Of a stretch of DNA of 64,000 nucleotides, positions 1 to 64,000 are shown in pieces. A program made the position numbers and the translations under genes. How positions within the stretch are numbered: the first letter of the stretch is position 1; each line of letters opens with the position of its first letter. The notes under the pieces are model-generated. The model was given only the letters and a program-made list of their open reading frames with translations, made no database searches and was not told the DNA's origin. Source of the DNA: a virus; IMG/VR virus record IMGVR_UViG_3300032284_002843, positions 1-64,000 of that record; one strand, given 5' to 3'.

Positions 1-351
1 GGAACCTTGATTTACAGTTACAACATTATTTGATAGGGTAACTGTTGGCAGAGCACTGATATTAACATTACCTGTGACACGCAGTGGATTACCAACATCA
101 TTTTTTACTTCAACTTCTGGAATGCTGTCTATATCAACGTGTCCATAGATTTGTTGATTATCCGGAAAGTTATTAACAGCAACTTCTGTTCCTACGTTAA
201 CACTAACATTCAAGTTACCAAGATCCGCGGCATTTATTCTGCTAGCAACACGCAGTTCAGGATAGCCACCCGGACTATATTGCATAGCATGATAGAGATT
301 TTTTAAGTTTGGGTCGTTGTCTAGACTAAGTTCATAAGGTTCGTCTGCCAT
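1..351 (-). CDS. Partial structural-like protein, N-terminal 117 residues
   Basis: The frame is open from an ATG at 351 down to the window edge, so only the N-terminus is visible. It begins MADEPYELSLDNDPNLKNLY. It then contains short alternating hydrophobic stretches such as NLNVSVNVG and LRVTGNVNISALPTVTL, which look like a beta-rich repeat protein. I do not recognise the family. A virion (tail or baseplate) role is plausible because similar repeats are common in phage structural proteins, but this is inference. A perfect 16-bp inverted repeat lies directly upstream of the start. Confidence 0.6.
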   Translation of the reverse strand, partial: MADEPYELSLDNDPNLKNLYHAMQYSPGGYPELRVASRINAADLGNLNVSVNVGTEVAVNNFPDNQQIYGHVDIDSIPEVEVKNDVGNPLRVTGNVNISALPTVTLSNNVVTVNQGS

Positions 352-354
352 TTA

Positions 355-401
355 TTTTTCCACCATAGCTGTATCATATATTTATAGCTATGGTGGAAAA
401 A
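355..401. repeat. Perfect 16-bp inverted repeat, 15-nt loop
   Basis: Arms at 355-370 (TTTTTCCACCATAGCT) and 386-401 are exact reverse complements. The repeat sits 3 bases upstream of the minus-strand gene start at 351. In each direction the hairpin is followed by A rather than U, so it does not read as a simple intrinsic terminator. It could be an operator or a 5' mRNA hairpin. Confidence 0.7.
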
Positions 402-415
402 CTTATCCCTGCTTA

Positions 416-510
416 TTCGAACAAAATAGGCTCCACAGTTTTAAAAAGCGTGTCGGTCCTGTTCGAAACCTTGTTCAACGGAGGTAGATCGAAGCTTTCA
501 ACTACCGTTG
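416..510. other. Structured intergenic stretch, no gene seen
   Basis: The bases between the palindrome and the GIY-YIG gene hold two further inverted repeats. One pairs TTCGAACA (416-423) with TGTTCGAA (460-467). The other pairs CAACGGAGGTAG with CTACCGTTG around a GAAGCTTTC core. I could not fold the region into a complete tRNA. A small structured RNA or a leader element is possible. Confidence 0.3.
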
Positions 511-516
511 TAAATG

Positions 517-524
517 TATAAATA
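517..524 (+). promoter_or_regulatory. Late promoter TATAAATA
   Basis: Exact T4 late promoter motif, 62 bp upstream of the GIY-YIG endonuclease start. T4 homing endonucleases are known to be expressed from late promoters. Confidence 0.65.
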
Positions 525-586
525 AGATATATGGTTCGCGGATCTGATACATCCCAACCATTCTATTACTTATAGGAGTAACAGCT

Positions 587-1315
587 ATGAAGAGTATTTA
601 TACAGAAGTCGTACCATACACTTATTTGGTAAAATGCATTCCAACAGGACAAGTTTATTATGGCTTAAGATGGAGAAATAAAGTTTCACCTGAGTTAGAT
701 TTATGGAAAAAATATTTTACAAGTAGCAAGAAAGTAAAAGCGCTGATTAAAATATATGGGAAAGATGCGTTTCATTATGAAATACGTAAGTTACATAAAA
801 ATGCGGATGATGCATTCACATGGGAAAGAAAAGTTTTAATAAGGATGAAAGTTTTAGAAAAAGATATATGGTTAAATGATAATATTTCGGGCATACGATT
901 TCGAAGAACTACAGTAAAGGATTCTACCAAACTTAAAATCTCGCAGGCAAGACGAGGAATGAAGTTTAGCGATGAACATATAAAAAATATGTCTAAATCA
1001 AAAATAGGGCAGATTCTATGGAATAAGGGGTTGAGGAATGTTCAAAATCATTCTGATAAAACAAAAAAACTTATTAGCGAAGCCTCAAAAAAACAAATAT
1101 GGTCCGAAGATAGAAAACGCAAAATAAGCTTGGCTCGAAAAGGCAAGCCTAGTCCTCTAAAAGGTACAAAAGCTAGTAAACCAAAATCTAAAGAAACAAT
1201 AGAAAAACTAAGACAAGTTAGAGTTGGATGTAAATGGTTTAATAATGGATCAAAAAATAAAATAGCCAAAGAATCGCCCGGACCAGATTGGCGAGAAGGC
1301 AGATTACGTTTGTAA
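587..1315 (+). CDS. GIY-YIG homing endonuclease with NUMOD3 repeats
   Basis: Free-standing homing endonuclease of the Seg / I-TevI type, 242 aa. Residues 10-35 hold the GIY-YIG core (YTYLVKC followed by QVYYGL). The middle and C-terminal parts carry NUMOD3-like DNA-binding motifs rich in S-x-x-x-K/R-x-G, for example SQARRGMKFSDEH, KMSKSKIG-like and ISLARKGKPSP. The ATG follows an AGGAG ribosome site (TTATAGGAGTAACAGCTATG). The gene is strongly AT-rich and lies alone on the plus strand in front of a convergent minus-strand block, as expected for a mobile gene. Its target site was not identified. Confidence 0.9.
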   Translation: MKSIYTEVVPYTYLVKCIPTGQVYYGLRWRNKVSPELDLWKKYFTSSKKVKALIKIYGKDAFHYEIRKLHKNADDAFTWERKVLIRMKVLEKDIWLNDNISGIRFRRTTVKDSTKLKISQARRGMKFSDEHIKNMSKSKIGQILWNKGLRNVQNHSDKTKKLISEASKKQIWSEDRKRKISLARKGKPSPLKGTKASKPKSKETIEKLRQVRVGCKWFNNGSKNKIAKESPGPDWREGRLRL

Positions 1316-1356
1316 GTCTATTTAAAACAACTAAATGTTTAGTAAAGATGTGTTGT

Positions 1357-1611
1357 TTACACCATAACTGTATTGCTATCTTGAGTCCTATTATACACTA
1401 CATCAACCAGTTCGCCAAGTGTTTTTATATCGGCTACAACGTTGATAGGGATATTACAGTCAAAACTATCCTCAAGGTCCATGAGCATGTCCATGATCTT
1501 TAAACTGTCAAGATCGGGCAACTGAGCGAAGCTGGTGTCATAGTCAACATAATGGGGATAACCACCGCTCACCACATGAGCGGTGATTTTATCAAAAATA
1601 ATTTCTCTCAT
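1357..1611 (-). CDS. Acyl carrier protein-like
   Basis: 84 aa, the size of a typical acyl carrier protein. Residues 33-40 read DLDSLKIM, matching the D-S-L phosphopantetheine attachment motif, with Ser36 as the candidate modified residue. It is followed by an acidic amphipathic helix (DLEDSFDCNIP) and a third helix (IKTLGELVDVV), the usual ACP order. In bacteria such proteins carry acyl or aminoacyl groups as thioesters after modification by a phosphopantetheinyl transferase. No ketosynthase, adenylation enzyme or transferase is seen nearby, so the partner is unknown and may be a host enzyme. It is the last gene of a minus-strand run starting near 2982. Confidence 0.75.
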   Translation of the reverse strand: MREIIFDKITAHVVSGGYPHYVDYDTSFAQLPDLDSLKIMDMLMDLEDSFDCNIPINVVADIKTLGELVDVVYNRTQDSNTVMV

Positions 1612-1616
1612 CTTTC

Positions 1617-2060
1617 CTACACCGGTATATTGTTAGTTAGAACGTGGATCACCCTCTTAGATTTGTTCACGGGCAACCAGTAATAAATGTAGTTACTCTC
1701 GCTGTTCCTGCCAACCGTACCGTCGTCATTAAGAATAACTTGCCCAACATTTGAACCAAAATAAACAGGGGCCTGCCAAATGCCATCGCGCTTGGTAGCT
1801 AAGGTAAAATAACTATCACCTCTATGGTCAACAAGCTCAACAAAGTATTTACCAGGAAACATCCATGAAAATATACGCACGGCAAACTTGCTATTATGAG
1901 CCCATATTGTGCTACTAACTCCTAATAAGAGAAAGGTAGATAGAAACGTCCAATGAGTTGGCAAATGCAGTATTGGAGTCATAACTCCAATTCCCAGCTC
2001 AATGGCAACAAAAATGATAACTACTCTACCTGTTACGGATGTGATGAGATGTTTCAACAT
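1617..2060 (-). CDS. Membrane protein, two predicted TM segments
   Basis: 147 aa. Residues about 10-32 (RVVIIFVAIELGIGVMTPI) and 37-55 (WTFLSTFLLLGVSSTIW) are hydrophobic enough to span the membrane. The rest (KYFVELVDHRGDSYFTLATK onward) looks like a soluble beta-rich domain. No family is recognised. The start overlaps the end of the upstream Nudix gene by 35 bases, and the stop (TAG) is 5 bases before the ACP-like gene, so the three are probably translated from one mRNA. Confidence 0.6.
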   Translation of the reverse strand: MLKHLITSVTGRVVIIFVAIELGIGVMTPILHLPTHWTFLSTFLLLGVSSTIWAHNSKFAVRIFSWMFPGKYFVELVDHRGDSYFTLATKRDGIWQAPVYFGSNVGQVILNDDGTVGRNSESNYIYYWLPVNKSKRVIHVLTNNIPV

Positions 2061-2478
2061 GTTTCAATACCTTGGTCATTGCATCAACAGCTTTTTTGCC
2101 TGCAGTTTTAAATGATACATGGGCAAACTTATCAAATTCTGGTAGAGCCTTGCCGTGTTTATTGTCAAAAGTGCTGGTGCACTTCAAATCTTTAACAGGT
2201 GGCAATGTATCTACTTTTAGCAAATACAAACTGAGATCTTTATCACGTTTATATTCAAAGATGCCAAGGTGGATCAGCTTGCGCCAGTCTGCTTCTATAC
2301 CAGTTTCTTCACGCAGTTCTCTAATAGCAGCAGCAATGGCTACTTCGTTTGGCTCAATTTTACCCTTAGGGATGTCCCAGTGTTTACCACCAGTGGCGTG
2401 ACCAATGATAAACTTTTTGCCGTCATAAACAATTACGCCAGCACTGAGAGCTTTTGGCTTTTTTGCAGCTTTAACCAT
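2026..2478 (-). CDS. Nudix hydrolase
   Basis: 150 aa with a perfect Nudix box, GX5EX7REUXEEXGU, starting at GKIEPNE and ending REETGI (residues about 39-61). Nudix enzymes cleave a nucleoside diphosphate linked to a moiety X. The substrate (oxidised nucleotide, ADP-ribose, NAD or dinucleoside polyphosphate) cannot be read from the motif. The preceding sequence HWDIPKGKIE resembles the MutT / Ap4A hydrolase group. Its ATG overlaps the stop of the 57-aa gene upstream (ATGGTTAA), which implies translational coupling. Confidence 0.9.
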   Translation of the reverse strand: MVKAAKKPKALSAGVIVYDGKKFIIGHATGGKHWDIPKGKIEPNEVAIAAAIRELREETGIEADWRKLIHLGIFEYKRDKDLSLYLLKVDTLPPVKDLKCTSTFDNKHGKALPEFDKFAHVSFKTAGKKAVDAMTKVLKHVETSHHIRNR

Positions 2479-2644
2479 TTTTTACTATGTAATGAAGAAT
2501 ATCTTTTATTTCGTCAATAGTTGTAGCAGATTCTATGGCTTTGAGCAACCGTTCTTTTATTAAAATCTTTCTAGCCTCATAGAGTCCCAGCCCTTTTTCT
2601 CTTAAATCCTGTATTTCTTCACATGAAATGTCTAAGCTAAACAT
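2471..2644 (-). CDS. Small hypothetical protein, 57 aa
   Basis: Short ORF from an ATG at 2644 to a TAA at 2471. It begins MFSLDISCEEIQDLREKGLG and is mostly helical and charged. Both ends overlap neighbours tightly. Its ATG shares a base with the TAA of the gene upstream (TAATG), and its stop overlaps the Nudix start. This packing, rather than homology, is the support for it being real. Function unknown. Confidence 0.55.
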   Translation of the reverse strand: MFSLDISCEEIQDLREKGLGLYEARKILIKERLLKAIESATTIDEIKDILHYIVKNG

Positions 2645-2982
2645 TAGATAAAATATGTTCCAACCCAGCCAAATAGAAGCACAACTGCTGGAGCAAGAAA
2701 AATATGGAGAAATTTCTCACCGGTCTTTAGATCTTTAAAATTATCCCGTGTTGGAATTATGTAATTAATCATCAAACTTAAGCCAAATGCAATCGCCATT
2801 GGCATGTCTGCTACATGAAAAAATGGAGCTATATACCAATGCCACAGTGTGCTAATTACAAATGCTTTGACTAATGCCGCAACAAAGATTATTCCGGGTA
2901 GCAAAAAAATAGCCGCTATAGCAAGACCAACCCCGTACCAAACATATTTGGTATTAAGCTCTGGTGAATCTGGGAACTTCAT
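2644..2982 (-). CDS. Small integral membrane protein, three TM segments
   Basis: 112 aa with hydrophobic segments at about residues 16-42 (YGVGLAIAAIFLLPGIIFVA), 62-76 (MAIAFGLSLMINYII) and 92-111 (FLAPAVVLLFGWVGTYF). The loop between the second and third is charged (PTRDNFKDLKTGEK). No family recognised and no lysis motif evident. The start has an AGAGGT ribosome site. The first gene of the 2982-1357 minus-strand run, just downstream of a terminator. A TTGACA box at 3023-3028 may belong to its promoter. Confidence 0.6.
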   Translation of the reverse strand: MKFPDSPELNTKYVWYGVGLAIAAIFLLPGIIFVAALVKAFVISTLWHWYIAPFFHVADMPMAIAFGLSLMINYIIPTRDNFKDLKTGEKFLHIFLAPAVVLLFGWVGTYFI

Positions 2983-3032
2983 AATGTACCTCTATATAAA
3001 AGCTACATTTATATATATGATTTGTCAATCAA

Positions 3033-3060
3033 ACAAAAAGGGCCAATTGGCCCTTTTTGT
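3033..3060 (-). terminator. Intrinsic terminator after NAMPT
   Basis: A perfect 28-nt palindrome centred on GGGCCAATTGGCCC. On the minus strand the stem is followed by TTTTTG, 10 bases after the NAMPT stop codon. Confidence 0.85.
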
Positions 3061-3070
3061 ATCATTTTTA

Positions 3071-4462
3071 TTAGCTCAATGCAGGCTTGTTGCTGGCTTC
3101 TCGCACCTGATCAAACGTCCATTCCTGCATGATCTGTCCATTGCGGAAAACAACTCGAAGAGCATCTGCCCAGTCATACCCTGTATTTGCATGGACAGTT
3201 TCCCACTTACCATTTTCACGGATAAGAACCAACCGTCCCTTCTTGCTGCGCTTGCCTGTATCAGTAACAGGATCCTTGTAAACATCGCGCCATTCACCGT
3301 TAATGTACATAGCACTGCACTTCATAGCAAACTTTTGAGTATCACGGTTGACCATCTGCAACAGTCCACCGCCCATACCAAATGCAATGTTATCCGCACT
3401 CCATCCACGATCAAGAAGGTTAGTAAGGATAATCGGAAGGCTGTCAATGGTAATACCGTCTCCCTGGATTACACGGATGCAGCTAGGGAGAACCTTATAG
3501 CCCTTCTTGTTAACAGTGTAACCAAACTTCTCACCGAGACGTTCAATTACATCAACCGGAACTGTGTGAGGGTCTCCGCTGTCAGGACGAACAACTACAG
3601 TAGCACCGCTGTCAATAACAGCCTGTCGCAGCTCTTCACCCCAAATGTTGCTAGCTGCGTTCATAATGTCATAGCTATCGCTAACTACAGCAACCAGTGC
3701 ACCCGGACGGGCAAACTGCTTGAGCATATTTGCATATGCCTTGCTTTCATTTTCACGGCCCCAGCTAGTAATAGTGCTGTGCTCTGCAGCAGGAATACTA
3801 AAACCAGCCATGCCTGCACCGTAATAACGTCGAGCAGCCATTGCACCTGCAACAGTATCAGTACCCATGAAATTTACCAGGTGAGCAGCACCACCAATAG
3901 CAGCACTTTCATTGCTGCTAACACCGCGTGCACCAAAGTCATGCAACTTAAAGGGCAGCTGACCATCAACATCTTCCGAGCTCTCCTCAAGAGCAGAGCG
4001 AATAATCTGCTTGCAATGCCAGCTAAGGCTAGATACCGTAGTTGGATACCAAATAGCACGAAGCAAGCTGGTTTCAATAAAGGTAGTAAGCCAGAAGCAC
4101 TTGGGATCAGTATTCACAATAGTACACAGAACATTGTGAGTGGGGATTACAGTTCCCTCGGCTACGGCCTTAACTTCAACAGGAAGATAACCGTTATACT
4201 TGTTGAGGATGTATTCCCAACCATCCTTGTTGAACGGCTCGCCGTGTGCAGCCCAAAATTCAGCTGCCTCGTCAATCATAGCCTGCGTAATGGGCTTGCT
4301 CAGGTATTCCTTGAGAAACATCTGCAACCCAAAGAATACGGTGCGATCAAACTTGCCCCCGCGACTCTCAATATAGCTGTAAACATACTCGGTACCAGGC
4401 GGATACTGAAAGGCATGGCTAGCCTTGTACGAGTCCGTATTTAAAAGAAAGTTATCAAACAT
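3071..4462 (-). CDS. nadV: Nicotinamide phosphoribosyltransferase (NAMPT)
   Basis: 463 aa, full length for NAMPT. The enzyme makes NMN from nicotinamide and phosphoribosyl pyrophosphate. Family landmarks are in order: DNFLLNTDSYKASH at the N-terminus, HDFGARGVSS (174-183), GTDTVAGAM (200-208, Asp202 matching the nicotinamide-specificity Asp), catalytic His228 in AAEHSTITSWG, VVRPDSGDP (290-298) and GMGGGLLQMVNRD (362-374). The start has an AGGAG site and its own sigma70-like promoter. With the NMN adenylyltransferase at 5015-6049 it forms a two-step nicotinamide-to-NAD route. This pair is known from other large phages, where it can restore NAD depleted by host defences. Confidence 0.97.
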   Translation of the reverse strand: MFDNFLLNTDSYKASHAFQYPPGTEYVYSYIESRGGKFDRTVFFGLQMFLKEYLSKPITQAMIDEAAEFWAAHGEPFNKDGWEYILNKYNGYLPVEVKAVAEGTVIPTHNVLCTIVNTDPKCFWLTTFIETSLLRAIWYPTTVSSLSWHCKQIIRSALEESSEDVDGQLPFKLHDFGARGVSSNESAAIGGAAHLVNFMGTDTVAGAMAARRYYGAGMAGFSIPAAEHSTITSWGRENESKAYANMLKQFARPGALVAVVSDSYDIMNAASNIWGEELRQAVIDSGATVVVRPDSGDPHTVPVDVIERLGEKFGYTVNKKGYKVLPSCIRVIQGDGITIDSLPIILTNLLDRGWSADNIAFGMGGGLLQMVNRDTQKFAMKCSAMYINGEWRDVYKDPVTDTGKRSKKGRLVLIRENGKWETVHANTGYDWADALRVVFRNGQIMQEWTFDQVREASNKPALS

Positions 4463-4492
4463 TGCAAATCTCCTTTGCGGTTAAAATAGAAA

Positions 4493-4554
4493 GGGTCTAT
4501 CCCAATCTAAAATCTTTCTGTGAACTATACTAACACTTTACAAAATAATGTCAA
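4493..4554 (-). promoter_or_regulatory. Early promoter of NAMPT plus GGGATAGACCC box
   Basis: On the minus strand TTGACA (4554-4549) is followed by TAGTAT at 16 bp or TATAGT at 19 bp, then GGGATAGACCC (4503-4493), 30 bases before the ATG. The same 11-base box sits at the same distance before the NMN adenylyltransferase gene, so it is probably a shared regulatory or leader element. Confidence 0.7.
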
Positions 4555-5003
4555 GCATAATCCTCAAGTCTAGCTCGGATTTCAAGATAAAACTGATGAT
4601 ATTTGGTCATACGCTTAATGTCCTTTTCAGTAATACCTTTCAATCGCCTAATATCACTGTTATGACGCAGGTCACACAGCTTTACTTCCATAGCATCACG
4701 ATTGGCAAATACACGCTCCTTGTATTCGTCCAAGGTTTCACCAGGAATCTTTGTGAGTGATTTGATTCCGTCAATCACTCGCTCGCTGATTTCAGCATTT
4801 TTGAGATCTTGATAGGTAACGTCAGTATCTTCAATCACATCGTGGCCCAGAGCAATGCACTGAAGCTCCTCATCTGTGGTTTTAAGATAATGCATAACCT
4901 TCAATGGATGTAGAATATAAGGATTGCCGGCCTTATCATACTGTCCGGCATGAGCATTGGTTACTAAAACCAACATCTTTCCTAGCATTTCACCACGTTT
5001 CAT
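4551..5003 (-). CDS. RelA/SpoT-type HD hydrolase (small alarmone hydrolase-like)
   Basis: 150 aa, a free-standing HD domain without synthetase or TGS parts. The pattern matches SpoT / MESH1: NAHAGQ (His18), YILHPLKV (His32), LGHDVIED (His54-Asp55) and KLCDLRHN (Asp111). Such enzymes remove the 3' pyrophosphate of (p)ppGpp, and MESH1 can also act on NADPH. The start chosen is the ATG at 5003, which has GGAGG six bases before it. An earlier ATG at 5015 lacks this. The gene follows the NMNAT-Nudix gene directly and lies between the two NAD-salvage genes. It could relieve the stringent response or act on a nicotinamide nucleotide. The substrate is inference. Confidence 0.85.
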   Translation of the reverse strand: MKRGEMLGKMLVLVTNAHAGQYDKAGNPYILHPLKVMHYLKTTDEELQCIALGHDVIEDTDVTYQDLKNAEISERVIDGIKSLTKIPGETLDEYKERVFANRDAMEVKLCDLRHNSDIRRLKGITEKDIKRMTKYHQFYLEIRARLEDYA

Positions 5004-5014
5004 GTTATCCTCCA

Positions 5015-6049
5015 TCAAATCCTAGCAATCATGTTGTGAATAATAGCATAGTGATCCTCGAACATCATGTCTCTTTTAACATGATTAATCGGCACCCAAC
5101 GAGCCTTGTCAGCATCGTCCATACCCTTGATCTTAGGCAGTGTGGGTTCATCCTTGAGCTTGATCAAAAATGCATGAGTAATGGTACGTCCACGGCTGCT
5201 GCGGTTTGGATCGTCAAACACATCCTGAGCAACAATGCTTCCACGAAGCACCGGATCAGGAACCTTGATGCCAGTTTCCTCTCGCAACTCTCGAATTACA
5301 GCATCCTTAATGCGCTCCCGAGGATTCAAAAATCCACCCGGCAGTGCCCAAAGACCTTTTCCAGGAGCAGCCCGACGTCGCACCAGTGCAATATGTCCAC
5401 TCTGTACAACAATAGCATCAACAGTTACAAACGTTGGTGCATATGGTGCTGCAGCCCAGCTAGCCTTGTACTTTTCAACAAACTGATATTCCTCGAGGAT
5501 CTTAGCAAAATACGTAGTATTGACAAAATGTCTGAGAAAATGCATCGTGCTTTCTGGCAGTTGATCAGGAAAATACCAATTAGCATTATCAGAAAAGAAG
5601 CGGGTCCTAATATCAGTGCTGTTCAGCCCTTCATAGTTAGGAGCCTCAATGCTTGAATAAGCAGGAAACATATTGAGATAATAGCTAGAATTATCCTTGC
5701 TATGACCAATCAGTGCAACCTTGGCCTTACTTTCGTCGACCTGCAGTGCATCCAGTGTGCCACTGACAAGGTCTTGTACATTTTTCACCCACTGCATGTC
5801 ATTATATGCACTGTCTTCAAGAGGAGCGAAAATAAGACGGCTCGCTACGCCTTCAAAATGATTTTGAATCATATTCACACGTTCATCAAAGTAGAACGGA
5901 TTACGATGGCTACGTGCTTCGCCTGCACTACCAATCAAAACCAAAACATTTTTTGCAGATTCAAGAGCAAGTTTAATAACTTGCATGTGCCCAAGATGGG
6001 CCGGTTGGAAGCGGCCAATGAATACGGCCAAATCATACTTGTGTGCCAT
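5015..6049 (-). CDS. nadM: Bifunctional NMN adenylyltransferase / Nudix hydrolase
   Basis: 344 aa in two parts. Residues 1-190 are an NMN adenylyltransferase of the NadM type with GRFQPAHLGH (12-21) for ATP binding and LNSTDIR (142-148) near the end of the nucleotidyl domain. Residues 205-344 are a Nudix domain with a complete box from GFLNPRE to REETGI (239-261). Known bacterial homologues join NMN and ATP to NAD and hydrolyse ADP-ribose or related compounds with the second domain. Together with NAMPT this completes NAD salvage and could also recycle ADP-ribose. It heads the 6049-4551 unit, with a consensus early promoter upstream. Confidence 0.96.
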   Translation of the reverse strand: MAHKYDLAVFIGRFQPAHLGHMQVIKLALESAKNVLVLIGSAGEARSHRNPFYFDERVNMIQNHFEGVASRLIFAPLEDSAYNDMQWVKNVQDLVSGTLDALQVDESKAKVALIGHSKDNSSYYLNMFPAYSSIEAPNYEGLNSTDIRTRFFSDNANWYFPDQLPESTMHFLRHFVNTTYFAKILEEYQFVEKYKASWAAAPYAPTFVTVDAIVVQSGHIALVRRRAAPGKGLWALPGGFLNPRERIKDAVIRELREETGIKVPDPVLRGSIVAQDVFDDPNRSSRGRTITHAFLIKLKDEPTLPKIKGMDDADKARWVPINHVKRDMMFEDHYAIIHNMIARI

Positions 6050-6081
6050 GTGTAACTCCTACTCTGGCTTATAACGCTTTT

Positions 6082-6135
6082 GGGTCTATCCCTAAGCTAT
6101 AGTGTATTTATACTACTAGTTAACTCATCTGTCAA
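6082..6135 (-). promoter_or_regulatory. Consensus early promoter of NMNAT plus GGGATAGACCC box
   Basis: On the minus strand TTGACA (6135-6130), a 17-bp spacer and TATAAA (6112-6107), an essentially ideal sigma70 promoter. The -10 also reads TATAAATA, so it might be used late as well. The GGGATAGACCC box is at 6092-6082, 32 bases before the ATG. Confidence 0.85.
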
Positions 6136-6143
6136 CTAAAAAT

Positions 6144-9100
6144 TTAAAGGCCGTAACGATCTTTATATAAGTTATAGTTAGACAAGATATCACTGTCATT
6201 TAATGCAGTATTATATACTGTAATTTGACCGATTGTACCATTCCAATATTCAGATCCGTTAGTTTGTCTGCCTATTTGTGCTGTGTTGGTTACTGTGTTC
6301 CAAGAAACAGTGTGGCTGGCAACATTAACACCGTTTAAGTACAGTGTAGCAGTTGATCCATCAAATACGCCAGCTATCTGGAACCAAGTGCCTGCTGTGA
6401 TTGTTCCGCCCGAGACATCATCTGCATATCCGGCCCAAATCGGTGTAGTTCCATTAATGCCTAATGATCGGCTTTGATGATTGTTTGCAGTACCATAGCT
6501 CAAAATCCATCTGAAACCACCAGCGTCGTATGTCTTAGCCCAGGCTATAATGGTGCAAGGATCTGTACCATTAGGTAAATCTTTATGATAAAGATCGCAC
6601 CAAGTATCAACTCCATTGAATTCTAAAATGCCATTGTTATCAAACAAAAAGTTTATATATCCATTGAAAAATGCGGGATTACGACTGGCACTTATATCAT
6701 ATATTGTTGATCCAATCCTTGGATAGCTTTGCACATTCCCTGTATCGTATGACAATACTAGATTAGGGTTAGAAATAATTTCATAAGGACCATTCCACAT
6801 TTCAACATTCAAGTAGCTACGTTCAAGTCTAACATCTGTAATGCCATCTGCTAGAGCTTGCGGATATTTTTCTGGTCTAACACTGCTCATTCTATCAAAT
6901 ATTTCTTGATAGTTTGCAGGCAAGGTACCTGCTGTGCCATTTGGCCAACCAGTAAACCATTTTGGTGGATTTCCATACCAGAATCTGCTAGCCATATAAT
7001 GGAAGTATGTAGATGGCATAGGCATACCTGTGTGTTGTTCCCATGCGCTGCCATTCCATAACCAAAAGGTCATGGTATCTAGAACAAAAAATCCATCACC
7101 AACAAGTGGAGCACCGGTATTATCACCAACTGGTCGTATTATCCATTCACTACCTGTCCAATGCCATCCTTTTCCTGCAGGAACTGCAGATTGGTAGCTG
7201 TTTGGCCAACCAGGCAATAGTTCTGCGCTGCCTATTGTGCCAACTTGTCCACCTCTGTCTATCCATTGTGCACCGTCCCATATCCAATTATGACCAGTAT
7301 CATAGGTATAATATGCATCTGCTATATCGCCATTATAACTATTTGGCCAGCCTGGCAAATCTGTATTGGTATTGACTTGACCTTTTGGTGCTATTGGTAT
7401 TCCATTAAATTTTGTCAGATAAAACCCGTGATCTATTGCCGCTGGACCATTGAAGGTTACGTAGCTAAACTGACTACTGTCCCCTATGATGTTTGCAACT
7501 CCGCCAACAGGGGCCGATATTACAGCTTGGCCTTTAACATTATCAAACTTTACCACACTATAAGCATAACCCTGTGTACTGGTTATGCCGGGCCGACTAC
7601 TTTCATAGTTGAAAAAAGTACTTTGTACAGCGTTGTTACCTTTAATAGTCCATAAGGCAATATTAGGCGTACCGTTTGACTCATGCCATATGTCTCTGAG
7701 ATACGTTTGACTGCCACTTTGCATCTCAATCTCTGGGTAACGTTGTGGATCTACGCCGCCGGGTGCATCATGTCCTGTGCCTGCTCCATCTATTAGTACA
7801 AAACCGTCGCCGGCACTTTGCCAGTTAGAACTCACACAATAATCATCATATCCGCCTACACCGGGAACCAGATCATTTTGCAAACAGTGTACGTTGCTGG
7901 TGAATGTTTTTAGAACACCGCTACCATTATCATTTACAAGACGTGCGCCCGGTTGATCACTATTATCGACAATAACGTGTCTACCGGGGGTTAAATCTTT
8001 TCCTTGAGTAAAGCCCATCCAGTAGAACTTTACTTTACTTGGTCCGCGTAATAACCAAACTGGCCAACTTAACCCAGACCAGTTATAATAACTTTGATAT
8101 TTTGCCCAACCGCTTCTATAACCTTGTCCCTGTATAGCTATTTCTACATTAGCAGGTATTTCAATTGGATTTGTGACAACAACTTCACCGGTAGCGTATC
8201 GCATACCATATATTACAGGCCAGCTGCCAGGATTTGCCTGTGCATATGCCACCGCAACATTGATTTGATCTTGCACAGTGCCTTTATTCCATCCCGGAGC
8301 ATCTGGATAGATGTAAAATATCTGTCTTGACCTCTTTGGTATTTGAGCGGTTAGCGGTGGTAATGTATCATCTATAGTTTGATTAATTATAGTATCTAGC
8401 ACAACCTGTATAAGCCTTGGATCAAATGCCCAGACATCTTCGTAACTAACGTTGAACTTGTTATTATAAGCACTGAATGCTCCACTAATCAGTCGTGTGT
8501 CGCTGCTTACTTCGTTGGTTCTATATCCATAGTTATAGTCCTGTGGAATAAAGTAGAGTTCTTTATAGATTGGTCCACTGGCATCGGGTCGCATGCAAAA
8601 CTCATTATTTGCAAACCATATGCTTACTCTACGTGATCCGCCACCTCCACCAAACTGGCTGATCTGATTTATACAATCAGTTACCACAGGGTAGATTATT
8701 CTATTATCTGTAACACTGAGATATGCAGTATCACTTATCATAAATCTAAAACTGTTAATACTGACGTTTCTTCTAACACCGATATTTTGTCCGTGTACTC
8801 CATAGACGTCACATTCTTTACTAGCATTAAAAACACTATCATATACAGATAGCTGTCCTACACCATTGCTCCAATATTGTGTATGAGGATAAAAGTTACT
8901 GTAGCCATCTTCAAGCTGTATGCCAACACCCTTGCCGCAAGATTCAAAATAACAATTACGTATAAAGTAATCATATGCTTCAGCTGCATATGTTGTGACA
9001 CCATAATTGCTGCAGCGATAGAATCTGCAGCGTTGAATGCTTATTTCACTATCAGTACCTACACCCGGGACGTAATCAGTATTAGCAATACCACATCCCA

Positions 9101-10193
9101 TATCCATAAATGTACAATCCTGAACTCTGTTATAGCTTTGATTTAATGGTACACCAAAATCTCTTTCATATCTAAATCCAATAACATTTGTACCTTGTCC
9201 GTCGAATCCCAACCTTGCCACTATACCATCATGCATGCCTGCACTCCACATGATACTGGCTCTGTAATCATCGGGCCCAATCCATTTTATAATAGTTGTA
9301 TTAGGATCATCACCTACCACATGCAGACCCAGTGCTGTGGTTGGCGGATCCGTTCTACTATCACCAAGTCTTAGTGCATCGCTAACAAGATATGTTCCAG
9401 GCGGAAAATACACAGTGTTTGTATTAACCCAAGTAGTCCAATCGGCATTAGAACCCAGCTGATAGAACGAAGATACTGCATTAATAGCAGCTTGAATGGC
9501 AGCAGTACTATCAAATGTTCCAGTAGGATCGGCTCCAAAATGCTCCACAACATTCACAAAATCAACAAATGGACCTGCGAATTCTAAATCTGTTGGACCA
9601 TCATCTGGTTGGGGTACTGGATCATAGCTAACACGATTTCTACCTAAATTAATAGCATAAATCAAACTAATAGTTGGCTGTGCGTTTTGAACAGGACTAT
9701 AATACTGATAAGAAAAATATATTTTTTCGCCACCAGACCCTGTAGTTTGACCGGTGTCACTGTTAGGATGAAAATTATTAGTTGATAAGATATTTGGCGG
9801 TATTTGTGTGAGATAGTAGTTTTCTACGCTGTTATTGTTATACCAATAAGGATTTAATCCATTTACACTATCCATCCATACTCTGTCAGAGCCGCCTAAT
9901 GAACCCATTTTTGGATTTAGTTCCATCAAACGTTTAGCCGGCACAGCTCCCATGCTGTCTATACCTGCCAAAATCACTCCTCTAAAATCAGGAAGACGGA
10001 AGGTATTTGGTCCATTGCCTGTGCCAAATGTGAAACCTATATTAGCAAATAGTTCTGGATAATCTCTTATGGCAATTTCTTGTCCAAAGCATTCCATTTC
10101 ATTATCAGCCAGACTGGTGCTGCCAAGTATTCTCACTTCACCAACTGTATATTTGTTTGTTACTATGGCTATTTGATCACTAAGTTTTTTCAT
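6144..10193 (-). CDS. Tail spike: collar domain, pectate-lyase-like helix, LamG-like lectin end
   Basis: 1349 aa. Residues about 10-75 match the phage tail collar domain (VGEVRILGST, FGTGNGPNTFRLPDFRG). From about 205 a pectate-lyase-3 type beta-helix starts (FGADPTGTFDSTAAIQAAIN, VYFPPGTYLVSDALRL) and runs for several hundred residues. Short repeats LPGWPNSY follow near 960-1010. The last about 200 residues form a concanavalin/LamG-like lectin domain (DISASRNPAFFNG, GVDTWCDLY, ATLYLNGVNVASHT, GTIGQITVYNTAL). This is the layout of a receptor-binding spike that binds and perhaps cleaves host polysaccharide. Its neighbour at 10198 is a paralogue with a different C-terminus. Confidence 0.9.
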   Translation of the reverse strand: MKKLSDQIAIVTNKYTVGEVRILGSTSLADNEMECFGQEIAIRDYPELFANIGFTFGTGNGPNTFRLPDFRGVILAGIDSMGAVPAKRLMELNPKMGSLGGSDRVWMDSVNGLNPYWYNNNSVENYYLTQIPPNILSTNNFHPNSDTGQTTGSGGEKIYFSYQYYSPVQNAQPTISLIYAINLGRNRVSYDPVPQPDDGPTDLEFAGPFVDFVNVVEHFGADPTGTFDSTAAIQAAINAVSSFYQLGSNADWTTWVNTNTVYFPPGTYLVSDALRLGDSRTDPPTTALGLHVVGDDPNTTIIKWIGPDDYRASIMWSAGMHDGIVARLGFDGQGTNVIGFRYERDFGVPLNQSYNRVQDCTFMDMGCGIANTDYVPGVGTDSEISIQRCRFYRCSNYGVTTYAAEAYDYFIRNCYFESCGKGVGIQLEDGYSNFYPHTQYWSNGVGQLSVYDSVFNASKECDVYGVHGQNIGVRRNVSINSFRFMISDTAYLSVTDNRIIYPVVTDCINQISQFGGGGGSRRVSIWFANNEFCMRPDASGPIYKELYFIPQDYNYGYRTNEVSSDTRLISGAFSAYNNKFNVSYEDVWAFDPRLIQVVLDTIINQTIDDTLPPLTAQIPKRSRQIFYIYPDAPGWNKGTVQDQINVAVAYAQANPGSWPVIYGMRYATGEVVVTNPIEIPANVEIAIQGQGYRSGWAKYQSYYNWSGLSWPVWLLRGPSKVKFYWMGFTQGKDLTPGRHVIVDNSDQPGARLVNDNGSGVLKTFTSNVHCLQNDLVPGVGGYDDYCVSSNWQSAGDGFVLIDGAGTGHDAPGGVDPQRYPEIEMQSGSQTYLRDIWHESNGTPNIALWTIKGNNAVQSTFFNYESSRPGITSTQGYAYSVVKFDNVKGQAVISAPVGGVANIIGDSSQFSYVTFNGPAAIDHGFYLTKFNGIPIAPKGQVNTNTDLPGWPNSYNGDIADAYYTYDTGHNWIWDGAQWIDRGGQVGTIGSAELLPGWPNSYQSAVPAGKGWHWTGSEWIIRPVGDNTGAPLVGDGFFVLDTMTFWLWNGSAWEQHTGMPMPSTYFHYMASRFWYGNPPKWFTGWPNGTAGTLPANYQEIFDRMSSVRPEKYPQALADGITDVRLERSYLNVEMWNGPYEIISNPNLVLSYDTGNVQSYPRIGSTIYDISASRNPAFFNGYINFLFDNNGILEFNGVDTWCDLYHKDLPNGTDPCTIIAWAKTYDAGGFRWILSYGTANNHQSRSLGINGTTPIWAGYADDVSGGTITAGTWFQIAGVFDGSTATLYLNGVNVASHTVSWNTVTNTAQIGRQTNGSEYWNGTIGQITVYNTALNDSDILSNYNLYKDRYGL

Positions 10194-10197
10194 ATGA

Positions 10198-13100
10198 TTA
10201 AACTACAAAAGTATTTCCAAAGAATGTAATATCACCACTAACCCTGTACAGTCTTGCATCAGTTATGTTATCATTTAGATTGTTTATGAAGACAACTGGC
10301 TGCACGCCGGTGAGGCGATTGGCTCTATTTTGGTAATCGATTGGTAATGTACCTCCCGTGCCGCTTGGAGCTCCATCGTACCAATATGCATTCAGTGGCG
10401 CTGCAGGCGTAGTAGATGGGAAGTATACGCCTCTGTTGGTGCTGTGTTGCCCCATATCAATGAAATAATAGTTACTTGGCATAGATACATTACCACCTAG
10501 ATCCTGCCATACACTACCAGACCATTTCCATAGTCTATGAGTGTCCTTGGTTACATAGGCATCATTGACATTACCGCTATATGAGTTTGGATAGCCAGGA
10601 AGATGTGTTGCTGTATCTATAGCACCTATCAATCCTACAACATCCTGCCATTGTGCTCCATCCCATACCCATAAATGACCAAAGTCCTGAGTATAGTATG
10701 CATCATTGGTATTGCCAGTATAGCTCGTTGGCCAACCAGACAACGCTGTTTTTGTACTAACCGAACCCAGTATGTTAATAGGTTGATTGTTATAAATGTT
10801 AAAGATATTATTATCATCAACAATGAACACGCTGCCACCTAGGCTCATAACATCCAAATGACTGCTGTCACCTTGTATGTTCATTCTGCCTCTAATATCA
10901 CTAGATGACAACACGACATTTCCACGATAATTTTGTACGGTCATCTGAGTTACATCATGTGCATAATGCCCTTGAGTATTGTAGCTATAATCATAGGATG
11001 AAACTATGCTAGAACTTTCAACACTGAACCATCCACCGTTAATACTGGTATTACCATTAAGGTTGAATACTGATATAACAGGAAGACCATAGTTTGTATA
11101 GTAAAACATATCTCGAACAAATACGGTACTGCCATCGCCAATGGTGATATTTGGAAAACCAAATCCCGGCGGATCAAATCCCACGCTTACACCTTCTAAC
11201 AGCACAAAGCTATTACCGGTAGTTGTGGTATTACTGGCAAAATAGATAGGTGGTTGATTGTTACCAGCATATGGATCGCCAAAGTTTCTATAAGTTAAAT
11301 CTGTAAACTGAATCTGTGTGTTACTGATTTGGTCAGCTCGTGGCATCAATCTACAATCGTCGTTTATAACTCTTGATCCAGATTGATCAATATTTTCAAA
11401 TACAACTCTCAAGCCGCTCTTGCCACCACGGTCATTATCGTCAACTTGATTGCTTCCATCCCAGGCAACGTTACGCATGGTAACTTTACTAGGTCCACGG
11501 AAAAGAATGTACGGAACATTTTCATATCCTGCATATGGACCACTGTAACCAAATCTCGCAGTGGCACTGGCTCCTTGAAAACTCATTTTTATGTTAGCAG
11601 GGAATATCAATGGCATAACTTGCAGGATTAGGTTTGGTGGTCCGACGTTCACATTGGCCCATGTTGGCATATAAACCACTGGTTCGCTATCTGGATTTGC
11701 CAGTGCATATGCAGCAGCGGCATCAATAGTCTGTTGTGCAGTAGACATTGTATCAATAACAAACGGTTGACGTGCAACCTGTGCAGGAAATGCCGGCCTC
11801 ATCGGAACTGTAACTGGAACATTTTGATTGATAAAAGTATTCCAAACTAATCTATTTGTATAACGTGAGTCAAATCCAAATACACCAGAATAATTGACAC
11901 TGAAACTGTTGTTCCATGCAACAAATGGCGGATTATTTAGGTCTCGATTCCATAAAACAGCCCCATCATTACCGCCCTGTGGAGTGTCATATGTGACATT
12001 ATACAAATCTAGCCATATTGGTCCAACTGCTCCGGTGCGTGATTTGACCTGATTATTAGCAAAAGTTACTCTGGACTGATTTGCATACTGTGTAACATGA
12101 TGAATACAATCTGTGTTCAGGGGATTTACGATTCTATTTCCAATAATACTTATTTGCCCACTTAGGGCCAATAGGAATCTGCCACTGTTAATGCTAAAGT
12201 TTCTACGTATACCTGTGTTAGTTCCATTAGCATAAAAAATATCAAAATAAGTGCTGGCGTTGAATATGCAATCATATACACTGAAGTCGCCTGGCTGTGG
12301 GAAACTTACTAAGTTTACATTACAATCAGCATAGTTATAACCATGATTTATCATAGTTACACCAGTTACATGTCCACCACTGATGGTTGCAGTGGCTTCT
12401 GCTGCTACGCCAGTACTACTTTGAATCCATACCCAAGGAGCAACTGTAAATCCACCGCCCTGAGCATTTGGTGTAATGGTATTGATACCCATATTAAGAT
12501 TTAGTGTGCAGTTTGTTCCGCCGCTTGGGCTCACAGTAGTTGCTACATCTGTTAAAGTCGGTAGAACACTATAGTTACCAGCATTAAGAATGTTTACGGC
12601 TGTTACTGCACCTGTACCATCAACCTGCGTGACCGTTACGGTAGTCGCTGTGCCGGTACCGCCCACTATAGTCAATACATCATTTTGGTTATATCCTGAA
12701 CCACCAGCTGCTATGCCAACTCCAACTGCGAGATAAGTCGCAGAACAACCAATATTATCATTGGCATTGTAGTCAGCAAAGTCAACTATATTGCCTATCG
12801 ACGGTGCACCTACTCCAATATAGCATCCTTCAAAGTAGCATTGTCTTATGCTCCATTCTAATGTATGATTGTATTGACCATATAAGCAAACACCGTAACT
12901 AGAACAACGATAGAATCTGCTACGATAGACACTGAAATCATTAAAGTTGCCAACGTTAGCAACTATAGTTCGTTTGATACCATAGGCTAAATCTTTGAAA
13001 ATACAGTCTTGTATTCTGCTTTCATCGCCACCATAGTTTGGTGTTGTCGAAGTATAATCAACTCTAATACCTTCACTGCCGGTAACACTTTGTCCGTCAA

Positions 13101-14043
13101 AGGTAATACGGCTGAAACTGCAGTTACTACCACTGCTAAACCAAAGCATAGGAGAATATACAGGTCCAGTCCATTTCAATGTTGTTGTAGACGGATCTTG
13201 ACCATAAAGGCTAAAGGTGTGTCTGTCTATTTGACTCAAACCTTGGCCTGGCCAATAGAGAGTTTTGCTGATTAAATATGTTCCAGATGGCACATACATA
13301 GCTGAGATTTGATACCATGTATTTTGATGAGCTTCATCTCCTAAAAACTTTCCACTATAGACATCATTAATCATATGTTGGAAAGCTGCAGAGCTGTCTA
13401 CTGTGCCTGTTGGATCTGCACCATAGTCAGAAACAACGTTGACCCAATCAAGGAATGGTCCATTGAACTCCTCATCAATCGCCTGATCACCCGGAGCAGG
13501 AGTTGGAACTGCTCCAACAACGTTTCTACCGAGGTTAATGACATAGTTCATTGTCATAGTTGGCTGAACATTTGGTACTGGTACCTGTGGTTGTGCAGTT
13601 TGATATAGTTGTGATCCACCAGTTCCTGTTGTTAGGCCGCTGTCCTGACCAATGTTTCGAAGTGACAAAAGAAACGATGGTAGATTTTCTGTTAGCAATA
13701 ATTTTCTATCAACACCGCCTGTAGCTCCTAATACATCTGCATTAATACCAGGATTGCCGGCACCGTAATCACTTAATCTCCCTGCAGGAAAACCTCCCAT
13801 GCTGTCTACGCCTGCTATTGTAACACCACGTAGATCAGGAATATTGAACGTTGTGGTACCATTACCTGCACCAAATGTTGTACCAATTTTAGCAAACAGT
13901 TCTGGATAATCTGCACGGTTAAGTTCTGCACCCCAGCATAGCATTTCAAATGGTTGAACAGCATAATTGCTTAATGCTCGAATCTTTCCAACATCTTGTT
14001 TGTTCTGACTTAATCTAATCTGTGATAATAAACTAGTTGACAT
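10198..14043 (-). CDS. Tail spike paralogue: collar domain plus pectate-lyase-like helix
   Basis: 1281 aa, same plan as the 6144-10193 product. It has a collar domain (VGKIRALSN, FGAGNGTTTFNIPDLRG) and a pectate-lyase-like helix from about 200 (YGADPTGTVDSSAAFQHMIN, MYVPSGTYLISKTLYW). A glycine-rich insertion with VGIAAGGSGYNQNDVLTI lies near 440-520, a motif also seen in the adhesin region of the 16167 protein (SGGGNGLIISP, VINTGKNYLSPP). LPGYPNSY-type repeats occur near 1180. It lacks the lectin tail, so the two spikes probably recognise different glycans. The four-base gap to the next spike indicates a single operon. Confidence 0.9.
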   Translation of the reverse strand: MSTSLLSQIRLSQNKQDVGKIRALSNYAVQPFEMLCWGAELNRADYPELFAKIGTTFGAGNGTTTFNIPDLRGVTIAGVDSMGGFPAGRLSDYGAGNPGINADVLGATGGVDRKLLLTENLPSFLLSLRNIGQDSGLTTGTGGSQLYQTAQPQVPVPNVQPTMTMNYVINLGRNVVGAVPTPAPGDQAIDEEFNGPFLDWVNVVSDYGADPTGTVDSSAAFQHMINDVYSGKFLGDEAHQNTWYQISAMYVPSGTYLISKTLYWPGQGLSQIDRHTFSLYGQDPSTTTLKWTGPVYSPMLWFSSGSNCSFSRITFDGQSVTGSEGIRVDYTSTTPNYGGDESRIQDCIFKDLAYGIKRTIVANVGNFNDFSVYRSRFYRCSSYGVCLYGQYNHTLEWSIRQCYFEGCYIGVGAPSIGNIVDFADYNANDNIGCSATYLAVGVGIAAGGSGYNQNDVLTIVGGTGTATTVTVTQVDGTGAVTAVNILNAGNYSVLPTLTDVATTVSPSGGTNCTLNLNMGINTITPNAQGGGFTVAPWVWIQSSTGVAAEATATISGGHVTGVTMINHGYNYADCNVNLVSFPQPGDFSVYDCIFNASTYFDIFYANGTNTGIRRNFSINSGRFLLALSGQISIIGNRIVNPLNTDCIHHVTQYANQSRVTFANNQVKSRTGAVGPIWLDLYNVTYDTPQGGNDGAVLWNRDLNNPPFVAWNNSFSVNYSGVFGFDSRYTNRLVWNTFINQNVPVTVPMRPAFPAQVARQPFVIDTMSTAQQTIDAAAAYALANPDSEPVVYMPTWANVNVGPPNLILQVMPLIFPANIKMSFQGASATARFGYSGPYAGYENVPYILFRGPSKVTMRNVAWDGSNQVDDNDRGGKSGLRVVFENIDQSGSRVINDDCRLMPRADQISNTQIQFTDLTYRNFGDPYAGNNQPPIYFASNTTTTGNSFVLLEGVSVGFDPPGFGFPNITIGDGSTVFVRDMFYYTNYGLPVISVFNLNGNTSINGGWFSVESSSIVSSYDYSYNTQGHYAHDVTQMTVQNYRGNVVLSSSDIRGRMNIQGDSSHLDVMSLGGSVFIVDDNNIFNIYNNQPINILGSVSTKTALSGWPTSYTGNTNDAYYTQDFGHLWVWDGAQWQDVVGLIGAIDTATHLPGYPNSYSGNVNDAYVTKDTHRLWKWSGSVWQDLGGNVSMPSNYYFIDMGQHSTNRGVYFPSTTPAAPLNAYWYDGAPSGTGGTLPIDYQNRANRLTGVQPVVFINNLNDNITDARLYRVSGDITFFGNTFVV

Positions 14044-14055
14044 GAATCTTTCCGG

Positions 14056-16143
14056 TTATCCAAATGGGAATAGTTGAGTATATTCTCTGGTTCGCCACAC
14101 ACTGCCAGTCCATGCAAAAACTATTCTAGCAGGTGTATCCAGAATCAGTCCTGTATTGCCGTCTATTGTAGTGCTGGCTGCAATTGTTACATTGTTAGTT
14201 GACCATTCGCCGACTGGGTCTGCTACTGTTACAGTGTCATAAAGTGCTGCACCGTCTGGTAATGTTAATGTGAAACTTCCACCGGTGCTGTCTGCATAAA
14301 TCTTTTGATTTGGTACTGCTGTATAATCAGCTGTTACTAGAGAATATGTATCAGCAACACTGCTACCATTAACTGTAAGTGTTCCATTTGGAGTTACTGT
14401 TAGTGCTTGACCGCCAATATAGATAGTATTGCCGCTAACATATAGATGTCGCCATTGAGAATCTGCACTGCCTAGATCAACTTCAGCATTGCTTTGTGGA
14501 AGTATGTTTCCTGGTACATACAAATTGCCAGTTGAATTAAATTCCCAACCAATAGATCCATCAAAAGTTGTAGTTGGCAACTCAATAAAAGCAACGTGCC
14601 CGCCTTGATTATTATAATTATCTGAAATATAAATGTAGCTAGACTTAGTACCATCAGTTGGATCTTCTCCATAGGTCATGCTAACCCAAGGATGAACATT
14701 ACTTGCATAAAGATCTAATGCACCTGATTTTTCAACATCTCCCAGTTGTCCCATTGGCAGATGTATTATTCCACTGTTATCAAATGCCCAAACATTACTA
14801 TTATTGCTGATGACAACATTGCCTTGACCATTTGGTGTAACTATAATATCTACATTATTAGTTACCGTTGTAATCGTTGTGTCATATGCTACAATGTTAC
14901 CAAGATTTTGTACGGCTGGTCCAGTAGGTCCTGTTGGGCCAACAACTCCTCCCGCACTATCTTGATATGTTCCATCAGGATATTTGACGCCTCCAGACGT
15001 AATTTGTACCCAACCGCCAACTGTTAATGTGCTACTCGGGGCGGTATTGTTGATTCCAACATTACCACTGGCAGTTATTCTTACAGATTCTTGTCTTTTT
15101 CCAGCTACAGGAGATTGTGTAGCAAATACTATAGTGCCACCGTTATTGTAATTGCCTGCCGGGGCCAGTGTTAGAATATCTAGACCTTGTGCAATGTCAG
15201 ATCTATTTGATAATATTAGATTTGAATTGTATCCCGGTACACTCCACACAACATTAGACTTGGTGAATATGTTACCATTAAGAGTTAAACCGGTTCTATC
15301 AATACTAGAATATAATTTAGTTAATGTAGCATCTGTAAACTTTAGCAGTGTCCCAGTATAACTTAGGCCTTCGCTGACGCTTATAGGACCAACTCCGGAA
15401 TTTACTATAACATTTGCAGTTGGTCCAGATTGATATGCAGTTTGAAAATTAGCTGTAGGGCCGGTTTGTCCTTGCAAACCTCTTGGGCCAGTTGGACCTG
15501 TGTCGCCGAGAACTCCGGTTGGACCAGTGTATGAGAATCCTTGTACTCCTCGTGGGCCAGTGACACCTCTACTGCCGGTAGGACCAGTAATTCCTCTTGG
15601 TCCTGTATATCCTGTTGAACCTCTGATTCCCTGCGGACCTTGCGGACCAGTTAATGCTGCACCAGTTGGGCCAGTTCGGCCTGTTGGTCCCGTAGGACCT
15701 GTGCGACCAGTGGCTCCAATAGGACCTGTTATGTTGCTGAGTGGTCCAGTTGGTCCTGTATAACCAACATCACCTGTGCTACCTGTAGCACCAGTTGGTC
15801 CTGTCACCATACTGTCTGCTCCTGTCGGACCTGTTATATATGGGCCGGTGGGACCAGTTGGTCCAAATGGACCTAATGCACCTTGTGGACCTATCCTACC
15901 AGTTGGACCAGTTGGACCAAAGTCTCCTGTACTACCAGTTGGACCACCTAACGGCCCAGTAGGACCCTGAGGACCGGTTAAACCGTAAAACGCAATACTT
16001 TGTAATTCAGTAATTTCATTTGCTGCCTCGTCTACTGCATTTTTAATTGCCTGAAAGTTATCTCTGAACCCTTGGCTATCATTATCAAGTCCTGCAATAG
16101 GAAAGTAAACATTTATGTTTGAGGTATATATATTACTAGTCAT
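14056..16143 (-). CDS. Collagen-like tail fibre
   Basis: 695 aa. The N-terminus ([20 protein letters not shown]) is of a type found in T4-like marine phage fibres and probably attaches the protein to the tail. Residues about 55-225 are collagen-type G-x-y repeats, dominated by GPTGPTG and GPQGPRG, which form trimeric rods. The C-terminal 450 residues are beta-rich, with [22 protein letters not shown] and related bacterial fibre repeats. The gene is inside the minus-strand fibre operon. A TAAATA-type late motif lies at the end of the upstream gene. Confidence 0.85.
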
Positions 16144-16166
16144 TTATGCTACCAATTTACTATTAT

Positions 16167-18737
16167 TTAGTACACAGCGTTATTGCCACTGTATGTTCGG
16201 TTGTTTACTCTTATCAGCACCGGATATAAACTAGAGCTGGTTCTGATGGGAAGAATTTGATCAAATCTGGTTGCATAAAATTCATACGTAGTTAACAATC
16301 GGTTAAAAATAGTTGAACCATAAACAAATCTGTTGTTATATGCTAGTGGATCTTGATAATCAAATTCTGTATAAGAATTATCAAAATAAGTCATTTTGTT
16401 ATCAAAAATTGTCTCGTATGCAGATTCGGTTTCTTCAAATCTAGTGTTATCCCCATCAAATGTTGTAAACTCGTCATCAAAAGACGATTTTCCATACCAT
16501 TTAATACCTTCCCAATAGAAGACAAAGTAATTTGGTGTCCAGGTATTACCATAAATTGTTAAATTTGAATTAAGAGATTCAGCAGCTAATGAGCCACTAA
16601 CAGCATTTATGTTGCCAAATCCGACTGCTGGAAACCATTCTTTTTGCCATGTAGGCAATAGTTCTGGTCCTTGTGTATTAAATGATATAGCAGTTTGATA
16701 ATTTGTACCAGTTGATACCACCTGTACCTTAGGAATTCCCCAAATTATTTCAAAGGTTGCGTTGGTGTAGGTATTTTTCTCTACAGTCCAGGTAGTCAGC
16801 GACGGCACCTGATAATAATCTCCCGGTGTGTCGATCGTCCAACTAATAATGTTGCCTGTAGGTGATACGTCTGTTACCGTTATTTGACCTGCTGAAAGGT
16901 ATCTACCTAACTGAAATTCTATTACATCGCCTATTTGCCAATTGCTACCAACATCGGTTATTTTCAAATCGACTATACCTAGCACAGCTCTTACAGCAGC
17001 ACCTTGGCCGCTACCCAAAACGTTTATAACCGGCGGACTTAGATAATTTTTACCTGTGTTAATTACCGTAACAGACTCTAATCCACCTGTTGACCAGTTA
17101 AGTACAGGAGATATAATTAAGCCATTACCTCCACCTGCAGAGACAAAATCATACAGCGAGGTCAACTCATTGCGAATATTTTCAAGACTTATAGGAGTTA
17201 CAATACCATTTGTCTGCACATTTGTATTAAAGACAGCGGATGAGTAGACCGAAACATTTGAGTTACCTTGATAATCATAGATATTTCTGTACACAAAGCT
17301 ATTGGTACCTGAGATCTCTGTGTTTGAGGCTGAACCAAATTGTAAATTTAAATTGTGTAGCCAAGGTTCAATCTGATTGTAGATTTTTTTATTATCAGCA
17401 TACCCAGTTTCTAGACCCCTTATTAGATTCAACCGCGGAGGATTTTCGTATGTTTCTAAACTATCAAAGATAGTGGTGCCAGGCTCTCTTATTCTCAATG
17501 CACTGGCATCATTTATCCATTGGGTTCTTTCGTTGCCCATTAAAGGTATATCTATTCCAAAGAAAATATCACTATAAACTTTCTCAACGGTTAGTTTAAA
17601 TTGTTTTATAACAGTTTGATATCCATCATCTGCACTTACATCAAAATTATAGGTTTTAGGTTCGGCATGATATTCACAAAAGCCTTCTATGCTACCTTGA
17701 GATTTATTGATAATAAGATTTGGTGGAAGTATACCTCCAACAAGATTATAGATTATTAAACCATTTCTTTTAGTGCTGGCTAGCAGTGGAATGCTAAGGT
17801 AGGTGCCATCTTTTACAGTTCCTAGGTTAGACTCAGTAATCCATTCCAGCGAGCTTAAACTTTCATTTGGAATTACTATAATATCAAAAGTTCTAAAACT
17901 TGTTCCTATAGAATTTGTAGCACTAGCTGTGAAAGAATACACTGTTTCCGCAGATACATTGTTTAATCTGCCATACAATAAGCCATCACTTGCTATTTCA
18001 ATAAAAGCATTATTAGGATTTGAAACTAACGCATAACTGACAGGTTGGTCATTTAAGTCTTTTGCTAGCAAATTAATTTCTAGAAAATCATCGCCGATAA
18101 ACGTTCCCAACGTTCCTGCCGGTGTTAACCATTCAGGAGCTCCCGGAATAGTAATTACCTCAATGGTACAAACGATATCAGAATACACCGAAGTGGCAGC
18201 TCTTACAACTACAGTAATAATTGTATTATTTGTTACAACACCACTAGCATCACATAATAATACTCCAGTTTGGGGATTTATACTTACACTAACAGCAGCA
18301 ACAGGAAGAACCTGAGTTGAAACTATGCTGTAGGTAATATGTTCGCCTGCAGGAACAGATGCTTTCAACAGATAACCTTGAGGTAAAACTGAATTTTGGT
18401 AACCTAAAAATGCATTTTGATTTTCCCAACTTGGAGGAATTTTCACTGTTTGCAAGGTTAAATTAAAAGTACGATCTGCAACCGTGCCGTTTAGTTCAGT
18501 AATTCTTAGAGTAAACTTTGATATAATATCGCTACTAGATGCTATACATACCCCTAATACTTTAATAACATATCCAGTTTTTTCTATTCTTAAACCTGCT
18601 GGCAAACTTCCATTGATTTCAGATATGGATGCTGTTGCACTGGCTGAATATTGTATTGTTATCGGGTTTACATCAAAGCTATAATCTTGGCTGTAGGTGC
18701 CAAGATTGCTGGGTGTTACCCATTGGGGAAAATCCAT
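16167..18737 (-). CDS. Ig-repeat structural protein (tail fibre or baseplate)
   Basis: 856 aa. The first about 380 residues hold three or four putative Ig / cadherin-like repeats, each beginning with a W-x-T/E-x-x-x-LGT motif: QWVTPSNLGTYSQ, EWLTPAGTLGTFIG, EWITESNLGTVKDG, with LPAGLRIEKTGYV and LPPNLIINKSQG as the He_PIG-type strand. The C-terminal half contains SGGLESVTVINTGKNYLSPP and ends with repeats of the form FDDEFTTFDGDNTRFEE. A virion role is inferred from position at the head of the fibre operon. The exact location is unknown. Confidence 0.75.
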   Translation of the reverse strand: MDFPQWVTPSNLGTYSQDYSFDVNPITIQYSASATASISEINGSLPAGLRIEKTGYVIKVLGVCIASSSDIISKFTLRITELNGTVADRTFNLTLQTVKIPPSWENQNAFLGYQNSVLPQGYLLKASVPAGEHITYSIVSTQVLPVAAVSVSINPQTGVLLCDASGVVTNNTIITVVVRAATSVYSDIVCTIEVITIPGAPEWLTPAGTLGTFIGDDFLEINLLAKDLNDQPVSYALVSNPNNAFIEIASDGLLYGRLNNVSAETVYSFTASATNSIGTSFRTFDIIVIPNESLSSLEWITESNLGTVKDGTYLSIPLLASTKRNGLIIYNLVGGILPPNLIINKSQGSIEGFCEYHAEPKTYNFDVSADDGYQTVIKQFKLTVEKVYSDIFFGIDIPLMGNERTQWINDASALRIREPGTTIFDSLETYENPPRLNLIRGLETGYADNKKIYNQIEPWLHNLNLQFGSASNTEISGTNSFVYRNIYDYQGNSNVSVYSSAVFNTNVQTNGIVTPISLENIRNELTSLYDFVSAGGGNGLIISPVLNWSTGGLESVTVINTGKNYLSPPVINVLGSGQGAAVRAVLGIVDLKITDVGSNWQIGDVIEFQLGRYLSAGQITVTDVSPTGNIISWTIDTPGDYYQVPSLTTWTVEKNTYTNATFEIIWGIPKVQVVSTGTNYQTAISFNTQGPELLPTWQKEWFPAVGFGNINAVSGSLAAESLNSNLTIYGNTWTPNYFVFYWEGIKWYGKSSFDDEFTTFDGDNTRFEETESAYETIFDNKMTYFDNSYTEFDYQDPLAYNNRFVYGSTIFNRLLTTYEFYATRFDQILPIRTSSSLYPVLIRVNNRTYSGNNAVY

Positions 18738-18782
18738 AACATCTCCATCGTAATACCATGTATTTACCGATGGATAATCATG

Positions 18783-19388
18783 TTAAAGTTCAGCTAGCAG
18801 GTGTATTGTGGTAATTTCTCTGATACGTTCGCCCCATGTAAGCTTAACAAACACTAAGTCTTCTTCGTTAGCTAGATATACTCTGGGATTATATCCATTA
18901 GATACCCACTTTATATGTCCGTTGTGCATCAATTTCGCATAATTTTCTTGCATCCAATCATCTATATCGTCAATTGGAGTATGCCAAGTGCGTCGGAAAT
19001 TTACAACGTAACGGAATTTTTTATATAACAGGTTTTTTCTAATGACAATATGATTGTTGTTTTTTAACAAATCAATGTGACTATCATCATGCGGTGCTGT
19101 AATGTTGGTTATGTATTTGCTGTATTTTTGCATACAACTGTCAAATGCTTGTCTCGTTTCAAGATAAAGATTCATAGTTACAGAAACTTGCTTGATTCGC
19201 TTTTTAACACTTATTTTAGTCTTTATTCTGTGTGCCCAGTTTTTTTGATCAATCCATTTCACACATTTTTGTGGGGTCCATCCATTGCCCCATTGTTTTT
19301 TACCATTTGAAAGAGTAGCTGTTCTTTCAAAAGTAATTTTATATGGAAAAATTTTATAATATAATTTACTAGCAAAAAATCTCTGCAT
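18783..19388 (-). CDS. Hypothetical protein, 201 aa
   Basis: Basic protein (many K and R) starting MQRFFASKLYYKIFPYKITF, with the segments WTPQKCVKWIDQKNWAHRIK and NFRRTWHTPIDDIDDWMQEN. No family recognised. Repeated W-x-x-x-I-D patterns suggest a fold rich in aromatics, but no catalytic motif is visible. It stands alone between the fibre operon and small accessory genes. Confidence 0.5.
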   Translation of the reverse strand: MQRFFASKLYYKIFPYKITFERTATLSNGKKQWGNGWTPQKCVKWIDQKNWAHRIKTKISVKKRIKQVSVTMNLYLETRQAFDSCMQKYSKYITNITAPHDDSHIDLLKNNNHIVIRKNLLYKKFRYVVNFRRTWHTPIDDIDDWMQENYAKLMHNGHIKWVSNGYNPRVYLANEEDLVFVKLTWGERIREITTIHLLAEL

Positions 19389-19430
19389 CTAATTAGATTA
19401 CAGAGATTCTTACAGATAGTCGATATCTTT

Positions 19431-19757
19431 TTATCCCTGCCTCAAAGCATGAAGTAGGAACCTACTTTCTAAATCATCATAGAAGCTAGGCCAAATTTCT
19501 TCAAGCTTGTCAAGTGATATTCCTTGGTATTTCTTCGTTTGTTTATCTGCAACCAGGCGTTTAATTTGCCATTTGTCATAGGAATGAGTGGTAAAGCTAA
19601 GGCTCTTACCAGTCCTTGCCCAAAAAACATGAAAAGTTGACGGCATAGCGTTAACTTTGCGTTCAGGATTATAGAAAAACCAACCCCAAACTTTGTCATG
19701 TTGATCGTATTTGCATTGACCAACCCAATGGATATCAAATCTATCACGTTTATTCAT
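19431..19757 (-). CDS. Hypothetical protein, possibly WGR-like
   Basis: 108 aa. VWGWFFYNPERK, FHVFWARTGKSLSF and KQTKKYQGIS occur in the order and spacing of a WGR domain (Y-x-x-W-G-R-x-G then K-x-K-x-x-K-G-Y). Key WGR residues are changed, so this is tentative. WGR domains bind nucleic acid ends in some polymerases and repair proteins. A TTGACA / TATTTT promoter lies directly upstream with the -10 only five bases from the ATG. Confidence 0.5.
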   Translation of the reverse strand: MNKRDRFDIHWVGQCKYDQHDKVWGWFFYNPERKVNAMPSTFHVFWARTGKSLSFTTHSYDKWQIKRLVADKQTKKYQGISLDKLEEIWPSFYDDLESRFLLHALRQG

Positions 19758-19762
19758 GCTAT

Positions 19763-19791
19763 AAAATACAACAGATTCTATAACGTGTCAA
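19763..19791 (-). promoter_or_regulatory. Early promoter, leaderless geometry
   Basis: TTGACA (19791-19786), 17-bp spacer, TATTTT (19768-19763), then five bases and the ATG at 19757. The predicted first transcribed base is at the start codon. Confidence 0.6.
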
Positions 19792-19796
19792 TGCTT

Positions 19797-20234
19797 TTAT
19801 TGACCCAGGCTGGCTTTTAAGAACCAACGCATTTTAGCATGTGCATCCAAACGCTCTGCGAGGTAATTCATAATAGCCTGATTATTTTCAGCTTCAGCTA
19901 ATACGAAAATCTTGTTTAATAGAAAAATCATGCGCTCGTGATCTTGCATGAGCTGTAGAACATAAGCTTTGCTGTCTAGTACAGGCTGGTCCGAAGAAAC
20001 AATACTCAATGACAACTGTTCTTGTGGTGTTAGTGTAACAAAAGAATCAAGTTCACGAATCTTCTCTGCGATGGTATCAACATTTTCCCAGAGATCTTCA
20101 TACTGCTGTTCGAACAGTTTGTGATATTCATAAAAGAACATACCTGTGATATTCCAATGAGCAGAATGCGTCTTTAGATATAAGACAAAATTACTAGCCA
20201 GCAATACCTTTAAACCATCTATTAAGCGATTCAT
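19797..20234 (-). CDS. dps: Dps-like ferritin
   Basis: 145 aa, Dps family (DNA-protection ferritin storing iron and consuming hydrogen peroxide). The di-iron ligands are all present with exact Dps spacing: His26 (SAHWNITG), His38 (YHKLFEQ), Asp53 and Glu57 (NVDTIAEKIREL). The C-terminus DAHAKMRWFLKASLG matches the last Dps helix. It lacks the long Lys-rich N-terminal tail that binds DNA in E. coli Dps, so the role may be iron/peroxide handling. The start has a GGAG site, with a TAAATAG late-type motif upstream. Together with the superoxide dismutase it suggests the phage manages oxidative stress. Confidence 0.9.
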   Translation of the reverse strand: MNRLIDGLKVLLASNFVLYLKTHSAHWNITGMFFYEYHKLFEQQYEDLWENVDTIAEKIRELDSFVTLTPQEQLSLSIVSSDQPVLDSKAYVLQLMQDHERMIFLLNKIFVLAEAENNQAIMNYLAERLDAHAKMRWFLKASLGQ

Positions 20235-20257
20235 CTACTACTCCAAATTAACTAATA

Positions 20258-20647
20258 CTATTTAGTTAACTTGGCAAATCCTCGTTCTAACAATTCTTCG
20301 GCTAGTTTTGTCTGAACCTTTAGAGTAATGGTATCTTTGATGTCATGTTGATCGCGGCTATAGGTAATTTGATCAACATTTACAATGTTATGACCTTTTA
20401 ACAATTCGCCTATACCCTGCAAAAACCCAGGATCATCTATCAGACTGCCATATTTTTTCACTGGCCATTCTCGGCTACTGTATTTTACTATTAATTCACC
20501 TAGCAAGACTTTGGCTTTTTTGGGAGTAGGTGGTCGTACACTGAACTCACCAGCAAAAATCTTTACATAAAGCTTTTTCTTGACTGTGGTATTTGGACCA
20601 TCGCCACTGGTAACCACTTTTCCAGTAGTTATACTTGTTTCAAACAT
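20258..20647 (-). CDS. Hypothetical protein, 129 aa
   Basis: Begins MFETSITTGKVVTSG. Contains a KKKLYVKIFAGEFSVRPP beta-rich half and ends with a helical part (ITLKVQTKLAEELLERGFAKLTK). No family recognised. It ends in TAG, and its last bases carry the TAAATAG motif that probably serves as the late promoter of the Dps-like gene. It lies directly after the glucosaminidase gene, so the two may be co-transcribed. Confidence 0.5.
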   Translation of the reverse strand: MFETSITTGKVVTSGDGPNTTVKKKLYVKIFAGEFSVRPPTPKKAKVLLGELIVKYSSREWPVKKYGSLIDDPGFLQGIGELLKGHNIVNVDQITYSRDQHDIKDTITLKVQTKLAEELLERGFAKLTK

Positions 20648-20659
20648 CAAATAGTATGT

Positions 20660-21604
20660 TTACTTTCTTGAACTTTGTCTAGATTCGTCAAAATCCTTCA
20701 TTATAGGTAAGCTCATCATAGATTTAACATGATTAATATAGACAGATCCTAGCTCGCTGTAGCGACCAAGATGGCCAATCAATTGAAAACTATTAATGCC
20801 TTGACGTTCTTGTCGAAGTTTGGCCCTAGCTGCTCGGAAATCTTTATATGCAAAGTGTGTATTCAAATTATGAATATAGTCCGACACACTTTCCTGTGGA
20901 TTTTTATACGCACTATAACCTTTTCCTGCCGTCATACCAAAAAATGCATTAGTTTGACGAGCAATTTGGCTGCTTCCCCAACCGCTTTCTAGTGCACCTT
21001 GTGCTATTGCCATACGTTTTGGAACTATATCCATTCTTTCTAATAAGTCGGATAGATTTTTTGCACCATATGCTTCTAGCTTTGAGTCATACCATGCTCG
21101 TTCTTCAGCATCCATAGTATGCTTTGGATTTGAAATCTGAAGCAAATAACGTCTGTCAGCTAATATTTTAGCATTAGCTCTATCAACCAATGGTCCTATC
21201 GTGTCAACAAAGGCCTGCATCTTCTCATCAGCAGGTGCTTTATGTTGACCCCACAGAGCCTGTGGAAAATTATGATGTGTGTCAGCAGGCTTTTTCATCT
21301 TAGTTGCTTTTGCTAACAACTCGCCGGCGTGCTCAGGATCACGCTCTGGGCCAATTTTACGTCTAAGAAGTTCACCTGCGTGTTCAGGATCGCTGGGTTC
21401 ACGAAATTTATATGGACTTAGATCTTCCGGATCAGCAGGTTGCTCAATTGTTTTAGGTTGAGATACCATTGCTAAATCCGGTGAGATACCACTCGAACCC
21501 AAAACTCCAGCTCCAAATAATCCAGCAGCAGCAGCTTTTTTCAAAGCTTTCTTAATATCAGCTTCTAATAACTGATCTTCGGGCCAAACTTCATCTAAAC
21601 GCAT
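20660..21604 (-). CDS. Bax-like glucosaminidase with possible capsid-targeting N-terminus
   Basis: 314 aa. The C-terminal about 160 residues match the Bax / glucosaminidase domain (endo-beta-N-acetylglucosaminidase, peptidoglycan): ERMDIVPKRMAIAQGALESG, GWGSSQIARQTNAFFGM, ESVSDYIHNLNTH, LIGHLGRYSELGS. The Glu in ALESGWG is the expected catalytic acid. Residues 95-125 hold a tandem repeat DPEHAGELL. The start chosen is the ATG at 21604, just after the release-factor stop. A longer frame upstream would overlap that gene. The N-terminus MRLDEVWPEDQLLE resembles the packaging peptides discussed in the findings. It could be a virion-borne or late cell-wall enzyme. Confidence 0.8.
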   Translation of the reverse strand: MRLDEVWPEDQLLEADIKKALKKAAAAGLFGAGVLGSSGISPDLAMVSQPKTIEQPADPEDLSPYKFREPSDPEHAGELLRRKIGPERDPEHAGELLAKATKMKKPADTHHNFPQALWGQHKAPADEKMQAFVDTIGPLVDRANAKILADRRYLLQISNPKHTMDAEERAWYDSKLEAYGAKNLSDLLERMDIVPKRMAIAQGALESGWGSSQIARQTNAFFGMTAGKGYSAYKNPQESVSDYIHNLNTHFAYKDFRAARAKLRQERQGINSFQLIGHLGRYSELGSVYINHVKSMMSLPIMKDFDESRQSSRK

Positions 21605-21608
21605 TAAC

Positions 21609-22292
21609 TTATTTAGCGCTTGGCCATAGCTTATACATTTCGCCACGAAGATATTGTTCAGCAGTACATCTTTTATTTGTTTCATGATCTGTAGCTTGAT
21701 TATGTTGAAACTGGATGGTTCGTTTCTTATCCCCTCTTTGTCCGGAACCAACCTGTTGCCGACGTTGATCATTTAGAACACTAGAGTTCGCATGACTAAC
21801 ACGGTTTTTCAACCTAATTTTTAACTCTTCAATAGCCTGATGAAAGCTATTTTTACGCGATCTTGTCTGTGCTGTGGTGGTTATACCACTTGGACGATGA
21901 TGTACACGGCAACTGGCCTGTACTTTATTTCTATTTTGCCCACCTGGGCCGGTCCCACTAAACCAAGATATGTCACAATCGGCTTCTTTAAACTCAAAAG
22001 AAACAGCCGGATTATAATCTAAAACTGCAACAGTAACAGTGCTGGTATGTGTCCTACCACGTTTTTCCGTAGGTGGTACCCGCTGTATTCTGTGCCCACC
22101 GGCTTCATTAAGCCAGTCAGTGTATTTAGCACCTGTTACTTTTAATACTATACGACCAGGAACGTCGTGGACGCAAGAAATCAGTCAATTAAGTTTCTGC
22201 GCCATCTTAATATAAGATTTGGCTAAATCCTGTACAAATAACTTACTGTCATCACCGCCTTCTGCGGCTCTAATCTCAACGAAAATATCCAT
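21609..22292 (-). CDS. RF1-type peptide chain release factor interrupted by an in-frame UGA
   Basis: One continuous frame of 228 codons with a single TGA at codon 36 (22187-22185). Before it: MDIFVEIRAAEGGDDSK, the start of release factor domain 2. After it: GGHRIQRVPPTEKRGRTHTS with the RF1-type PxT codon-recognition motif (PPT), the catalytic GTGPGGQNRNKV loop, and RRQQVGSGQRGDKKRTI near the end. The family normally has Trp in the position after KMAQKLN, and TGA is one base from TGG. An AAGGAGG site precedes the ATG at 22292. Domain 1 is absent, as in short phage factors. Either UGA is read through (probably as Trp) or the gene is a recent nonsense mutant. Confidence 0.85.
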
Positions 22293-22302
22293 GTTATCCT
22301 CC

Positions 22303-22521
22303 TTATAGCTTACAATGGAATTCTAATCCTCCTTGTTTGCATGTGAACAAATAAGGATTGAACTTATTTTGATGTAGAGTCAACCTCAAACCTTGCGGCA
22401 ATTCAACTACTAGGACATCTGGCCTTTTTGAGATAATTAAAGCACGCACTATTTTCTCATTATTTGCACACAGTACATCAATGTGCTCGGGTTCTTTAAT
22501 AATTCTCAAATTTCTCGGCAT
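22303..22521 (-). CDS. Small hypothetical protein, paralogue of 30080-30301
   Basis: 72 aa from the ATG at 22521 with a TGAGGT ribosome site. The pattern VELPQGLRLTLHQNK then YLFTCKQGGLEFHCKL matches VELPTGFIMELKKKH then YYIFQTGLLEF in the 73-aa protein at 30080-30301, so the two are paralogues of a small beta-rich family. Function unknown. The stop is 10 bases before the start of the release factor gene, so the two are likely one operon. Confidence 0.6.
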   Translation of the reverse strand: MPRNLRIIKEPEHIDVLCANNEKIVRALIISKRPDVLVVELPQGLRLTLHQNKFNPYLFTCKQGGLEFHCKL

Positions 22522-22583
22522 GATTACCTCACTAGACAATCAGTTGTTCTGCAATATAAACTAATTTTTATGATTTTTCAACT

Positions 22584-22591
22584 GATAAATA
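22584..22591 (+). promoter_or_regulatory. Late promoter GATAAATA before HNH gene
   Basis: T4-type late motif about 90 bases upstream of the HNH start. The leader contains a perfect 7-bp hairpin (TTGATTG with CAATCAA) and a second one around CTCAG...CTGAG. Confidence 0.5.
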
Positions 22592-22676
22592 ATGATGGTA
22601 ATTTGATTGCGCCAACAATCAAAAACTCAGCTTGGAGCACTGAGCTGTCCCACATTATTAGACAACTTGGAGTTAT

Positions 22677-23231
22677 ATGATGGAAAAAACATCAACATGT
22701 AAAAATCCTAAATGTGCAAAACTATTTATCGTAAAAAAATGGTCAAAAGGAATTTTTTGTTCAAATAGTTGTGCAGCTACATTTAATAACACAGGTAGAG
22801 TTAGGACTAAAGAAAGTAAAGCAAAAGTATCTATAAAAATTAAAAAACTTATCGCAGAAGGAAAGGCGAAGCCGCCGCCACAATTCAGCCAAAAAGGAAG
22901 ATCATGGAGAAAATCCCCAAATAGTAGTTGGTTAGAATATAAAAAATCTTGTGCCTTTTATACTCCATTATATATTTTGGAAAAAATAGAAAATTTCCAT
23001 CTAATTAATAAAATAGGATGGTATGATCCAAATACTAATCCAACTGGAGTTTCTAGAGATCATATGTTTTCTGTAATTGATGGATGGAAGAATAATATTC
23101 CGGCTGAAATAATAAGACATCCAGCTAACTGCATGCTTATGCCTATTTTAGAAAATAAAAGAAAAGGCAAGCGAAGTTCAATAACGTATGAAGAGCTACT
23201 ACAAAAAATAGAGAAATGGCGGTCTCGGTAG
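22677..23231 (+). CDS. HNH homing endonuclease
   Basis: 184 aa. The N-terminus carries a zinc-ribbon pair (CKNPKCAKLF and FCSNSCAATF), then a basic linker with a NUMOD-like motif. The HNH core reads GVSRDHMFSV followed by EIIRHPANCMLMPILENKRK. The same RDH and I-x-EI-x-RHPAN-L layout is found in the endonuclease at 32934-33782. It lies alone on the plus strand among minus-strand genes, is AT-rich, and its last codons run antisense into the 3' end of the tRNA-Arg gene. This suggests insertion beside, or a target site within, the tRNA gene. Confidence 0.88.
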   Translation: MMEKTSTCKNPKCAKLFIVKKWSKGIFCSNSCAATFNNTGRVRTKESKAKVSIKIKKLIAEGKAKPPPQFSQKGRSWRKSPNSSWLEYKKSCAFYTPLYILEKIENFHLINKIGWYDPNTNPTGVSRDHMFSVIDGWKNNIPAEIIRHPANCMLMPILENKRKGKRSSITYEELLQKIEKWRSR

Positions 23232-23292
23232 GACTCGAACCTACATTAAGTCGGCTTAGAAGACCGATGCCCATCCTTTGGACCACGAGACC
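23217..23292 (-). tRNA. tRNA-Arg (anticodon UCU)
   Basis: Complete cloverleaf on the minus strand: acceptor GGTCTCG with CGAGACC, D stem GTCC with GGGC, anticodon stem TCGGT with GCCGA around loop CTTCTAA (anticodon TCT), and T arm GTAGG-TTCGAGT-CCTAC. The discriminator is G, and CCA is encoded (23217-23219). It reads AGA, a frequent Arg codon in these AT-rich genes. A TTGACT / TTAAAT pair upstream may be its own promoter, and it also lies downstream of tRNA-Gly. Confidence 0.96.
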
Positions 23293-23382
23293 TTAATTTA
23301 AAATTTAATATAACATAGAGTCAACGTCTATGCAAGGTATAATCAAGATTTAAAATATACAGCATTTGATTATCCTAAAAAT

Positions 23383-23457
23383 TGGAGCGGGTGGCCGGCA
23401 ACGCTCCGGTCCTCTCTAGCTTGGAAGGCTAGGGCACATCTCCTATACCACACCCGC
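23383..23457 (-). tRNA. tRNA-Gly (anticodon UCC), atypical T loop
   Basis: Minus-strand cloverleaf with acceptor GCGGGTG / CACCCGC, anticodon stem CTAGC / GCTAG around CTTCCAA (anticodon TCC), and an encoded CCA. The T arm is unusual: stem CCGG / CCGG, loop AGCGTTG in place of TTCRANY, and an A-C mismatch at the outer pair. The D loop keeps GG. It reads GGA/GGG. The T-loop change could weaken elongation-factor binding or be compensated by another structure. Confidence 0.85.
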
Positions 23458-23469
23458 ATTACACAAGTA

Positions 23470-23498
23470 TTTATATTACTTTTCCATACATTTGTCAA
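23470..23498 (-). promoter_or_regulatory. Early promoter of the tRNA pair
   Basis: TTGACA (23498-23493), 17-bp spacer and TATAAA (23475-23470), identical in layout to the promoter at 6107-6135. It is 12 bases before the 5' end of tRNA-Gly and overlaps the stop codon of the 42-aa membrane protein upstream. Confidence 0.85.
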
Positions 23499-23623
23499 CG
23501 GATAAAAATAAGAATGCCAGCCACAACAATCCAAATCCAAAGAAACAAGCCTAGAATCATACCGTTATGTTGCTGATTTTGCTTCCATTTTCCTATATCT
23601 TCTGGGCGGTTGAGACGTTCCAT
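23495..23623 (-). CDS. Small single-TM membrane protein, 42 aa
   Basis: ORF from the ATG at 23623 to TGA at 23495. A hydrophilic start (MERLNRPEDIGKWKQNQQH) is followed by one membrane span (GMILGLFLWIWIVVAGILIF). It directly follows the 144-aa gene at 23630-24064 by 6 bases and is probably co-transcribed. Function unknown. Its size and topology would suit a small regulator of a membrane complex. Confidence 0.55.
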   Translation of the reverse strand: MERLNRPEDIGKWKQNQQHNGMILGLFLWIWIVVAGILIFIR

Positions 23624-23629
23624 CGGTTT

Positions 23630-24064
23630 TTATTTTTTCCTACCGATGTCTTTTAAATCCGTTCCTTCTGAAATGTATTGATATGCACCTTTCGAATAGG
23701 CAGGCGCGATACGTTTCTTCTTTTCTTCGGCCTGCTGCAAAGCAATAGCTTCACGTTCTGCCATTAGAGGATCGTCTTCATAATCTCTACGCCATGCGCT
23801 GTCAAACACACTACGTTTGGCAACAATAGGAGCAAAACCATCGCCAAGACGTTTAACTGATTCAGACTTGGGTTGATTGGTCTCAACCTTTGCTGTTTTA
23901 CTCTTGGTCTTTTGACGTGCTGCAATTTGCTCTGGATGCAGGCCTTGTTTACGCAGCCATTTATCATGTTCAGCCGCAGCACGGTTTTGCTTAACACTGG
24001 CTTTTTTCTTATTACGACCAGTGTTAAGCGTGGTAAGACCAGCATGTACCATGTGCATACTCAT
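23630..24064 (-). CDS. Hypothetical basic protein, 144 aa
   Basis: Starts MSMHMVHAGLTTLNTGRNKK and is rich in Lys, Gln and Ala, with a charged helical stretch (AEREAIALQQAEEKKKRIAP). No family recognised. The composition suggests an RNA- or DNA-associated or largely disordered protein. It has a GAGGG ribosome site and a clear early promoter at 24086-24114. Confidence 0.55.
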   Translation of the reverse strand: MSMHMVHAGLTTLNTGRNKKKASVKQNRAAAEHDKWLRKQGLHPEQIAARQKTKSKTAKVETNQPKSESVKRLGDGFAPIVAKRSVFDSAWRRDYEDDPLMAEREAIALQQAEEKKKRIAPAYSKGAYQYISEGTDLKDIGRKK

Positions 24065-24085
24065 AATACCCTCCGTATTTTGTCT

Positions 24086-24114
24086 ATACTAGCATATTTG
24101 CATATGCCAGTCAA
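24086..24114 (-). promoter_or_regulatory. Early promoter
   Basis: TTGACT (24114-24109), 17-bp spacer and TAGTAT (24091-24086), before the 144-aa gene. Confidence 0.65.
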
Positions 24115-24116
24115 TG

Positions 24117-24680
24117 TTAATAAGTTGCTTTAACTTTATCTGCCAGCTTATATTTAACAGCTTCTTTGGCACTGAGCCATACGTCCTTTTCAGGAAGTAG
24201 GATTTCTTTAATCTTTGATTCTGATAGGCCAGTACATTCTTTATACAATGCAATCATTTTTTCACTTAGCAAATCAACCTGCTTTGTTGTGGCTATTAAC
24301 TCATGTTCTTTGCCATATGTTCCCCAGCTAAACTGGTGGCTTAGAATATTTGTATTTGGTGTGAGTGTTCTATAACCCTTTGCACCACTCATAAATGTAA
24401 GCAATCCGCAGCTAGCAATCATTCCCAGTCCAACAGTATGAACTGGAATAGTGCTGCCCTTCATAACATCGATTAGGGCCAATGCACTTGGCAGCTCCCC
24501 ACCGGGGCTGTTAATAATCAAGGTTAAGTGTTTTGGTCTAACATTACTAGGTAACAGATTTTTTCTAAGAATAAAATCTATAACAGGTTTTACTGTTTCG
24601 CTGTTAAAATCTTCCATAAACAAATAGATATTATTCTCCTCAAGGCTAGCGCCATGAGACATTGCTTCTGGTTTTTTCAT
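24117..24680 (-). CDS. ClpP-like serine protease
   Basis: 187 aa, ClpP family. The catalytic triad is intact: Ser90 in GMIASCGLLTF, His115 in NILSHQFSWG and Asp166 in EKDVWLSAKEA. The substrate-strand motif LTLIINSPGGELPSALALID matches ClpP. Host ClpP forms barrels with AAA+ unfoldases. The phage version lacks a partner here, so it might work with host ClpX/ClpA, redirect proteolysis, or take part in capsid maturation. The T4-type prohead protease belongs to another fold, so the last option is weaker. Confidence 0.9.
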   Translation of the reverse strand: MKKPEAMSHGASLEENNIYLFMEDFNSETVKPVIDFILRKNLLPSNVRPKHLTLIINSPGGELPSALALIDVMKGSTIPVHTVGLGMIASCGLLTFMSGAKGYRTLTPNTNILSHQFSWGTYGKEHELIATTKQVDLLSEKMIALYKECTGLSESKIKEILLPEKDVWLSAKEAVKYKLADKVKATY

Positions 24681-24735
24681 CTAGATAATTCCTTCTGATA
24701 TAGTTGATTATGTATAGCAGAGGACGAATATGCAA

Positions 24736-25299
24736 CTACGCAAGCCAATTCTTTAAATATTTTACTGTATCTTCATGTAGCAATACTTCAGAATGATTTG
24801 CATAGATTTCATGCACTTGTCCACAGCTCCAACGAGTTTGTGAACGAACTGTAACAACTCCGTCATTTGGTTCGTATATGTATGGATTAAAACCGTGGGT
24901 TGTAACTAGATGCAAGGTAGGTTTAATTATTTTTTGTTGGTGGATCTGTCTAATAAATTTACTGTTATGTGCTATTTCACTTAGAAAATGACTTCTACTC
25001 AAATAACTTTGTATCAAATTTATATCGAGTCCGCCCAATGGTGTTGCAATGGTGACAACACGATCAACATTTGGATGATCAGCCAAGCTTAAGGCTATAA
25101 GACCGCCCATGCTGTGTCCAATAACGGTATAATTGCTACCGATTAAAGAATTTTTTGCATGAAAGATAATATCTTCAATATTTGAAATTCGATCACCATA
25201 ATCAATAAAATCCCATGAATGATCATTTAATTCCTTTTTCAAATAATTAAACATTCTAGGAGTAGAAAACGCTCCGTGTATTGCAAAAATTTGTGTCAT
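24736..25299 (-). CDS. Alpha/beta hydrolase, lipase-like
   Basis: 187 aa. MTQIFAIHGAFSTPRMFNYL gives the oxyanion-hole HG motif, VIGHSMGGLIAL the nucleophile elbow (Ser63), and NHSEVLLHEDTV near the C-terminus the probable catalytic His. VVTIATPLGGLD is typical of PGAP1 / triacylglycerol lipase-like members. The substrate is unknown; a role in membrane lipid attack or lysis is possible. It ends in TAG. The start is two bases from the end of the membrane-anchored protein upstream, so they form a pair. Confidence 0.8.
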   Translation of the reverse strand: MTQIFAIHGAFSTPRMFNYLKKELNDHSWDFIDYGDRISNIEDIIFHAKNSLIGSNYTVIGHSMGGLIALSLADHPNVDRVVTIATPLGGLDINLIQSYLSRSHFLSEIAHNSKFIRQIHQQKIIKPTLHLVTTHGFNPYIYEPNDGVVTVRSQTRWSCGQVHEIYANHSEVLLHEDTVKYLKNWLA

Positions 25300-25300
25300 G

Positions 25301-25774
25301 TTAACCTTTTATTACTATTCCATTCCAATCACCAACAGGCGGCTTTTGCTTGAAATTTATGCAACGGCTTATCATCAAATCATAATAGGCCGAAAGCTGT
25401 CCATCCCATGCAGTACGTAAACTGCTAGCTATAACTATTGCCATTTCCCATCTGCGTTCTATATAACTAGAATAAAATTTATGATGTTGATTGGCATACA
25501 TGCTGTAGATTTTTTGCTTTTCGGGCATAGCATAAATCTCGGTGCATAAATCTACTATTTGTTCATCAATTATGACTTTATCAACTGGCAATAAGATAAA
25601 ATTATGCCGTGAATATATTTCAGCACTGTTATAAACAGTTTTCAACTTTAAATGTTTGGCAAATTTTTCAAATTTAATATTGAGAGATTTAGGTCTAAGA
25701 AATTGTAAAATCAAGATACCCGCTGCACAAATGATCGCAGCAATCACTAACCAGTCAATAATAAGTACACTCAT
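25301..25774 (-). CDS. Membrane-anchored hypothetical protein
   Basis: 157 aa. One N-terminal TM helix (IDWLVIAAIICAAGILILQF, residues 5-24) is followed by a cytoplasmic or periplasmic helical domain with YSRHNFILLPVDK and AIVIASSLRTAWDGQLSAYY. No family recognised. It immediately precedes the lipase-like gene. Confidence 0.55.
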   Translation of the reverse strand: MSVLIIDWLVIAAIICAAGILILQFLRPKSLNIKFEKFAKHLKLKTVYNSAEIYSRHNFILLPVDKVIIDEQIVDLCTEIYAMPEKQKIYSMYANQHHKFYSSYIERRWEMAIVIASSLRTAWDGQLSAYYDLMISRCINFKQKPPVGDWNGIVIKG

Positions 25775-25798
25775 AGCAGTGCTCCCAAACTAAAAGGG

Positions 25799-25823
25799 TT
25801 CGCCGGTACTTAAAACCGGCGAA
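25799..25823 (-). terminator. Terminator hairpin at end of phosphatase gene
   Basis: Nine-base stem TTCGCCGGT / ACCGGCGAA, overlapping the last codons and stop of the phosphatase gene. On the minus strand it is followed by CCCTTTT. Confidence 0.65.
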
Positions 25824-26292
25824 GTAACTTATTACTATTTAATTTTTCTGCAGCTTTTATCAGCTTACCATTGCATTTCAGTATGTCATCCGCATACTTG
25901 GCAATTAAAGGATTTGGAGCCGCTTCTGGTCTGACACCGAACAACAAATCCACACAGCGATCTATTTGATCTATACCGTGATGCTGCACCAGTATCGCCA
26001 ATACCATAGCCGTACTGCGGCTGATACCAGCTTCGCAATGAACTAAAAGTACTGCATCATTTGGCAAACCTGCAGCCCATTCTAAAATTTCAGCAATTTG
26101 CTCTGGTTTGGGCGCACGATCGTAGGTTGGCTCAATAACATCCTCAAAAATCCACAGCCTCCAATTCGCAGTTGGCGTTTTAGGATGTAGAAAAGGACGT
26201 TTGCCCGGATCCAGCAAGCTCAGAACATGTGTAGCTTGAACTTTACTGGTAATTTTAGCAACTTGGCTCCTTGAGCTAACATAAACTTTCAT
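25810..26292 (-). CDS. Dual-specificity / tyrosine phosphatase
   Basis: 160 aa. The P-loop signature VHCEAGISRSTAM (Cys86, Arg92) is complete. TNWRLWIFEDVIEP-like sequence at about 42-55 supplies the acidic general-acid region. LLFGVRPEAAPNPLIAKYAD is typical of cysteine phosphatases of the DSP / atypical PTP group. These remove phosphate from protein, sugars or phospholipids. The phage substrate is unknown. The gene has its own early promoter with the -10 six bases from the ATG. Confidence 0.88.
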   Translation of the reverse strand: MKVYVSSRSQVAKITSKVQATHVLSLLDPGKRPFLHPKTPTANWRLWIFEDVIEPTYDRAPKPEQIAEILEWAAGLPNDAVLLVHCEAGISRSTAMVLAILVQHHGIDQIDRCVDLLFGVRPEAAPNPLIAKYADDILKCNGKLIKAAEKLNSNKLLRRF

Positions 26293-26298
26293 TGCTCT

Positions 26299-26326
26299 AT
26301 TGTAGCATAAAAATTATTAATGTCAA
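26299..26326 (-). promoter_or_regulatory. Early promoter of phosphatase, leaderless geometry
   Basis: TTGACA (26326-26321), 16-bp spacer and TACAAT (26304-26299), then six bases and the ATG at 26292. Confidence 0.75.
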
Positions 26327-26356
26327 AAGAAAACTGGCAAATGACTCTGCCAGTTT
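26325..26356 (-). terminator. Terminator after HTH gene
   Basis: Nine-base stem AAACTGGCA / TGCCAGTTT, followed on the minus strand by TTTTCTTTT. It ends the gene at 26390-26626 just before the phosphatase promoter. Confidence 0.8.
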
Positions 26357-26389
26357 CAAGTCTAAGAAATAATTTTTATGTTTTTAATA

Positions 26390-26626
26390 TTAGCGCTTGA
26401 CAGGACGTGCAAGGCTGTATACAGCACGAGCAACACCATCACGACCACGACGCATTGTGGTGCGGATGTTGTATCCGTCTTCGCGTAGCTCGCTGATACG
26501 AGCACGTGGGTTTGAAATACGGAAACGTGAACGTGCCTGAGCAACAGTTAGTGTGGTACCAGTGCTGCGGCTTAGATAGCTAAGAAGACGATCCTTAGCA
26601 GTTGTAGTAGTAGTAGTCTTTGTCAT
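26390..26626 (-). CDS. Small helix-turn-helix protein
   Basis: 78 aa. LTVAQARSRFRISNPRARIS followed by ELREDGYNIRTTM matches the small HTH family common in T4-like marine phages (winged-helix type, HTH_39). The N-terminus carries a Thr run. It is likely a DNA-binding regulator, target unknown. AAGGAG precedes the ATG and a strong terminator follows, so it is a single-gene unit. Confidence 0.8.
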   Translation of the reverse strand: MTKTTTTTTAKDRLLSYLSRSTGTTLTVAQARSRFRISNPRARISELREDGYNIRTTMRRGRDGVARAVYSLARPVKR

Positions 26627-26776
26627 ACTTTTCTCCTTTTTTCACAGTTTGATGTATCTAACATCATTTGTTGTAAGATCAGTGTAGTGTTTACCTTTGG
26701 TACTGTCAAATGTATCTCTAGGGTTTTTTAAAATTGTTCTTTTGTGAGTAAATATTACAGAGAAAAGGAGACAGAT

Positions 26777-26977
26777 ATGATAGAGTGGTTATTAAGGAAG
26801 CTAGGATTTTTATCAGAAAAACATAAGCACATACATGTTGTGAAAGAAACAGCAGTAGAAGTACCAGTAGTTAAAGAAGATTCATTACCAGTACAACAAG
26901 AAGCACCTGTATCTGAGACCAAACCAACTGTAAAAAAACCTCGCAAGCCTCGTTCTAAGAAAAAAACTACCAAATAA
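26777..26977 (+). CDS. Small hypothetical protein with Lys/Pro-rich tail
   Basis: 66 aa from the ATG at 26777, chosen for its AAAGGAG ribosome site over an earlier in-frame ATG at 26744. The N-terminus MIEWLLRKLGFLSEKHK is amphipathic. The middle has VVKETAVEVPVVKED, and the end KKPRKPRSKKKTTK is strongly basic. Such tails occur in phage nucleic-acid-binding or virion proteins. Function unknown. Confidence 0.5.
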   Translation: MIEWLLRKLGFLSEKHKHIHVVKETAVEVPVVKEDSLPVQQEAPVSETKPTVKKPRKPRSKKKTTK

Positions 26978-26981
26978 TTTA

Positions 26982-26989
26982 CATAAATA
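26982..26989 (+). promoter_or_regulatory. Late promoter CATAAATA, leaderless geometry
   Basis: The last A of the motif is six bases before the ATG at 26995, so a T4-like late start site would fall on the start codon. No ribosome site is visible. Confidence 0.65.
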
Positions 26990-26994
26990 ACTGC

Positions 26995-27366
26995 ATGAGA
27001 GCTCTGCAGTTTTTAAACGTAAAAAATCCCAGTGATCAGTTAATCAATTTTTTGCGGTTTACCTGCAATTTTTTAGAAATTGATTCATTACCAAAAATTA
27101 AACTGTTGTCTGTGCCAATAAAAAGTTCACAAGCTAACAGTTTTGCGGCTTTTCAACCAAATTCAAATACAATAATTCTGTATATCAAAAATCGACACAT
27201 TTTAGATGTAATGCGTAGCTTGGCGCACGAAATGGTTCATTATAAACAGAGCCTCAGCAATGACGATTTGGATGGTACTACAGGTAGCAAAGATGAAAAT
27301 GAAGCCAATGCAGTGGGAGGGCAAATTATGAGATTATATGGTAAACATCATCCGGAGTTATATTAA
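26995..27366 (+). CDS. Metallopeptidase-like protein (HExxH)
   Basis: 123 aa. The zinc-peptidase motif LAHEMVHYKQ (His78-Glu79-x-x-His82) is followed by a third candidate ligand Glu103 in KDENEANAVGG, the arrangement of small phage metallopeptidase-like proteins. Its substrate is unknown; a virion or cell-wall role is plausible given the next gene. The start follows a late promoter directly. The stop overlaps the next ATG (TTAATG). Confidence 0.75.
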   Translation: MRALQFLNVKNPSDQLINFLRFTCNFLEIDSLPKIKLLSVPIKSSQANSFAAFQPNSNTIILYIKNRHILDVMRSLAHEMVHYKQSLSNDDLDGTTGSKDENEANAVGGQIMRLYGKHHPELY

Positions 27367-28349
27367 TGAATATACCCGATCCATTAACAGTCAGACAGGT
27401 TAATGCAGAAAAGATACTGAGCAATCAATTAATTGTTGTTTCGGTCACCGGTGCCGGCGGAGGAGCTGAAATTAATGCCAGTAAAATTAACCTAGGTGGA
27501 TGGATTTTCCAGTCCCAAGACGACGGCGTTTACGTTACAACACCTTCTGGAATAAAGACTAAACTTGAGCTTATAGATTTTAGACAAGTTCCGGTTCCTC
27601 AAACTGTTGATTTGCTAAATTATAATCCCAGAGCAAATATTGGATATAATGAAATTCCCGGCGGACCTCAACAAACACCAGGCGGTCAAATTGGTCATGG
27701 TAGTGCTACAGGCGGTGGTGGCGCTGTAGGCAGTGGACCAAATACTCCTGGTACAGCATTCGATGCCGGTGCAGGAAAAATTACTCCCGGCGGCGATGGC
27801 GAGGGTTATAAAGCCGTTACAGATGCAGCAAAAGCAAAATTGCCACCTAGTATGAATAATCCAGAGTTTTTAGGTTGCTTAGATAATTTAGCCAAAGAAA
27901 AGAACGTTCCGGCTGATAGTTTGCTGACAGTGATGCAAATTGAAAGCGGATTTACCAGCACGGACCAACCAGGAAAAGGTGCAAGCGCTGTTAATTCATA
28001 TAGTCAAGCCAGCGGCTTAAATCAAATTATTCCAAGTACAGCTCAAAGTTTAGGATATACTTCACAACAAATACAAGGCATGACAGCATCAGAACAAATG
28101 TGTGGTCCGGTTACTGCATATTTTCGACATGTTACATTACCAGAAAAACCCAGCACAGCGGATTTGTATCTAGCCAATTTTTATCCTGCAGCAGTTGGCA
28201 AATCAGATGATTATGTAATAGGGGATGTGCCAGGGGGCGGATCGAGAGAAGCAATAGCCGCTGCTAATCCTATATTCAAAGGACAGGATGGACTTGTTTC
28301 AGTTGGATCTGTTAAAGATTGGATCAAGCAAAAGTATCCACCAAGTTAA
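27366..28349 (+). CDS. Lytic transglycosylase-type virion protein
   Basis: 327 aa. The first about 85 residues form a beta-rich segment (NQLIVVSVTGAGGGAEINA, LGGWIFQSQDDGVYVTTP), then a Gly-rich linker (about 95-140). The C-terminal domain is soluble-lytic-transglycosylase-like: LLTVMQIESGFTS with the catalytic Glu, SQASGLNQIIPSTAQSLGYT, and LYLANFYPAAVGK. It cleaves peptidoglycan glycan strands and is probably part of the tail or baseplate for entry. It is coupled to the metallopeptidase-like gene. Confidence 0.85.
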   Translation: MNIPDPLTVRQVNAEKILSNQLIVVSVTGAGGGAEINASKINLGGWIFQSQDDGVYVTTPSGIKTKLELIDFRQVPVPQTVDLLNYNPRANIGYNEIPGGPQQTPGGQIGHGSATGGGGAVGSGPNTPGTAFDAGAGKITPGGDGEGYKAVTDAAKAKLPPSMNNPEFLGCLDNLAKEKNVPADSLLTVMQIESGFTSTDQPGKGASAVNSYSQASGLNQIIPSTAQSLGYTSQQIQGMTASEQMCGPVTAYFRHVTLPEKPSTADLYLANFYPAAVGKSDDYVIGDVPGGGSREAIAAANPIFKGQDGLVSVGSVKDWIKQKYPPS

Positions 28350-28352
28350 TAA

Positions 28353-28360
28353 GCTAAATA
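28353..28360 (+). promoter_or_regulatory. Late promoter-like GCTAAATA, leaderless geometry
   Basis: The motif's last A is five bases before the ATG at 28365. No ribosome site is visible. Confidence 0.45.
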
Positions 28361-28364
28361 TATT

Positions 28365-28562
28365 ATGGTCATAGCTATTCCAAATACTGGCAGTACAATC
28401 GCCATGGGCAAAGTTTATCATGCCTATTACAATTCAACACCTGGTGCTGGTGCAAACATAAGCTTGCGAGCTACACTTGGAAGCCAAATTGGAATATCCA
28501 GTGGCAGCATTACATTATCTTCATCTTTTGGCGGTCGCACCGGACCGTATGATTACATTTAA
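28365..28562 (+). CDS. Small virion-like protein, 65 aa
   Basis: Begins MVIAIPNTGSTIAMGKVYHA and continues with ANISLRATLGSQIG and SGSITLSSSFGG. These short polar beta strands resemble small baseplate or tail proteins that start with a P-N/D-S/T-G-x-I-x-x-G-x motif. The family is not named. The late promoter directly upstream fits a structural role. Confidence 0.55.
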   Translation: MVIAIPNTGSTIAMGKVYHAYYNSTPGAGANISLRATLGSQIGISSGSITLSSSFGGRTGPYDYI

Positions 28563-28610
28563 TTTGTTTTTGTGTTTTTTAAACAGACATAATATATAAA
28601 AGGTATTCAT

Positions 28611-29126
28611 ATGACTTCAATTGATTTTTCAAAGATTATCAATCTATTACAGACTGTAGATATGGGATATAGTCAATACGAATTTGATAATTTCCTAATT
28701 GACACATGCCCAACACCGGCAAGACAATTAATTATGGTGATGGAAAAAATACTCGATCTCCAAAACCCATTGAATCGAAGCGACAGCTTAGGTGTTGACA
28801 TGGGATCTCACGATAGAGATAAGGTACAATTAAAAAAACTTGTGGAGTGGTTTAACAAAATTCCAAATCCACAAGCAATTTTAGAAAAATTTGAACAGGA
28901 AGAACCAACTTATTGGACACATGTATTGGGTAAAACGGCTGCAGTTGAAATTTTATCAAGAGGTAAGACTACCATTGCAACTATGGAAAAAATGGGTTCA
29001 TTACCTTTTGCCGATTACGAAGAATGTGTAAGAATATGCAACAAATATGCAGAACTAATACAAACAGTCACGCAAGGGGTTGAAAAGGAAAACGCACCAT
29101 CTGCGTCTAATGTAGTCAAAACCTAA
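28611..29126 (+). CDS. Hypothetical protein, 171 aa
   Basis: Starts MTSIDFSKIINLLQTVDMGY. Mostly helical and acidic, with a central segment (HDRDKVQLKKLVEWFNKIPN) and a C-terminus rich in Thr, Gln and Glu. No family recognised. A TATAAAAGG sequence lies upstream. The TAA overlaps the ATG of the glycosyltransferase by one base, so it may help or be modified by that enzyme. Confidence 0.5.
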   Translation: MTSIDFSKIINLLQTVDMGYSQYEFDNFLIDTCPTPARQLIMVMEKILDLQNPLNRSDSLGVDMGSHDRDKVQLKKLVEWFNKIPNPQAILEKFEQEEPTYWTHVLGKTAAVEILSRGKTTIATMEKMGSLPFADYEECVRICNKYAELIQTVTQGVEKENAPSASNVVKT

Positions 29127-29755
29127 TGAAATTATCTGACGTTCCTATAAAAGTAGGTATTGCTGTTCCTTGTCGTGATCAACTACATAGCATGTTTGCT
29201 TATAGTTTAGCCAACATGATTCAATACAATAGTTATAATAAAATCAAATCACAATTGTATATGTTGTCTGGCAGTTTAATAGCTGATCAAAGACACAAAC
29301 TAGCATATCAATGTCAAATAGATGATTGCAGTCATATTTTATGGCTGGATAGTGATATGATGTTTCCTCAAAATACTACCGAAAAATTACTGCAACATAA
29401 CAAGGCGATTGTAGCTTGTAACTATAGCACTCGTAGCGAACCAAGAAAATCAGTAGCATATTATAAAGTGGGCGAATGGGATAACTGGTTAAACAGTAAA
29501 ACAGCACCCGAGACTTTAACCGAAATATCAGCAATAGGTATGGGCTGCATGCTTGTTGACATAAAAGTTTTCTCAAAAATGGATGATCCATATTTTGAGG
29601 TTTCCTATAATCGTGAATTGCAAGAATGGATCGGTGAAGATTTTTATTTTTGCCAAAAAGCCGCTGCTTTGGGTTATAAAATTCTAGTAGATAACAAACT
29701 CAGCATGGAAATATCTCATTTGGGAACAACAGCATTTACATTGAATAGCTTATAA
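29126..29755 (+). CDS. GT-A type glycosyltransferase
   Basis: 209 aa. KVGIAVPCRDQLHSMFA begins the nucleotide-sugar fold. LIADQRHKLAYQC is the typical second motif, and ILWLDSDMMFP contains the DxD metal-binding motif. A late GEDFYFCQKAAALGYKI matches the E-D acceptor region of family 2-like enzymes. It probably glycosylates a virion protein, DNA or a host glycan. The target is not shown by the sequence. Confidence 0.8.
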   Translation: MKLSDVPIKVGIAVPCRDQLHSMFAYSLANMIQYNSYNKIKSQLYMLSGSLIADQRHKLAYQCQIDDCSHILWLDSDMMFPQNTTEKLLQHNKAIVACNYSTRSEPRKSVAYYKVGEWDNWLNSKTAPETLTEISAIGMGCMLVDIKVFSKMDDPYFEVSYNRELQEWIGEDFYFCQKAAALGYKILVDNKLSMEISHLGTTAFTLNSL

Positions 29756-29758
29756 ATA
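29751..29758 (+). promoter_or_regulatory. Late promoter TATAAATA, leaderless geometry
   Basis: Exact T4 late motif overlapping the stop of the glycosyltransferase gene. The ATG at 29763 is only four bases downstream. Confidence 0.75.
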
Positions 29759-29762
29759 AATT

Positions 29763-30083
29763 ATGTCTGTTAAACCAATACTGAATGAACTAAATCCCAA
29801 TGCAGCACAAGATACCCAACTATACAAGGGTAATATTGGCGAAACATCAACCGGTACAATATTTTGCATCAATCGTGCCGAAGATCTTGATCTAATAAAT
29901 GTTGCGATAGTCAGTAATGGTAATGTGCTTACAGATAATTGTTATGTATGCTACAATACTTTTGCATACTATGGACAATCAATTTATCTGCAGCAAATAT
30001 ATCTCGGCAGCGAAGATTCGATAATTGTCGAAAGTCAAAACGGCACAACGACCTTTACATATACTGGGTATCAATATCCCTAA
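29763..30083 (+). CDS. Hypothetical virion-like protein, 106 aa
   Basis: Starts MSVKPILNELNPNAAQDTQL. Predicted beta-rich (TIFCINRAEDLDLINVAIVS, QSIYLQQIYLGSEDSIIVES). This pattern of a surface-loop beta sandwich is common in phage head or tail decoration proteins, but no family is recognised. A consensus late promoter directly precedes it, supporting a late structural product. Confidence 0.55.
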   Translation: MSVKPILNELNPNAAQDTQLYKGNIGETSTGTIFCINRAEDLDLINVAIVSNGNVLTDNCYVCYNTFAYYGQSIYLQQIYLGSEDSIIVESQNGTTTFTYTGYQYP

Positions 30084-30301
30084 ATTATAGGTTTTCCATC
30101 AGAAATAAATTCTAGTAACCCTGTCTGGAAAATATAATAGCCGCGCCTGTGTTTCTTTTTTAATTCCATAATAAATCCTGTGGGCAATTCAACTTTAATT
30201 TCAGTTTCGTTTTTACTGAGAATCCAGCCTTTTACTTTTCGACAGGCATCTGTGCATTCAACATATACTCTATTTTTTTGAATAGTTGCTTTACGTCCCA
30301 T
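30080..30301 (-). CDS. Small hypothetical protein, paralogue of 22303-22521
   Basis: 73 aa from the ATG at 30301, which has a GGAG ribosome site. An upstream in-frame extension lacks one. VELPTGFIMELKKKH and YYIFQTGLLEF match the 72-aa protein at 22303-22521. The stop is TAG and overlaps the convergent gene at 29763-30083 by 4 bases. Function unknown. Confidence 0.6.
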   Translation of the reverse strand: MGRKATIQKNRVYVECTDACRKVKGWILSKNETEIKVELPTGFIMELKKKHRRGYYIFQTGLLEFISDGKPII

Positions 30302-30375
30302 TGACAACTCCAAATAATGGTAACAGCTCAAATTCATTATATTGGTATTTTATATAAATGGTCAATTTCACAAAA

Positions 30376-30383
30376 TATAAATA
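30376..30383 (+). promoter_or_regulatory. Late promoter TATAAATA of superoxide dismutase, leaderless geometry
   Basis: The ATG at 30389 lies exactly where the first transcribed base of a T4-like late promoter would fall (six bases after the motif). Confidence 0.8.
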
Positions 30384-30388
30384 AGCAT

Positions 30389-30928
30389 ATGAAACTACAA
30401 GAAATTTCCGAATCAAAAGATCGACTTCAACTAGAAGAGCTACCTTATAAAGTGTCCGCTTTAGAACCTGAGATGGACAAAAAAACTGTTGATTATCATT
30501 ACAACACATTATCCAAGGGATATGTTGATAGGTACAATAACGGCGAAGGCGATCCAGCCTTTAACAAGGCCGGTGCACAGCTACATAATGTTTGGTGGCC
30601 ACAATTAATGGCTCCAAAAATCACTAATAAACCCACAGGTAAAAGCCTGGCATTTATCGAAAAACATTATAATAGTTTTGAAGATTTTAGAGATACATTT
30701 AATGAGACTGCTAATAAGATTCAAGGTAGCGGATGGTGCTACCTTGCTAAAAATGGCGAAATTAAAATGATTCAAAATCATAAATGGAAAAATGACATAA
30801 TCCTATTAATTGATCTATGGGAGCATGCCTTTGATCCATTTGAAACAAGAAAAGAGTATCTCAAGAAAATCTGGCGTTTAATCAACTGGTCTGTTATTAA
30901 CGATAGATTAAACGCCAGTGCAGATTAA
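30389..30928 (+). CDS. sod: Fe/Mn superoxide dismutase with possible capsid-targeting N-terminus
   Basis: 179 aa from the ATG at 30389, chosen because it directly follows the late promoter. The domain begins near residue 18 and keeps all four metal ligands: His37 (VDYHYNTLSKGYVDRYN), His66 (AGAQLHNVWWPQL), Asp142 and His146 (LLIDLWEHAFDPFE). GSGWCYLAKNG and WRLINWSVINDRL are further landmarks. It converts superoxide to peroxide. The first residues MKLQEISE end in I-S-E, as in the T4 internal-protein packaging peptides, so it may be carried in the head. The convergent sigma gene overlaps its end by 4 bases. Confidence 0.92.
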   Translation: MKLQEISESKDRLQLEELPYKVSALEPEMDKKTVDYHYNTLSKGYVDRYNNGEGDPAFNKAGAQLHNVWWPQLMAPKITNKPTGKSLAFIEKHYNSFEDFRDTFNETANKIQGSGWCYLAKNGEIKMIQNHKWKNDIILLIDLWEHAFDPFETRKEYLKKIWRLINWSVINDRLNASAD

Positions 30929-32379
30929 GTATCTATAATAGATTCGAAGTCTTTAAGCCTCTGCGGACTTTTAAGTCTTTGCAGAGCCTTAGCTTCGATC
31001 TGCCTAACACGCTCTCTGGTAACATTAAACTTCTTACCAATCTCTTCAAGAGTTGATTCGTCCATTGTACCAATGCCAAATCGCATTCTAATCACACGTT
31101 CTTCACGTGGATTCAAGTGTGATAGAACATTACTGATGACCTTAGTAATGTCATCTTGGTTAATCTTTTCAATGGTATCCATTGAGGCAGTGTCCTCAAT
31201 ATAATTACCAATGTTACCTTCCTCTTCGTCGCCGACAGGTGTTTCAATGGAAATTGGATCCTTTGCAACCTGCAACATCTTTTTTACCTTATCCTCGTCC
31301 ATACCACAAATTACTGCAAGCTCGGCATCGCTGGGCTCATAGCCTTTTGTGTTTACATGGTCCTTGATTGCCTTGTTAATCTTTTTAATAGCATCAATTA
31401 CATGGCTAGGAACTCGAATAATTTTATTCTGCTCGGTTGTAGCCTTGATAATGGCCTGCCTAATCCACCATGTAGCATAAGTGGAGAATCTATAGCCAAG
31501 CTGCCACTTAAACTTTTCAACAGCCTTTATCAAACCAATATTACCTTCTTGAACCAAATCAAGAATAGTTGTTGGATTGTTTTGATTGTATCTTTTAGCA
31601 ATGCTAACCACCAACCGCAAATTGCTGGTTACCATTCGTTGAATAGCCTCTTCTTTAACCTTGGCATGTCTACGTAGGTCTTTGACAACTTGGCGCAGTT
31701 CTTTTACTGTCATACCAGTTTTAGATTCAATTTCAGAAATCTTAATGTCACATTCTGCAATTTTAGCACCGTGTTTTGCCATAAGACTCTTGAACGTACT
31801 CTTTTCTTGAGCATAGAGATATGCTAGATTATCATTTTGCATATACAATGACAACCATTCTAAACGTTCAATTCCACAAGACTCGGCTAATCTTACCAAT
31901 TCACCATCTATGCTGGTCACTTGTCTGTTGTAAGCAATAACTTGATCCATTAAATGCGTGAGACTAGCGGGATTCAGCGGCAAATCGTTAAAAGCAGTAG
32001 TAAGCTGCTGTTTAATCTCAATATCACTAATATTCAAACGATATTGTTCGCAAAGAGTCTTAACTTTAATAAGTTGATCATTAAACTCCGTAGGAATAGT
32101 TTCATCGGCAGACAATTCAATATCAAATCTATCAACTGCATCCTGTGTGCTAGCCAACGCAGACTCAATCCAAGATGTCACAGTGTTAATAGTCAACGGG
32201 ATACCAAACAACCTATCAATGATAGCCTGTTTAGCCTGTTCAATGGTTTGACTAATTTCAATTTCTTGTTTATGCGTAAGCAGAGGTGCTTTGCCTACGT
32301 CTCTCAAATAAAGTTTTACTGGATCTTGATAGCCTTCTGTGTTTTTTACAGTCTTTTTCTGTTCTTTTGAACTACTCAT
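30925..32379 (-). CDS. rpoD: Primary-type RNA polymerase sigma-70 factor
   Basis: 484 aa with the full group-1 layout. Region 1.2 is at 18-50 (QDPVKLYLRDVGKAPLLT), a nonconserved insertion runs from 50 to 245, and region 2 is at 248-315 with YRFSTYATWWIRQAI in 2.4. Region 3 is at 320-400 with RVPSHVIDAIKKI, and the 4.2 helix-turn-helix is at 442-470 (STLEEIGKKFNVTRERVRQI). It should recognise -35/-10 promoters such as the many TTGACA-TATAAA pairs in this window. T4-like phages normally carry only a small late sigma (gp55, not seen here), so this is unusual. It may have come from a host. AGGAG precedes the ATG. Confidence 0.95.
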   Translation of the reverse strand: MSSSKEQKKTVKNTEGYQDPVKLYLRDVGKAPLLTHKQEIEISQTIEQAKQAIIDRLFGIPLTINTVTSWIESALASTQDAVDRFDIELSADETIPTEFNDQLIKVKTLCEQYRLNISDIEIKQQLTTAFNDLPLNPASLTHLMDQVIAYNRQVTSIDGELVRLAESCGIERLEWLSLYMQNDNLAYLYAQEKSTFKSLMAKHGAKIAECDIKISEIESKTGMTVKELRQVVKDLRRHAKVKEEAIQRMVTSNLRLVVSIAKRYNQNNPTTILDLVQEGNIGLIKAVEKFKWQLGYRFSTYATWWIRQAIIKATTEQNKIIRVPSHVIDAIKKINKAIKDHVNTKGYEPSDAELAVICGMDEDKVKKMLQVAKDPISIETPVGDEEEGNIGNYIEDTASMDTIEKINQDDITKVISNVLSHLNPREERVIRMRFGIGTMDESTLEEIGKKFNVTRERVRQIEAKALQRLKSPQRLKDFESIIDT

Positions 32380-32388
32380 TTCATACTC

Positions 32389-32956
32389 CTATACAATGTC
32401 AGCTACAGTAGCAGATTCTGTATTGTTGTCAAGTGGATATTTGACTTGTTTATCTCGTATTCTTTTAACCAACTCATCATGCTCTATTGGCGTATAATCT
32501 ATCTGCTCAACAGATACATTGAAATATTTTCCATGTTCAATTTCCAATGCATGAATATGTCCATGTACATTAGCCAATGCCCAATGAGGTACACTGTCAA
32601 TATGAACAGGAATATGAGTCAGCCACAATTTATCAACCTTCATACTTCCATGTATGCGATTAAAGTATTTCAAATAATCATTGTGATCAAAAATATCATG
32701 ATTGCCCATGATGAGACGCTTATCGCCATTCAATCTACCAAGTGTTGATAGAAAACGTCTGTTGATAACAACATCACCAAGATGATAAACCTTATCATCT
32801 GGACGTACAACATTGTTCCAACGTTGTACCATAATTTCGTCTACCTCTGCTGCACAGCTAAATGGTCTTAGAGGACTGCCATCTGGTCTCTTAAAAACCG
32901 TGCAGCACTTATCATGACCGAAAGTGTGTATCACTAACGTAGAAAATATTTCTCAT
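32389..32956 (-). CDS. Calcineurin-like metallophosphoesterase, +1 frameshift near start
   Basis: Motifs HLGDVVINRRFL, LIMGNHDIFDHN, LWLTHIPVH and NVHGHIHALEIEHG define a small calcineurin-type phosphoesterase of the T4-like phage group. The first motif, SDTHFGH, is split. The ATG at 32956, with an AAAGGAGG site seven bases upstream, reads MRNIFYVSDTHF up to TTT at 32921-32923. One extra C (32920) then puts GHDKC in the +1 frame, while the zero frame stops at TGA three codons on (CGG TCA TGA). A GTG at 32934 could start the second frame but would lack the metal-binding DxH. The gene ends with TAG, in frame with the sigma start downstream. Confidence 0.85.
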
Positions 32957-33782
32957 AGTGATGCCTCCTTTCTGTTATAAACTTTACACATATATCTTGT
33001 TCTATCCATTCTTTATTATAATTAAGTATTTTATCAAACAAATCAATGATTATTTTGATCTTTTTTTCTTGAGTTAGCTTACGATCTGTATAACCTTTCT
33101 GTATATTATTCCTATTTGAAATAAATTGTAGATTTGCCGGATGACGTAAAATTTCAGGTATAACATTAAACTCGTATCCAACTAATCGTGGTACAATATG
33201 ATCTCTAACATATCCATGTCTGTTTTTAAAAGAAAAAAATCCATAGCTATTAAGGCTAGTTATTTCTTCTTCTGTAAAAAAATCAACCATTGAGCCAATC
33301 CAGTTTGATCGAGTATGATATATTTCATATTCCGATTTCTCATTTATAGGAATCCAATATCCTAAATCTTCCATCTTTTGTCTAAATTTTATTTTATATT
33401 CATCTGTCCATTTATCTTTTGATTTTTGCCCAATAATTTTCTTTAACTCATGTGAATGAGGATGAGAATAACTTTCTTTCGTTCTATTTTTATGCATTTT
33501 TTCGACAACATCTTTAGGTAGCTGTTTCCCTCTATTTGCAGACCCAGATTTGTAACGATATTCATCATTAACAGTTGCTTTGACTAGAAAACTTTGTTTA
33601 GCTTTTTGTTCATCATTCCATTTATTGGCAAAGTTAGGATTATTTGAACCTACAAAATTTATAGAATGGGCGACACCCTTACATTTCCTAGAACAATACT
33701 TTGGCGGGCTAACGCCAATTTTGTTTGACCTATAAGTTGTTTTTTCTATGCCACAGATAGAACAAATATATGTTATTTTCAT
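32934..33782 (-). CDS. HNH homing endonuclease
   Basis: 282 aa. N-terminal zinc ribbon (CSICGIEKTT with YCSRKCKG), then NUMOD-like basic repeats (SANRGKQLPKDVVEKMHKNR), and a C-terminal HNH core GYVRDHIVPRLVGYEF followed by EILRHPANLQFISNRNNIQK. It is related to the endonuclease at 22677-23231. The start codon is preceded by a GGAGG site locked in a hairpin whose other arm lies beyond a TAAATA motif (see 33790-33813). Its 3' end overlaps the first codons and ribosome site of the phosphoesterase gene, suggesting insertion directly in front of that gene. Confidence 0.88.
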   Translation of the reverse strand: MKITYICSICGIEKTTYRSNKIGVSPPKYCSRKCKGVAHSINFVGSNNPNFANKWNDEQKAKQSFLVKATVNDEYRYKSGSANRGKQLPKDVVEKMHKNRTKESYSHPHSHELKKIIGQKSKDKWTDEYKIKFRQKMEDLGYWIPINEKSEYEIYHTRSNWIGSMVDFFTEEEITSLNSYGFFSFKNRHGYVRDHIVPRLVGYEFNVIPEILRHPANLQFISNRNNIQKGYTDRKLTQEKKIKIIIDLFDKILNYNKEWIEQDICVKFITERRHHYEKYFLR

Positions 33783-33789
33783 AGAGATA

Positions 33790-33813
33790 CCTCCTAGATA
33801 TTTACCTAGGAGG
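33790..33813 (-). promoter_or_regulatory. Hairpin masking the HNH ribosome site, with a late-type motif in the loop
   Basis: Arms CCTCCTAG and CTAGGAGG pair, burying the GGAGG eight bases before the ATG at 33782. The loop on the minus strand reads GTAAATA (33805-33799). A late start about six bases on would remove one arm and free the ribosome site. T4 I-TevI and gene e use this logic. Confidence 0.65.
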
Positions 33814-33843
33814 CATGTTCAAAATGGGTATCAGTTATAAAAA

Positions 33844-34026
33844 TTATGCAGCGTCGCCGTTTTTCTTAGCCTGTATCTCAGCTCTACGTGCCTTACTTAG
33901 CTTACCAAGTGCTCCTAGTGCCTTTCTGGCTCTGCTAGCAGCGGCCTTGACGCCTTTTTCTTCAAACTTAGCATGTTCTTCTAAATAAGCATTAAATTGA
34001 GCAACGATTTCTTCATGTGTACTCAT
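33844..34026 (-). CDS. Small basic histone-like protein, 60 aa
   Basis: Start at the ATG at 34026, with an AAGGAG site. An upstream in-frame ATG is less likely. MSTHEEIVAQFNAYLEEHAK is followed by FEEKGVKAAASRARKALGAL and a Lys-rich end. The Ala/Lys helix resembles small histone H1-like proteins found in T4-like marine phages. It may bind DNA, but no test is visible in the sequence. It directly follows the 48-aa gene. Confidence 0.6.
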   Translation of the reverse strand: MSTHEEIVAQFNAYLEEHAKFEEKGVKAAASRARKALGALGKLSKARRAEIQAKKNGDAA

Positions 34027-34027
34027 A

Positions 34028-34174
34028 TTATTCTCCTTTAAATTCTTTCTTAAACTTTTCAATTATCGCTTGTGCCTCAGTTGGACTTAAATTTCCAACA
34101 TCTATGTACCAAACCTTACGTTCAGGGATAACATCAGTTGTTTGGTTATCCAAATTAATATTTTGATCAGTCAT
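34028..34174 (-). CDS. Small conserved-looking protein, 48 aa
   Basis: ORF from the ATG at 34174 (GGGGG five bases upstream) to TAA at 34028. The C-terminal half ERKVWYIDVGNLSPTEAQAI resembles the V-W-Y-I-D-V-G-N-L-P motif present in T4-like portal proteins and short relatives. I cannot tell whether it is a functional miniature or an accessory subunit. It overlaps nothing and runs tightly into the histone-like gene (TAATATG). Confidence 0.55.
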   Translation of the reverse strand: MTDQNINLDNQTTDVIPERKVWYIDVGNLSPTEAQAIIEKFKKEFKGE

Positions 34175-34223
34175 GTTTACCCCCAGTTTTATATTCTAAT
34201 AATCATTTAGAAAAAATGCAATT

Positions 34224-34715
34224 TTATTGCTGATTCTTAATTTGAGCTATTTGAGCTATTTGAGCTTGGCCTCTAGTCCAGGCCGCAATACCTAAAATAA
34301 ATCCAAATGCGATATGTATAAATCCATTTTCTTTTAATGTAATAGGATTCCAATATTGTTCTTTGGTTAAGATTTGAAGTGCCATTACTTGATCTTTTTC
34401 TGGCATTTTTCTCGCAAGCTCAATGGCTTCAACTGGTTTTACAGTGGTCTTTTCAACCCATACTGGCATAACAATGAAATCAAATATGCATATTGCCATA
34501 TAAACAAATGCCATAGCTGGACGCCAATATTGTTTCATCCAACCTTCTTCTTGTTGGTCAATACCGCTGTCTACAATCTTTTTATCTATACCTGCCTGTG
34601 CTAATCCAACTTGCGCTTGTGCTTGTGCTGCAGCAGGATTTTGTGTGGCAACTATTACCTGAGGTCCATTATTCAAATTGACCTGTGTATCTATAGGTTC
34701 GTTATTTTCTGGCAT
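34224..34715 (-). CDS. Holin-like membrane protein
   Basis: 163 aa. YWRPAMAFVYMAICIFDFIV and NGFIHIAFGFILGIAAWT are two clear membrane spans around a helical loop. The W-R-P start of the first span and the charged end match the three-TM holin family used in phage and gene-transfer-agent release. The first about 50 residues are polar. It follows the two spanin-like genes on the same strand, completing a lysis cassette. It would form lesions in the inner membrane. Confidence 0.7.
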   Translation of the reverse strand: MPENNEPIDTQVNLNNGPQVIVATQNPAAAQAQAQVGLAQAGIDKKIVDSGIDQQEEGWMKQYWRPAMAFVYMAICIFDFIVMPVWVEKTTVKPVEAIELARKMPEKDQVMALQILTKEQYWNPITLKENGFIHIAFGFILGIAAWTRGQAQIAQIAQIKNQQ

Positions 34716-34772
34716 GTGTCATTACCTAATATATTAGTATTTAATGACACCGTGGATTTTTAAAAGTGTGTT

Positions 34773-35105
34773 TTAATTCTTGGTAATATTTTTGTAATAA
34801 ACAATAATTGCCTTTTGCTGTTCTATGTATCTCTTTAAATCAGCAAAATCAATCATTAATGCTTGATAATCCTCTGGACTAATAGCGATAATTGTAAATC
34901 GTCCATTGTTATTTTTACCTAATTCAGCAATAATTTGATTTACATTCTGTTCATTAATGATTTTCCAAGCAGGTGTAGCCATTTTTACAGGAGCAGGATC
35001 TGCTGGCTGAGACCAATTAACGTTAACAGGTTTTGTCTCTACATCTAGGGTTTCGGCACAGGCTGCAAGTAATAATAGGCTACCTAGACAAAATAATTTT
35101 TTCAT
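34773..35105 (-). CDS. Outer-membrane spanin-like lipoprotein (Rz1 type)
   Basis: 110 aa. The signal MKKLFCLGSLLLLAAC ends in a lipobox (LLAAC, Cys16), so the mature protein is a lipoprotein. The rest is hydrophilic, with a helix (FADLKRYIEQQKAIIVYYKN). Its start overlaps the stop of the coiled-coil membrane protein upstream (ATGA), the typical Rz/Rz1 arrangement. Together they would fuse inner and outer membranes at lysis, which points to a Gram-negative host. Confidence 0.75.
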   Translation of the reverse strand: MKKLFCLGSLLLLAACAETLDVETKPVNVNWSQPADPAPVKMATPAWKIINEQNVNQIIAELGKNNNGRFTIIAISPEDYQALMIDFADLKRYIEQQKAIIVYYKNITKN

Positions 35106-35509
35106 TTTTTTGCCTTATCTTGATCTGGTTGTGTTGCAGATTCAATACCACCAAATATAGCCTGAGTATCTTGTTGCATTTGTTGTTCTGTGGCTTGAAT
35201 ATTTTGACTGGCTTGAACAGGAATATTTGTTTTCATTATATTCCTAACCGTGTTTGTATAACTGCTATTAGATGCATTTTGTCTAAGCTGCAAGTCTAAT
35301 ATTGCAGCATTTTGCTTAACCGCTGCTTCTTGTAAGCCAGCAATGGTTTCTTTTTGTATTTTAACAGCATCTTCCAGTTTGGCATTGTTCTGTTCCAAAA
35401 CTTTTATTTGATTTTGGCTCCAATCCCAATAGAAATAGCCTGCTATACCTAATAGCGCAATTACAATACCTAAAGCTAAAATTATTTTAGATTCAATGGA
35501 TGAAAACAT
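35102..35509 (-). CDS. Inner-membrane spanin-like protein (Rz type)
   Basis: 135 aa. One N-terminal TM helix (IILALGIVIALLGIAGYFYW) is followed by a long heptad-rich coiled coil (QIKVLEQNNAKLEDAVKIQK and IAGLQEAAVKQNAAILDLQL) and a Gln/Thr-rich C-terminus. This is the layout of an i-spanin. It overlaps the lipoprotein gene by four bases. Confidence 0.75.
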   Translation of the reverse strand: MFSSIESKIILALGIVIALLGIAGYFYWDWSQNQIKVLEQNNAKLEDAVKIQKETIAGLQEAAVKQNAAILDLQLRQNASNSSYTNTVRNIMKTNIPVQASQNIQATEQQMQQDTQAIFGGIESATQPDQDKAKK

Positions 35510-35522
35510 ACACTATTTAGTA

Positions 35523-35780
35523 TTAATTATCATCATTTTTTACCAATTTTAGCATGGCCTGATAACATTCATATTGTGTAGCTACGGCTGGATTTTCTGC
35601 TCTAATCTTGGCTTCTGCTTCCATTTGTGTTTTATACTTTCTTACCCAATCAATAGCAGAGACGATATCGTTGTTAACAGTAATGTTCACCCGCGTTTTG
35701 TCGTAATCATTACTGGTGTGAATATAAAACCAATCATGCGGATACACATCTACTATTGTTCTGTTCACAAATTCAACCAT
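35523..35780 (-). CDS. Hypothetical protein, 85 aa
   Basis: Start at the ATG at 35780, with GGAGG four bases upstream, overlapping the previous stop by eight bases. VEFVNRTIVDVYPHDWFYIH, then a helical end (YKTQMEAEAKIRAENPAVAT). No family recognised. It belongs to the 36661-35523 series of overlapping small genes that leads into the lysis genes. Confidence 0.55.
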   Translation of the reverse strand: MVEFVNRTIVDVYPHDWFYIHTSNDYDKTRVNITVNNDIVSAIDWVRKYKTQMEAEAKIRAENPAVATQYECYQAMLKLVKNDDN

Positions 35781-36021
35781 TGGACCTCCATATTGATAAT
35801 TTATCTGCTTGTTCTTTTGTCTTAATACTATAAAAACTTTCGGCATAAGCAAGATTCAACAATACCATATGATCAGTATTATATATTTCGCAAATATGTC
35901 CAATAGATCCTGGTCCGTATGTCGAACGAAGAAACGGACTGTGTCTAATCTTATGCTGTTTGATAAAAATTCTTATGTCATTCAAATTTGAATGTATAAA
36001 AATTACATGTTTAGTCTTCAT
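35773..36021 (-). CDS. Hypothetical protein, paralogue of the central domain of 36011-36661
   Basis: 82 aa from the ATG at 36021 within the end of the upstream gene. IHSNLNDIRIFIKQHKIRHS, then GHICEIYNTDHMVLLNLAYA, align with IHGNLASMKQYMDQQSMRYS and FYICDIFTKEDAALLSFSYH in the neighbouring 216-aa protein. A duplicated domain of about 60 residues, function unknown. Confidence 0.55.
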   Translation of the reverse strand: MKTKHVIFIHSNLNDIRIFIKQHKIRHSPFLRSTYGPGSIGHICEIYNTDHMVLLNLAYAESFYSIKTKEQADKLSIWRSNG

Positions 36022-36661
36022 CTGTCCAGTCACTTTCATCTGCCTCCTCGATATGTTCGTCACCGTCACCTATATAATCATTCTTACCAGTAAACCAGCC
36101 AATCAGGGGTTTCAAAGCTGATTTAGCCTTAGCCAACATCTGCTGTTCCTTTTCATCATACCATTTATAATAATCTTCATTGCTTTGCAATATCCTGTAT
36201 TCATTATGATACGAAAAGCTTAACAGTGCTGCATCTTCTTTAGTAAAAATATCACATATATAGAACTCTGTGCCACACCCACCTGTTATCTTTCGAATCT
36301 TGCTATAACGCATACTTTGCTGGTCCATGTACTGTTTCATAGATGCTAAGTTTCCATGAATCAACAACCTAGCATAAGGCCCTTCAGATTTTTTTAGCCG
36401 TTCCCTATCCTCCTTGGTCAACGGCCGCAGCTCTGCTTCATTGTCGTCATTGATTGTAAGCAAACAATGTTTAAATTTGATGCTACCTTTGGTGTGGGGA
36501 TTATCACTTGTTTCTTTGGTACTCCACGGAATATTGGCATCAAGATGATTAATGTAAAAAGATTTTCCATTTGCCTTAATCGTCCACATAGGAATACTCG
36601 GATCCTCTAGGTGTTTCTTGTTAAAGTGGAAAACTGCTGTATCACATGCTAATTCAACCAT
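36011..36661 (-). CDS. Hypothetical protein, 216 aa
   Basis: Starts MVELACDTAVFHFNKKHLED. The middle (RLLIHGNLASMKQYMDQQSM onward) is shared with the 82-aa neighbour. The C-terminus is acidic (GDGDEHIEEADESDWTDED). No enzyme motif recognised. GGAG precedes the ATG. A terminator upstream (36694-36726) separates it from the suppressor tRNA unit. Confidence 0.55.
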   Translation of the reverse strand: MVELACDTAVFHFNKKHLEDPSIPMWTIKANGKSFYINHLDANIPWSTKETSDNPHTKGSIKFKHCLLTINDDNEAELRPLTKEDRERLKKSEGPYARLLIHGNLASMKQYMDQQSMRYSKIRKITGGCGTEFYICDIFTKEDAALLSFSYHNEYRILQSNEDYYKWYDEKEQQMLAKAKSALKPLIGWFTGKNDYIGDGDEHIEEADESDWTDED

Positions 36662-36693
36662 TTGTTTCTCCTTTCATGTTAAAAATGGCCAAC

Positions 36694-36726
36694 AAAAAAC
36701 CTGCAAGGCGAATAGCCGTGCAGGTT
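36694..36726 (-). terminator. Terminator after the suppressor tRNA
   Basis: Stem AACCTGCA / TGCAGGTT with an inner GGC / GCC pair, followed on the minus strand by TTTTTTG. It ends the CCA-adding enzyme plus tRNA unit. Confidence 0.85.
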
Positions 36727-36791
36727 CATCAAAATCAAACTAAAATAAATTAAAACCTAGTGCTCTTTTAACATCATAATCCTATTTAGTT

Positions 36792-36865
36792 TGGTGCTTC
36801 GTGTGAGATTTGAACTCACCTTCGCAGTTTTAGAGACTGCTGGTCCGCCACTGACCCAACGAAGC
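36792..36865 (-). tRNA. tRNA with anticodon CUA (amber suppressor)
   Basis: Perfect cloverleaf on the minus strand: acceptor GCTTCGT / ACGAAGC (7 of 7), D stem GGTC / GACC with loop AGTGGCG, anticodon stem GCAGT / ACTGC with seven-base loop CTCTAAA, T arm GTGAG-TTCAAAT-CTCAC, discriminator A, and encoded CCA. With U33 fixed, positions 34-36 are CTA, which reads UAG. The charging amino acid cannot be read from the sequence. The gene starts 14 bases after the CCA-adding enzyme and is followed by a terminator, so the two form one unit. Many genes in the window end normally at TAG. Confidence 0.93.
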
Positions 36866-36879
36866 GTATTGTTAATATA

Positions 36880-38061
36880 TTAGGTATAAACCGTGGTGTC
36901 AACCTTATCTAGCAACTGTTCTTTGGTAGCAGTATAGCCACTTTTAGCCCAGATGTGTTTCAACGCTTGGATAACTTTGCCATAATGCGGGCCAGGTTTC
37001 ATGCCCAGCTTCATTAAATCAAAGCCATTAACTGGAAACACAGGGATAGGCCATTCTGCCAAGACAGCTTGATCAAAGGCATCAATATCAAAGATTTTGG
37101 CCATTTTGCATACCCAATCTCGTCTAACGCCATCTACAGCCAACAAATAATAGGGATTAAAATCGGTTTTATACTGATGAGCCTCTACAAACTCAGCCCA
37201 ATCCTGTTCCTCTTTACTGGTTTTCCATTTCTTCAGCAGCTCTCTGGTGATTACGGGTCCATACAACGTATGCAGAATCGCAATAGGATCAGGCTCGCGG
37301 CTGTGCAGTCTTTCAGCGTTATAGATCCAGTCACATTCTGAAGGCAAATCAATAAATTCTGCAACATCATACTGATGGATTTGCAAAATCATTTTTGGAC
37401 CATATGGTCCTGCTAGAATCTGCCGGATCTCACTCCATACACGCTCACGGCTGATAGATTTTAAGCCAGCGGCATTAGCCATAATATGCTTGGCGTCAGC
37501 AGGATACTCCGTTCGATCACGTTCTGGATCAATGCCATACCTAGCACGGAACCTGAACCAACGAAGGATTCGTAGATAATCCTCTTTGATACGTTGATCA
37601 GCATTGCCAACAAAACGCACGCGATAATTCAGCAAATCATTATATCCGTCAAAGGGGTCGATCAGTACACCGTCGAAGGTAAAACTCATAGCGTTGATCG
37701 TAAAGTCACGCCTTGCGAGATCTTCCAACCAATCTCTCGTATATGCCACAGTGGCTCGCCTGCCGTCCGTTGCAACATCCAAGCGCAGGCTGGTGATTTC
37801 ATATACTCCACTGTCCAGTACCACCGTTATAGTACCGTGATCAATACCGGTGGGAATATGTCGAATGTCCGCATTTTGATAGATAGAGATCTGTTCAACA
37901 GGATCAGCGTCGGTGCAGAGATCAATATCCTTAGGCTGTTTACCAGCCAAGTGATCTCGCACACAACCGCCCACAAATCTCAAATCAAAACCTTGAGTTT
38001 GAAAGAGATTACGAAGATTCTGCAAATCTTGATTAAGTAACGGATCAATATTAAAAATCAT
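36880..38061 (-). CDS. cca: CCA-adding tRNA nucleotidyltransferase
   Basis: 393 aa, class II nucleotidyltransferase. RFVGGCVRDHLAGKQPKDID holds the GG and DxD catalytic motifs. RRATVAYTRDWLEDLARRDF and TINAMSF, then YLRILRWFRFRARYG, are the RRD-F-T and ERxxxE-region landmarks. It adds or repairs the 3' CCA of tRNAs. Its promoter is a TTGACA / TAAACT pair with the -10 six bases from the ATG. The suppressor tRNA follows directly, already with CCA encoded, so the enzyme's main use may be tRNA repair, for example after nuclease attack. Poly(A) polymerases are the main alternative. Confidence 0.93.
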   Translation of the reverse strand: MIFNIDPLLNQDLQNLRNLFQTQGFDLRFVGGCVRDHLAGKQPKDIDLCTDADPVEQISIYQNADIRHIPTGIDHGTITVVLDSGVYEITSLRLDVATDGRRATVAYTRDWLEDLARRDFTINAMSFTFDGVLIDPFDGYNDLLNYRVRFVGNADQRIKEDYLRILRWFRFRARYGIDPERDRTEYPADAKHIMANAAGLKSISRERVWSEIRQILAGPYGPKMILQIHQYDVAEFIDLPSECDWIYNAERLHSREPDPIAILHTLYGPVITRELLKKWKTSKEEQDWAEFVEAHQYKTDFNPYYLLAVDGVRRDWVCKMAKIFDIDAFDQAVLAEWPIPVFPVNGFDLMKLGMKPGPHYGKVIQALKHIWAKSGYTATKEQLLDKVDTTVYT

Positions 38062-38067
38062 GCCAGT

Positions 38068-38095
38068 AGTTTAGCATGATTTAACATGATGTCAA
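38068..38095 (-). promoter_or_regulatory. Early promoter of cca-tRNA unit, leaderless geometry
   Basis: TTGACA (38095-38090), 16-bp spacer with a direct repeat CATGAT, and TAAACT (38073-38068). Six bases then separate it from the ATG at 38061. Confidence 0.7.
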
Positions 38096-38116
38096 CCATT
38101 TGGGCAAGTTATTTTA

Positions 38117-38296
38117 TTACAGGTCCTCAGTCTCAAGACCATTGTTAATAGCACAGGAGTCGTAACCATCATCAAATCCCCGTTCATATACCTCCTCGAC
38201 CAGAGCCGCAATGCGATCTGTGGTTAGCATCTGATTACGGTGTAAATCAAAAAGTCGATCAACGATCTCATTAACATATTGATGGTTCTTCATCAT
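38117..38296 (-). CDS. Small acidic hypothetical protein, 59 aa
   Basis: ORF from ATG at 38296 (or 38293) to TAA at 38117. KNHQYVNEIVDRLFDLHRNQ, then VEEVYERGFDDGYDSCAINN. Helical and acidic. Nothing specific recognised. It sits between the cca promoter and the deoxyribosyltransferase-like gene on the same strand. No strong ribosome site is visible. Confidence 0.45.
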   Translation of the reverse strand: MMKNHQYVNEIVDRLFDLHRNQMLTTDRIAALVEEVYERGFDDGYDSCAINNGLETEDL

Positions 38297-38326
38297 ACCA
38301 TTATGATAGCAGATATTGGACGTTTG

Positions 38327-38786
38327 TCAACCATAATATTGTTGGACAGTCGCACAAAAATTATCCCACCCTGGACCAAAATATCGAACATTATATCTAG
38401 CATCTGGATTATGCTTGACTTCAAGTTTAATCTGTTGCTCTAGATCAAATGCACGTTTATATTCTGGATCCCATCCAATAATAAGTGGACGATCGACAAC
38501 TTCTTGTCCAACATACGCTAGTTGCTTGCCAAGTTCAAATAACGTTATCGGGCATAACGTATCCTTGGGGAACCAAAATAGAACAGCCGTGCATCTATTC
38601 AATGCATCATGCTCCCAGGCTATTTGTTCGGCGGCAATGTCTCCCCGGGTTTCAAAATGACCTTTTTCTTCTGGGATTGATAAGATCGTACCTATCTGTA
38701 TTGACCAGTGTTACTATTATATCTTGCCAGTTTGGACAGTTGCTGATGCCGCCGGCTAGAAAAATTTGCGTATTAAGTTTAGCAAG
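38327..38786 (-). CDS. Nucleoside 2-deoxyribosyltransferase-like gene, frameshifted
   Basis: Two halves in different frames. The first, readable from a TTG at 38786, gives KFFLAGGISNCPNWQD and YDLINPRRK. The second gives GHFETRGDIAAEQIAWEHDA and VLFWFPKDTLCPITLFELGK, ending at 38327. Joined by a +1 shift at AAA-A-GGT (38666-38660), they make a complete domain with the expected order AGG, NPRR, E-x-Q-x-x-WE and FWFP. The zero frame stops at TGA four codons on. An ATG with a GGAG site at 38817 is in yet another frame because of a run of six T. The gene is either decayed or recoded. The family transfers deoxyribose between bases. Confidence 0.7.
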
Positions 38787-38849
38787 ATCTAAGTTATCTG
38801 GTGATTGTATATACATTACACGTCTCCATGCATATTATATACAATCTTT

Positions 38850-39662
38850 TTAGTTTCCGCACTTCTTCTTTTTAGCTGTGCTCAAAAGAATCGTGTTTAT
38901 TGTCCAAATATCATGTTTATCTGTTTTAGCATCCGGTACAGAAAACTTGATCCCTGTGACCTTTTCAACATCCTGTACAGTTACCTGATAGTTTGTTAGA
39001 TCCTTGCCTTCTTTCTTGCTGTTTTCAAATATAAAGGCTAAGGATTCTTTTTTCTTGTTATCGATAACTATTTTATAGAACGCAGTTGGTACAACAACCT
39101 TGTTTGGTCCTATATGTTTGTCATTGCCTACATCATATATTGGTCCAGCATAGACAGTAATATCTGTGTCATTATTGTATGTCCAGGCACGAACTGCTGT
39201 TTCCAATGTCTTCCATATTCCTCTGTTAAGCTCTGGGGTCTGTGGCGTCATGTTACTGAGCAGGAAACTTTCACGTTCTACAGTTTCATCCCAGCTCATA
39301 TCGGCGTCGTTGGCAATATGTCCTGTGTCATATCCACTGCCTGCGTAATCAGCCAATGTGCTGCGTTGTTCTCTAGCCAAACTTTGATCGCTGCTAAATG
39401 CATTGCTTCTAGCAACACAACCAATAGCATGATTGGATGTAAGGGTATAAACTACCCAGATTGGAATTTTAGCTTCGGGATCATACCTAACTTCATATGC
39501 TGTTCTACAAATAGTCACAGCATCTTTATTATGATCCTGAGGAGTGCCATATTTGCTAAAGCTTTCACAATGGCTAAGTGGTTTTGGTGCAGGTTGGTCC
39601 GCAGCCTGTGCACCAAATGCAATAAACGCTCCTAGTACTGGTAAAATCATTAATCTGTTCAT
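38850..39662 (-). CDS. Secreted DNA/RNA non-specific endonuclease
   Basis: 270 aa. The N-terminus MNRLMILPVLGAFIAFGAQA is a cleavable signal peptide, so the enzyme should reach the periplasm or medium. The nuclease domain is of the Serratia NucA type: YDTGHIANDADMSW (catalytic His115 in the DRGH-type motif, here DTGH) and LLSNMTPQTPELNRGIWKTL with the metal-binding Asn. An AGGTGA site and a late promoter (39684-39691) are upstream. It may degrade DNA released from lysed cells or block DNA entry by rival phages. That is inference. Confidence 0.9.
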   Translation of the reverse strand: MNRLMILPVLGAFIAFGAQAADQPAPKPLSHCESFSKYGTPQDHNKDAVTICRTAYEVRYDPEAKIPIWVVYTLTSNHAIGCVARSNAFSSDQSLAREQRSTLADYAGSGYDTGHIANDADMSWDETVERESFLLSNMTPQTPELNRGIWKTLETAVRAWTYNNDTDITVYAGPIYDVGNDKHIGPNKVVVPTAFYKIVIDNKKKESLAFIFENSKKEGKDLTNYQVTVQDVEKVTGIKFSVPDAKTDKHDIWTINTILLSTAKKKKCGN

Positions 39663-39683
39663 ATTATCACCTGTCTGTGCGTA

Positions 39684-39709
39684 TATTTATAGCATATTTT
39701 CCATAAATA
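39684..39709. promoter_or_regulatory. Divergent late promoters
   Basis: Minus-strand TATAAATA (39691-39684) serves the nuclease gene. Plus-strand CATAAATA (39702-39709) serves the collagen-like fibre, with its ATG seven bases on. Confidence 0.7.
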
Positions 39710-39716
39710 TTAAACC

Positions 39717-40529
39717 ATGACTGCATTTCCTAATCCGGCGTATGATGGACAAGTTTACACCATTGGTCCAAGATCCTGGACCTACAACCTCAGCCAAAAT
39801 GCTTGGATTTTAAATAAAAACGGCCCAACTGGCCCTGCAGGACCTCTAGGACCAACTGGTCCAGCTGGTGTATTATTAACAAGTTTAATAGTTGACACAT
39901 TCACCGGCGACGGTATTACCACAAGCTTTACACTTAGTATTACCCCTGTAAGCATCTACAATATGATTGTAAATGTTGACGGTCTAGTACAAACAGCTAA
40001 TACCAACTATACATTAAGCAACAACAACATAATTTTCACAACTGCACCGATAAACAATGCTACCATTGATGTAATGCATTTTTTAACAGGATCTGCAATA
40101 ACAGGTCCTCCGGGATATCCAGGACCAACTGGTCCTGCTGGTGGTCCAACTGGTCCAACTGGTCCATCGAATGTCAGTTCTATAGCAAGTGCATTGGTAA
40201 ATGCCGGTACCTTCGTCACATTAGACAATATTAAGGCAACAGTTACCACCGGCGGCAACCGTGGATTAAGTATTGCAGCAGTAGCAACTTCATTTAACGC
40301 AATGATATTTGGTACCTATGGTTACACAGGTGGCGGTGGCGGTAATTCAGAAGTTGGAACGATTACGACAACACCATCAAGTTCACAGTTTTCTTGGAAC
40401 TTTAGTTCACAAGGTGATGGTGCCATTTTTATAATAACAGATACTACAAACAATCTAACCTATCGCATTATTATGCAGATCGGGGCAAGTTACAATAATA
40501 ACTTTATTAGCATTGAAAGATTATTGTGA
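39717..40529 (+). CDS. Collagen-like fibre protein, 270 aa
   Basis: Starts MTAFPNPAYDGQVYTIGPRS. A first G-x-y block (GPTGPAGPLGPTGPAG) lies near residues 37-52. A beta-rich segment (FTGDGITTSFTLSITPVSIY, VNVDGLVQ) follows, then a second block (GPPGYPGPTGPAGG), and the C-terminal domain ends NNNFISIERLL. It probably trimerises as a short fibre or head decoration. The short unit is separate from the long fibre operon and has its own late promoter. Confidence 0.8.
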   Translation: MTAFPNPAYDGQVYTIGPRSWTYNLSQNAWILNKNGPTGPAGPLGPTGPAGVLLTSLIVDTFTGDGITTSFTLSITPVSIYNMIVNVDGLVQTANTNYTLSNNNIIFTTAPINNATIDVMHFLTGSAITGPPGYPGPTGPAGGPTGPTGPSNVSSIASALVNAGTFVTLDNIKATVTTGGNRGLSIAAVATSFNAMIFGTYGYTGGGGGNSEVGTITTTPSSSQFSWNFSSQGDGAIFIITDTTNNLTYRIIMQIGASYNNNFISIERLL

Positions 40530-40551
40530 GACAAATACAGATTCTAAATGA

Positions 40552-40559
40552 AATAAATA
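40552..40559 (+). promoter_or_regulatory. Late promoter AATAAATA, leaderless geometry
   Basis: The motif ends five bases before the ATG at 40564, and no ribosome site is present. Confidence 0.55.
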
Positions 40560-40563
40560 TATC

Positions 40564-41130
40564 ATGACTAACCATAGCTATATCAGCCTATCAGTTCCCA
40601 AGGACTTAGATGAAACCGAAGCCAAACTTTGGTATCAAACTGTTTTAGAAAGCGCACCAGAAGGAACCTGTGTCAGTACTGAAATACAACCAAATAACAA
40701 AGCCGTACGCTTTTATATGGAAAGCCGCGGTAGTATGAGACGCTATGTTGTGGTTTTAAGCAGAGATTTAATGGGCGAAGAAGCTAACAAAATAGCCGAA
40801 GCTCTAGATCAAAAGCTTCCAGAAGTTGATTTTGAAATAGATTGGAGCCAGCAACCAGAAACATTTGGCAGAGCTGTAGAACTACGTGAAGACACTCTTA
40901 AAGCAATGGCATTAGAAGCTAGCAAAAGAGCACATAATCGCTGGGTAAATGAAAAAATCAATGAAGGTTGGAGATATGGACAACGTGGCAACAGTGCAGG
41001 TAAAGTGAGCCCAATGTGTGTTGCCTGGGAAAATCTTTCAGAAACATATAGAAGAAACGAATATAAAAGAATGCTAGGTTTGTTAGAAGTACTCAATGAA
41101 ATGGGTATGGTCATATCTAAACAGAAATAA
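40564..41130 (+). CDS. RyR-domain protein
   Basis: 188 aa. The C-terminal half matches the RyR repeat: LEASKRAHNRWVNEKINEGW then RYGQRGNSAGKVSPMCVAWE and NLSETYRRNEYKRMLGLLEV. RyR domains occur in ryanodine receptors and in bacterial and phage proteins thought to bind nucleotide-like ligands. The N-terminal half is a beta/alpha region (YVVVLSRDLMGEEANKIAEA). The gene immediately precedes the bilin cassette and probably shares its mRNA. Confidence 0.75.
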   Translation: MTNHSYISLSVPKDLDETEAKLWYQTVLESAPEGTCVSTEIQPNNKAVRFYMESRGSMRRYVVVLSRDLMGEEANKIAEALDQKLPEVDFEIDWSQQPETFGRAVELREDTLKAMALEASKRAHNRWVNEKINEGWRYGQRGNSAGKVSPMCVAWENLSETYRRNEYKRMLGLLEVLNEMGMVISKQK

Positions 41131-41131
41131 C

Positions 41132-41674
41132 ATGTCATATAGTCAAGCTGATTTAAAAGAAAAAGTACAAGATCTACACACACTAGCTGAGCAAACACAG
41201 CTCAGCACAGATCTGGTCAATGGCACTATTGATCCGAACATTTACAAGACACTATTGTGGCAATTATATCTCATTACAGATGCAATAGAAACTAGATATT
41301 ATTTTCAAGATACTGATATTTGTCGTAAACATTTGATACTACATGATATTGCTCTGTTGCCACCAAGTTCATTGTTTACATGTAAAGCAACTGATCGGTA
41401 TCTTGAACACTTATGGCCATTGTCATATCATTCATTCAAGGGTCACATTTACACGCACTATTTGGGTTGGTTGTATGGAGGGCAAATCATTGCTAAACGT
41501 AGCAAAATGCCCAGTCAACATTTACATTTCAATGATGTAAAGTCCAAAATACAATATCTTCGTAACAGTGTTCTAGTTAATATTTCACAAGAAGACATAA
41601 ACGAAGCACAGTTAGCATTTCAGCATACAATTGATATCTATAAGGAACTTTATGAGCTGCATAGAGTTGGTTGA
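41132..41674 (+). CDS. ho1: Heme oxygenase
   Basis: 180 aa from the ATG at 41132, one base after the previous stop. QDLHTLAEQTQ carries the proximal heme ligand (His16). GHIYTHYLGWLYGGQIIAKR (104-123) is the distal helix motif of bacterial and cyanophage heme oxygenases. The enzyme opens heme to biliverdin, releasing iron and CO. Its product is the substrate of the bilin reductase encoded by the next, overlapping gene. Confidence 0.9.
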   Translation: MSYSQADLKEKVQDLHTLAEQTQLSTDLVNGTIDPNIYKTLLWQLYLITDAIETRYYFQDTDICRKHLILHDIALLPPSSLFTCKATDRYLEHLWPLSYHSFKGHIYTHYLGWLYGGQIIAKRSKMPSQHLHFNDVKSKIQYLRNSVLVNISQEDINEAQLAFQHTIDIYKELYELHRVG

Positions 41675-42266
41675 TGGTGTTGCTAGACGTTTACACGATA
41701 TAATAAAGCAGCAACCCAATATTACACTGTTAGAAACTGAAGACTTTGGCTGGGAAAATTATAGGTATACAAGTCCTGCCTTCAGGCTTGCACATCTAGA
41801 GATTTTTAATCAATCAAATTTTTTAGTTGTTCATTGTTGTGTATTCCCACATGTTTCAGATCCAAGCCCAATATTTGGATTTGATGTTATTGCAGGTGAA
41901 AATAAAATAACAGGTGTGTTTATGGATCTCAGTCCCGTTGCACTTGAACCACAACCTTTTATAAACATATCTGTAGAAAAAGCTCGTGATCTACCAGAAT
42001 GGGGCGACATTTTCAGTCCCTATTGGCTAGCATGTCGTCCTAATGAACAAGAAATGATAATGATAGGATACAAGGCTGGAGAAATCCTCACAAATTATCT
42101 ACAAACATTAGGACAATCTGGTAATATAGATGAAATTAGACAGAAACAGAATTATTATTGCCTACAGCAACAGAAAAATCCACACACAAAAAGAGCGTTA
42201 GTCAATCTAGTAGGTTCCGATAGAGCAGATTATTTCATGAAAGAAATATTATTTCCTTGCACATAA
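41652..42266 (+). CDS. Ferredoxin-dependent bilin reductase (PcyA/PcyX-like)
   Basis: 204 aa from the ATG at 41652, which has an AAGGA site inside the heme oxygenase end. FRLAHLEIFN, VFPHVSDPSPIFGFDVIAGE and ITGVFMDLSPV match the bilin reductase family, including the conserved Asp in GFDVIAG (Asp78). Such enzymes reduce biliverdin to phycocyanobilin or phycoerythrobilin using ferredoxin. The sequence is closer in style to PcyA than to PebS, and PcyX is a phage relative paired with heme oxygenase. The actual product cannot be read from sequence. Confidence 0.9.
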   Translation: MSCIELVDGVARRLHDIIKQQPNITLLETEDFGWENYRYTSPAFRLAHLEIFNQSNFLVVHCCVFPHVSDPSPIFGFDVIAGENKITGVFMDLSPVALEPQPFINISVEKARDLPEWGDIFSPYWLACRPNEQEMIMIGYKAGEILTNYLQTLGQSGNIDEIRQKQNYYCLQQQKNPHTKRALVNLVGSDRADYFMKEILFPCT

Positions 42267-42316
42267 ACTATCATATTTCTTATAATTATTGATATCTATT
42301 GCGAAAGACACAGAGT

Positions 42317-42967
42317 ATGACTGAATTTTTTGATAAAACTGTTGCTGCTATTACCCCGCAACCTATAAATGTTTATGGTTTGAAGTTTTTTCCAAATTTG
42401 GAACCAAATGTAGATAATGACCAAGACACTCCTGCATTTGGATGGCCGAGCGGTCCTGAAATTTCTTTGTGTAATCAAGCTGTTGTGGTGAATGCTCTTC
42501 ATCGTCTTGGCGACACATGTAAGGCTATATTAGAAATAGGCGTAAATCGCAATGGACCAGAGAGTTTATCAAAAATTTTGATGGATAGTAAACCAAAAGA
42601 CTGTACATATATCGGAATTGACTTAAATGACAAAAGCTTTCTCAATAGCTTAGAAAATAAAATTCATACTATTCAAGCCAACAGTCACGATCAATTGAAT
42701 ATACGAAACAAAATTTCCAAGTTAGGTATTGAAAAAATTGATTTAATCATGATAGATGGTTGGCATAGTGTCAATACCTGTGTTAATGATTGGTGCTATG
42801 TAGACATGCTTAGTGATAATGGCATTGTTTTATTACATGATACAAACGCACATCCCGGCTGCTGTGCATTGTTTCATGCAGTAGATGAAAACTTATTTGA
42901 AAAACAAAGGCATTGCACATATAATACCGATATGGGCATTGCCACATTTTGGCATAAAAAGTCATAA
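42317..42967 (+). CDS. Class I SAM-dependent methyltransferase-like
   Basis: 216 aa from the ATG at 42317. An upstream TTG is possible. KAILEIGVNRNGPESL is motif I, TYIGIDLND the acidic loop, and DLIMIDGWHSVNTC and GIVLLHDTNAHPGCCALF the family-24-like core. This group often modifies sugars in polysaccharide or glycan clusters, fitting the glycosyltransferase-like genes that follow. Target unknown. Confidence 0.75.
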   Translation: MTEFFDKTVAAITPQPINVYGLKFFPNLEPNVDNDQDTPAFGWPSGPEISLCNQAVVVNALHRLGDTCKAILEIGVNRNGPESLSKILMDSKPKDCTYIGIDLNDKSFLNSLENKIHTIQANSHDQLNIRNKISKLGIEKIDLIMIDGWHSVNTCVNDWCYVDMLSDNGIVLLHDTNAHPGCCALFHAVDENLFEKQRHCTYNTDMGIATFWHKKS

Positions 42968-42969
42968 TA

Positions 42970-43605
42970 ATGAAAATAGCACTTTGTCTTAGTGGGTTAA
43001 CCCGTCTGTCCGTTACCAGCGCTGCCAGTTGGGGAAGAATAATAGGAAAATATAATCCGGATGTTTATATTCATACATGGGACGACAATAATCAGTCTTT
43101 TGAAATTTTAGAAGCATTAACCTGGACATTCAATCCTAAAAATGTACAAATTGATCCATTACCAATTATAGATACTACATTTTATCCTGACCGGCATTGG
43201 CCTTATATAGACGTTTATAGAAGTCTCTGCATGTGGCAAAGCATATCATCGGCTTATTATATGGCAATGCAGTCGTCATATGATATTATCATACGCGGGC
43301 GAATGGATTGGTATGTAGAAGATTTACAAATAGAATTGTTTGACGGTTTAACCATTCCATATGATACAGATAAAATTGTCCTGCGATTCATGTACAAAGG
43401 CATAGACATGCATGGATTTAATGATCATTTTGCCTATGGACCACAAAAATACATGGATTTTTATGTAAAAACCCTTGAAGAAATTCCTGTACTGTATTCT
43501 CAAGAAGGTGTTGATTATTGTCCTGAAAACTTTTTAGCTGCAAATCTTACCAAGCATCGTGTTCCATTAATGTTGCAAAAAATGAAACATAAATTAATTC
43601 GATAA
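42970..43605 (+). CDS. Glycosyltransferase-like protein
   Basis: 211 aa. MKIALCLSGLTRLSVTSAAS, then PDVYIHTWDDNN, SYDIIIRGRMDWYVEDL and NDHFAYGPQKYMDFYV. The I-A-L-C-L-x-G start and the R-x-R-x-D-W motif also occur in the protein at 45514-46248, so they are paralogues. These look like GT-A-type enzymes acting on cell-surface or virion glycans. No donor specificity is visible. Confidence 0.65.
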   Translation: MKIALCLSGLTRLSVTSAASWGRIIGKYNPDVYIHTWDDNNQSFEILEALTWTFNPKNVQIDPLPIIDTTFYPDRHWPYIDVYRSLCMWQSISSAYYMAMQSSYDIIIRGRMDWYVEDLQIELFDGLTIPYDTDKIVLRFMYKGIDMHGFNDHFAYGPQKYMDFYVKTLEEIPVLYSQEGVDYCPENFLAANLTKHRVPLMLQKMKHKLIR

Positions 43606-43634
43606 TTTAATTAGCAAAAACACAAAAATTACTT

Positions 43635-43735
43635 TATAAATACTATTGACGGCAATAGTGCTGTCCGTAACATATAACCGCAGTAAAGACACGTAGGTGA
43701 TTACGTGCAGTGTAAGACGGTTAAGGACAAAGTAT
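43635..43735 (+). promoter_or_regulatory. Late promoter and structured leader of the VWA gene
   Basis: TATAAATA at 43635-43642 is followed by a 93-base leader with hairpins GACGGCA / TGCTGTC and CACGTA / TACGTG, then AAGGA before the ATG at 43736. Most late genes here have almost no leader, so this one may carry a regulatory structure. Confidence 0.6.
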
Positions 43736-44497
43736 ATGAATTTACCAAACCCGTTCCCTGGCCTTGCCATCAATGTCAAAGCACAGGTAGCAATTAATCC
43801 AAATCCAAGTACAACTTATAAGTTTAAACGAGCTGGCAAAAACGGCACGCTTATCACTATGATTATTGATGAGAGTGGTAGTATGCATTCAGCTTGGGAA
43901 GCTACAATAGCAGGCTTTAATGAGTTTGTGGAAGGACAAAAGTCAGCAGAAGCAAGTGCCGGCGCTGGATTTTTATCACTTATCAAGTTTGATGCACCAC
44001 AGATTAAAACAGTTTATGTTAATAGACCATTAAACGAAGTGCCAAAGCTAGACAAAAAAAGCTACTCTCCAAACGGTGGAACAAATCTACTAGACGCCAT
44101 TGGTCATGCAATTAACAGCGTTAATGCAGAGCTAGCTAAGGTTAAAAAGAAGGATCGCCCTGGTGTTATCATTACCATTATGACAGACGGACATGAAAAT
44201 TCCAGCCAAAACTTTAGCAACAGTCAAATCAAAGAGATGGTTAAGGCAGCTGAAGATGCTGATTGGACGTTCACATTCCTAGGTGCAAACATCGACAGCT
44301 TTGCTGTTGGCAGCACATTTGGCATGAACGTCAATAATAGTGTGGACTACAGCACCAACAACATGACTGCAACAATGGCCGCTGTCGGTGCTTCAACCAC
44401 TCGTATGCGTTCAGCTAAGCTTGCCGGAACTAGCACGCATGATCTTTACGCATCCAGTTTGTACACGGATGACGAAAAGAAAAATATGACAAAGTAA
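43736..44497 (+). CDS. VWA-domain protein
   Basis: 253 aa from the ATG at 43736 (AAGGA site). An in-frame GTG upstream is less likely. The metal-ion site is complete: MIIDESGSMHSAW (DxSxS), PNGGTNLLDAIGH (Thr) and TIMTDGHENSS (Asp). VWA domains mediate metal-dependent protein binding. The partner is probably the 311-aa protein encoded nine bases downstream behind a GGAGG site. Function in phage unknown. Confidence 0.88.
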   Translation: MNLPNPFPGLAINVKAQVAINPNPSTTYKFKRAGKNGTLITMIIDESGSMHSAWEATIAGFNEFVEGQKSAEASAGAGFLSLIKFDAPQIKTVYVNRPLNEVPKLDKKSYSPNGGTNLLDAIGHAINSVNAELAKVKKKDRPGVIITIMTDGHENSSQNFSNSQIKEMVKAAEDADWTFTFLGANIDSFAVGSTFGMNVNNSVDYSTNNMTATMAAVGASTTRMRSAKLAGTSTHDLYASSLYTDDEKKNMTK

Positions 44498-44506
44498 GGA
44501 GGCAAC

Positions 44507-45442
44507 ATGTTAGATTCACAAAGAAAATATGAACTACGAGTGCGTCCTCTCGGTCGTAATGCAGCAGACGAATATTACCATAATGGTAGTATTTGGATTG
44601 AAGGACGTAACGGAAACTCCTATACAGTAGATATCAGCAATCACACAAATCGTCGTGCATTGTTCATCGTCAGTGTAGATGGGTTAGACGTATTAAAAGG
44701 CAAACCAGCTGGGCCAGAGAGCGAAGGCTATGTGGTAGATGCTTATTCTACCCTTAGCATTCCAGGATGGAAACTAAATGACAAAGAAGCAGCTGAGTTT
44801 TTTTTCAGCCGCAACGATGACAGTTATGTAAACAGCATAGGTGGTAGCACTGCTAACACAGGTGTTATTGGTGCTATGGTGTTTGGTGAAATGATTTATA
44901 CAAGTATCTCTAATAACTTTAGAGATTACTTAAATGTAGCCAGTACACCTGCTCCTGCCTACTGGTTGTATAACACCACAACCACTAGTACACCCTATGA
45001 TCCAATAGTAACCCATGGAGCAGGAACTAGCACTACGCTAGGTCCAATAGCAACAGGGACCGGTGCCGTAGGAGGTGTAGGTTATGGGCAATATCATGCA
45101 ACTTTGCAATCAACGTTGACTGGATCAAACACGGTTGCTAGAAGAGTTGACACCAGCTCCACTACAGGCATAACTTCGGCTGTTAACATGATATCTAGTC
45201 CTGTTACGCAAGATATTGGCACTGGTTTCGGTGACGCTACCACGTGGCAGACTACGACTACGACCTTTACTAGAGCCAATCCCACAACTCCGGATTGCAT
45301 ACTTGCTGTGTACTATAACACTGCAAGAAATCTAGAGAAAATGGGAATACAGTTAAAGAAAAGAAAAGATGTAAGCAGAACTGCTAATGCATTTCCTGCA
45401 TACGATCCTGGATGCAAACCACCACCCGGTTGGCAAAAATAA
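44507..45442 (+). CDS. Hypothetical protein with a conserved N-terminal beta domain
   Basis: 311 aa. The first about 115 residues (YELRVRPLGRNAADEYYHNG, FIVSVDGLDVLKGKPAGPES, YSTLSIPGWKLNDKEAAEFF) form a recognisable but unnamed jelly-roll-like domain found in bacteria. The rest is Thr/Ser/Gly-rich and repetitive, with a positively charged end and PPPGWQK at the C-terminus. It is translated right after the VWA gene and followed by a terminator, so the two form a two-gene unit. Confidence 0.65.
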   Translation: MLDSQRKYELRVRPLGRNAADEYYHNGSIWIEGRNGNSYTVDISNHTNRRALFIVSVDGLDVLKGKPAGPESEGYVVDAYSTLSIPGWKLNDKEAAEFFFSRNDDSYVNSIGGSTANTGVIGAMVFGEMIYTSISNNFRDYLNVASTPAPAYWLYNTTTTSTPYDPIVTHGAGTSTTLGPIATGTGAVGGVGYGQYHATLQSTLTGSNTVARRVDTSSTTGITSAVNMISSPVTQDIGTGFGDATTWQTTTTTFTRANPTTPDCILAVYYNTARNLEKMGIQLKKRKDVSRTANAFPAYDPGCKPPPGWQK

Positions 45443-45450
45443 CTGTTAAG

Positions 45451-45480
45451 AATAAAAGAGGCGCAAGCCTCTTTTATTTT
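45451..45480 (+). terminator. Terminator after VWA unit
   Basis: Twelve-base stem AATAAAAGAGGC / GCCTCTTTTATT with a GCAA loop, followed by TT. Confidence 0.85.
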
Positions 45481-45508
45481 GAACTTATCTATTACTCAAC
45501 ATTACAAT
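45479..45508 (+). promoter_or_regulatory. Early promoter, leaderless geometry
   Basis: TTGAAC (45479-45484), 18-bp spacer and TACAAT (45503-45508), with the ATG at 45514 five bases on and no ribosome site. Confidence 0.65.
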
Positions 45509-45513
45509 AAACA

Positions 45514-46248
45514 ATGGAAAAAATCGCGCTGTGTTTATACGGTCATTTTAGATGCTTTGACCAATGTTGGCCAAATCTATACAATAATCTAATAAAGCCA
45601 AACAATATTACAGATATCTTTGCCGTAGCTTGGATAGATTCATTTGGATGGTTTCAGTCTCCGGAACAAAGTAGTGAACACAAAAAACACCCAGGCTATG
45701 ATAGCCAAAGTCCTGTGGTCCCGCACGATTACATTTGTTCTGTAATTGCAAATTTAAAACCCTGCAGAATACAACTAGATAACTATTTTTTACATGATAG
45801 CTTATTTGAGCATATGGTTTTAAATCTCTCAGATTGGCATCATCCTAGCCAGAACCATAGACCAAAAGGTACATTAAGTCAAGTATATGGACGATGTAAT
45901 AGTCTCAAATTAGCACATCACGAAGAGCTGCACAGGAATTTTATCTACGACAGAATTGTTTGCACACGGTGGGATATAGATTATACAACGCCAATAGTTT
46001 TAGAAAATTTAAATCCAGAAGTTATTTCAATGGATGGTATGTATGGTCCTACAGTGATTAGCGATGCCTGGACATGTGGACCAAGCTCCTTAATGCAAAA
46101 ATGGAGTCGCCAATTTTCTGACATAGACAGACTTGTCGCAAATAAAACTATGAATCTTGGTCCACATGAATGGTTAGCAAGCCATTTTAACGAATTTGGC
46201 ATGGAATGGCAAAATTGTCCAGAAATTGGAATATACATAAGAAGATAA
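45514..46248 (+). CDS. Glycosyltransferase-like protein, paralogue of 42970-43605
   Basis: 244 aa. EKIALCLYGHFRCFDQCWPN, then YDRIVCTRWDIDYTTPIVLE and a C-terminal GPHEWLASHFNEFGMEW. Same style as the 211-aa protein upstream. Probably a glycan-modifying transferase. The donor and target are not evident. It is a single-gene unit between a terminator and the ligase promoter. Confidence 0.6.
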   Translation: MEKIALCLYGHFRCFDQCWPNLYNNLIKPNNITDIFAVAWIDSFGWFQSPEQSSEHKKHPGYDSQSPVVPHDYICSVIANLKPCRIQLDNYFLHDSLFEHMVLNLSDWHHPSQNHRPKGTLSQVYGRCNSLKLAHHEELHRNFIYDRIVCTRWDIDYTTPIVLENLNPEVISMDGMYGPTVISDAWTCGPSSLMQKWSRQFSDIDRLVANKTMNLGPHEWLASHFNEFGMEWQNCPEIGIYIRR

Positions 46249-46254
46249 AAGCTC

Positions 46255-46283
46255 TTGATTTAGTTACGTTCCTGTGTTATTAT
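46255..46283 (+). promoter_or_regulatory. Early promoter of DNA ligase
   Basis: TTGATT (46255-46260), 17-bp spacer and TATTAT (46278-46283), 30 bases before the GTG start. Confidence 0.75.
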
Positions 46284-46313
46284 TAGCCATTATTCATATT
46301 TGCGAGGATCACT

Positions 46314-47666
46314 GTGAAAACTCCTGCCGATGTTGTTTTGGCGCTCGAAGCCAATTCTAGCCGCAACAAAAAAGAAGAAATTCTTGCCGAGGCTTGGCAA
46401 AAAGGCATTTTTGAATTTTTTGAAGGTGCACAGATGGCCTATGATGCTCTTCGCACCTTTGGTGTCAAAAAGGTTCCGCTGATTGAAAGCGATGACGATC
46501 CTAATTTTGAATCAACGTTTAATTGGAGTCGGTTTAACAAAATTACAGCCGATCTTGAAACTAGAAAACTCACCGGCAATATGGCAAGAGATACCCTGCG
46601 TAGTGCTGCAGATGTTGCTGACATTAAAGAATGGAATGAGTTTTATCGGCGTGTTCTGCTAAAGGACCTCAAGTGTGGTATTACAGAATCTACTATCAAT
46701 AAAGTACTTAAGGCTGTAAAAGATCCTGCAGCGGAAAAATATATCATTCCTGTATTCAGCTGTCAATTGGCTAAGAACGGCGAAGATCATCCTAAGAAGC
46801 TCAAAGGCGCAAAGTTGCTCGATCCCAAGCTGGACGGTGTGCGTATTATAACTATTCTGGATAAAAACAAGAATACGGTGACGCAGTATAGCCGAGATGG
46901 TCGTCTCAATGAAAACTTTCCGCAGATTAGTGCGGCACTAGCCAATCTTTTGCCACATATCACTGAAAGTATTGTACTGGACGGTGAAATGGTTAGCCGC
47001 AGTTTTCAAGCTCTTATGAAGCAGCTAAATCGCAAGGAAGACGTGGATACTAGCGACGCCAAGCTTGCGCTGTTTGACTGCCTGCCTCTTAAAGATTTTC
47101 TTGCCGGTGAATGCATGATGACACAAACAGCTCGGCATGAAGCTCTGGTACAGTTTCAGCCGCATTTTGATACAATTGCAGCTGGCAAGATCTACGTAAT
47201 TCCTAAACTTGCTGTTGATCTAGATAGCGAGGAAGGACAAACAACCTTTAAGGAATTTAATCGTGAAACTGTAGATGCTGGTTATGAAGGCATTATGGTC
47301 AAGGATCCCGATGCTACATACCGTACCAAACGCACCGATGCGTGGCTAAAGATTAAACCGTTTATTACAATTGATCTTGAAGTGGTTGCAGTGGAACCTG
47401 GAACACCTGGTACCAAATATCAGGCAACCACCGGAGCTCTATTGTGCCGTGGTGTTGATCAGGGGCGCAGCATTGAAGTGTCGGTTGGCAGTGGATTTAG
47501 CGAAGAACTGCGTGATCAAATTTGGGCTAATAAGGACAGTGTCATTAATAGAATTGTTGAAATTAAAGGTGATGTGCTAACCAAAAGTCAGGACAGTGAC
47601 GTATGGAGCCTACGTTTTCCAACATTTTTGCAATTCCGAGGCTGGAACCCTGGTGAAAAGATCTAG
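46314..47666 (+). CDS. ATP-dependent DNA ligase (T4 gp30 type)
   Basis: 450 aa with a GTG start behind a GAGGA site. The adenylation motif LLDPKLDGVRII places the active Lys at 172. Later motifs include DGEMVSR, ALFDCLPL, EGIMVKDPDATY and DAWLKIKPF. It seals nicks in phage DNA during replication and repair. The length and domain order match T4 gene 30. It ends in TAG. Confidence 0.95.
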   Translation: MKTPADVVLALEANSSRNKKEEILAEAWQKGIFEFFEGAQMAYDALRTFGVKKVPLIESDDDPNFESTFNWSRFNKITADLETRKLTGNMARDTLRSAADVADIKEWNEFYRRVLLKDLKCGITESTINKVLKAVKDPAAEKYIIPVFSCQLAKNGEDHPKKLKGAKLLDPKLDGVRIITILDKNKNTVTQYSRDGRLNENFPQISAALANLLPHITESIVLDGEMVSRSFQALMKQLNRKEDVDTSDAKLALFDCLPLKDFLAGECMMTQTARHEALVQFQPHFDTIAAGKIYVIPKLAVDLDSEEGQTTFKEFNRETVDAGYEGIMVKDPDATYRTKRTDAWLKIKPFITIDLEVVAVEPGTPGTKYQATTGALLCRGVDQGRSIEVSVGSGFSEELRDQIWANKDSVINRIVEIKGDVLTKSQDSDVWSLRFPTFLQFRGWNPGEKI

Positions 47667-47699
47667 CATTTCTGTCTTGCATGTACGTAATGTTAATAC

Positions 47700-47939
47700 A
47701 TGCAAATAAAGAAAAAAGGCAATAATTGCTGGCTATGCTATCCAAATTCAACTCCAGAGTTTACTGAATTATCTGACCTCTGCCGTAAACGTCTGGGTAG
47801 AAGTCATTGGAGTGTATTTGTTAAAACATGGTGTATACGAAAACTAACGCCAGACGAATACAACATTAGTTCATATCCAAGAGTTATTGAAATTAGAAAT
47901 AAAGACCTAGCAGTTTTAGTGATTTTGAAATGGGGATAA
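47700..47939 (+). CDS. Hypothetical protein, 79 aa
   Basis: Starts MQIKKKGNNCWLCYPNSTPE and contains a CWLC pair plus LCRKRLGRSHWSVFVKTWCI. Four Cys residues could bind zinc, but spacing to a known family is not clear. It ends at the TAA directly before the UV endonuclease (GGATAAATG), so the two are coupled. Confidence 0.5.
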   Translation: MQIKKKGNNCWLCYPNSTPEFTELSDLCRKRLGRSHWSVFVKTWCIRKLTPDEYNISSYPRVIEIRNKDLAVLVILKWG

Positions 47940-48977
47940 ATGACAATTAAGAAGCGTATCGGGTTCTGCTGCAAATGGATGCTGACTACAGACCCTAAAC
48001 CAGACAAGAATACTAGGGAACTTGAACGTAAGTTCAACACCAGTAGCACCACTGTAGCTTGGTTGAATAGACAACTCAAGCCGGTTGCCGAGGATAAGCT
48101 TTGGTCGGTTGCTAAACATAACTTGCAGAGTGTACAAAACGTTTTGCACGAAGTAGCCAAGCTACCTCAAGAGTTACACATGATGCGTATATCCAGTGAC
48201 TTGCTTCCTGTTTATACGGAACCCACATGGAGTTACTTTTGGCAGCAACAGGATGTCAAGGACTATTGTGCTGCTGAGTTTTCTAAAATTGGCGAGCTGG
48301 CTAGACAATATGATATACGCCTTAGCTTTCATCCTGGCCCATTTTGCGTACTGGCAAGCGACAACCCAGATGTTGTGACACGCAGTATTGAAGAATTTGA
48401 ATACCATGTCGATATGGCACGTTGGATGGGCTATGGTTCAAACTGGCATGATCATGGATTTAAAATCAATGTTCATATTGCTGGCAAGCAAGGTCCTACT
48501 GGCATCGTAAATGTGCTACCAAAACTAAGCACCGAAGCTAGAAATCTTATTACCATTGAGAATGATGAGATGTCTTGGGGAATTGATGCAAGCATCGACT
48601 TGAAAGATTCAGTTGCATTGGTACTGGACATTCATCATCATCTTATTCATTCAAATGGCCTGTATCTAAGTCCAAAAGATGATAGGTGGAAGAAAATTAT
48701 AGACAGTTGGCGAGGCACTAGACCTGTTATTCATTATAGTCTAAGCCGAGAAGAAGTGTTGGCCGGGCACGATACCAATGTAAAGCCAGATGTAAATAAA
48801 ATTCTTACAGAAGGCATTAGCAATAAGAGCAAATTGCGAGCGCATAGCGATGCTGCATGGAATCGTGCTAGCAATCTATGGGCATTAGAGTTTTGGCCGG
48901 ATGCTGACATCCAATTTGAGGCTAAATTCAAAAATATTGCCAGTATGCAGCTTTATGAGGATTCTAAGACCATTTAA
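47940..48977 (+). CDS. uvdE: UV damage endonuclease (UvdE type)
   Basis: 345 aa TIM-barrel. RIGFCCKWML, LHMMRISSDLLPVYTEP, IRLSFHPGPFCVLAS, KINVHIAGKQGP, LITIENDEMSWG and LVLDIHHHLIHSNG are the conserved strands, with the metal ligands His, Glu, Asp and His in the last three. It nicks DNA 5' of UV photoproducts. Similar genes occur in several large phages. ATG directly follows the previous stop. Confidence 0.93.
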   Translation: MTIKKRIGFCCKWMLTTDPKPDKNTRELERKFNTSSTTVAWLNRQLKPVAEDKLWSVAKHNLQSVQNVLHEVAKLPQELHMMRISSDLLPVYTEPTWSYFWQQQDVKDYCAAEFSKIGELARQYDIRLSFHPGPFCVLASDNPDVVTRSIEEFEYHVDMARWMGYGSNWHDHGFKINVHIAGKQGPTGIVNVLPKLSTEARNLITIENDEMSWGIDASIDLKDSVALVLDIHHHLIHSNGLYLSPKDDRWKKIIDSWRGTRPVIHYSLSREEVLAGHDTNVKPDVNKILTEGISNKSKLRAHSDAAWNRASNLWALEFWPDADIQFEAKFKNIASMQLYEDSKTI

Positions 48978-48979
48978 TC

Positions 48980-48987
48980 ACTAAATA
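48980..48987 (+). promoter_or_regulatory. Late promoter-like ACTAAATA
   Basis: Twenty-two bases before the ATG at 49010 and followed by GTATAAAATAC. The same ACTAAATAGTAT sequence precedes the Dps-like gene on the other strand. Confidence 0.45.
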
Positions 48988-49009
48988 GTATAAAATACTT
49001 GGTGAACAA

Positions 49010-49630
49010 ATGAATCTCAAAAGCATTGAAACTGAAGCTAATTTAGTAAATGAACCAACTGCAAGCGACCTAGACGCTGCTAGCAGGCTTGGCCCTACTA
49101 TCAACAAGCATTTGACCAGTCTAGAAGCACTATGCAAGCTTATTCCAGACTGCTCGGATGCATTAGGTAAAATAAAAGAATTAAGAAAATCATTTGCAGA
49201 TAAAATTAGCCTACAGCCTAATGTATTGGAAGCTCCTCTAACACTAGAGCAACAGGTAAAACATCACAGTCAACGAAGTGTTGGACACTTAGAAACAAAA
49301 TTAAAGGACATGGCTAAAAGTTCTGAGAATTTAGGTTACGATGCCATAGACAAAGTCATGAAAGACATATCTAACCAAGATGGCATTACTCCAGACGACC
49401 TGCACAAGTTGTTTGTATCTAGCCATGGCGGGATGACACCGGATGATTTTGCAAAAGCCGTTAGAGATAAAAGCATTAATGAAGAGATTGCTGTTTGTTA
49501 CTCAGACTGGAACGAAACTCTCGGTGAAGCAGTATGGGTAGCCATTACCAAGCACCTGTTACGACAGGGATACAATAAAGCACTGGTAGAAGATCGCATT
49601 AATCGCAGCATAATCACTATTGGTTTATAA
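49010..49630 (+). CDS. Hypothetical protein, 206 aa
   Basis: Starts MNLKSIETEANLVNEPTASD. Helical and rich in Lys and Asp, with ITPDDLHKLFVSSHGGMTPD suggesting an EF-hand-like or repeat structure, though the ligands do not match a true EF-hand. No family recognised. The tail overlaps the convergent oxygenase-like gene by 6 bases. Confidence 0.5.
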   Translation: MNLKSIETEANLVNEPTASDLDAASRLGPTINKHLTSLEALCKLIPDCSDALGKIKELRKSFADKISLQPNVLEAPLTLEQQVKHHSQRSVGHLETKLKDMAKSSENLGYDAIDKVMKDISNQDGITPDDLHKLFVSSHGGMTPDDFAKAVRDKSINEEIAVCYSDWNETLGEAVWVAITKHLLRQGYNKALVEDRINRSIITIGL

Positions 49631-50314
49631 AAGAATCTTATCAAACAAATCCATAGGATGAATTTTGTTAGCATGGGAATTTGGAACCCAACTGTCATTG
49701 GATTTTGAAAACCATGTGACATAGCTTAGTACCAAATGTATGCGAGATACAGTTGGTAATCCAATTTTATAGATTCTATGCAAAATACTTTGATCAAATG
49801 CATAGACTTGCCCAACAGCAAGATTTATAGGTTTGTAATTGTCTAATTGAAACTGATATTCTGTACTGGTTTGTAACGGTACAATTACACGCAAAACCTC
49901 ATGCGGACGTTCATCTCTGTGCCATAAAAAATTTTCGTTAGCATTTCCACCGGCTACGTGTCCGTCAATTTCTGTAATCTTACATCTAACAAGCGGAAAA
50001 AATTCCAATGGATTTAACAAATCTGAATATAAAGGAGTATCAAACCTCAGCGTGTCCTGATACCATGGATTTTTATATCCTCCGCCACATACCTGCGAAG
50101 ATTTTGGTTGAATATCACATAGATCGCTGTAATGTAATCCAGTACCTTGATACCAAGGTTGGTTATGCCATGTATGTTTCTCTGCATTGCGATAAAAGGT
50201 GAGAAATTTGTCTATTATATCTTTATTTTGTAATGGCTTAGAGATAATAGGGGAGCTGTTACGTTGCATGCAACGTAACTTGTAATCTTTCTTCAATTGT
50301 TTGAAAATTGTCAC
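49625..50314 (-). CDS. 2-oxoglutarate oxygenase / aspartyl hydroxylase-like protein
   Basis: 229 aa from a GTG at 50314. A longer frame would overlap the RMF-like gene, and an ATG at about 50271 is an alternative. NFLWHRDERPHEVLRVIVPL carries the HxD metal pair, and VGQVYAFDQSILHRIYKIG has the distal His and Arg expected for Fe(II)/2-oxoglutarate or aspartyl beta-hydroxylase-type enzymes. Substrate unknown. Convergent with the 206-aa gene. Confidence 0.7.
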   Translation of the reverse strand: MTIFKQLKKDYKLRCMQRNSSPIISKPLQNKDIIDKFLTFYRNAEKHTWHNQPWYQGTGLHYSDLCDIQPKSSQVCGGGYKNPWYQDTLRFDTPLYSDLLNPLEFFPLVRCKITEIDGHVAGGNANENFLWHRDERPHEVLRVIVPLQTSTEYQFQLDNYKPINLAVGQVYAFDQSILHRIYKIGLPTVSRIHLVLSYVTWFSKSNDSWVPNSHANKIHPMDLFDKILL

Positions 50315-50318
50315 TGGA

Positions 50319-50867
50319 TTACCAGTATTTGCCTTTGGCCTTACTGCTCGGAGCACGACAGCTCCAATATCTTGCAGTTTTTGGATCTTTGGCAGTTTTG
50401 CAGTGATGTCTTGCTGCAAAGCTCTTTCTGCGAGCAGCACTGCCTTTTCTAACTCTTAAATTACTTCCAGGTCCTTTGTGTGGACTACCAAATTCAACTT
50501 TTTTAGCCTTTACTCGACCTTGTGCATCTTTTTTACCGCTGTTAACATAGACTTTATGACGTTTGGTATCACCGCGCATTACTTTACGTAAAGGTACTGT
50601 TTTTCCTTGATATACAGCTTCTTCAATTACGTCGCTGTCTTCAATCCAACCGTATCTTAAAAAGAAATGATCTTCGTTATCATAACTTTCTTCTAAAATT
50701 TGTGAATAGTTTTCGTCTTTATAAAACCCTTCTTGCCATCCCATTATCCAATGGCTTTCAGCAAGACTATCTGGGCGATAAGGACAGTTATCTAATTCTT
50801 GTCCTTCAAAAAAGGCATTTAAACCTTCTAGCTGAATTTGTTTAAAATCGATATCTGTAAGTTTCAT
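50319..50867 (-). CDS. RMF-like protein with a basic C-terminus
   Basis: 182 aa. Residues 14-48 (EGLNAFFEGQELDNCPYRPD and ESHWIMGWQEGFY) match the ribosome modulation factor pattern G-x-x-A-x-x-x-G, CPY, W-x-x-GW-x-E-G. Host RMF makes inactive 100S ribosomes. The C-terminal 90 residues are highly basic and end GSAARRKSFAARHHC and TARYWSCRA, a motif seen in other phage virion proteins. The N-terminus MKLTDIDFKQIQLE resembles packaging peptides. A late promoter with leaderless geometry lies at 50873-50880. An injected ribosome-targeting protein is a possible reading. Confidence 0.75.
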   Translation of the reverse strand: MKLTDIDFKQIQLEGLNAFFEGQELDNCPYRPDSLAESHWIMGWQEGFYKDENYSQILEESYDNEDHFFLRYGWIEDSDVIEEAVYQGKTVPLRKVMRGDTKRHKVYVNSGKKDAQGRVKAKKVEFGSPHKGPGSNLRVRKGSAARRKSFAARHHCKTAKDPKTARYWSCRAPSSKAKGKYW

Positions 50868-50872
50868 ACTGT

Positions 50873-50880
50873 TATTTATA
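50873..50880 (-). promoter_or_regulatory. Late promoter TATAAATA of RMF-like gene, leaderless geometry
   Basis: Five bases (ACAGT) separate the motif from the ATG at 50867. Confidence 0.75.
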
Positions 50881-50918
50881 CTTACTGTTACTAAATAACA
50901 TAGCGAAAAGACATTAAC

Positions 50919-51263
50919 ATGCGTGCAAAAGAACTATTTGAAAGCGAACAAGCTGATTTGCCATGGGGAGCAAGAGAAACACTTCCTCCCAGCATGGTAG
51001 TTCCGGATATGGGCCCATATTATGAATTCTATAGATTTGTGATAAGCTTGGCAGGATATCCAGAAAAAGAAGATATTCCCAGTAGCAGCGTCGTACGAGA
51101 CGTTCCGTTAATAGTTCCTTACAGCCCACAAGAGCACGACAGCGTTATGAAAATCTTGAAAAAAATGAAAAAGCATCCAGTTCATCTAACTAAAAAACCA
51201 AGTATTGAGCCGGACTTTGTTCACAAGGAAAGTCCAGTTAGAAAATTTGAGGATTTGGACTAG
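50919..51263 (+). CDS. Late small protein, tandem paralogue 1
   Basis: 114 aa. MRAKELFESEQADLPWGARE begins with a possible packaging peptide ending L-F-E. TLPPSMVVPDMGPYYEFYRF and SPVRKFEDLD are shared with the next gene. No enzyme motif recognised. A CTAAATAAC late-type motif lies upstream. Its TAG stop overlaps the GTG start of its paralogue (TAGTG). Confidence 0.6.
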   Translation: MRAKELFESEQADLPWGARETLPPSMVVPDMGPYYEFYRFVISLAGYPEKEDIPSSSVVRDVPLIVPYSPQEHDSVMKILKKMKKHPVHLTKKPSIEPDFVHKESPVRKFEDLD

Positions 51264-51631
51264 TGAGACTACGAGATTTATACGAAGGACTGCACGCTGC
51301 CCCGCTTAGGTCAGACCTCACTGATACACTGCCTCCAACTTATGTGATACCAGATTTACAAAACAACGATAGCTATGTACAATATAGGTATCTAGTAGCG
51401 TTGGCTGCTGCAGAGGCTATAGAAAAGGGCGAAGTTGGAATGGCGCAGGAAAGCACATGGAATGAAATGACCAGCGTTGTTTGCTATACTCCAGCAGAAG
51501 AAATCATAGTTAAAGATGCTAACAAGCATATGGGGGTGTTTGGCAAAAAAATAAGCAAGACGCCAAGCAAAGAACCAACCTGGGTGAATACTTCTAGTCC
51601 TGTAGCAACATTTAAGGATTTGGACAAATGA
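51263..51631 (+). CDS. Late small protein, tandem paralogue 2
   Basis: 122 aa with a GTG start. MRLRDLYEGLHAAP begins with a possible packaging peptide ending L-Y-E. TLPPTYVIPDLQNNDSYVQY and SPVATFKDLDK align with the preceding protein. Ends TGA, overlapping the ATG of the 2H phosphoesterase gene. Function unknown. The pair probably arose by duplication. Confidence 0.6.
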   Translation: MRLRDLYEGLHAAPLRSDLTDTLPPTYVIPDLQNNDSYVQYRYLVALAAAEAIEKGEVGMAQESTWNEMTSVVCYTPAEEIIVKDANKHMGVFGKKISKTPSKEPTWVNTSSPVATFKDLDK

Positions 51632-52089
51632 AATTGTTTGAAATAGAACAAGACATAGATCATCCACATGGCACCATTGCTATGCTAAAGCTTAGAGAAT
51701 CAGATCAACAGAAACTGTACGACTGGTGTGAAGAAAATAATATACCGTGTATAGATAAAGATAAGCTACATTGCACTGTGTTATTCAGTTCCACGCCGTG
51801 TGCCCATCTAACCAAACATCATAAAAAAAGCCTATATGTTCCATGCACGGTAAGAGGATGGAAGAAATTAGGCGATGCATTAACTCTGCATTTAGATGCG
51901 CCCCGCGCAGATAGAATCCACAGATACATGAGAAGTCAAGGCGGTAGCCATGACTATCCTGATTTTATTCCACATACAACTGTTAGCTACAAATGGAAAA
52001 AGGATGAACTACCCGAGGTTCATCCTAATTTTCCATTGACCTTTGACCTTTTAGAAGTAACGGCCATTGATCCTGATTTTGGTGCTTAG
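51628..52089 (+). CDS. 2H phosphoesterase, Acb1-like (candidate anti-CBASS)
   Basis: 153 aa. Two H-x-T motifs (KLHCTVLFSS, His48/Thr50, and FIPHTTVSYKW, His116/Thr118) and the pattern HDYPDFIPHTTVSY closely resemble T4 Acb1 (gp57B), which degrades the cyclic nucleotides that activate CBASS defence. MKLFEIE at the start may be a packaging peptide, so the enzyme could enter with the DNA. It is last in the 50919-52089 run, translated by stop-start overlap. Confidence 0.8.
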   Translation: MKLFEIEQDIDHPHGTIAMLKLRESDQQKLYDWCEENNIPCIDKDKLHCTVLFSSTPCAHLTKHHKKSLYVPCTVRGWKKLGDALTLHLDAPRADRIHRYMRSQGGSHDYPDFIPHTTVSYKWKKDELPEVHPNFPLTFDLLEVTAIDPDFGA

Positions 52090-52455
52090 TTAGCCAGCGT
52101 GCCTAGTAACATAGTTTAGGCGTATATCAGTAGATCCAAAAAATTCAGTTACAGTAGCCATAACTACATCATTACTAAATGGTTTGCAGCTGAAAACATC
52201 AAGATAAGCAGTATTATCCTTATCTACAAAATGAGCACAAATATTTGAGGTTTCTATAAGCTGAACCATGCTAAATCCAGCTTTTTCTGGATCGTGAGTA
52301 GCAAAATGTTCAATTGTAGGTTCTCCATATGCCTTCATATCGATTCTTTTTACTAACTCTTTAGTAAAATTGTATATATTTTCACGACTACCTATCTTAT
52401 CATGATCGCAACCAGCGCAATCTAACATTAAATGATATCCCCAATATTTGCTCAT
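52090..52455 (-). CDS. S-adenosylmethionine decarboxylase-like protein
   Basis: 121 aa. YWGYHLMLDCAGCDHDKIGS, then AYGEPTIEHFATHDPEKAGF, QLIETSNICAHFVDKDNTAY and LDVFSCKPFSND follow the SpeD fold. The usual E-S-H processing site is replaced by E-T-S, so self-cleavage to the pyruvoyl form is uncertain. Similar proteins are common in T4-like marine phages and may have a different role. Late promoter TATAAATA at 52489-52496. Confidence 0.75.
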   Translation of the reverse strand: MSKYWGYHLMLDCAGCDHDKIGSRENIYNFTKELVKRIDMKAYGEPTIEHFATHDPEKAGFSMVQLIETSNICAHFVDKDNTAYLDVFSCKPFSNDVVMATVTEFFGSTDIRLNYVTRHAG

Positions 52456-52488
52456 CCCATATGTCCTCCTATGTTCAATGGTAGATTC

Positions 52489-52533
52489 TATTTATAGATG
52501 TTAGGTTAAAAAACATGCAATATATCATAAATA
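52489..52533. promoter_or_regulatory. Divergent late promoters
   Basis: Minus-strand TATAAATA (52496-52489) before the SpeD-like gene, and plus-strand CATAAATA (52526-52533) 35 bases before the HAD gene. Confidence 0.65.
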
Positions 52534-52568
52534 TTTTACCAGAAACTTTATTTTTGATGGACTAGACA

Positions 52569-53468
52569 ATGAAACTTCTTGATGTTCTCGACAGTGACCC
52601 TATACAAGTTAGTATGACTCAACCAACTATGGAAAATTTTGAAATAGACGAAAAAACCAAGACCCCAGATAGGTCAGGACATTATTGGTCTAGCAGCGGC
52701 GCTTTGCGTCACTATATTGAACGTAATTATGGCGGTGATGTTACCTGTCAAAAAGCACAAAAGGTTAAAGGCGATGCTCACGCAAGGAAAAAAGTAAGAA
52801 ACGCTGCAAGCTTTTATCAAAATCTACACTGTGTAGGTACAAAACAAGTTAAAGAAGAAGATAATAATCAAGGCGCTGCTTTGACAATTTTTGACATAGA
52901 TGATACTCTATTCAAAACTGATGCTAAGGTGCATGTTACAAACAAAGCTGGAGAACGCAAAGCATTATCTAATAAAGAATTTAACAACTATAAACTTGCC
53001 GATGACGAAGAATTTGATTTTGGCGAATTTAAAGATGCTGAAAAATTTAATAAAACCAGTACACCCATTCAAAATATTTGGCGCACAGCTCAGAACACAT
53101 TAGAAAACATAGGCAAAAGACCAGGCAGTCGTGTGGTGATTGTTACTGCAAGAGGTGATCTAGATAACAAAGATCTATTTCTTGATACTTTTAGACAACA
53201 TGGGTTAGACATGAATAAAGTACATGTTTATAGAGCTGGTAATATCAAAAACGGTAATAGTGCTGACAAGAAGAAAATTGTAATTAGAAATTTACTTGAG
53301 AATGGTAATTTTACCGAAGTACGCTTGTTTGATGATCATGAAGAAAATCTAGCAGAGTTTCTAAAGCTTAGCCAAGAATTTCCGGGCGTGATCTTTAAGG
53401 CTTTTCCTGTTAGTCACGCAGGAAAAATTGCACAGCCAATAGTTACCGTTGGAAATATTGAATCATAA
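52569..53468 (+). CDS. HAD-family hydrolase with N-terminal extension
   Basis: 299 aa. The HAD domain occupies the second two thirds: LTIFDIDDTLFKTD (Asp109, Asp111), VVIVTARGDLDNKDLF and VRLFDDHEENLAEF. The layout resembles phage polynucleotide 3'-phosphatases and 5' nucleotidases. The first 95 residues include HYWSSSGALRHYIERNYGGD and a basic Lys-rich stretch resembling virion proteins. MKLLDVLDSD at the start is like the packaging peptides but lacks the Glu cleavage site. Substrate unknown. Confidence 0.75.
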   Translation: MKLLDVLDSDPIQVSMTQPTMENFEIDEKTKTPDRSGHYWSSSGALRHYIERNYGGDVTCQKAQKVKGDAHARKKVRNAASFYQNLHCVGTKQVKEEDNNQGAALTIFDIDDTLFKTDAKVHVTNKAGERKALSNKEFNNYKLADDEEFDFGEFKDAEKFNKTSTPIQNIWRTAQNTLENIGKRPGSRVVIVTARGDLDNKDLFLDTFRQHGLDMNKVHVYRAGNIKNGNSADKKKIVIRNLLENGNFTEVRLFDDHEENLAEFLKLSQEFPGVIFKAFPVSHAGKIAQPIVTVGNIES

Positions 53469-53492
53469 TTCAATTGCTGTTAACATTTAAAT

Positions 53493-53981
53493 ATGATGTT
53501 AATAGCACACCGCGGACTATTATATGGTCCTTCTCAATATCTTGAAAATACCCCTGAACAAATTGAAAAAGCATTGCATTTAGCTTTTCATGTAGAAGTT
53601 GATATTTGGTATCACAAAAAAGGCCAATCAAATGAGAACCTATGGTACTTAGGGCACGACGGACCAGACACGCAAGTTGATATAAAATGGCTAAGAAGCT
53701 TACCATTAGATCGTGTATGGTTTCATGCTAAAAGCATTCCAACATTATGCAAGTTAAGTCAAGAAACTTGGCCAGTACATTATTTTGCACATGAAAATGA
53801 TCCAGTAGTCATTACCAATAGTGGATATTTGTGGACATATCCGGGCAAACAATTAACTGAGCAAAGTATAATGGTTTTACCAGAAATAGAAGGCATGAGC
53901 CATATTGAGATGTACGCACGCACAGTGCAAGGCATTTGCAGTGATTATGTAGTTGATATCTATAACAAATTAAAAAGATAA
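53493..53981 (+). CDS. GDPD-like phosphodiesterase
   Basis: 162 aa. MLIAHRGLLYGPSQYLENTP, then HVEVDIWYH and WYLGHDGPDTQVDIKWL supply the HRG, E-x-D and GHD motifs of glycerophosphodiester phosphodiesterase TIM barrels. It is shorter than the usual 240 aa, so the barrel may be reduced. It may act on phospholipid head groups. A TTTAAATA sequence precedes the ATG. Confidence 0.75.
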   Translation: MMLIAHRGLLYGPSQYLENTPEQIEKALHLAFHVEVDIWYHKKGQSNENLWYLGHDGPDTQVDIKWLRSLPLDRVWFHAKSIPTLCKLSQETWPVHYFAHENDPVVITNSGYLWTYPGKQLTEQSIMVLPEIEGMSHIEMYARTVQGICSDYVVDIYNKLKR

Positions 53982-54005
53982 ATATTGCAGGTAAGCTTGC
54001 AATAT
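53977..54005 (+). promoter_or_regulatory. Late promoter within a hairpin that covers the start codon
   Basis: GATAAATA (53977-53984) overlaps the left arm of ATATTGCA (53982-53989). The right arm TGCAATAT (53998-54005) runs into the ATG at 54004. Only transcripts starting at the late promoter would lack the left arm. Confidence 0.55.
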
Positions 54006-54978
54006 GACAAAAATTTGGGCAATAGGTCAACAATATAATTGGTTGGTATCGAATACTGCTGTAGCCAGCAGTATTGATGGACAAATATGGCAATCTATTG
54101 AATCTCCGTTTGATATATCCGATCGAGGAACATGCATCACTGCCAATAACAATAATGACTTGGTAGCTGCGAGTGCTGCTGGTAATATATCATTTTCATC
54201 TGACAAGCAAACATGGCAAAAAGGTACCATAGGAGTAGAAAATTTCTATGTTGCCGGAACTGTGTGTACTGATAAAATGATAGCTGTTGGTCGCCGCTAT
54301 TACACAGTTGAACAAGATAATTACCCAGTTGGATCAGAAATAGCTCAAATTTTCAACAGCCTTACAGGCGAGCCCGACACCTGGGCAATGATTTTCAGCA
54401 GCCCATACAATCCAAGTGGTCTAAACAACATAAAGTTTTTTCCAAATGCACAAATTGACACAAATACCTTATCAGACGTTGTAGTGATTGTAGGCGATAA
54501 ATTTGGCACTCCGTTCCTTTGTTATAGCACAGACTTAGGTTTAACATTTACTGAGATTTTTATTCCTGCTACATTCAATTATCCATTTTGGGATGTTGAG
54601 TATGACGAGTCTAATCATCTTTGGTATTTTGCCACAAATGGTAAAATTGCTGTTGCTAATAGTCTGCTAAATCCCCAATGGACCAATTCATCAACACTAG
54701 ATTATAATAGTCCTACCATTAAGCTAAAATTAAACCCAACGGGTCAAATGTGTGCCATTACCAAAGATTCCATTTGGTACAGTGCGAATTTAGAATCATG
54801 GCAACAATTTTCTGCAGCTGGTTATCAATGGCGCAGCATAGAATGGTTTGATAATAAATGGATAGCAGGAGCAGAAAGCACGCTTACTCAATATACATTT
54901 TTTACATCCGTTGATGGCATAAATTGGATTCCAGACAATAATGGAATTCAAATGATGAATTTTACCAAAACAAGTTAA
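54004..54978 (+). CDS. Beta-propeller-like virion protein, 324 aa
   Basis: Repeated blocks of the form S-x-D-x-x-x-W (SSIDGQIWQSIE, SSDKQTWQKG, STDLGLTFTE, TSVDGINWIPDN) are the Asp-box-like repeats of sialidase-type propellers. No catalytic motif was recognised. It probably binds a surface glycan or forms a tail component. Ribosome site absent. Expression is probably controlled by the hairpin upstream. Confidence 0.65.
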   Translation: MTKIWAIGQQYNWLVSNTAVASSIDGQIWQSIESPFDISDRGTCITANNNNDLVAASAAGNISFSSDKQTWQKGTIGVENFYVAGTVCTDKMIAVGRRYYTVEQDNYPVGSEIAQIFNSLTGEPDTWAMIFSSPYNPSGLNNIKFFPNAQIDTNTLSDVVVIVGDKFGTPFLCYSTDLGLTFTEIFIPATFNYPFWDVEYDESNHLWYFATNGKIAVANSLLNPQWTNSSTLDYNSPTIKLKLNPTGQMCAITKDSIWYSANLESWQQFSAAGYQWRSIEWFDNKWIAGAESTLTQYTFFTSVDGINWIPDNNGIQMMNFTKTS

Positions 54979-55041
54979 TTTGATTTTTTGACAAGCCAAA
55001 TACTCATAGGCATGCTTGAATTATCAGTAAGGAGATAATAC

Positions 55042-55314
55042 ATGAGCATAGGATCATTGAGTACTGCAGATAAAGCAAAACTACAACATCTAATCAACGA
55101 CGGCGTACAAGCACTTAGCGACATTGCTAATATGAAAGAAGGCTTAAAGGAAACAGTCGATGCTATAGCAGAAGAACTGGAAATTAAAAAGCCAGTACTG
55201 AACAAGGCAATTAGAATTGCTTACAAGAGAAGTCAAAACAAAGACGAGCTCAGCGCTAATAGAGAAGAGCTAGACGAAGTTGAAGAGATTCTTGCAGCAG
55301 CTGGCAAGCCATAA
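55042..55314 (+). CDS. DsbA-like double-strand DNA-binding regulator
   Basis: 90 aa. LKETVDAIAEELEIKKPVLN, then REELDEVEEILAAAGKP match the DsbA family of T4-like phages, a small helical DNA-binding protein that acts at some late promoters. AAGGAGA precedes the ATG. It is located before GalE and the polymerase. The T4-style late promoters in the window support such a role. Confidence 0.75.
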   Translation: MSIGSLSTADKAKLQHLINDGVQALSDIANMKEGLKETVDAIAEELEIKKPVLNKAIRIAYKRSQNKDELSANREELDEVEEILAAAGKP

Positions 55315-55329
55315 AAAGGCGTTATAAAA

Positions 55330-56346
55330 ATGGATAATCAAGTAGAAAATCCTTGGATATTTCTAACTGGTGCATCAGGATATATAGGAAGTCATCTCAG
55401 TGCTGAACTGAAATCTCGCACTTCCTATAATCTTATGCAAATTGATCAACGAGCAAAATTATTACCACATACTACAAGATTTTGTGATATTTTTGCCGAT
55501 GAAGATTTTGCCAGCCCGCTGGTTCTAAGTTCTATTATGCAATATCGACCAGAAACTGTAATACATCTAGCAGCCAGCAGTACCATTGGACCGGGACAAA
55601 GCGATCCCTTGAAATACTGGAAGAATAACGTATCACGTACAATAAAATTAATTCATGCCTGTGTAGATGCCGGTGTGAAAAACTTTATTTTTGCCAGCAC
55701 CAGCAGTGTATATGGCAACAACGGCACTGCAGAATCTTCTGAAATTGAACCAATAACTGCCTATGCCAGAACAAAATATGCAATTGAAATGGCGTTGGCA
55801 GATTGCTGGCACAGTCATAGACTGAATAGCTTGAGTTTTCGATTTTTCAATGCTGCCGGTGCACATCATTTTCACGACCTGGGAGAGTTGTACGGATCTT
55901 CGCATTTAGTTGCCAAAATTATGGAAGCAATTATTCACCAGAATACATTAACAGTATATGGAAGAGATTACCACACTACTGATGGTACTGCTATAAGAGA
56001 TTACACACATGTACTGGATATTGTTGACGCAATTATACTTGGTATAGAATGGCTTAAATCTGGAAAAGGATATCATAAAATAAATCTTGGCAGCGGAACT
56101 GGTTATTCAGTTCAAGAGGTAATTGATCAAACCGAACATCTATTTAATCTAGCTGTTCCATATAGATACGGGGATCGTAGAGATGGAGATAGTGAACGGC
56201 GAACAGCTAATATATCTTTGGCTAAGGAAATGTTAAATTGGACGCCAACTAGAAATCTTGATGATATCTTAAGAGATTCATATAAGTGGTATTCTAGTAA
56301 CACATACAAAGACCTATATGCAAAAAAGATATGGTATGACAACTAA
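55330..56346 (+). CDS. UDP-glucose 4-epimerase-like (GalE family)
   Basis: 338 aa SDR enzyme. FLTGASGYIGSHLSAEL is the NAD-binding GxxGxxG, FIFASTSSVYGNNG the catalytic Ser region, ITAYARTKYAIEMAL the YxxxK pair, and RFFNAAGA the family motif. It interconverts nucleotide sugars and could supply donors for the several glycosyltransferases in the window. A terminator follows the gene. Confidence 0.92.
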   Translation: MDNQVENPWIFLTGASGYIGSHLSAELKSRTSYNLMQIDQRAKLLPHTTRFCDIFADEDFASPLVLSSIMQYRPETVIHLAASSTIGPGQSDPLKYWKNNVSRTIKLIHACVDAGVKNFIFASTSSVYGNNGTAESSEIEPITAYARTKYAIEMALADCWHSHRLNSLSFRFFNAAGAHHFHDLGELYGSSHLVAKIMEAIIHQNTLTVYGRDYHTTDGTAIRDYTHVLDIVDAIILGIEWLKSGKGYHKINLGSGTGYSVQEVIDQTEHLFNLAVPYRYGDRRDGDSERRTANISLAKEMLNWTPTRNLDDILRDSYKWYSSNTYKDLYAKKIWYDN

Positions 56347-56347
56347 A

Positions 56348-56375
56348 ATTAGTGCTTGCTGCACTAATATTTTAC
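56348..56375 (+). terminator. Terminator after GalE
   Basis: Eight-base stem ATTAGTGC / GCACTAAT with a TTGCT loop, followed by ATTTTA. Downstream of the stop by 2 bases. Confidence 0.65.
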
Positions 56376-56397
56376 AATAAGTTGTTAGGAGTTAAGT

Positions 56398-59115
56398 ATG
56401 TATATTGATGCGTTTTTAGAAAGAGAAAAGAACACAATTTTAGTTGTTGAAAGAGATAAGAATGGCAAAAGAGCATTCAACAACTTTTCCACAAAATATG
56501 TTGTATATTGGCCAAGTCCCAGAGGCAAATATCCAAATATCTACGGTGAACTTTGTGAAAAATTTCAAACATCAAAAATAAAAGAGTTTCAACGTGAGGT
56601 AAATGTATTACCTAAGGTAAAACTACATGAAAGTGACATAAATCCAATTTTCCGTTGTCTATATGACAACTATAAAGGACTACCTGTTCCCAATTTGCAT
56701 GTGGCGTTCTTTGATATTGAAACTGACTTTGATCCGGCACGCGGCTTTTCAACACCCGATGACGCATTTAATCCTATCACAGCCATTTCGGTATATCTGA
56801 ATTGGCTTGATAGAAATTTTACATTGGTTATTAAACCAAAAGGCATGAGTGTAGAAGACGCACAAGCAATATGTGAAAAATTTGAAGATACTGTGCTTTG
56901 CAGTGACGAAAAAGAATTATTAGATATGTTCTTACGTCTCATTGAGGATGCAGACATAATGAGCGGGTGGAATTCAGAAGGGTTCGATATACCTTATATC
57001 CATAATCGTATCGTACAAATCCTAGGTAAAGAAGAAACTAGACGTCTATGTCTTTGGGGTAAGTTCCCTAAAAAACGTGAATATGAGGCATACGGAAGAT
57101 TAACTACAACTTACGATACAGTCGGAAGAATTCATCTAGACTATTTGCAACTTTATAGAAAGAATACATACCACGAAATGCATAGTTATAGACTTGATTT
57201 CGTAGGAGAATATGAAGTTGGTGAAAAGAAGGTTCCATATGAAGGCAGTCTAGATAGATTGTACAACAACGATTTTGCTAAATTCATTGAATATAATAGA
57301 CAAGACGTTATGCTGCTTGTTAAGATTGACAGAAAGAATAAATTCATTGAACTAGCTAACAATCTAGCACATGAAAACTGTGTGTTGCTGCAAACTACCA
57401 TGGGCGCAGTGGCTCTTATTGACCAAGCGATTGTAAACGAAGCACACGATCTGGGATTTGTTGTACCAAACAGACAACGAACCGATGATAACCGCGATGA
57501 TGAAGAAAATAAACATTCAAACAGCGTTGTTGGTGCTTATGTGGCAGATCCCAAAGAAGGTGTGCATAAATGGATAGGTGGCGTTGATATTAACAGTCTA
57601 TATCCAAGTTGTATTCGTGCACTCAACATGAGTCCAGAAACAGTAGTTGGACATATTCGTCCAGAGCATACTGAAAAGCTTATAGAAAAACGCATCAAGC
57701 TTGAAAAGAAAAGCTTTGCAGATGCATGGAATGCACAGTTCGGAACACTAGAATATTCGCAGGTAATGAATCAAGACATAACTCCTGTGACTATAGATTT
57801 TGAAGATGGTTCAGTCGTTACTGTAAGTGCCAGTGATGTTTATGATCTAGTCTTTAAATCTGGCAAGCCTTACATACTAAGTGCCAACGGTACTATCTTT
57901 ACTATGGAAAGAGATGGTATTATTCCACATTTGTTGTCCAGATGGTATGCTGAACGTAAGCAACTTCAAGCCGAAATGAAGAAATACAATGAACTTGCAG
58001 AAAATGCTCAAACAGAAGATGAAAAGAAAGAATATAAAAAGCAAGCTGCATTCTATGATCAAAGGCAGTTGATTAAAAAGATTCTTCTAAACAGCTTGTA
58101 CGGCGCCGTTGGTAATCCAGGAAGCAGATTCTTTGATCCACGTATTGCACAAAGCGTAACATTAAGCGGGCGCTGCATCGTCAAGCACATGCAAAGCAAG
58201 ATTAATGAAATTATAACAGGTGATTATAATCATCTTGGATTAGCTAATATATACGGCGATACAGACTCTGGTTATTTCTCGGCATATCCAGTAATGAAAG
58301 ATCAACCAGAGTTTTCTAATTTTGAGTGGACTAAAGAGAATGTTGTAGAGCTGTATGATCAAATAGGTAACCTAACTAATCAAAGCTTTCCTGAATTTAT
58401 GAGATCTGCATTTAATTGTCCAGAAAAGAATGGAGCTATTATTAGAGCAGCCAGAGAATTATGTGCATCAAGTGGGTTATTCATCACTAAGAAAAGGTAC
58501 GGCGTTCTTATCTATGACAAGGAAGGCAAGCGCAAAGACACCAATGGTAAAGCTGGTGAAATTAAGGCTATGGGTCTTGATCTCAAGAGATCAGATACTC
58601 CTAAAGTAGTGCAGGACTTTTTGAGTGAATTGCTAGTAGACGTATTAACGGAAAAGTCTGAAGATGAAATACAAAACAAAATCAAAGCATTTCGTAAAGA
58701 GTTCAGATCATGGCCAAGTTGGATTAAAGGATCACCAAAACGTGCTAATAAAATCACACATTTTGAAGGTTTAATGTCATCCACTCCGTCTGCTACTGTC
58801 CCAGGACATGTTAGAGCTAGTATTAACTGGAATAGTCTCAAAAAGATTTATAACGATCACTATTCTATGCCTATACAAGATGGATTTAAGGTAATTGTTT
58901 GCAAACTAAGACCTAATCCAACTGGCCTAACAAGTGTTGCTTATCCAGTTGATGAGCTTAATCTTCCAACATGGTTTAAAGAATTACCCTTTGATGACGA
59001 TGCTATGGAAGAAGCACTTATAGATAAAAAGGTCGGAAATCTACTTGGTGTGCTCAAGTGGGATCTTGACAAGAACAAAGATAACAACAGTTTTGATGAT
59101 TTATTCAAATTTTAG
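56398..59115 (+). CDS. Family B DNA polymerase (T4 gp43 type)
   Basis: 905 aa, close to the T4 length. Exonuclease motifs are FFDIETD (105-110), MSGWNSEGFDIPYI and YNRQDVMLL. Polymerase motifs are GGVDINSLYPSCIR (A), KKILLNSLYGAVGNPGSR (B) and IYGDTDSGYFS (C). The protein replicates the phage genome with proofreading. GGAG precedes the ATG. It ends with TAG three codons before a TAA and is followed by a short gene and the sliding clamp. Confidence 0.97.
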   Translation: MYIDAFLEREKNTILVVERDKNGKRAFNNFSTKYVVYWPSPRGKYPNIYGELCEKFQTSKIKEFQREVNVLPKVKLHESDINPIFRCLYDNYKGLPVPNLHVAFFDIETDFDPARGFSTPDDAFNPITAISVYLNWLDRNFTLVIKPKGMSVEDAQAICEKFEDTVLCSDEKELLDMFLRLIEDADIMSGWNSEGFDIPYIHNRIVQILGKEETRRLCLWGKFPKKREYEAYGRLTTTYDTVGRIHLDYLQLYRKNTYHEMHSYRLDFVGEYEVGEKKVPYEGSLDRLYNNDFAKFIEYNRQDVMLLVKIDRKNKFIELANNLAHENCVLLQTTMGAVALIDQAIVNEAHDLGFVVPNRQRTDDNRDDEENKHSNSVVGAYVADPKEGVHKWIGGVDINSLYPSCIRALNMSPETVVGHIRPEHTEKLIEKRIKLEKKSFADAWNAQFGTLEYSQVMNQDITPVTIDFEDGSVVTVSASDVYDLVFKSGKPYILSANGTIFTMERDGIIPHLLSRWYAERKQLQAEMKKYNELAENAQTEDEKKEYKKQAAFYDQRQLIKKILLNSLYGAVGNPGSRFFDPRIAQSVTLSGRCIVKHMQSKINEIITGDYNHLGLANIYGDTDSGYFSAYPVMKDQPEFSNFEWTKENVVELYDQIGNLTNQSFPEFMRSAFNCPEKNGAIIRAARELCASSGLFITKKRYGVLIYDKEGKRKDTNGKAGEIKAMGLDLKRSDTPKVVQDFLSELLVDVLTEKSEDEIQNKIKAFRKEFRSWPSWIKGSPKRANKITHFEGLMSSTPSATVPGHVRASINWNSLKKIYNDHYSMPIQDGFKVIVCKLRPNPTGLTSVAYPVDELNLPTWFKELPFDDDAMEEALIDKKVGNLLGVLKWDLDKNKDNNSFDDLFKF

Positions 59116-59126
59116 GAGGAAAAATA

Positions 59127-59327
59127 ATGGCATTAAAGACTAGCGCATATTCACCAGAAGAATTAAAGATTCTTGTTGACGCACTCAACAGTGCCCCGGC
59201 ATATTTGTCTAAGCGGTTTATTTTAAAGAATCTATGCGGTTGGAGCGATGAAATGATCGCATCAAATGTTAGGATGAAAAATGAAGAATTGAACATGATG
59301 CAACAAGGAGATAAGGTATGGCGATAA
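59127..59327 (+). CDS. Small hypothetical protein, 66 aa
   Basis: Starts MALKTSAYSPEELKILVDAL behind a perfect AGGAGG site. LSKRFILKNLCGWSDEMIAS looks like a helix-turn-helix-like unit, without clear family support. Located between polymerase and clamp, overlapping the clamp start by 10 bases. May be a replication accessory protein. Confidence 0.55.
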   Translation: MALKTSAYSPEELKILVDALNSAPAYLSKRFILKNLCGWSDEMIASNVRMKNEELNMMQQGDKVWR

Positions 59328-60061
59328 AAGACAATTTTAAAGACTTGACTACATATGTAGCAAGTACTGGGTTTTTTGATAAAATAAAGATTACTTCCAG
59401 CAGCAAAGAGACTCTAATAGAGTCTATGGACAAAGGCAAGGAAGTTATCCTCAAGGGGCAATTTAACAAGCCAATAGATGACTTAGAAGGAGAATTTGGT
59501 CTAAGCAACCTATCTTTGTTGCAGACCATAACAAACGACCCAGAATTTCAAGCTAAAGAAAGCACAATGACTGTTGTCTATGAAAACAAAGCCGAAGGTA
59601 AGGTTCCAACTGAACTGGCTTATGAAAATAAGAGCCACAGCCATATTAACTATAGATTTATGGCCAAACAACTGGTACCTGATCAGCCAAAGTTTAATGA
59701 ACCCAAGTGGGATGTAGTAATTGCTCCGAGTAAGAGCAATGTTCAGCAGTTTACCTGGGCAGCAAATGGTCTAGCTGCATATGAACAGTATTTTATTCCT
59801 CGCATAGTAGATGGCACTCTTAAGTTCTTTATTGGTGAAGACAGCGCTAGCACTCAACGCGGCGGTGTAGTATTTTCTACAGATAGAACAGAGAAATTTG
59901 ACGGTGATCATAAGTGGAAAATTCAATTGGTGCAATCTGTGCTAAAGATTGGAGATAGCTGTGATTGCGAAATGAGTTTTAGTTCAAAAGGTGCTATTCA
60001 AATAAAACTTGATACAGGAATAGCCACTTACAAATATATATTTCCTGCAAAATTGCGCTAA
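59318..60061 (+). CDS. Probable sliding clamp (T4 gp45 type)
   Basis: 247 aa. DDLEGEFGLSNLSLLQTITN and PEFQAKESTMTVVYENK resemble the D-L-N-G-F-L-G-I-L-S-L-V region of T4 gp45. The C-terminal IQIKLDTGIATYKYIFPAKLR matches the final clamp strands. The trimeric clamp tethers the polymerase and, in T4, activates late promoters. It is the last gene before a strong terminator. The alternative is an unrelated replication protein, but the position and motif favour the clamp. Confidence 0.75.
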   Translation: MAIKDNFKDLTTYVASTGFFDKIKITSSSKETLIESMDKGKEVILKGQFNKPIDDLEGEFGLSNLSLLQTITNDPEFQAKESTMTVVYENKAEGKVPTELAYENKSHSHINYRFMAKQLVPDQPKFNEPKWDVVIAPSKSNVQQFTWAANGLAAYEQYFIPRIVDGTLKFFIGEDSASTQRGGVVFSTDRTEKFDGDHKWKIQLVQSVLKIGDSCDCEMSFSSKGAIQIKLDTGIATYKYIFPAKLR

Positions 60062-60067
60062 TAGAAG

Positions 60068-60095
60068 AAACCCAGCTAAACAGCTGGGTTTATCT
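60068..60095 (+). terminator. Terminator after sliding clamp
   Basis: Ten-base stem AAACCCAGCT / AGCTGGGTTT with an AAAC loop, followed by ATCTTTT. Confidence 0.85.
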
Positions 60096-60124
60096 TTTCC
60101 CAATCGGATTTAAATAATCGTGAG

Positions 60125-60322
60125 ATGAGAAAAGATAGAAAAATAAAATTTTACCTTGGGGTAATTAAATCAACACTTATAAATGTAGCAAGTAAAAAGA
60201 CCTTTTGGATCTTTTTAATTACTATTCTAACCAGCTGTGGCTTAAATTTAGATGACGATTCATCTAATATCTTACAAGATATTGGACAAATCATTTTCAA
60301 AATACTGTCCAAAATAATGTGA
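60125..60322 (+). CDS. Small membrane or lipoprotein-like peptide,  65 aa
   Basis: MRKDRKIKFYLGVIKSTLIN, then a hydrophobic segment KTFWIFLITILTSCGLN with a possible lipobox (LTSC). A single TM or signal anchor followed by an Asp-rich segment and a hydrophobic end. Function unknown; a small superinfection-type envelope protein would fit. A TTTAAATA motif lies just upstream. Confidence 0.45.
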   Translation: MRKDRKIKFYLGVIKSTLINVASKKTFWIFLITILTSCGLNLDDDSSNILQDIGQIIFKILSKIM

Positions 60323-60359
60323 CATTTTTGTCATATGTTTAAAAAAATCACAAAATAAA

Positions 60360-60388
60360 TTGTAGCTTCTTGTATATGCTGTTATCAT
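60360..60388 (+). promoter_or_regulatory. Early promoter of the QueD-like operon
   Basis: TTGTAG (60360-60365), 17-bp spacer and TATCAT (60383-60388), then GGAGA 10 bases before the ATG at 60411. Confidence 0.6.
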
Positions 60389-60410
60389 CTTTACAGTGAA
60401 GGAGATAACA

Positions 60411-60839
60411 ATGCAAGGCGTAAACGACACTAAAATGATATGGGTAACCTTTCAAAAAGAAGGTATACACAAATATCCCGCTGCTAGCAGTGATCCAATG
60501 TTGGCAACAAATGATGAATATGATGTTAGCTTTTTAGGCTATCCACATAGACACATTTTTCATTTTAAAGTCTGGATTGAAGTTACGCACGACGACAGAG
60601 ATATCGAGTTTATTCAATTTAAACGTTGGTTAGAAAAGCTATATGCTGAAAAAACCCTAGCACTGGACTATAAAAGCTGCGAAATGATTGCCAATGACTT
60701 GTATGATCAGATCTCCAATAGATATCCAAATAGAGATGTATGGATCGACGTTAGTGAAGATGGTGAGAATGGTGCATTCCTTACTTGGACAAAAGATACC
60801 ACTGTTGATTTAAGCAAATTTGGAATATCAACACAGTAA
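60411..60839 (+). CDS. QueD / PTPS-like protein
   Basis: 142 aa from the ATG at 60411 (GAAGGAG site). EGIHKYPAASSDP, then FLGYPHRHIFHFKVWIEV, IEFIQFKRWLEKLY and KSCEMIANDLYDQI follow the order of the 6-pyruvoyltetrahydropterin synthase / QueD fold, with the His residues in place for zinc. Similar proteins are conserved in T4-like marine phages. QueD makes the queuosine precursor CPH4. The TGT-like gene at 62269 in the same operon supports a 7-deazaguanine pathway, but the assignment is inference. Confidence 0.6.
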   Translation: MQGVNDTKMIWVTFQKEGIHKYPAASSDPMLATNDEYDVSFLGYPHRHIFHFKVWIEVTHDDRDIEFIQFKRWLEKLYAEKTLALDYKSCEMIANDLYDQISNRYPNRDVWIDVSEDGENGAFLTWTKDTTVDLSKFGISTQ

Positions 60840-60845
60840 AGTCAT

Positions 60846-61088
60846 ATGTCCTATCAAGCTAAATGCACAATCTACAAACCTATTCCGATTTTTAAAACGG
60901 AATATAGCAGAGGTCCACTTTGGACAGAACTATTAAGATTCAACCTAGATTTTAATGACACATTTAAAGAATGGATGACAAACAACCTTAAAGGTTCATG
61001 TACAATAGTAGACTATACAGATCAAATGGCTATTCTAGAGTTTGAGCTACAGGAAGATTTTGCTTTATTCAACTTAACATGGCGGTAA
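60846..61088 (+). CDS. Hypothetical protein, 80 aa
   Basis: Starts MSYQAKCTIYKPIPIFKTEY and is beta-rich with an acidic end (AILEFELQEDFALFNLTWR). No family recognised. It lies between the QueD-like and glycosyltransferase genes and overlaps the latter by 10 bases, so it belongs to the same operon. Confidence 0.5.
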   Translation: MSYQAKCTIYKPIPIFKTEYSRGPLWTELLRFNLDFNDTFKEWMTNNLKGSCTIVDYTDQMAILEFELQEDFALFNLTWR

Positions 61089-62269
61089 AAATGAGAAAAT
61101 TAATTTATATGGGTTTGGAGTCATATGAATCAAGATATACACTTCAATTAACAGATTGGACTAAACGTGTACTTGATCGAAGAGGAGTTGATTATGTTAT
61201 TGTTCCAGGCGAGAATCTGGACAATTCTGGTGCAATCATAACAGGACAGGTTCTGGATGCACATGGTAGAAGTTATTTCTCTATGAGCCAGATGATGAAC
61301 TTGGTTAAAATGATGCGTCGCGGAGAAGTCACCGGCGAAGATGTTATATTATTTGAAGACATGTTTAGTCCTGGTATTGAGAGCCTTCCATATATTATCA
61401 ATCAGATTCCAACCCATTTACGTCCTAAAATTTATGTAAGATGTTTGGCACAGACGGTCGACCCTGACGACTTTGTTCATGTATGGAATATGGATAAATG
61501 GATGAGTCTTTATGAAAAAATGTGCAATGAATTTGTCACTGGCATATTGGCTACCAATGAAGAAATGGTAGCACATATGAAAATTGCTGGTTGGCAGGCT
61601 CCAATCTATAATATCAGCGGATTAAGTTTTGGCAAAAAAGAAGTACAAGAACGCATCGGCGGAGTAAAAAATATCAAGCCATTTGCTAACAGAACTATGC
61701 GTGTGGCATTTGCGGCTAGATTTGACCAAGAAAAACAACCTGAGTTTTTTATGGATTTAATCAGTAGAGTAAAATCTAAGAGATCTGATGTTATTTTTAG
61801 TGTATTCAGTGGTGGACCATTAAGAAGTAATGCACCCGAATCTCTATCTAGAGCACGAGCAATGGCAACAGATGGCAAACTTGAAATAAATGAAAACTTG
61901 TCTAAAAATCAGTATTATAATTTACTAAACGATACCAGAGTATTGTTTAATTGTGCATTGCAGGATTGGGTTAGTAATACCGTATCAGAAGCTGACAGTC
62001 TTGGTGCAAATGTATTATATCCTGCATATAGATCATTTCCTGAGACTTTTGCCAATGATGCTGATAGGCTTTATATTCCTTGGAGCTTAGATGATGCAGA
62101 ATCAAAGCTAAATGAATTGTTGAATAAACCACATGCTAAACAAGGTCAAATTAGCGATTGGAATGACAAGACAATTGATAGAATTATTGACATTGTAAGC
62201 GGAAATGGCCAACAATGGCTTAGAAACACCGTAGACTATAGACAACACACTAGAGTGAGCAAATATTAA
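61079..62269 (+). CDS. GT-B type glycosyltransferase
   Basis: 396 aa. The C-terminal half follows family 4: VAFAARFDQEKQPEFFMDLI, IFSVFSGGPL and LFNCALQDWVSNTVSEADSL with the Glu of the E-x7-E-like motif. The N-terminal half holds YVRCLAQTVDPDDFVHVWN. The ATG at 61091 is an alternative start. Its TAA shares a base with the TGT-like gene (TAATG), so the pair may act on the same product, possibly a modified base in DNA or tRNA. Confidence 0.75.
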   Translation: MAVKMRKLIYMGLESYESRYTLQLTDWTKRVLDRRGVDYVIVPGENLDNSGAIITGQVLDAHGRSYFSMSQMMNLVKMMRRGEVTGEDVILFEDMFSPGIESLPYIINQIPTHLRPKIYVRCLAQTVDPDDFVHVWNMDKWMSLYEKMCNEFVTGILATNEEMVAHMKIAGWQAPIYNISGLSFGKKEVQERIGGVKNIKPFANRTMRVAFAARFDQEKQPEFFMDLISRVKSKRSDVIFSVFSGGPLRSNAPESLSRARAMATDGKLEINENLSKNQYYNLLNDTRVLFNCALQDWVSNTVSEADSLGANVLYPAYRSFPETFANDADRLYIPWSLDDAESKLNELLNKPHAKQGQISDWNDKTIDRIIDIVSGNGQQWLRNTVDYRQHTRVSKY

Positions 62270-63855
62270 TGAGTAAAGCAAAAAAAGAGTTTAATTTTCA
62301 AGACCTTACAGAGAGCAACAAAGATTATGCAGTGTTCTTACCTAGCATAAGCAGTATCTATGTAAGATTTGTCAGCGGAAACTTTCTTGGTAAAAGAGAA
62401 AAGTTTCCAACGGGCCTGTCTAGAAACTGGGACGATCTTGATTTCTTACAGCAAAAAACTGACCTATTTAACTACAAATGGGCATTGTATAGTGCTGGCC
62501 ATGCAGAACATGATCTGGAAAAAACAGATGTTGTAGAATCTATGGTTCAGAAAAGAGATAGGTCTAAGACATTAATCGTAGGCGACAGCGGAGGATTCCA
62601 AATTGCTACAGGTGTTTTAAAATGGCCTTGGATCGCTAAGAAAAATCAAACCAATGATGAATGGAAAGGCGACCAGGACAAAATAAGAATGAATATTCTA
62701 CGCTGGCTAGAACACACAGCCGATTGGAGTATGATATTTGATTTTCCACCCGGTGGCATAGATAGATTTGGCTATGATGAAAAAACCGGAGAAGCATTAC
62801 ACCCAGGATTAAAGTCCTATGAAGATTGTCTAAAAGGCAGTATTGAGAATGCAGAATTCTTTATGAAACATAGAAAGCCCGGGGCAACTAAATTCCTAAA
62901 CGTGTTACAGGGTAGAAACCAGCAGGAAGGTGACGAATGGTGGGACATTTGTAAAGACTGGCCATTTGAAAGCTGGGCCTTTGCAAACATACAAGGACAC
63001 AGCTTAGCCCTAAATCTACGTCGTATTATCAAAATGCGCGACAGCAAATATCTTGAACCTGGCAGAGATTGGCTGCATTATCTTGGCAATGGCAAGATTT
63101 ATACAAGCTGTAATCTAACCAACATACAGAGATGTCTGAGAAAACATGTAAATCCAAATGTAACGCTGTCATATGATGCTGCAAGTCCATTTGTGATGAC
63201 AGCAAAAGGACAAATGTACGGCACATATGAAATCAGTCCAGAAAAGCTACGCTTCAAAGGTGGCTCTATTCCAGATGCTAAGGAATTAAAAGGCAGCACA
63301 GTATTACTCAAAGACTATGTTATTGAGCTTTTAGGTAAAAAGAATATTCAATCCAAAAATGAAAACGCCTTTAGCAGCATATTTGATTATGAAGAGTCAA
63401 AAAGACCATCTATAGTCGAATCATCGATTAGCAGGAAAATTACACTGGGAGATATCTGCGTAAAAGGCTACGAAGATGTTAATGGTAAAGAGATAGAAGC
63501 AACCATCGAAGCAATTCAGCAAGAAATGGGTATAATACAATGGGATAACTTCGAAACTAAACATAAAAAATATCCAAGCTCGCTAGATGGTCTTAGCTAT
63601 TTGCTATTGATGAACCACAACGTTGAATTGCATATTAAAGCATGTCAAGAAGCTTGCTATTGGATGGACCAACCAATTAATATATCAACGCAACACCTAC
63701 CAAGTGAGATACTTGAATTTAAAGACCTATGTTCTGATATCTTTACTAGCGAAAAACCAATGGATCTAATTGATAAAAATTGGCGTCTGTTAACAAATGC
63801 TAATGGGATGGATGCTTACAATGATTTATCTATTGATATCTTTAAAAAGGATTAA
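62269..63855 (+). CDS. tRNA-guanine transglycosylase-like (DpdA-type)
   Basis: 528 aa. IVGDSGGFQIATG (Asp106) is the TGT active-site motif. MIFDFPPGGIDRFGYDEKTG and FLNVLQGRN are the further barrel motifs, including the candidate second Asp. TGTs exchange guanine for a 7-deazaguanine in tRNA. The DpdA branch does so in DNA, giving modified phage DNA resistant to restriction. The unusual length and lack of an obvious zinc Cys cluster favour the DpdA side. Coupled to the glycosyltransferase gene. Confidence 0.78.
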   Translation: MSKAKKEFNFQDLTESNKDYAVFLPSISSIYVRFVSGNFLGKREKFPTGLSRNWDDLDFLQQKTDLFNYKWALYSAGHAEHDLEKTDVVESMVQKRDRSKTLIVGDSGGFQIATGVLKWPWIAKKNQTNDEWKGDQDKIRMNILRWLEHTADWSMIFDFPPGGIDRFGYDEKTGEALHPGLKSYEDCLKGSIENAEFFMKHRKPGATKFLNVLQGRNQQEGDEWWDICKDWPFESWAFANIQGHSLALNLRRIIKMRDSKYLEPGRDWLHYLGNGKIYTSCNLTNIQRCLRKHVNPNVTLSYDAASPFVMTAKGQMYGTYEISPEKLRFKGGSIPDAKELKGSTVLLKDYVIELLGKKNIQSKNENAFSSIFDYEESKRPSIVESSISRKITLGDICVKGYEDVNGKEIEATIEAIQQEMGIIQWDNFETKHKKYPSSLDGLSYLLLMNHNVELHIKACQEACYWMDQPINISTQHLPSEILEFKDLCSDIFTSEKPMDLIDKNWRLLTNANGMDAYNDLSIDIFKKD

Positions 63856-63858
63856 AAG

Positions 63859-64000
63859 ATGGAAAGAGATTATAGCAGTGGAACCAAATCTGATGTCACG
63901 TTCTTTGTTGGAACTGAAATAGAGCACACCCCCGCATACGGATTAAAAACTTTGTTTGTGGTCGGTACTCCGCCTGTAGATCAAATTTTAGATCATTACT
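63859..64000 (+). CDS. Partial hypothetical protein, 47 residues visible
   Basis: Frame open from the ATG at 63859 to the window edge. It reads MERDYSSGTKSDVTFFVGTE, then IEHTPAYGLKTLFVVG, a style I associate with conserved T4-like marine phage proteins located next to TGT-like genes, but I cannot name the function. The start is 4 bases after the TGT-like stop. Confidence 0.6.
   Translation, partial: MERDYSSGTKSDVTFFVGTEIEHTPAYGLKTLFVVGTPPVDQILDHY

What the first reader, a model, noticed from the sequence alone, without database searches (positions are those of the whole stretch)
36792..38061. Amber-suppressor tRNA (CUA) in one unit with a CCA-adding enzyme
The minus-strand tRNA folds perfectly, and its loop CTCTAAA gives anticodon CTA, which reads UAG. 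It lies 14 bases after a CCA-adding enzyme, shares its early promoter (38068-38095), and is closed by a terminator. Suppressor tRNAs are known mainly from phages that reassign TAG throughout. Here at least ten phage genes end cleanly at TAG (for example ligase, polymerase, Nudix), so the standard code is in use. The tRNA may instead cause partial readthrough of chosen phage or host messages early in infection.
Basis: partly seen in the sequence, partly recalled or inferred. Interest (0 to 1): 0.9.

Follow-up and report, generated by a model that had tools for sequence, protein, structure and literature searches.

The report
Suppressor tRNA that unlocks specific genes
Many large phages keep a stop signal near the start of one or two chosen genes and carry their own stop-reading tRNA to get past it; the phage in this window still has that tRNA, although its copy of the neighbouring target gene has lost the stop.

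Summary
The tRNA-CTA (36792-36865, minus) is real, and the phage uses the standard code. The CCA-adding enzyme is an incidental neighbour: it lies near none of about 98 relatives of the locus. The conserved partner is the gene just downstream (36011-36661, here "SAP", unknown fold). Of 102 distinct untruncated SAP copies in IMG/VR, 98 read Shine-Dalgarno, ATG, 0-8 codons, in-frame TAG, then conserved protein; 94 of the 98 have a CTA tRNA on the contig, same strand wherever scored, median about 300 bases upstream. The base after that TAG is a purine in 98/98, against 36/87 ordinary TAG stops. A second locked family is PTH2 peptidyl-tRNA hydrolase, in XacN1, GAP32, XbC2, ME3, RAS14 and Phosso, all with CTA tRNAs. 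Two PTH2 genes carry TGA instead (Atu_ph07, L609), and those phages carry a TCA tRNA. So these suppressor tRNAs most likely serve a few stop-locked genes; published searches of XacN1 and Summit found no target. In this window SAP begins ATG-GTT-GAA, without TAG, and no other target was found in the 136-kb record. Readthrough, the inserted amino acid (Lys predicted) and SAP's function are untested.

The parts
36792..36865 (-). Amber-suppressor tRNA (anticodon CUA), encoded CCA end, G1-C72, C2-G71, A73, short variable loop
   Evidence: ARAGORN, Rfam tRNA 59 bits, fold, 76 bits with a covariance model built from CTA tRNAs beside SAP genes, this one included
36874..36902 (-). Promoter-like site TTGACA-17-TATATT directly before the tRNA, inside the 3' end of the CCA gene
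   Evidence: 11 of 12 consensus matches; function not shown
36697..36727 (-). Terminator-like hairpin with U-run between the tRNA and the SAP gene
   Evidence: -18.6 kcal/mol, z -5.0
36011..36661 (-). SAP gene (216 aa, no Pfam, PHROG or PDB match): homologue of the stop-locked target gene; here unlocked (ATG GTT GAA at the place where relatives have ATG-x-TAG)
36880..38061 (-). CCA-adding tRNA nucleotidyltransferase; neighbour, not part of the conserved module
   Evidence: not found in any SAP locus

Best explanation
The tRNA belongs to a two-piece phage device, a 'stop-codon lock'. One piece is a suppressor tRNA that reads UAG. The other is a target gene with a strong ribosome-binding site and ATG, followed within 1-9 codons by an in-frame stop. 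The host release factor should end translation there unless the phage tRNA has been made, processed and charged, so the target protein can be made only when that tRNA is present and competes with RF1. Targets are SAP and PTH2 (peptidyl-tRNA hydrolase), which can lie side by side. Shown by sequence: the conserved stop, its purine context, protein-level conservation starting directly after the stop, linkage to the tRNA, and codon-anticodon matching (TAG with CTA; TGA with TCA). Inferred: actual readthrough, RF1 competition, regulatory purpose, Lys as inserted residue. In the window's phage SAP has escaped its lock and the tRNA remains, either as a relic or for a target outside the 136-kb record.
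For: 98 of 102 distinct untruncated SAP copies are locked. In the earlier 54-locus sample, 53 targets have the SD-ATG-x-TAG-ORF form against 3 TAG, 1 TAA and 0 TGA elsewhere in the same loci. In 61 locked genes the Shine-Dalgarno spacing to ATG is 5-10 and codons after the TAG vary mainly at third positions, 8714 against 2087 and 2133. Base after TAG is a purine in 98/98 locks, 36/87 ordinary TAG stops (sequences are related, so the p-value overstates). CTA tRNA within the flanks of 86/98, on the contig of 94/98, all 124 scored on the gene's strand. tRNA stems covary. Cultured phage RHph_I1_18 has an unannotated locked SAP beside an annotated tRNA-Pyl(cta). PTH2 locks in XacN1, RAS14, CM1, XbC2, GAP32, ME3, Phosso and IMG/VR contigs; CTA tRNAs confirmed in all of these named phages except CM1, which was not scanned (XacN1). 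TGA lock with TCA tRNA in Atu_ph07 and L609. Unlocked SAP copies L343 and L443 have a locked PTH2 just upstream and keep CTA tRNAs. Surrounding code is standard.
Against: No expression, mass-spectrometry or aminoacylation data. The window's own copy is unlocked and its tRNA has no known target. L253 also keeps the tRNA without a recognised lock. About 28 of 74 PTH2 copies start with an ordinary ATG, and many of those still have a CTA tRNA nearby. No target was recognised in DLP5. SAP's function is unknown.
Confidence: 0.82

Rival explanations
1. ATG-x-TAG is a mini-ORF (like lambda bar minigenes) that senses peptidyl-tRNA drop-off; the downstream protein starts afresh after the stop, and the tRNA is unrelated.
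For: 72 of 98 SAP locks have just ATG plus one codon before TAG, and the second target is a peptidyl-tRNA hydrolase, which makes such a sensor attractive.
Against: No usual start codon follows the stop (next codon ATT/ATC/ATA/GTA/ACT, AAC in RHph_I1_18); up to 9 codons can precede it; unlocked copies place an ATG exactly there; stop identity matches the tRNA anticodon (TGA with TCA); tRNA nearby on the same strand.
Confidence: 0.08
2. UAG (or UGA) is a start codon read by the phage tRNA acting as an initiator.
For: The conserved protein begins directly after the stop.
Against: G1-C72 is paired in 43/43 tRNAs, whereas initiators need a weak 1-72 pair (general knowledge). The Shine-Dalgarno spacing of 5-10 fits the ATG, which moves with it when more codons intervene.
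Confidence: 0.02
3. Genome-wide TAG reassignment (code 15) in which the locked genes are two of many.
For: Many recoded phages carry CTA tRNAs (PMC13037316).
Against: No density gain with TAG as sense in the window's record (0.898 to 0.903); small gains in whole phages and no more than TGA gives where both were tested (within noise); TAG is an ordinary stop in 62 of 776 neighbouring ORFs.
Confidence: 0.03
4. In the window's phage the tRNA is a relic or has another, unseen target.
For: SAP unlocked; no other SD-ATG-x-TAG gene and no PTH2 in the 136 kb held.
Against: The tRNA is intact with encoded CCA and its own promoter-like site; the record may be a fragment of a larger genome. Compatible with the best explanation.
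Confidence: 0.5

Closest known systems
Phages with code 15 (TAG reassigned to Gln; crAss-like, Lak and others)
   Same: Phage-encoded CTA suppressor tRNA used in a standard-code host (PMC10879173; PMC13037316)
   Different: Here TAG remains an ordinary stop; one or two genes carry a single stop near the start, no genome-wide recoding
Standard-code phages with orphan suppressor tRNAs: XacN1 (PMC5852040), Summit (PMC9022506)
   Same: CTA tRNA without recoding
   Different: Those papers found no target. XacN1 proves to have a stop-locked PTH2-containing gene; they looked after annotated stops, not before genes
Pyrrolysine and selenocysteine systems
   Same: A dedicated tRNA reads a stop codon in a few genes
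   Different: Here the stop is near the start codon and no special amino acid or enzyme is indicated; the position suggests gating rather than chemistry (inference)
RF2 (prfB) autoregulation by an early in-frame stop
   Same: An early in-frame stop makes synthesis depend on release-factor competition (general knowledge)
   Different: prfB uses frameshifting; here a tRNA encoded nearby

Membership tests
Functional elongator tRNA reading UAG | Cloverleaf, 7-base anticodon loop with CUA, T-loop TTCRANT, CCA end | tested here: met
   family covariation
Code-15 phage | Clearly higher coding density with TAG as sense (5% threshold for large genomes, PMC10879173) | tested here: not met
   0.898 to 0.903
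Pyrrolysine tRNA | 6-bp anticodon stem, one base between acceptor and D stems; PylRS gene | tested here: not met
   5-bp anticodon stem and two linker bases; features of tRNA-Pyl from general knowledge; pylS not searched
Stop-lock module (SAP type) | CTA tRNA on the same strand just upstream of the SAP gene | tested here: met
   tRNA 130 bases upstream of SAP
Stop-lock module (SAP type) | In-frame TAG within the first codons of SAP | tested here: not met
   Window copy starts ATG GTT GAA; locked in 98 of 102 relatives
Stop-lock module | Readthrough of the lock by the tRNA | not testable with these tools
   needs reporter assay or mass spectrometry
PTH2 (PF01981) for the second target | Pfam match above cut-off | tested here: met
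   29.8 and 25.3 bits against cut-off 23 for the L028 and XacN1 proteins

The most novel reading that the evidence does not exclude
Natural gene-specific genetic lock and key: phages with the standard code hold a peptidyl-tRNA hydrolase and a partner protein behind a start-proximal stop codon and encode a dedicated suppressor tRNA as the key, with stop codon and anticodon co-evolving, so the proteins appear only once the phage tRNA pool works.
Probability: 0.7. Interest if true: 0.93.

Novelty: new variant of a known kind. Interest (0 to 1): 0.9.

Why it matters
Suppressor tRNAs in phages that do not recode their genomes have been a puzzle; papers on XacN1 and Summit report searching for targets in vain. 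Here targets are named in cultured phages (RHph_I1_18, GAP32, XbC2, ME3, RAS14, XacN1, Phosso; an opal version in Atu_ph07), so the question becomes directly testable. It would show that a tRNA gene can act as a dedicated switch for chosen genes, expose genes that gene callers miss or truncate, and suggest how full stop-codon reassignment might begin.

Tried and rejected
Unit with the CCA enzyme: the eight IMG/VR loci of CCA relatives hold no CTA tRNA, and the enzyme occurs in no SAP locus. C-terminal readthrough of the window's TAG-ended genes: only three have 25 or more open codons after TAG; one (32389) runs into a sigma-factor gene with its own SD-ATG, one is an antisense ORF. Other locked genes in the window's record: none convincing. 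blastn of the tRNA against named phages: no match. Isotype assignment by similarity: no clear isotype. Fold search: no PDB match at E 0.001; only weak hits. DLP5 and XacN1 scans gave many chance SD-ATG-stop cases; only the XacN1 PTH2 gene survived comparison with relatives. DNA-polymerase loci as a tRNA control held no tRNAs at all, so that control is uninformative. Host of the window's phage not determined; a scan of bacterial genomes gave one distant relative.

Full report
OBSERVATION. The tRNA is real: ARAGORN gives anticodon CTA at 36792-36865 minus, Rfam's tRNA model 59 bits, and the cloverleaf folds well with an encoded CCA end. The window is part of a 136,279-base virus record, all of which was read. 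Its DNA polymerase is closest, among named phages, to jumbo phages Phosso and Atu_ph07 at 46-48% identity. The code is standard: TAG ends 24 of 170 ORFs and reading TAG as sense adds nothing. The tRNA has a better promoter-like site of its own (36902-36874, 11/12) than the one quoted for the CCA gene (10/12); promoter-like sites in this region are no commoner than chance.

THE REAL PARTNER. Relatives of the CCA enzyme carry no CTA tRNA near it, and the enzyme occurs in none of the target-gene loci. The gene after the tRNA, 36011-36661 (called SAP here), has hundreds of relatives in IMG/VR (231, 343 and 330 in three scans). In the loci then scanned, ARAGORN found 62 CTA tRNAs among 138 tRNAs, all in the 80 SAP loci. 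Reading upstream of the match showed an in-frame TAG directly before the conserved protein in nearly all: for example AAGGAAAATAAA-ATG-TCA-TAG-ATT-GAA-TAC. The usual form is ATG, one codon, TAG; up to eight codons can intervene.

HOW STRONG. Among 103 distinct copies 98 are locked, 4 are unlocked (L253, L343, L345, L443) and one is cut by the contig end. In a 54-locus sample 53 targets had SD-ATG-x-stop-ORF architecture; everything else in those loci gave 3 TAG, 1 TAA and 0 TGA. TAG is otherwise an ordinary stop there, 62 of 776 ORFs. Codons right after the TAG change mostly at third positions, so they are translated. The base after TAG is a purine in 98/98 against 36/87 ordinary TAG stops; copies are related, so this is not a clean probability. 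CTA tRNAs lie within the flanks of 86 of 98; 8 more have one, or its truncated end, elsewhere on the contig or just outside the scanned list. The four left lie on contigs of 4-14 kb. All 124 CTA hits scored are on the gene's strand, median 304 bases upstream. No other gene is nearly as constant: the next family occurs in 19 of 54 loci. The tRNAs' stems covary, with G1-C72 in 43/43.

CULTURED PHAGES. Rhizobium phage RHph_I1_18 carries SD-ATG-AGT-GAG-TTC-ATG-TAG-AAC-GAA followed by a one-domain SAP that the record leaves unannotated, with an annotated tRNA-Pyl(cta) just after it.

A SECOND LOCKED FAMILY. Scanning whole phages led to PTH2 peptidyl-tRNA hydrolase (PF01981). XacN1 and its relatives RAS14 and CM1 read ATG-AAG-TAG; XbC2 ATG-GCT-CAC-TAG, GAP32 ATG-GCA-CAA-TAG, ME3 ATG-ACT-TAG, Phosso ATG-AAG-TAT-TAG. 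CTA tRNAs were confirmed in XbC2, GAP32, ME3, Phosso and RAS14 and are seen or reported in XacN1; CM1 was not scanned for tRNAs. Of 74 distinct IMG/VR copies at least 30 are TAG-locked by a strict rule; six more look locked by eye; 28 begin with an ordinary ATG. TAG-locked loci gain no more density from TAG as sense than from TGA as sense.

CODON AND ANTICODON MATCH. In Atu_ph07 the PTH2 lock is TGA (ATG-ATT-GGC-GAA-CAC-TTT-TGA) and that phage has a TCA tRNA; locus L609 shows TGA and TCA again. Two independent cases are few, but hard to explain unless the tRNA reads the lock. In L343 and L443, where SAP is unlocked, a TAG-locked PTH2 lies directly upstream and the CTA tRNA is kept. In Phosso and Atu_ph07 PTH2 lies two genes before the SAP domain. 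The two proteins therefore probably act together.

THIS WINDOW. Here SAP starts ATG-GTT-GAA with a good Shine-Dalgarno site: the stop is absent. On the tree the unlocked label needs four changes, at least three on well-supported branches; L343 and L253 sit inside locked groups; the window's copy pairs with L345 on long branches, weakly. No other locked gene and no PTH2 were found in the record. The tRNA is either retained from a locked ancestor or serves a gene outside this record.

MECHANISM. Shown: architecture, conservation, linkage and codon matching. Inferred: readthrough in competition with RF1; gating of SAP and PTH2 by the phage tRNA; a link to peptidyl-tRNA handling. The amino acid is predicted as Lys from U35 and A73 (identity rules reviewed in PMC9976931); the few G73 tRNAs may take Gln. 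AlphaFold gives a beta-rich N-domain and a second alpha/beta domain (mean pLDDT 86), without a solved relative.

NOVELTY. Papers on XacN1 and Summit state that no target was found. Nine literature searches turned up no description of such locks; most subscription journals are not in the library, and the paper by Borges and co-workers on phage recoding is not held.

Noticed in passing
L235 about 4450-5139: A homing-endonuclease-like ORF follows ATG-GCA-TAG-IEY, as if inserted just after the lock; the SAP gene behind it has a fresh ATG-AAA-TAG.
   Followed up: partly
L028 3613-4032 (contig IMGVR_UViG_3300010373_001364): A further candidate locked gene, ATG-AAA-GCA-TGG-TTC-ACA-TAG before a protein with an HDHPW motif, in a standard-code phage with two CTA tRNAs.
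   Followed up: partly
L378 5966-6223 (Paenibacillus sp. FSL H7-0326): A short unlocked SAP domain lies inside a tRNA gene array in a bacterial genome, suggesting that the domain has to do with tRNAs.
   Followed up: partly
window 38061-38330: Two minus-strand promoter-like sites (38330-38303 and 38095-38068) end 6-7 bases before an ATG, as if the messages were leaderless.
   Followed up: no
window 35523-36069: Two small ORFs after SAP; the first resembles SAP's second domain by eye.
   Followed up: no
L594, L610, L589: TTA-anticodon (ochre) tRNAs near PTH2 genes.
   Followed up: no
phage records MN988519, JN882285, KU935715, OP292654: Annotations miss or truncate the locked genes because of the in-frame stop.
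   Followed up: partly
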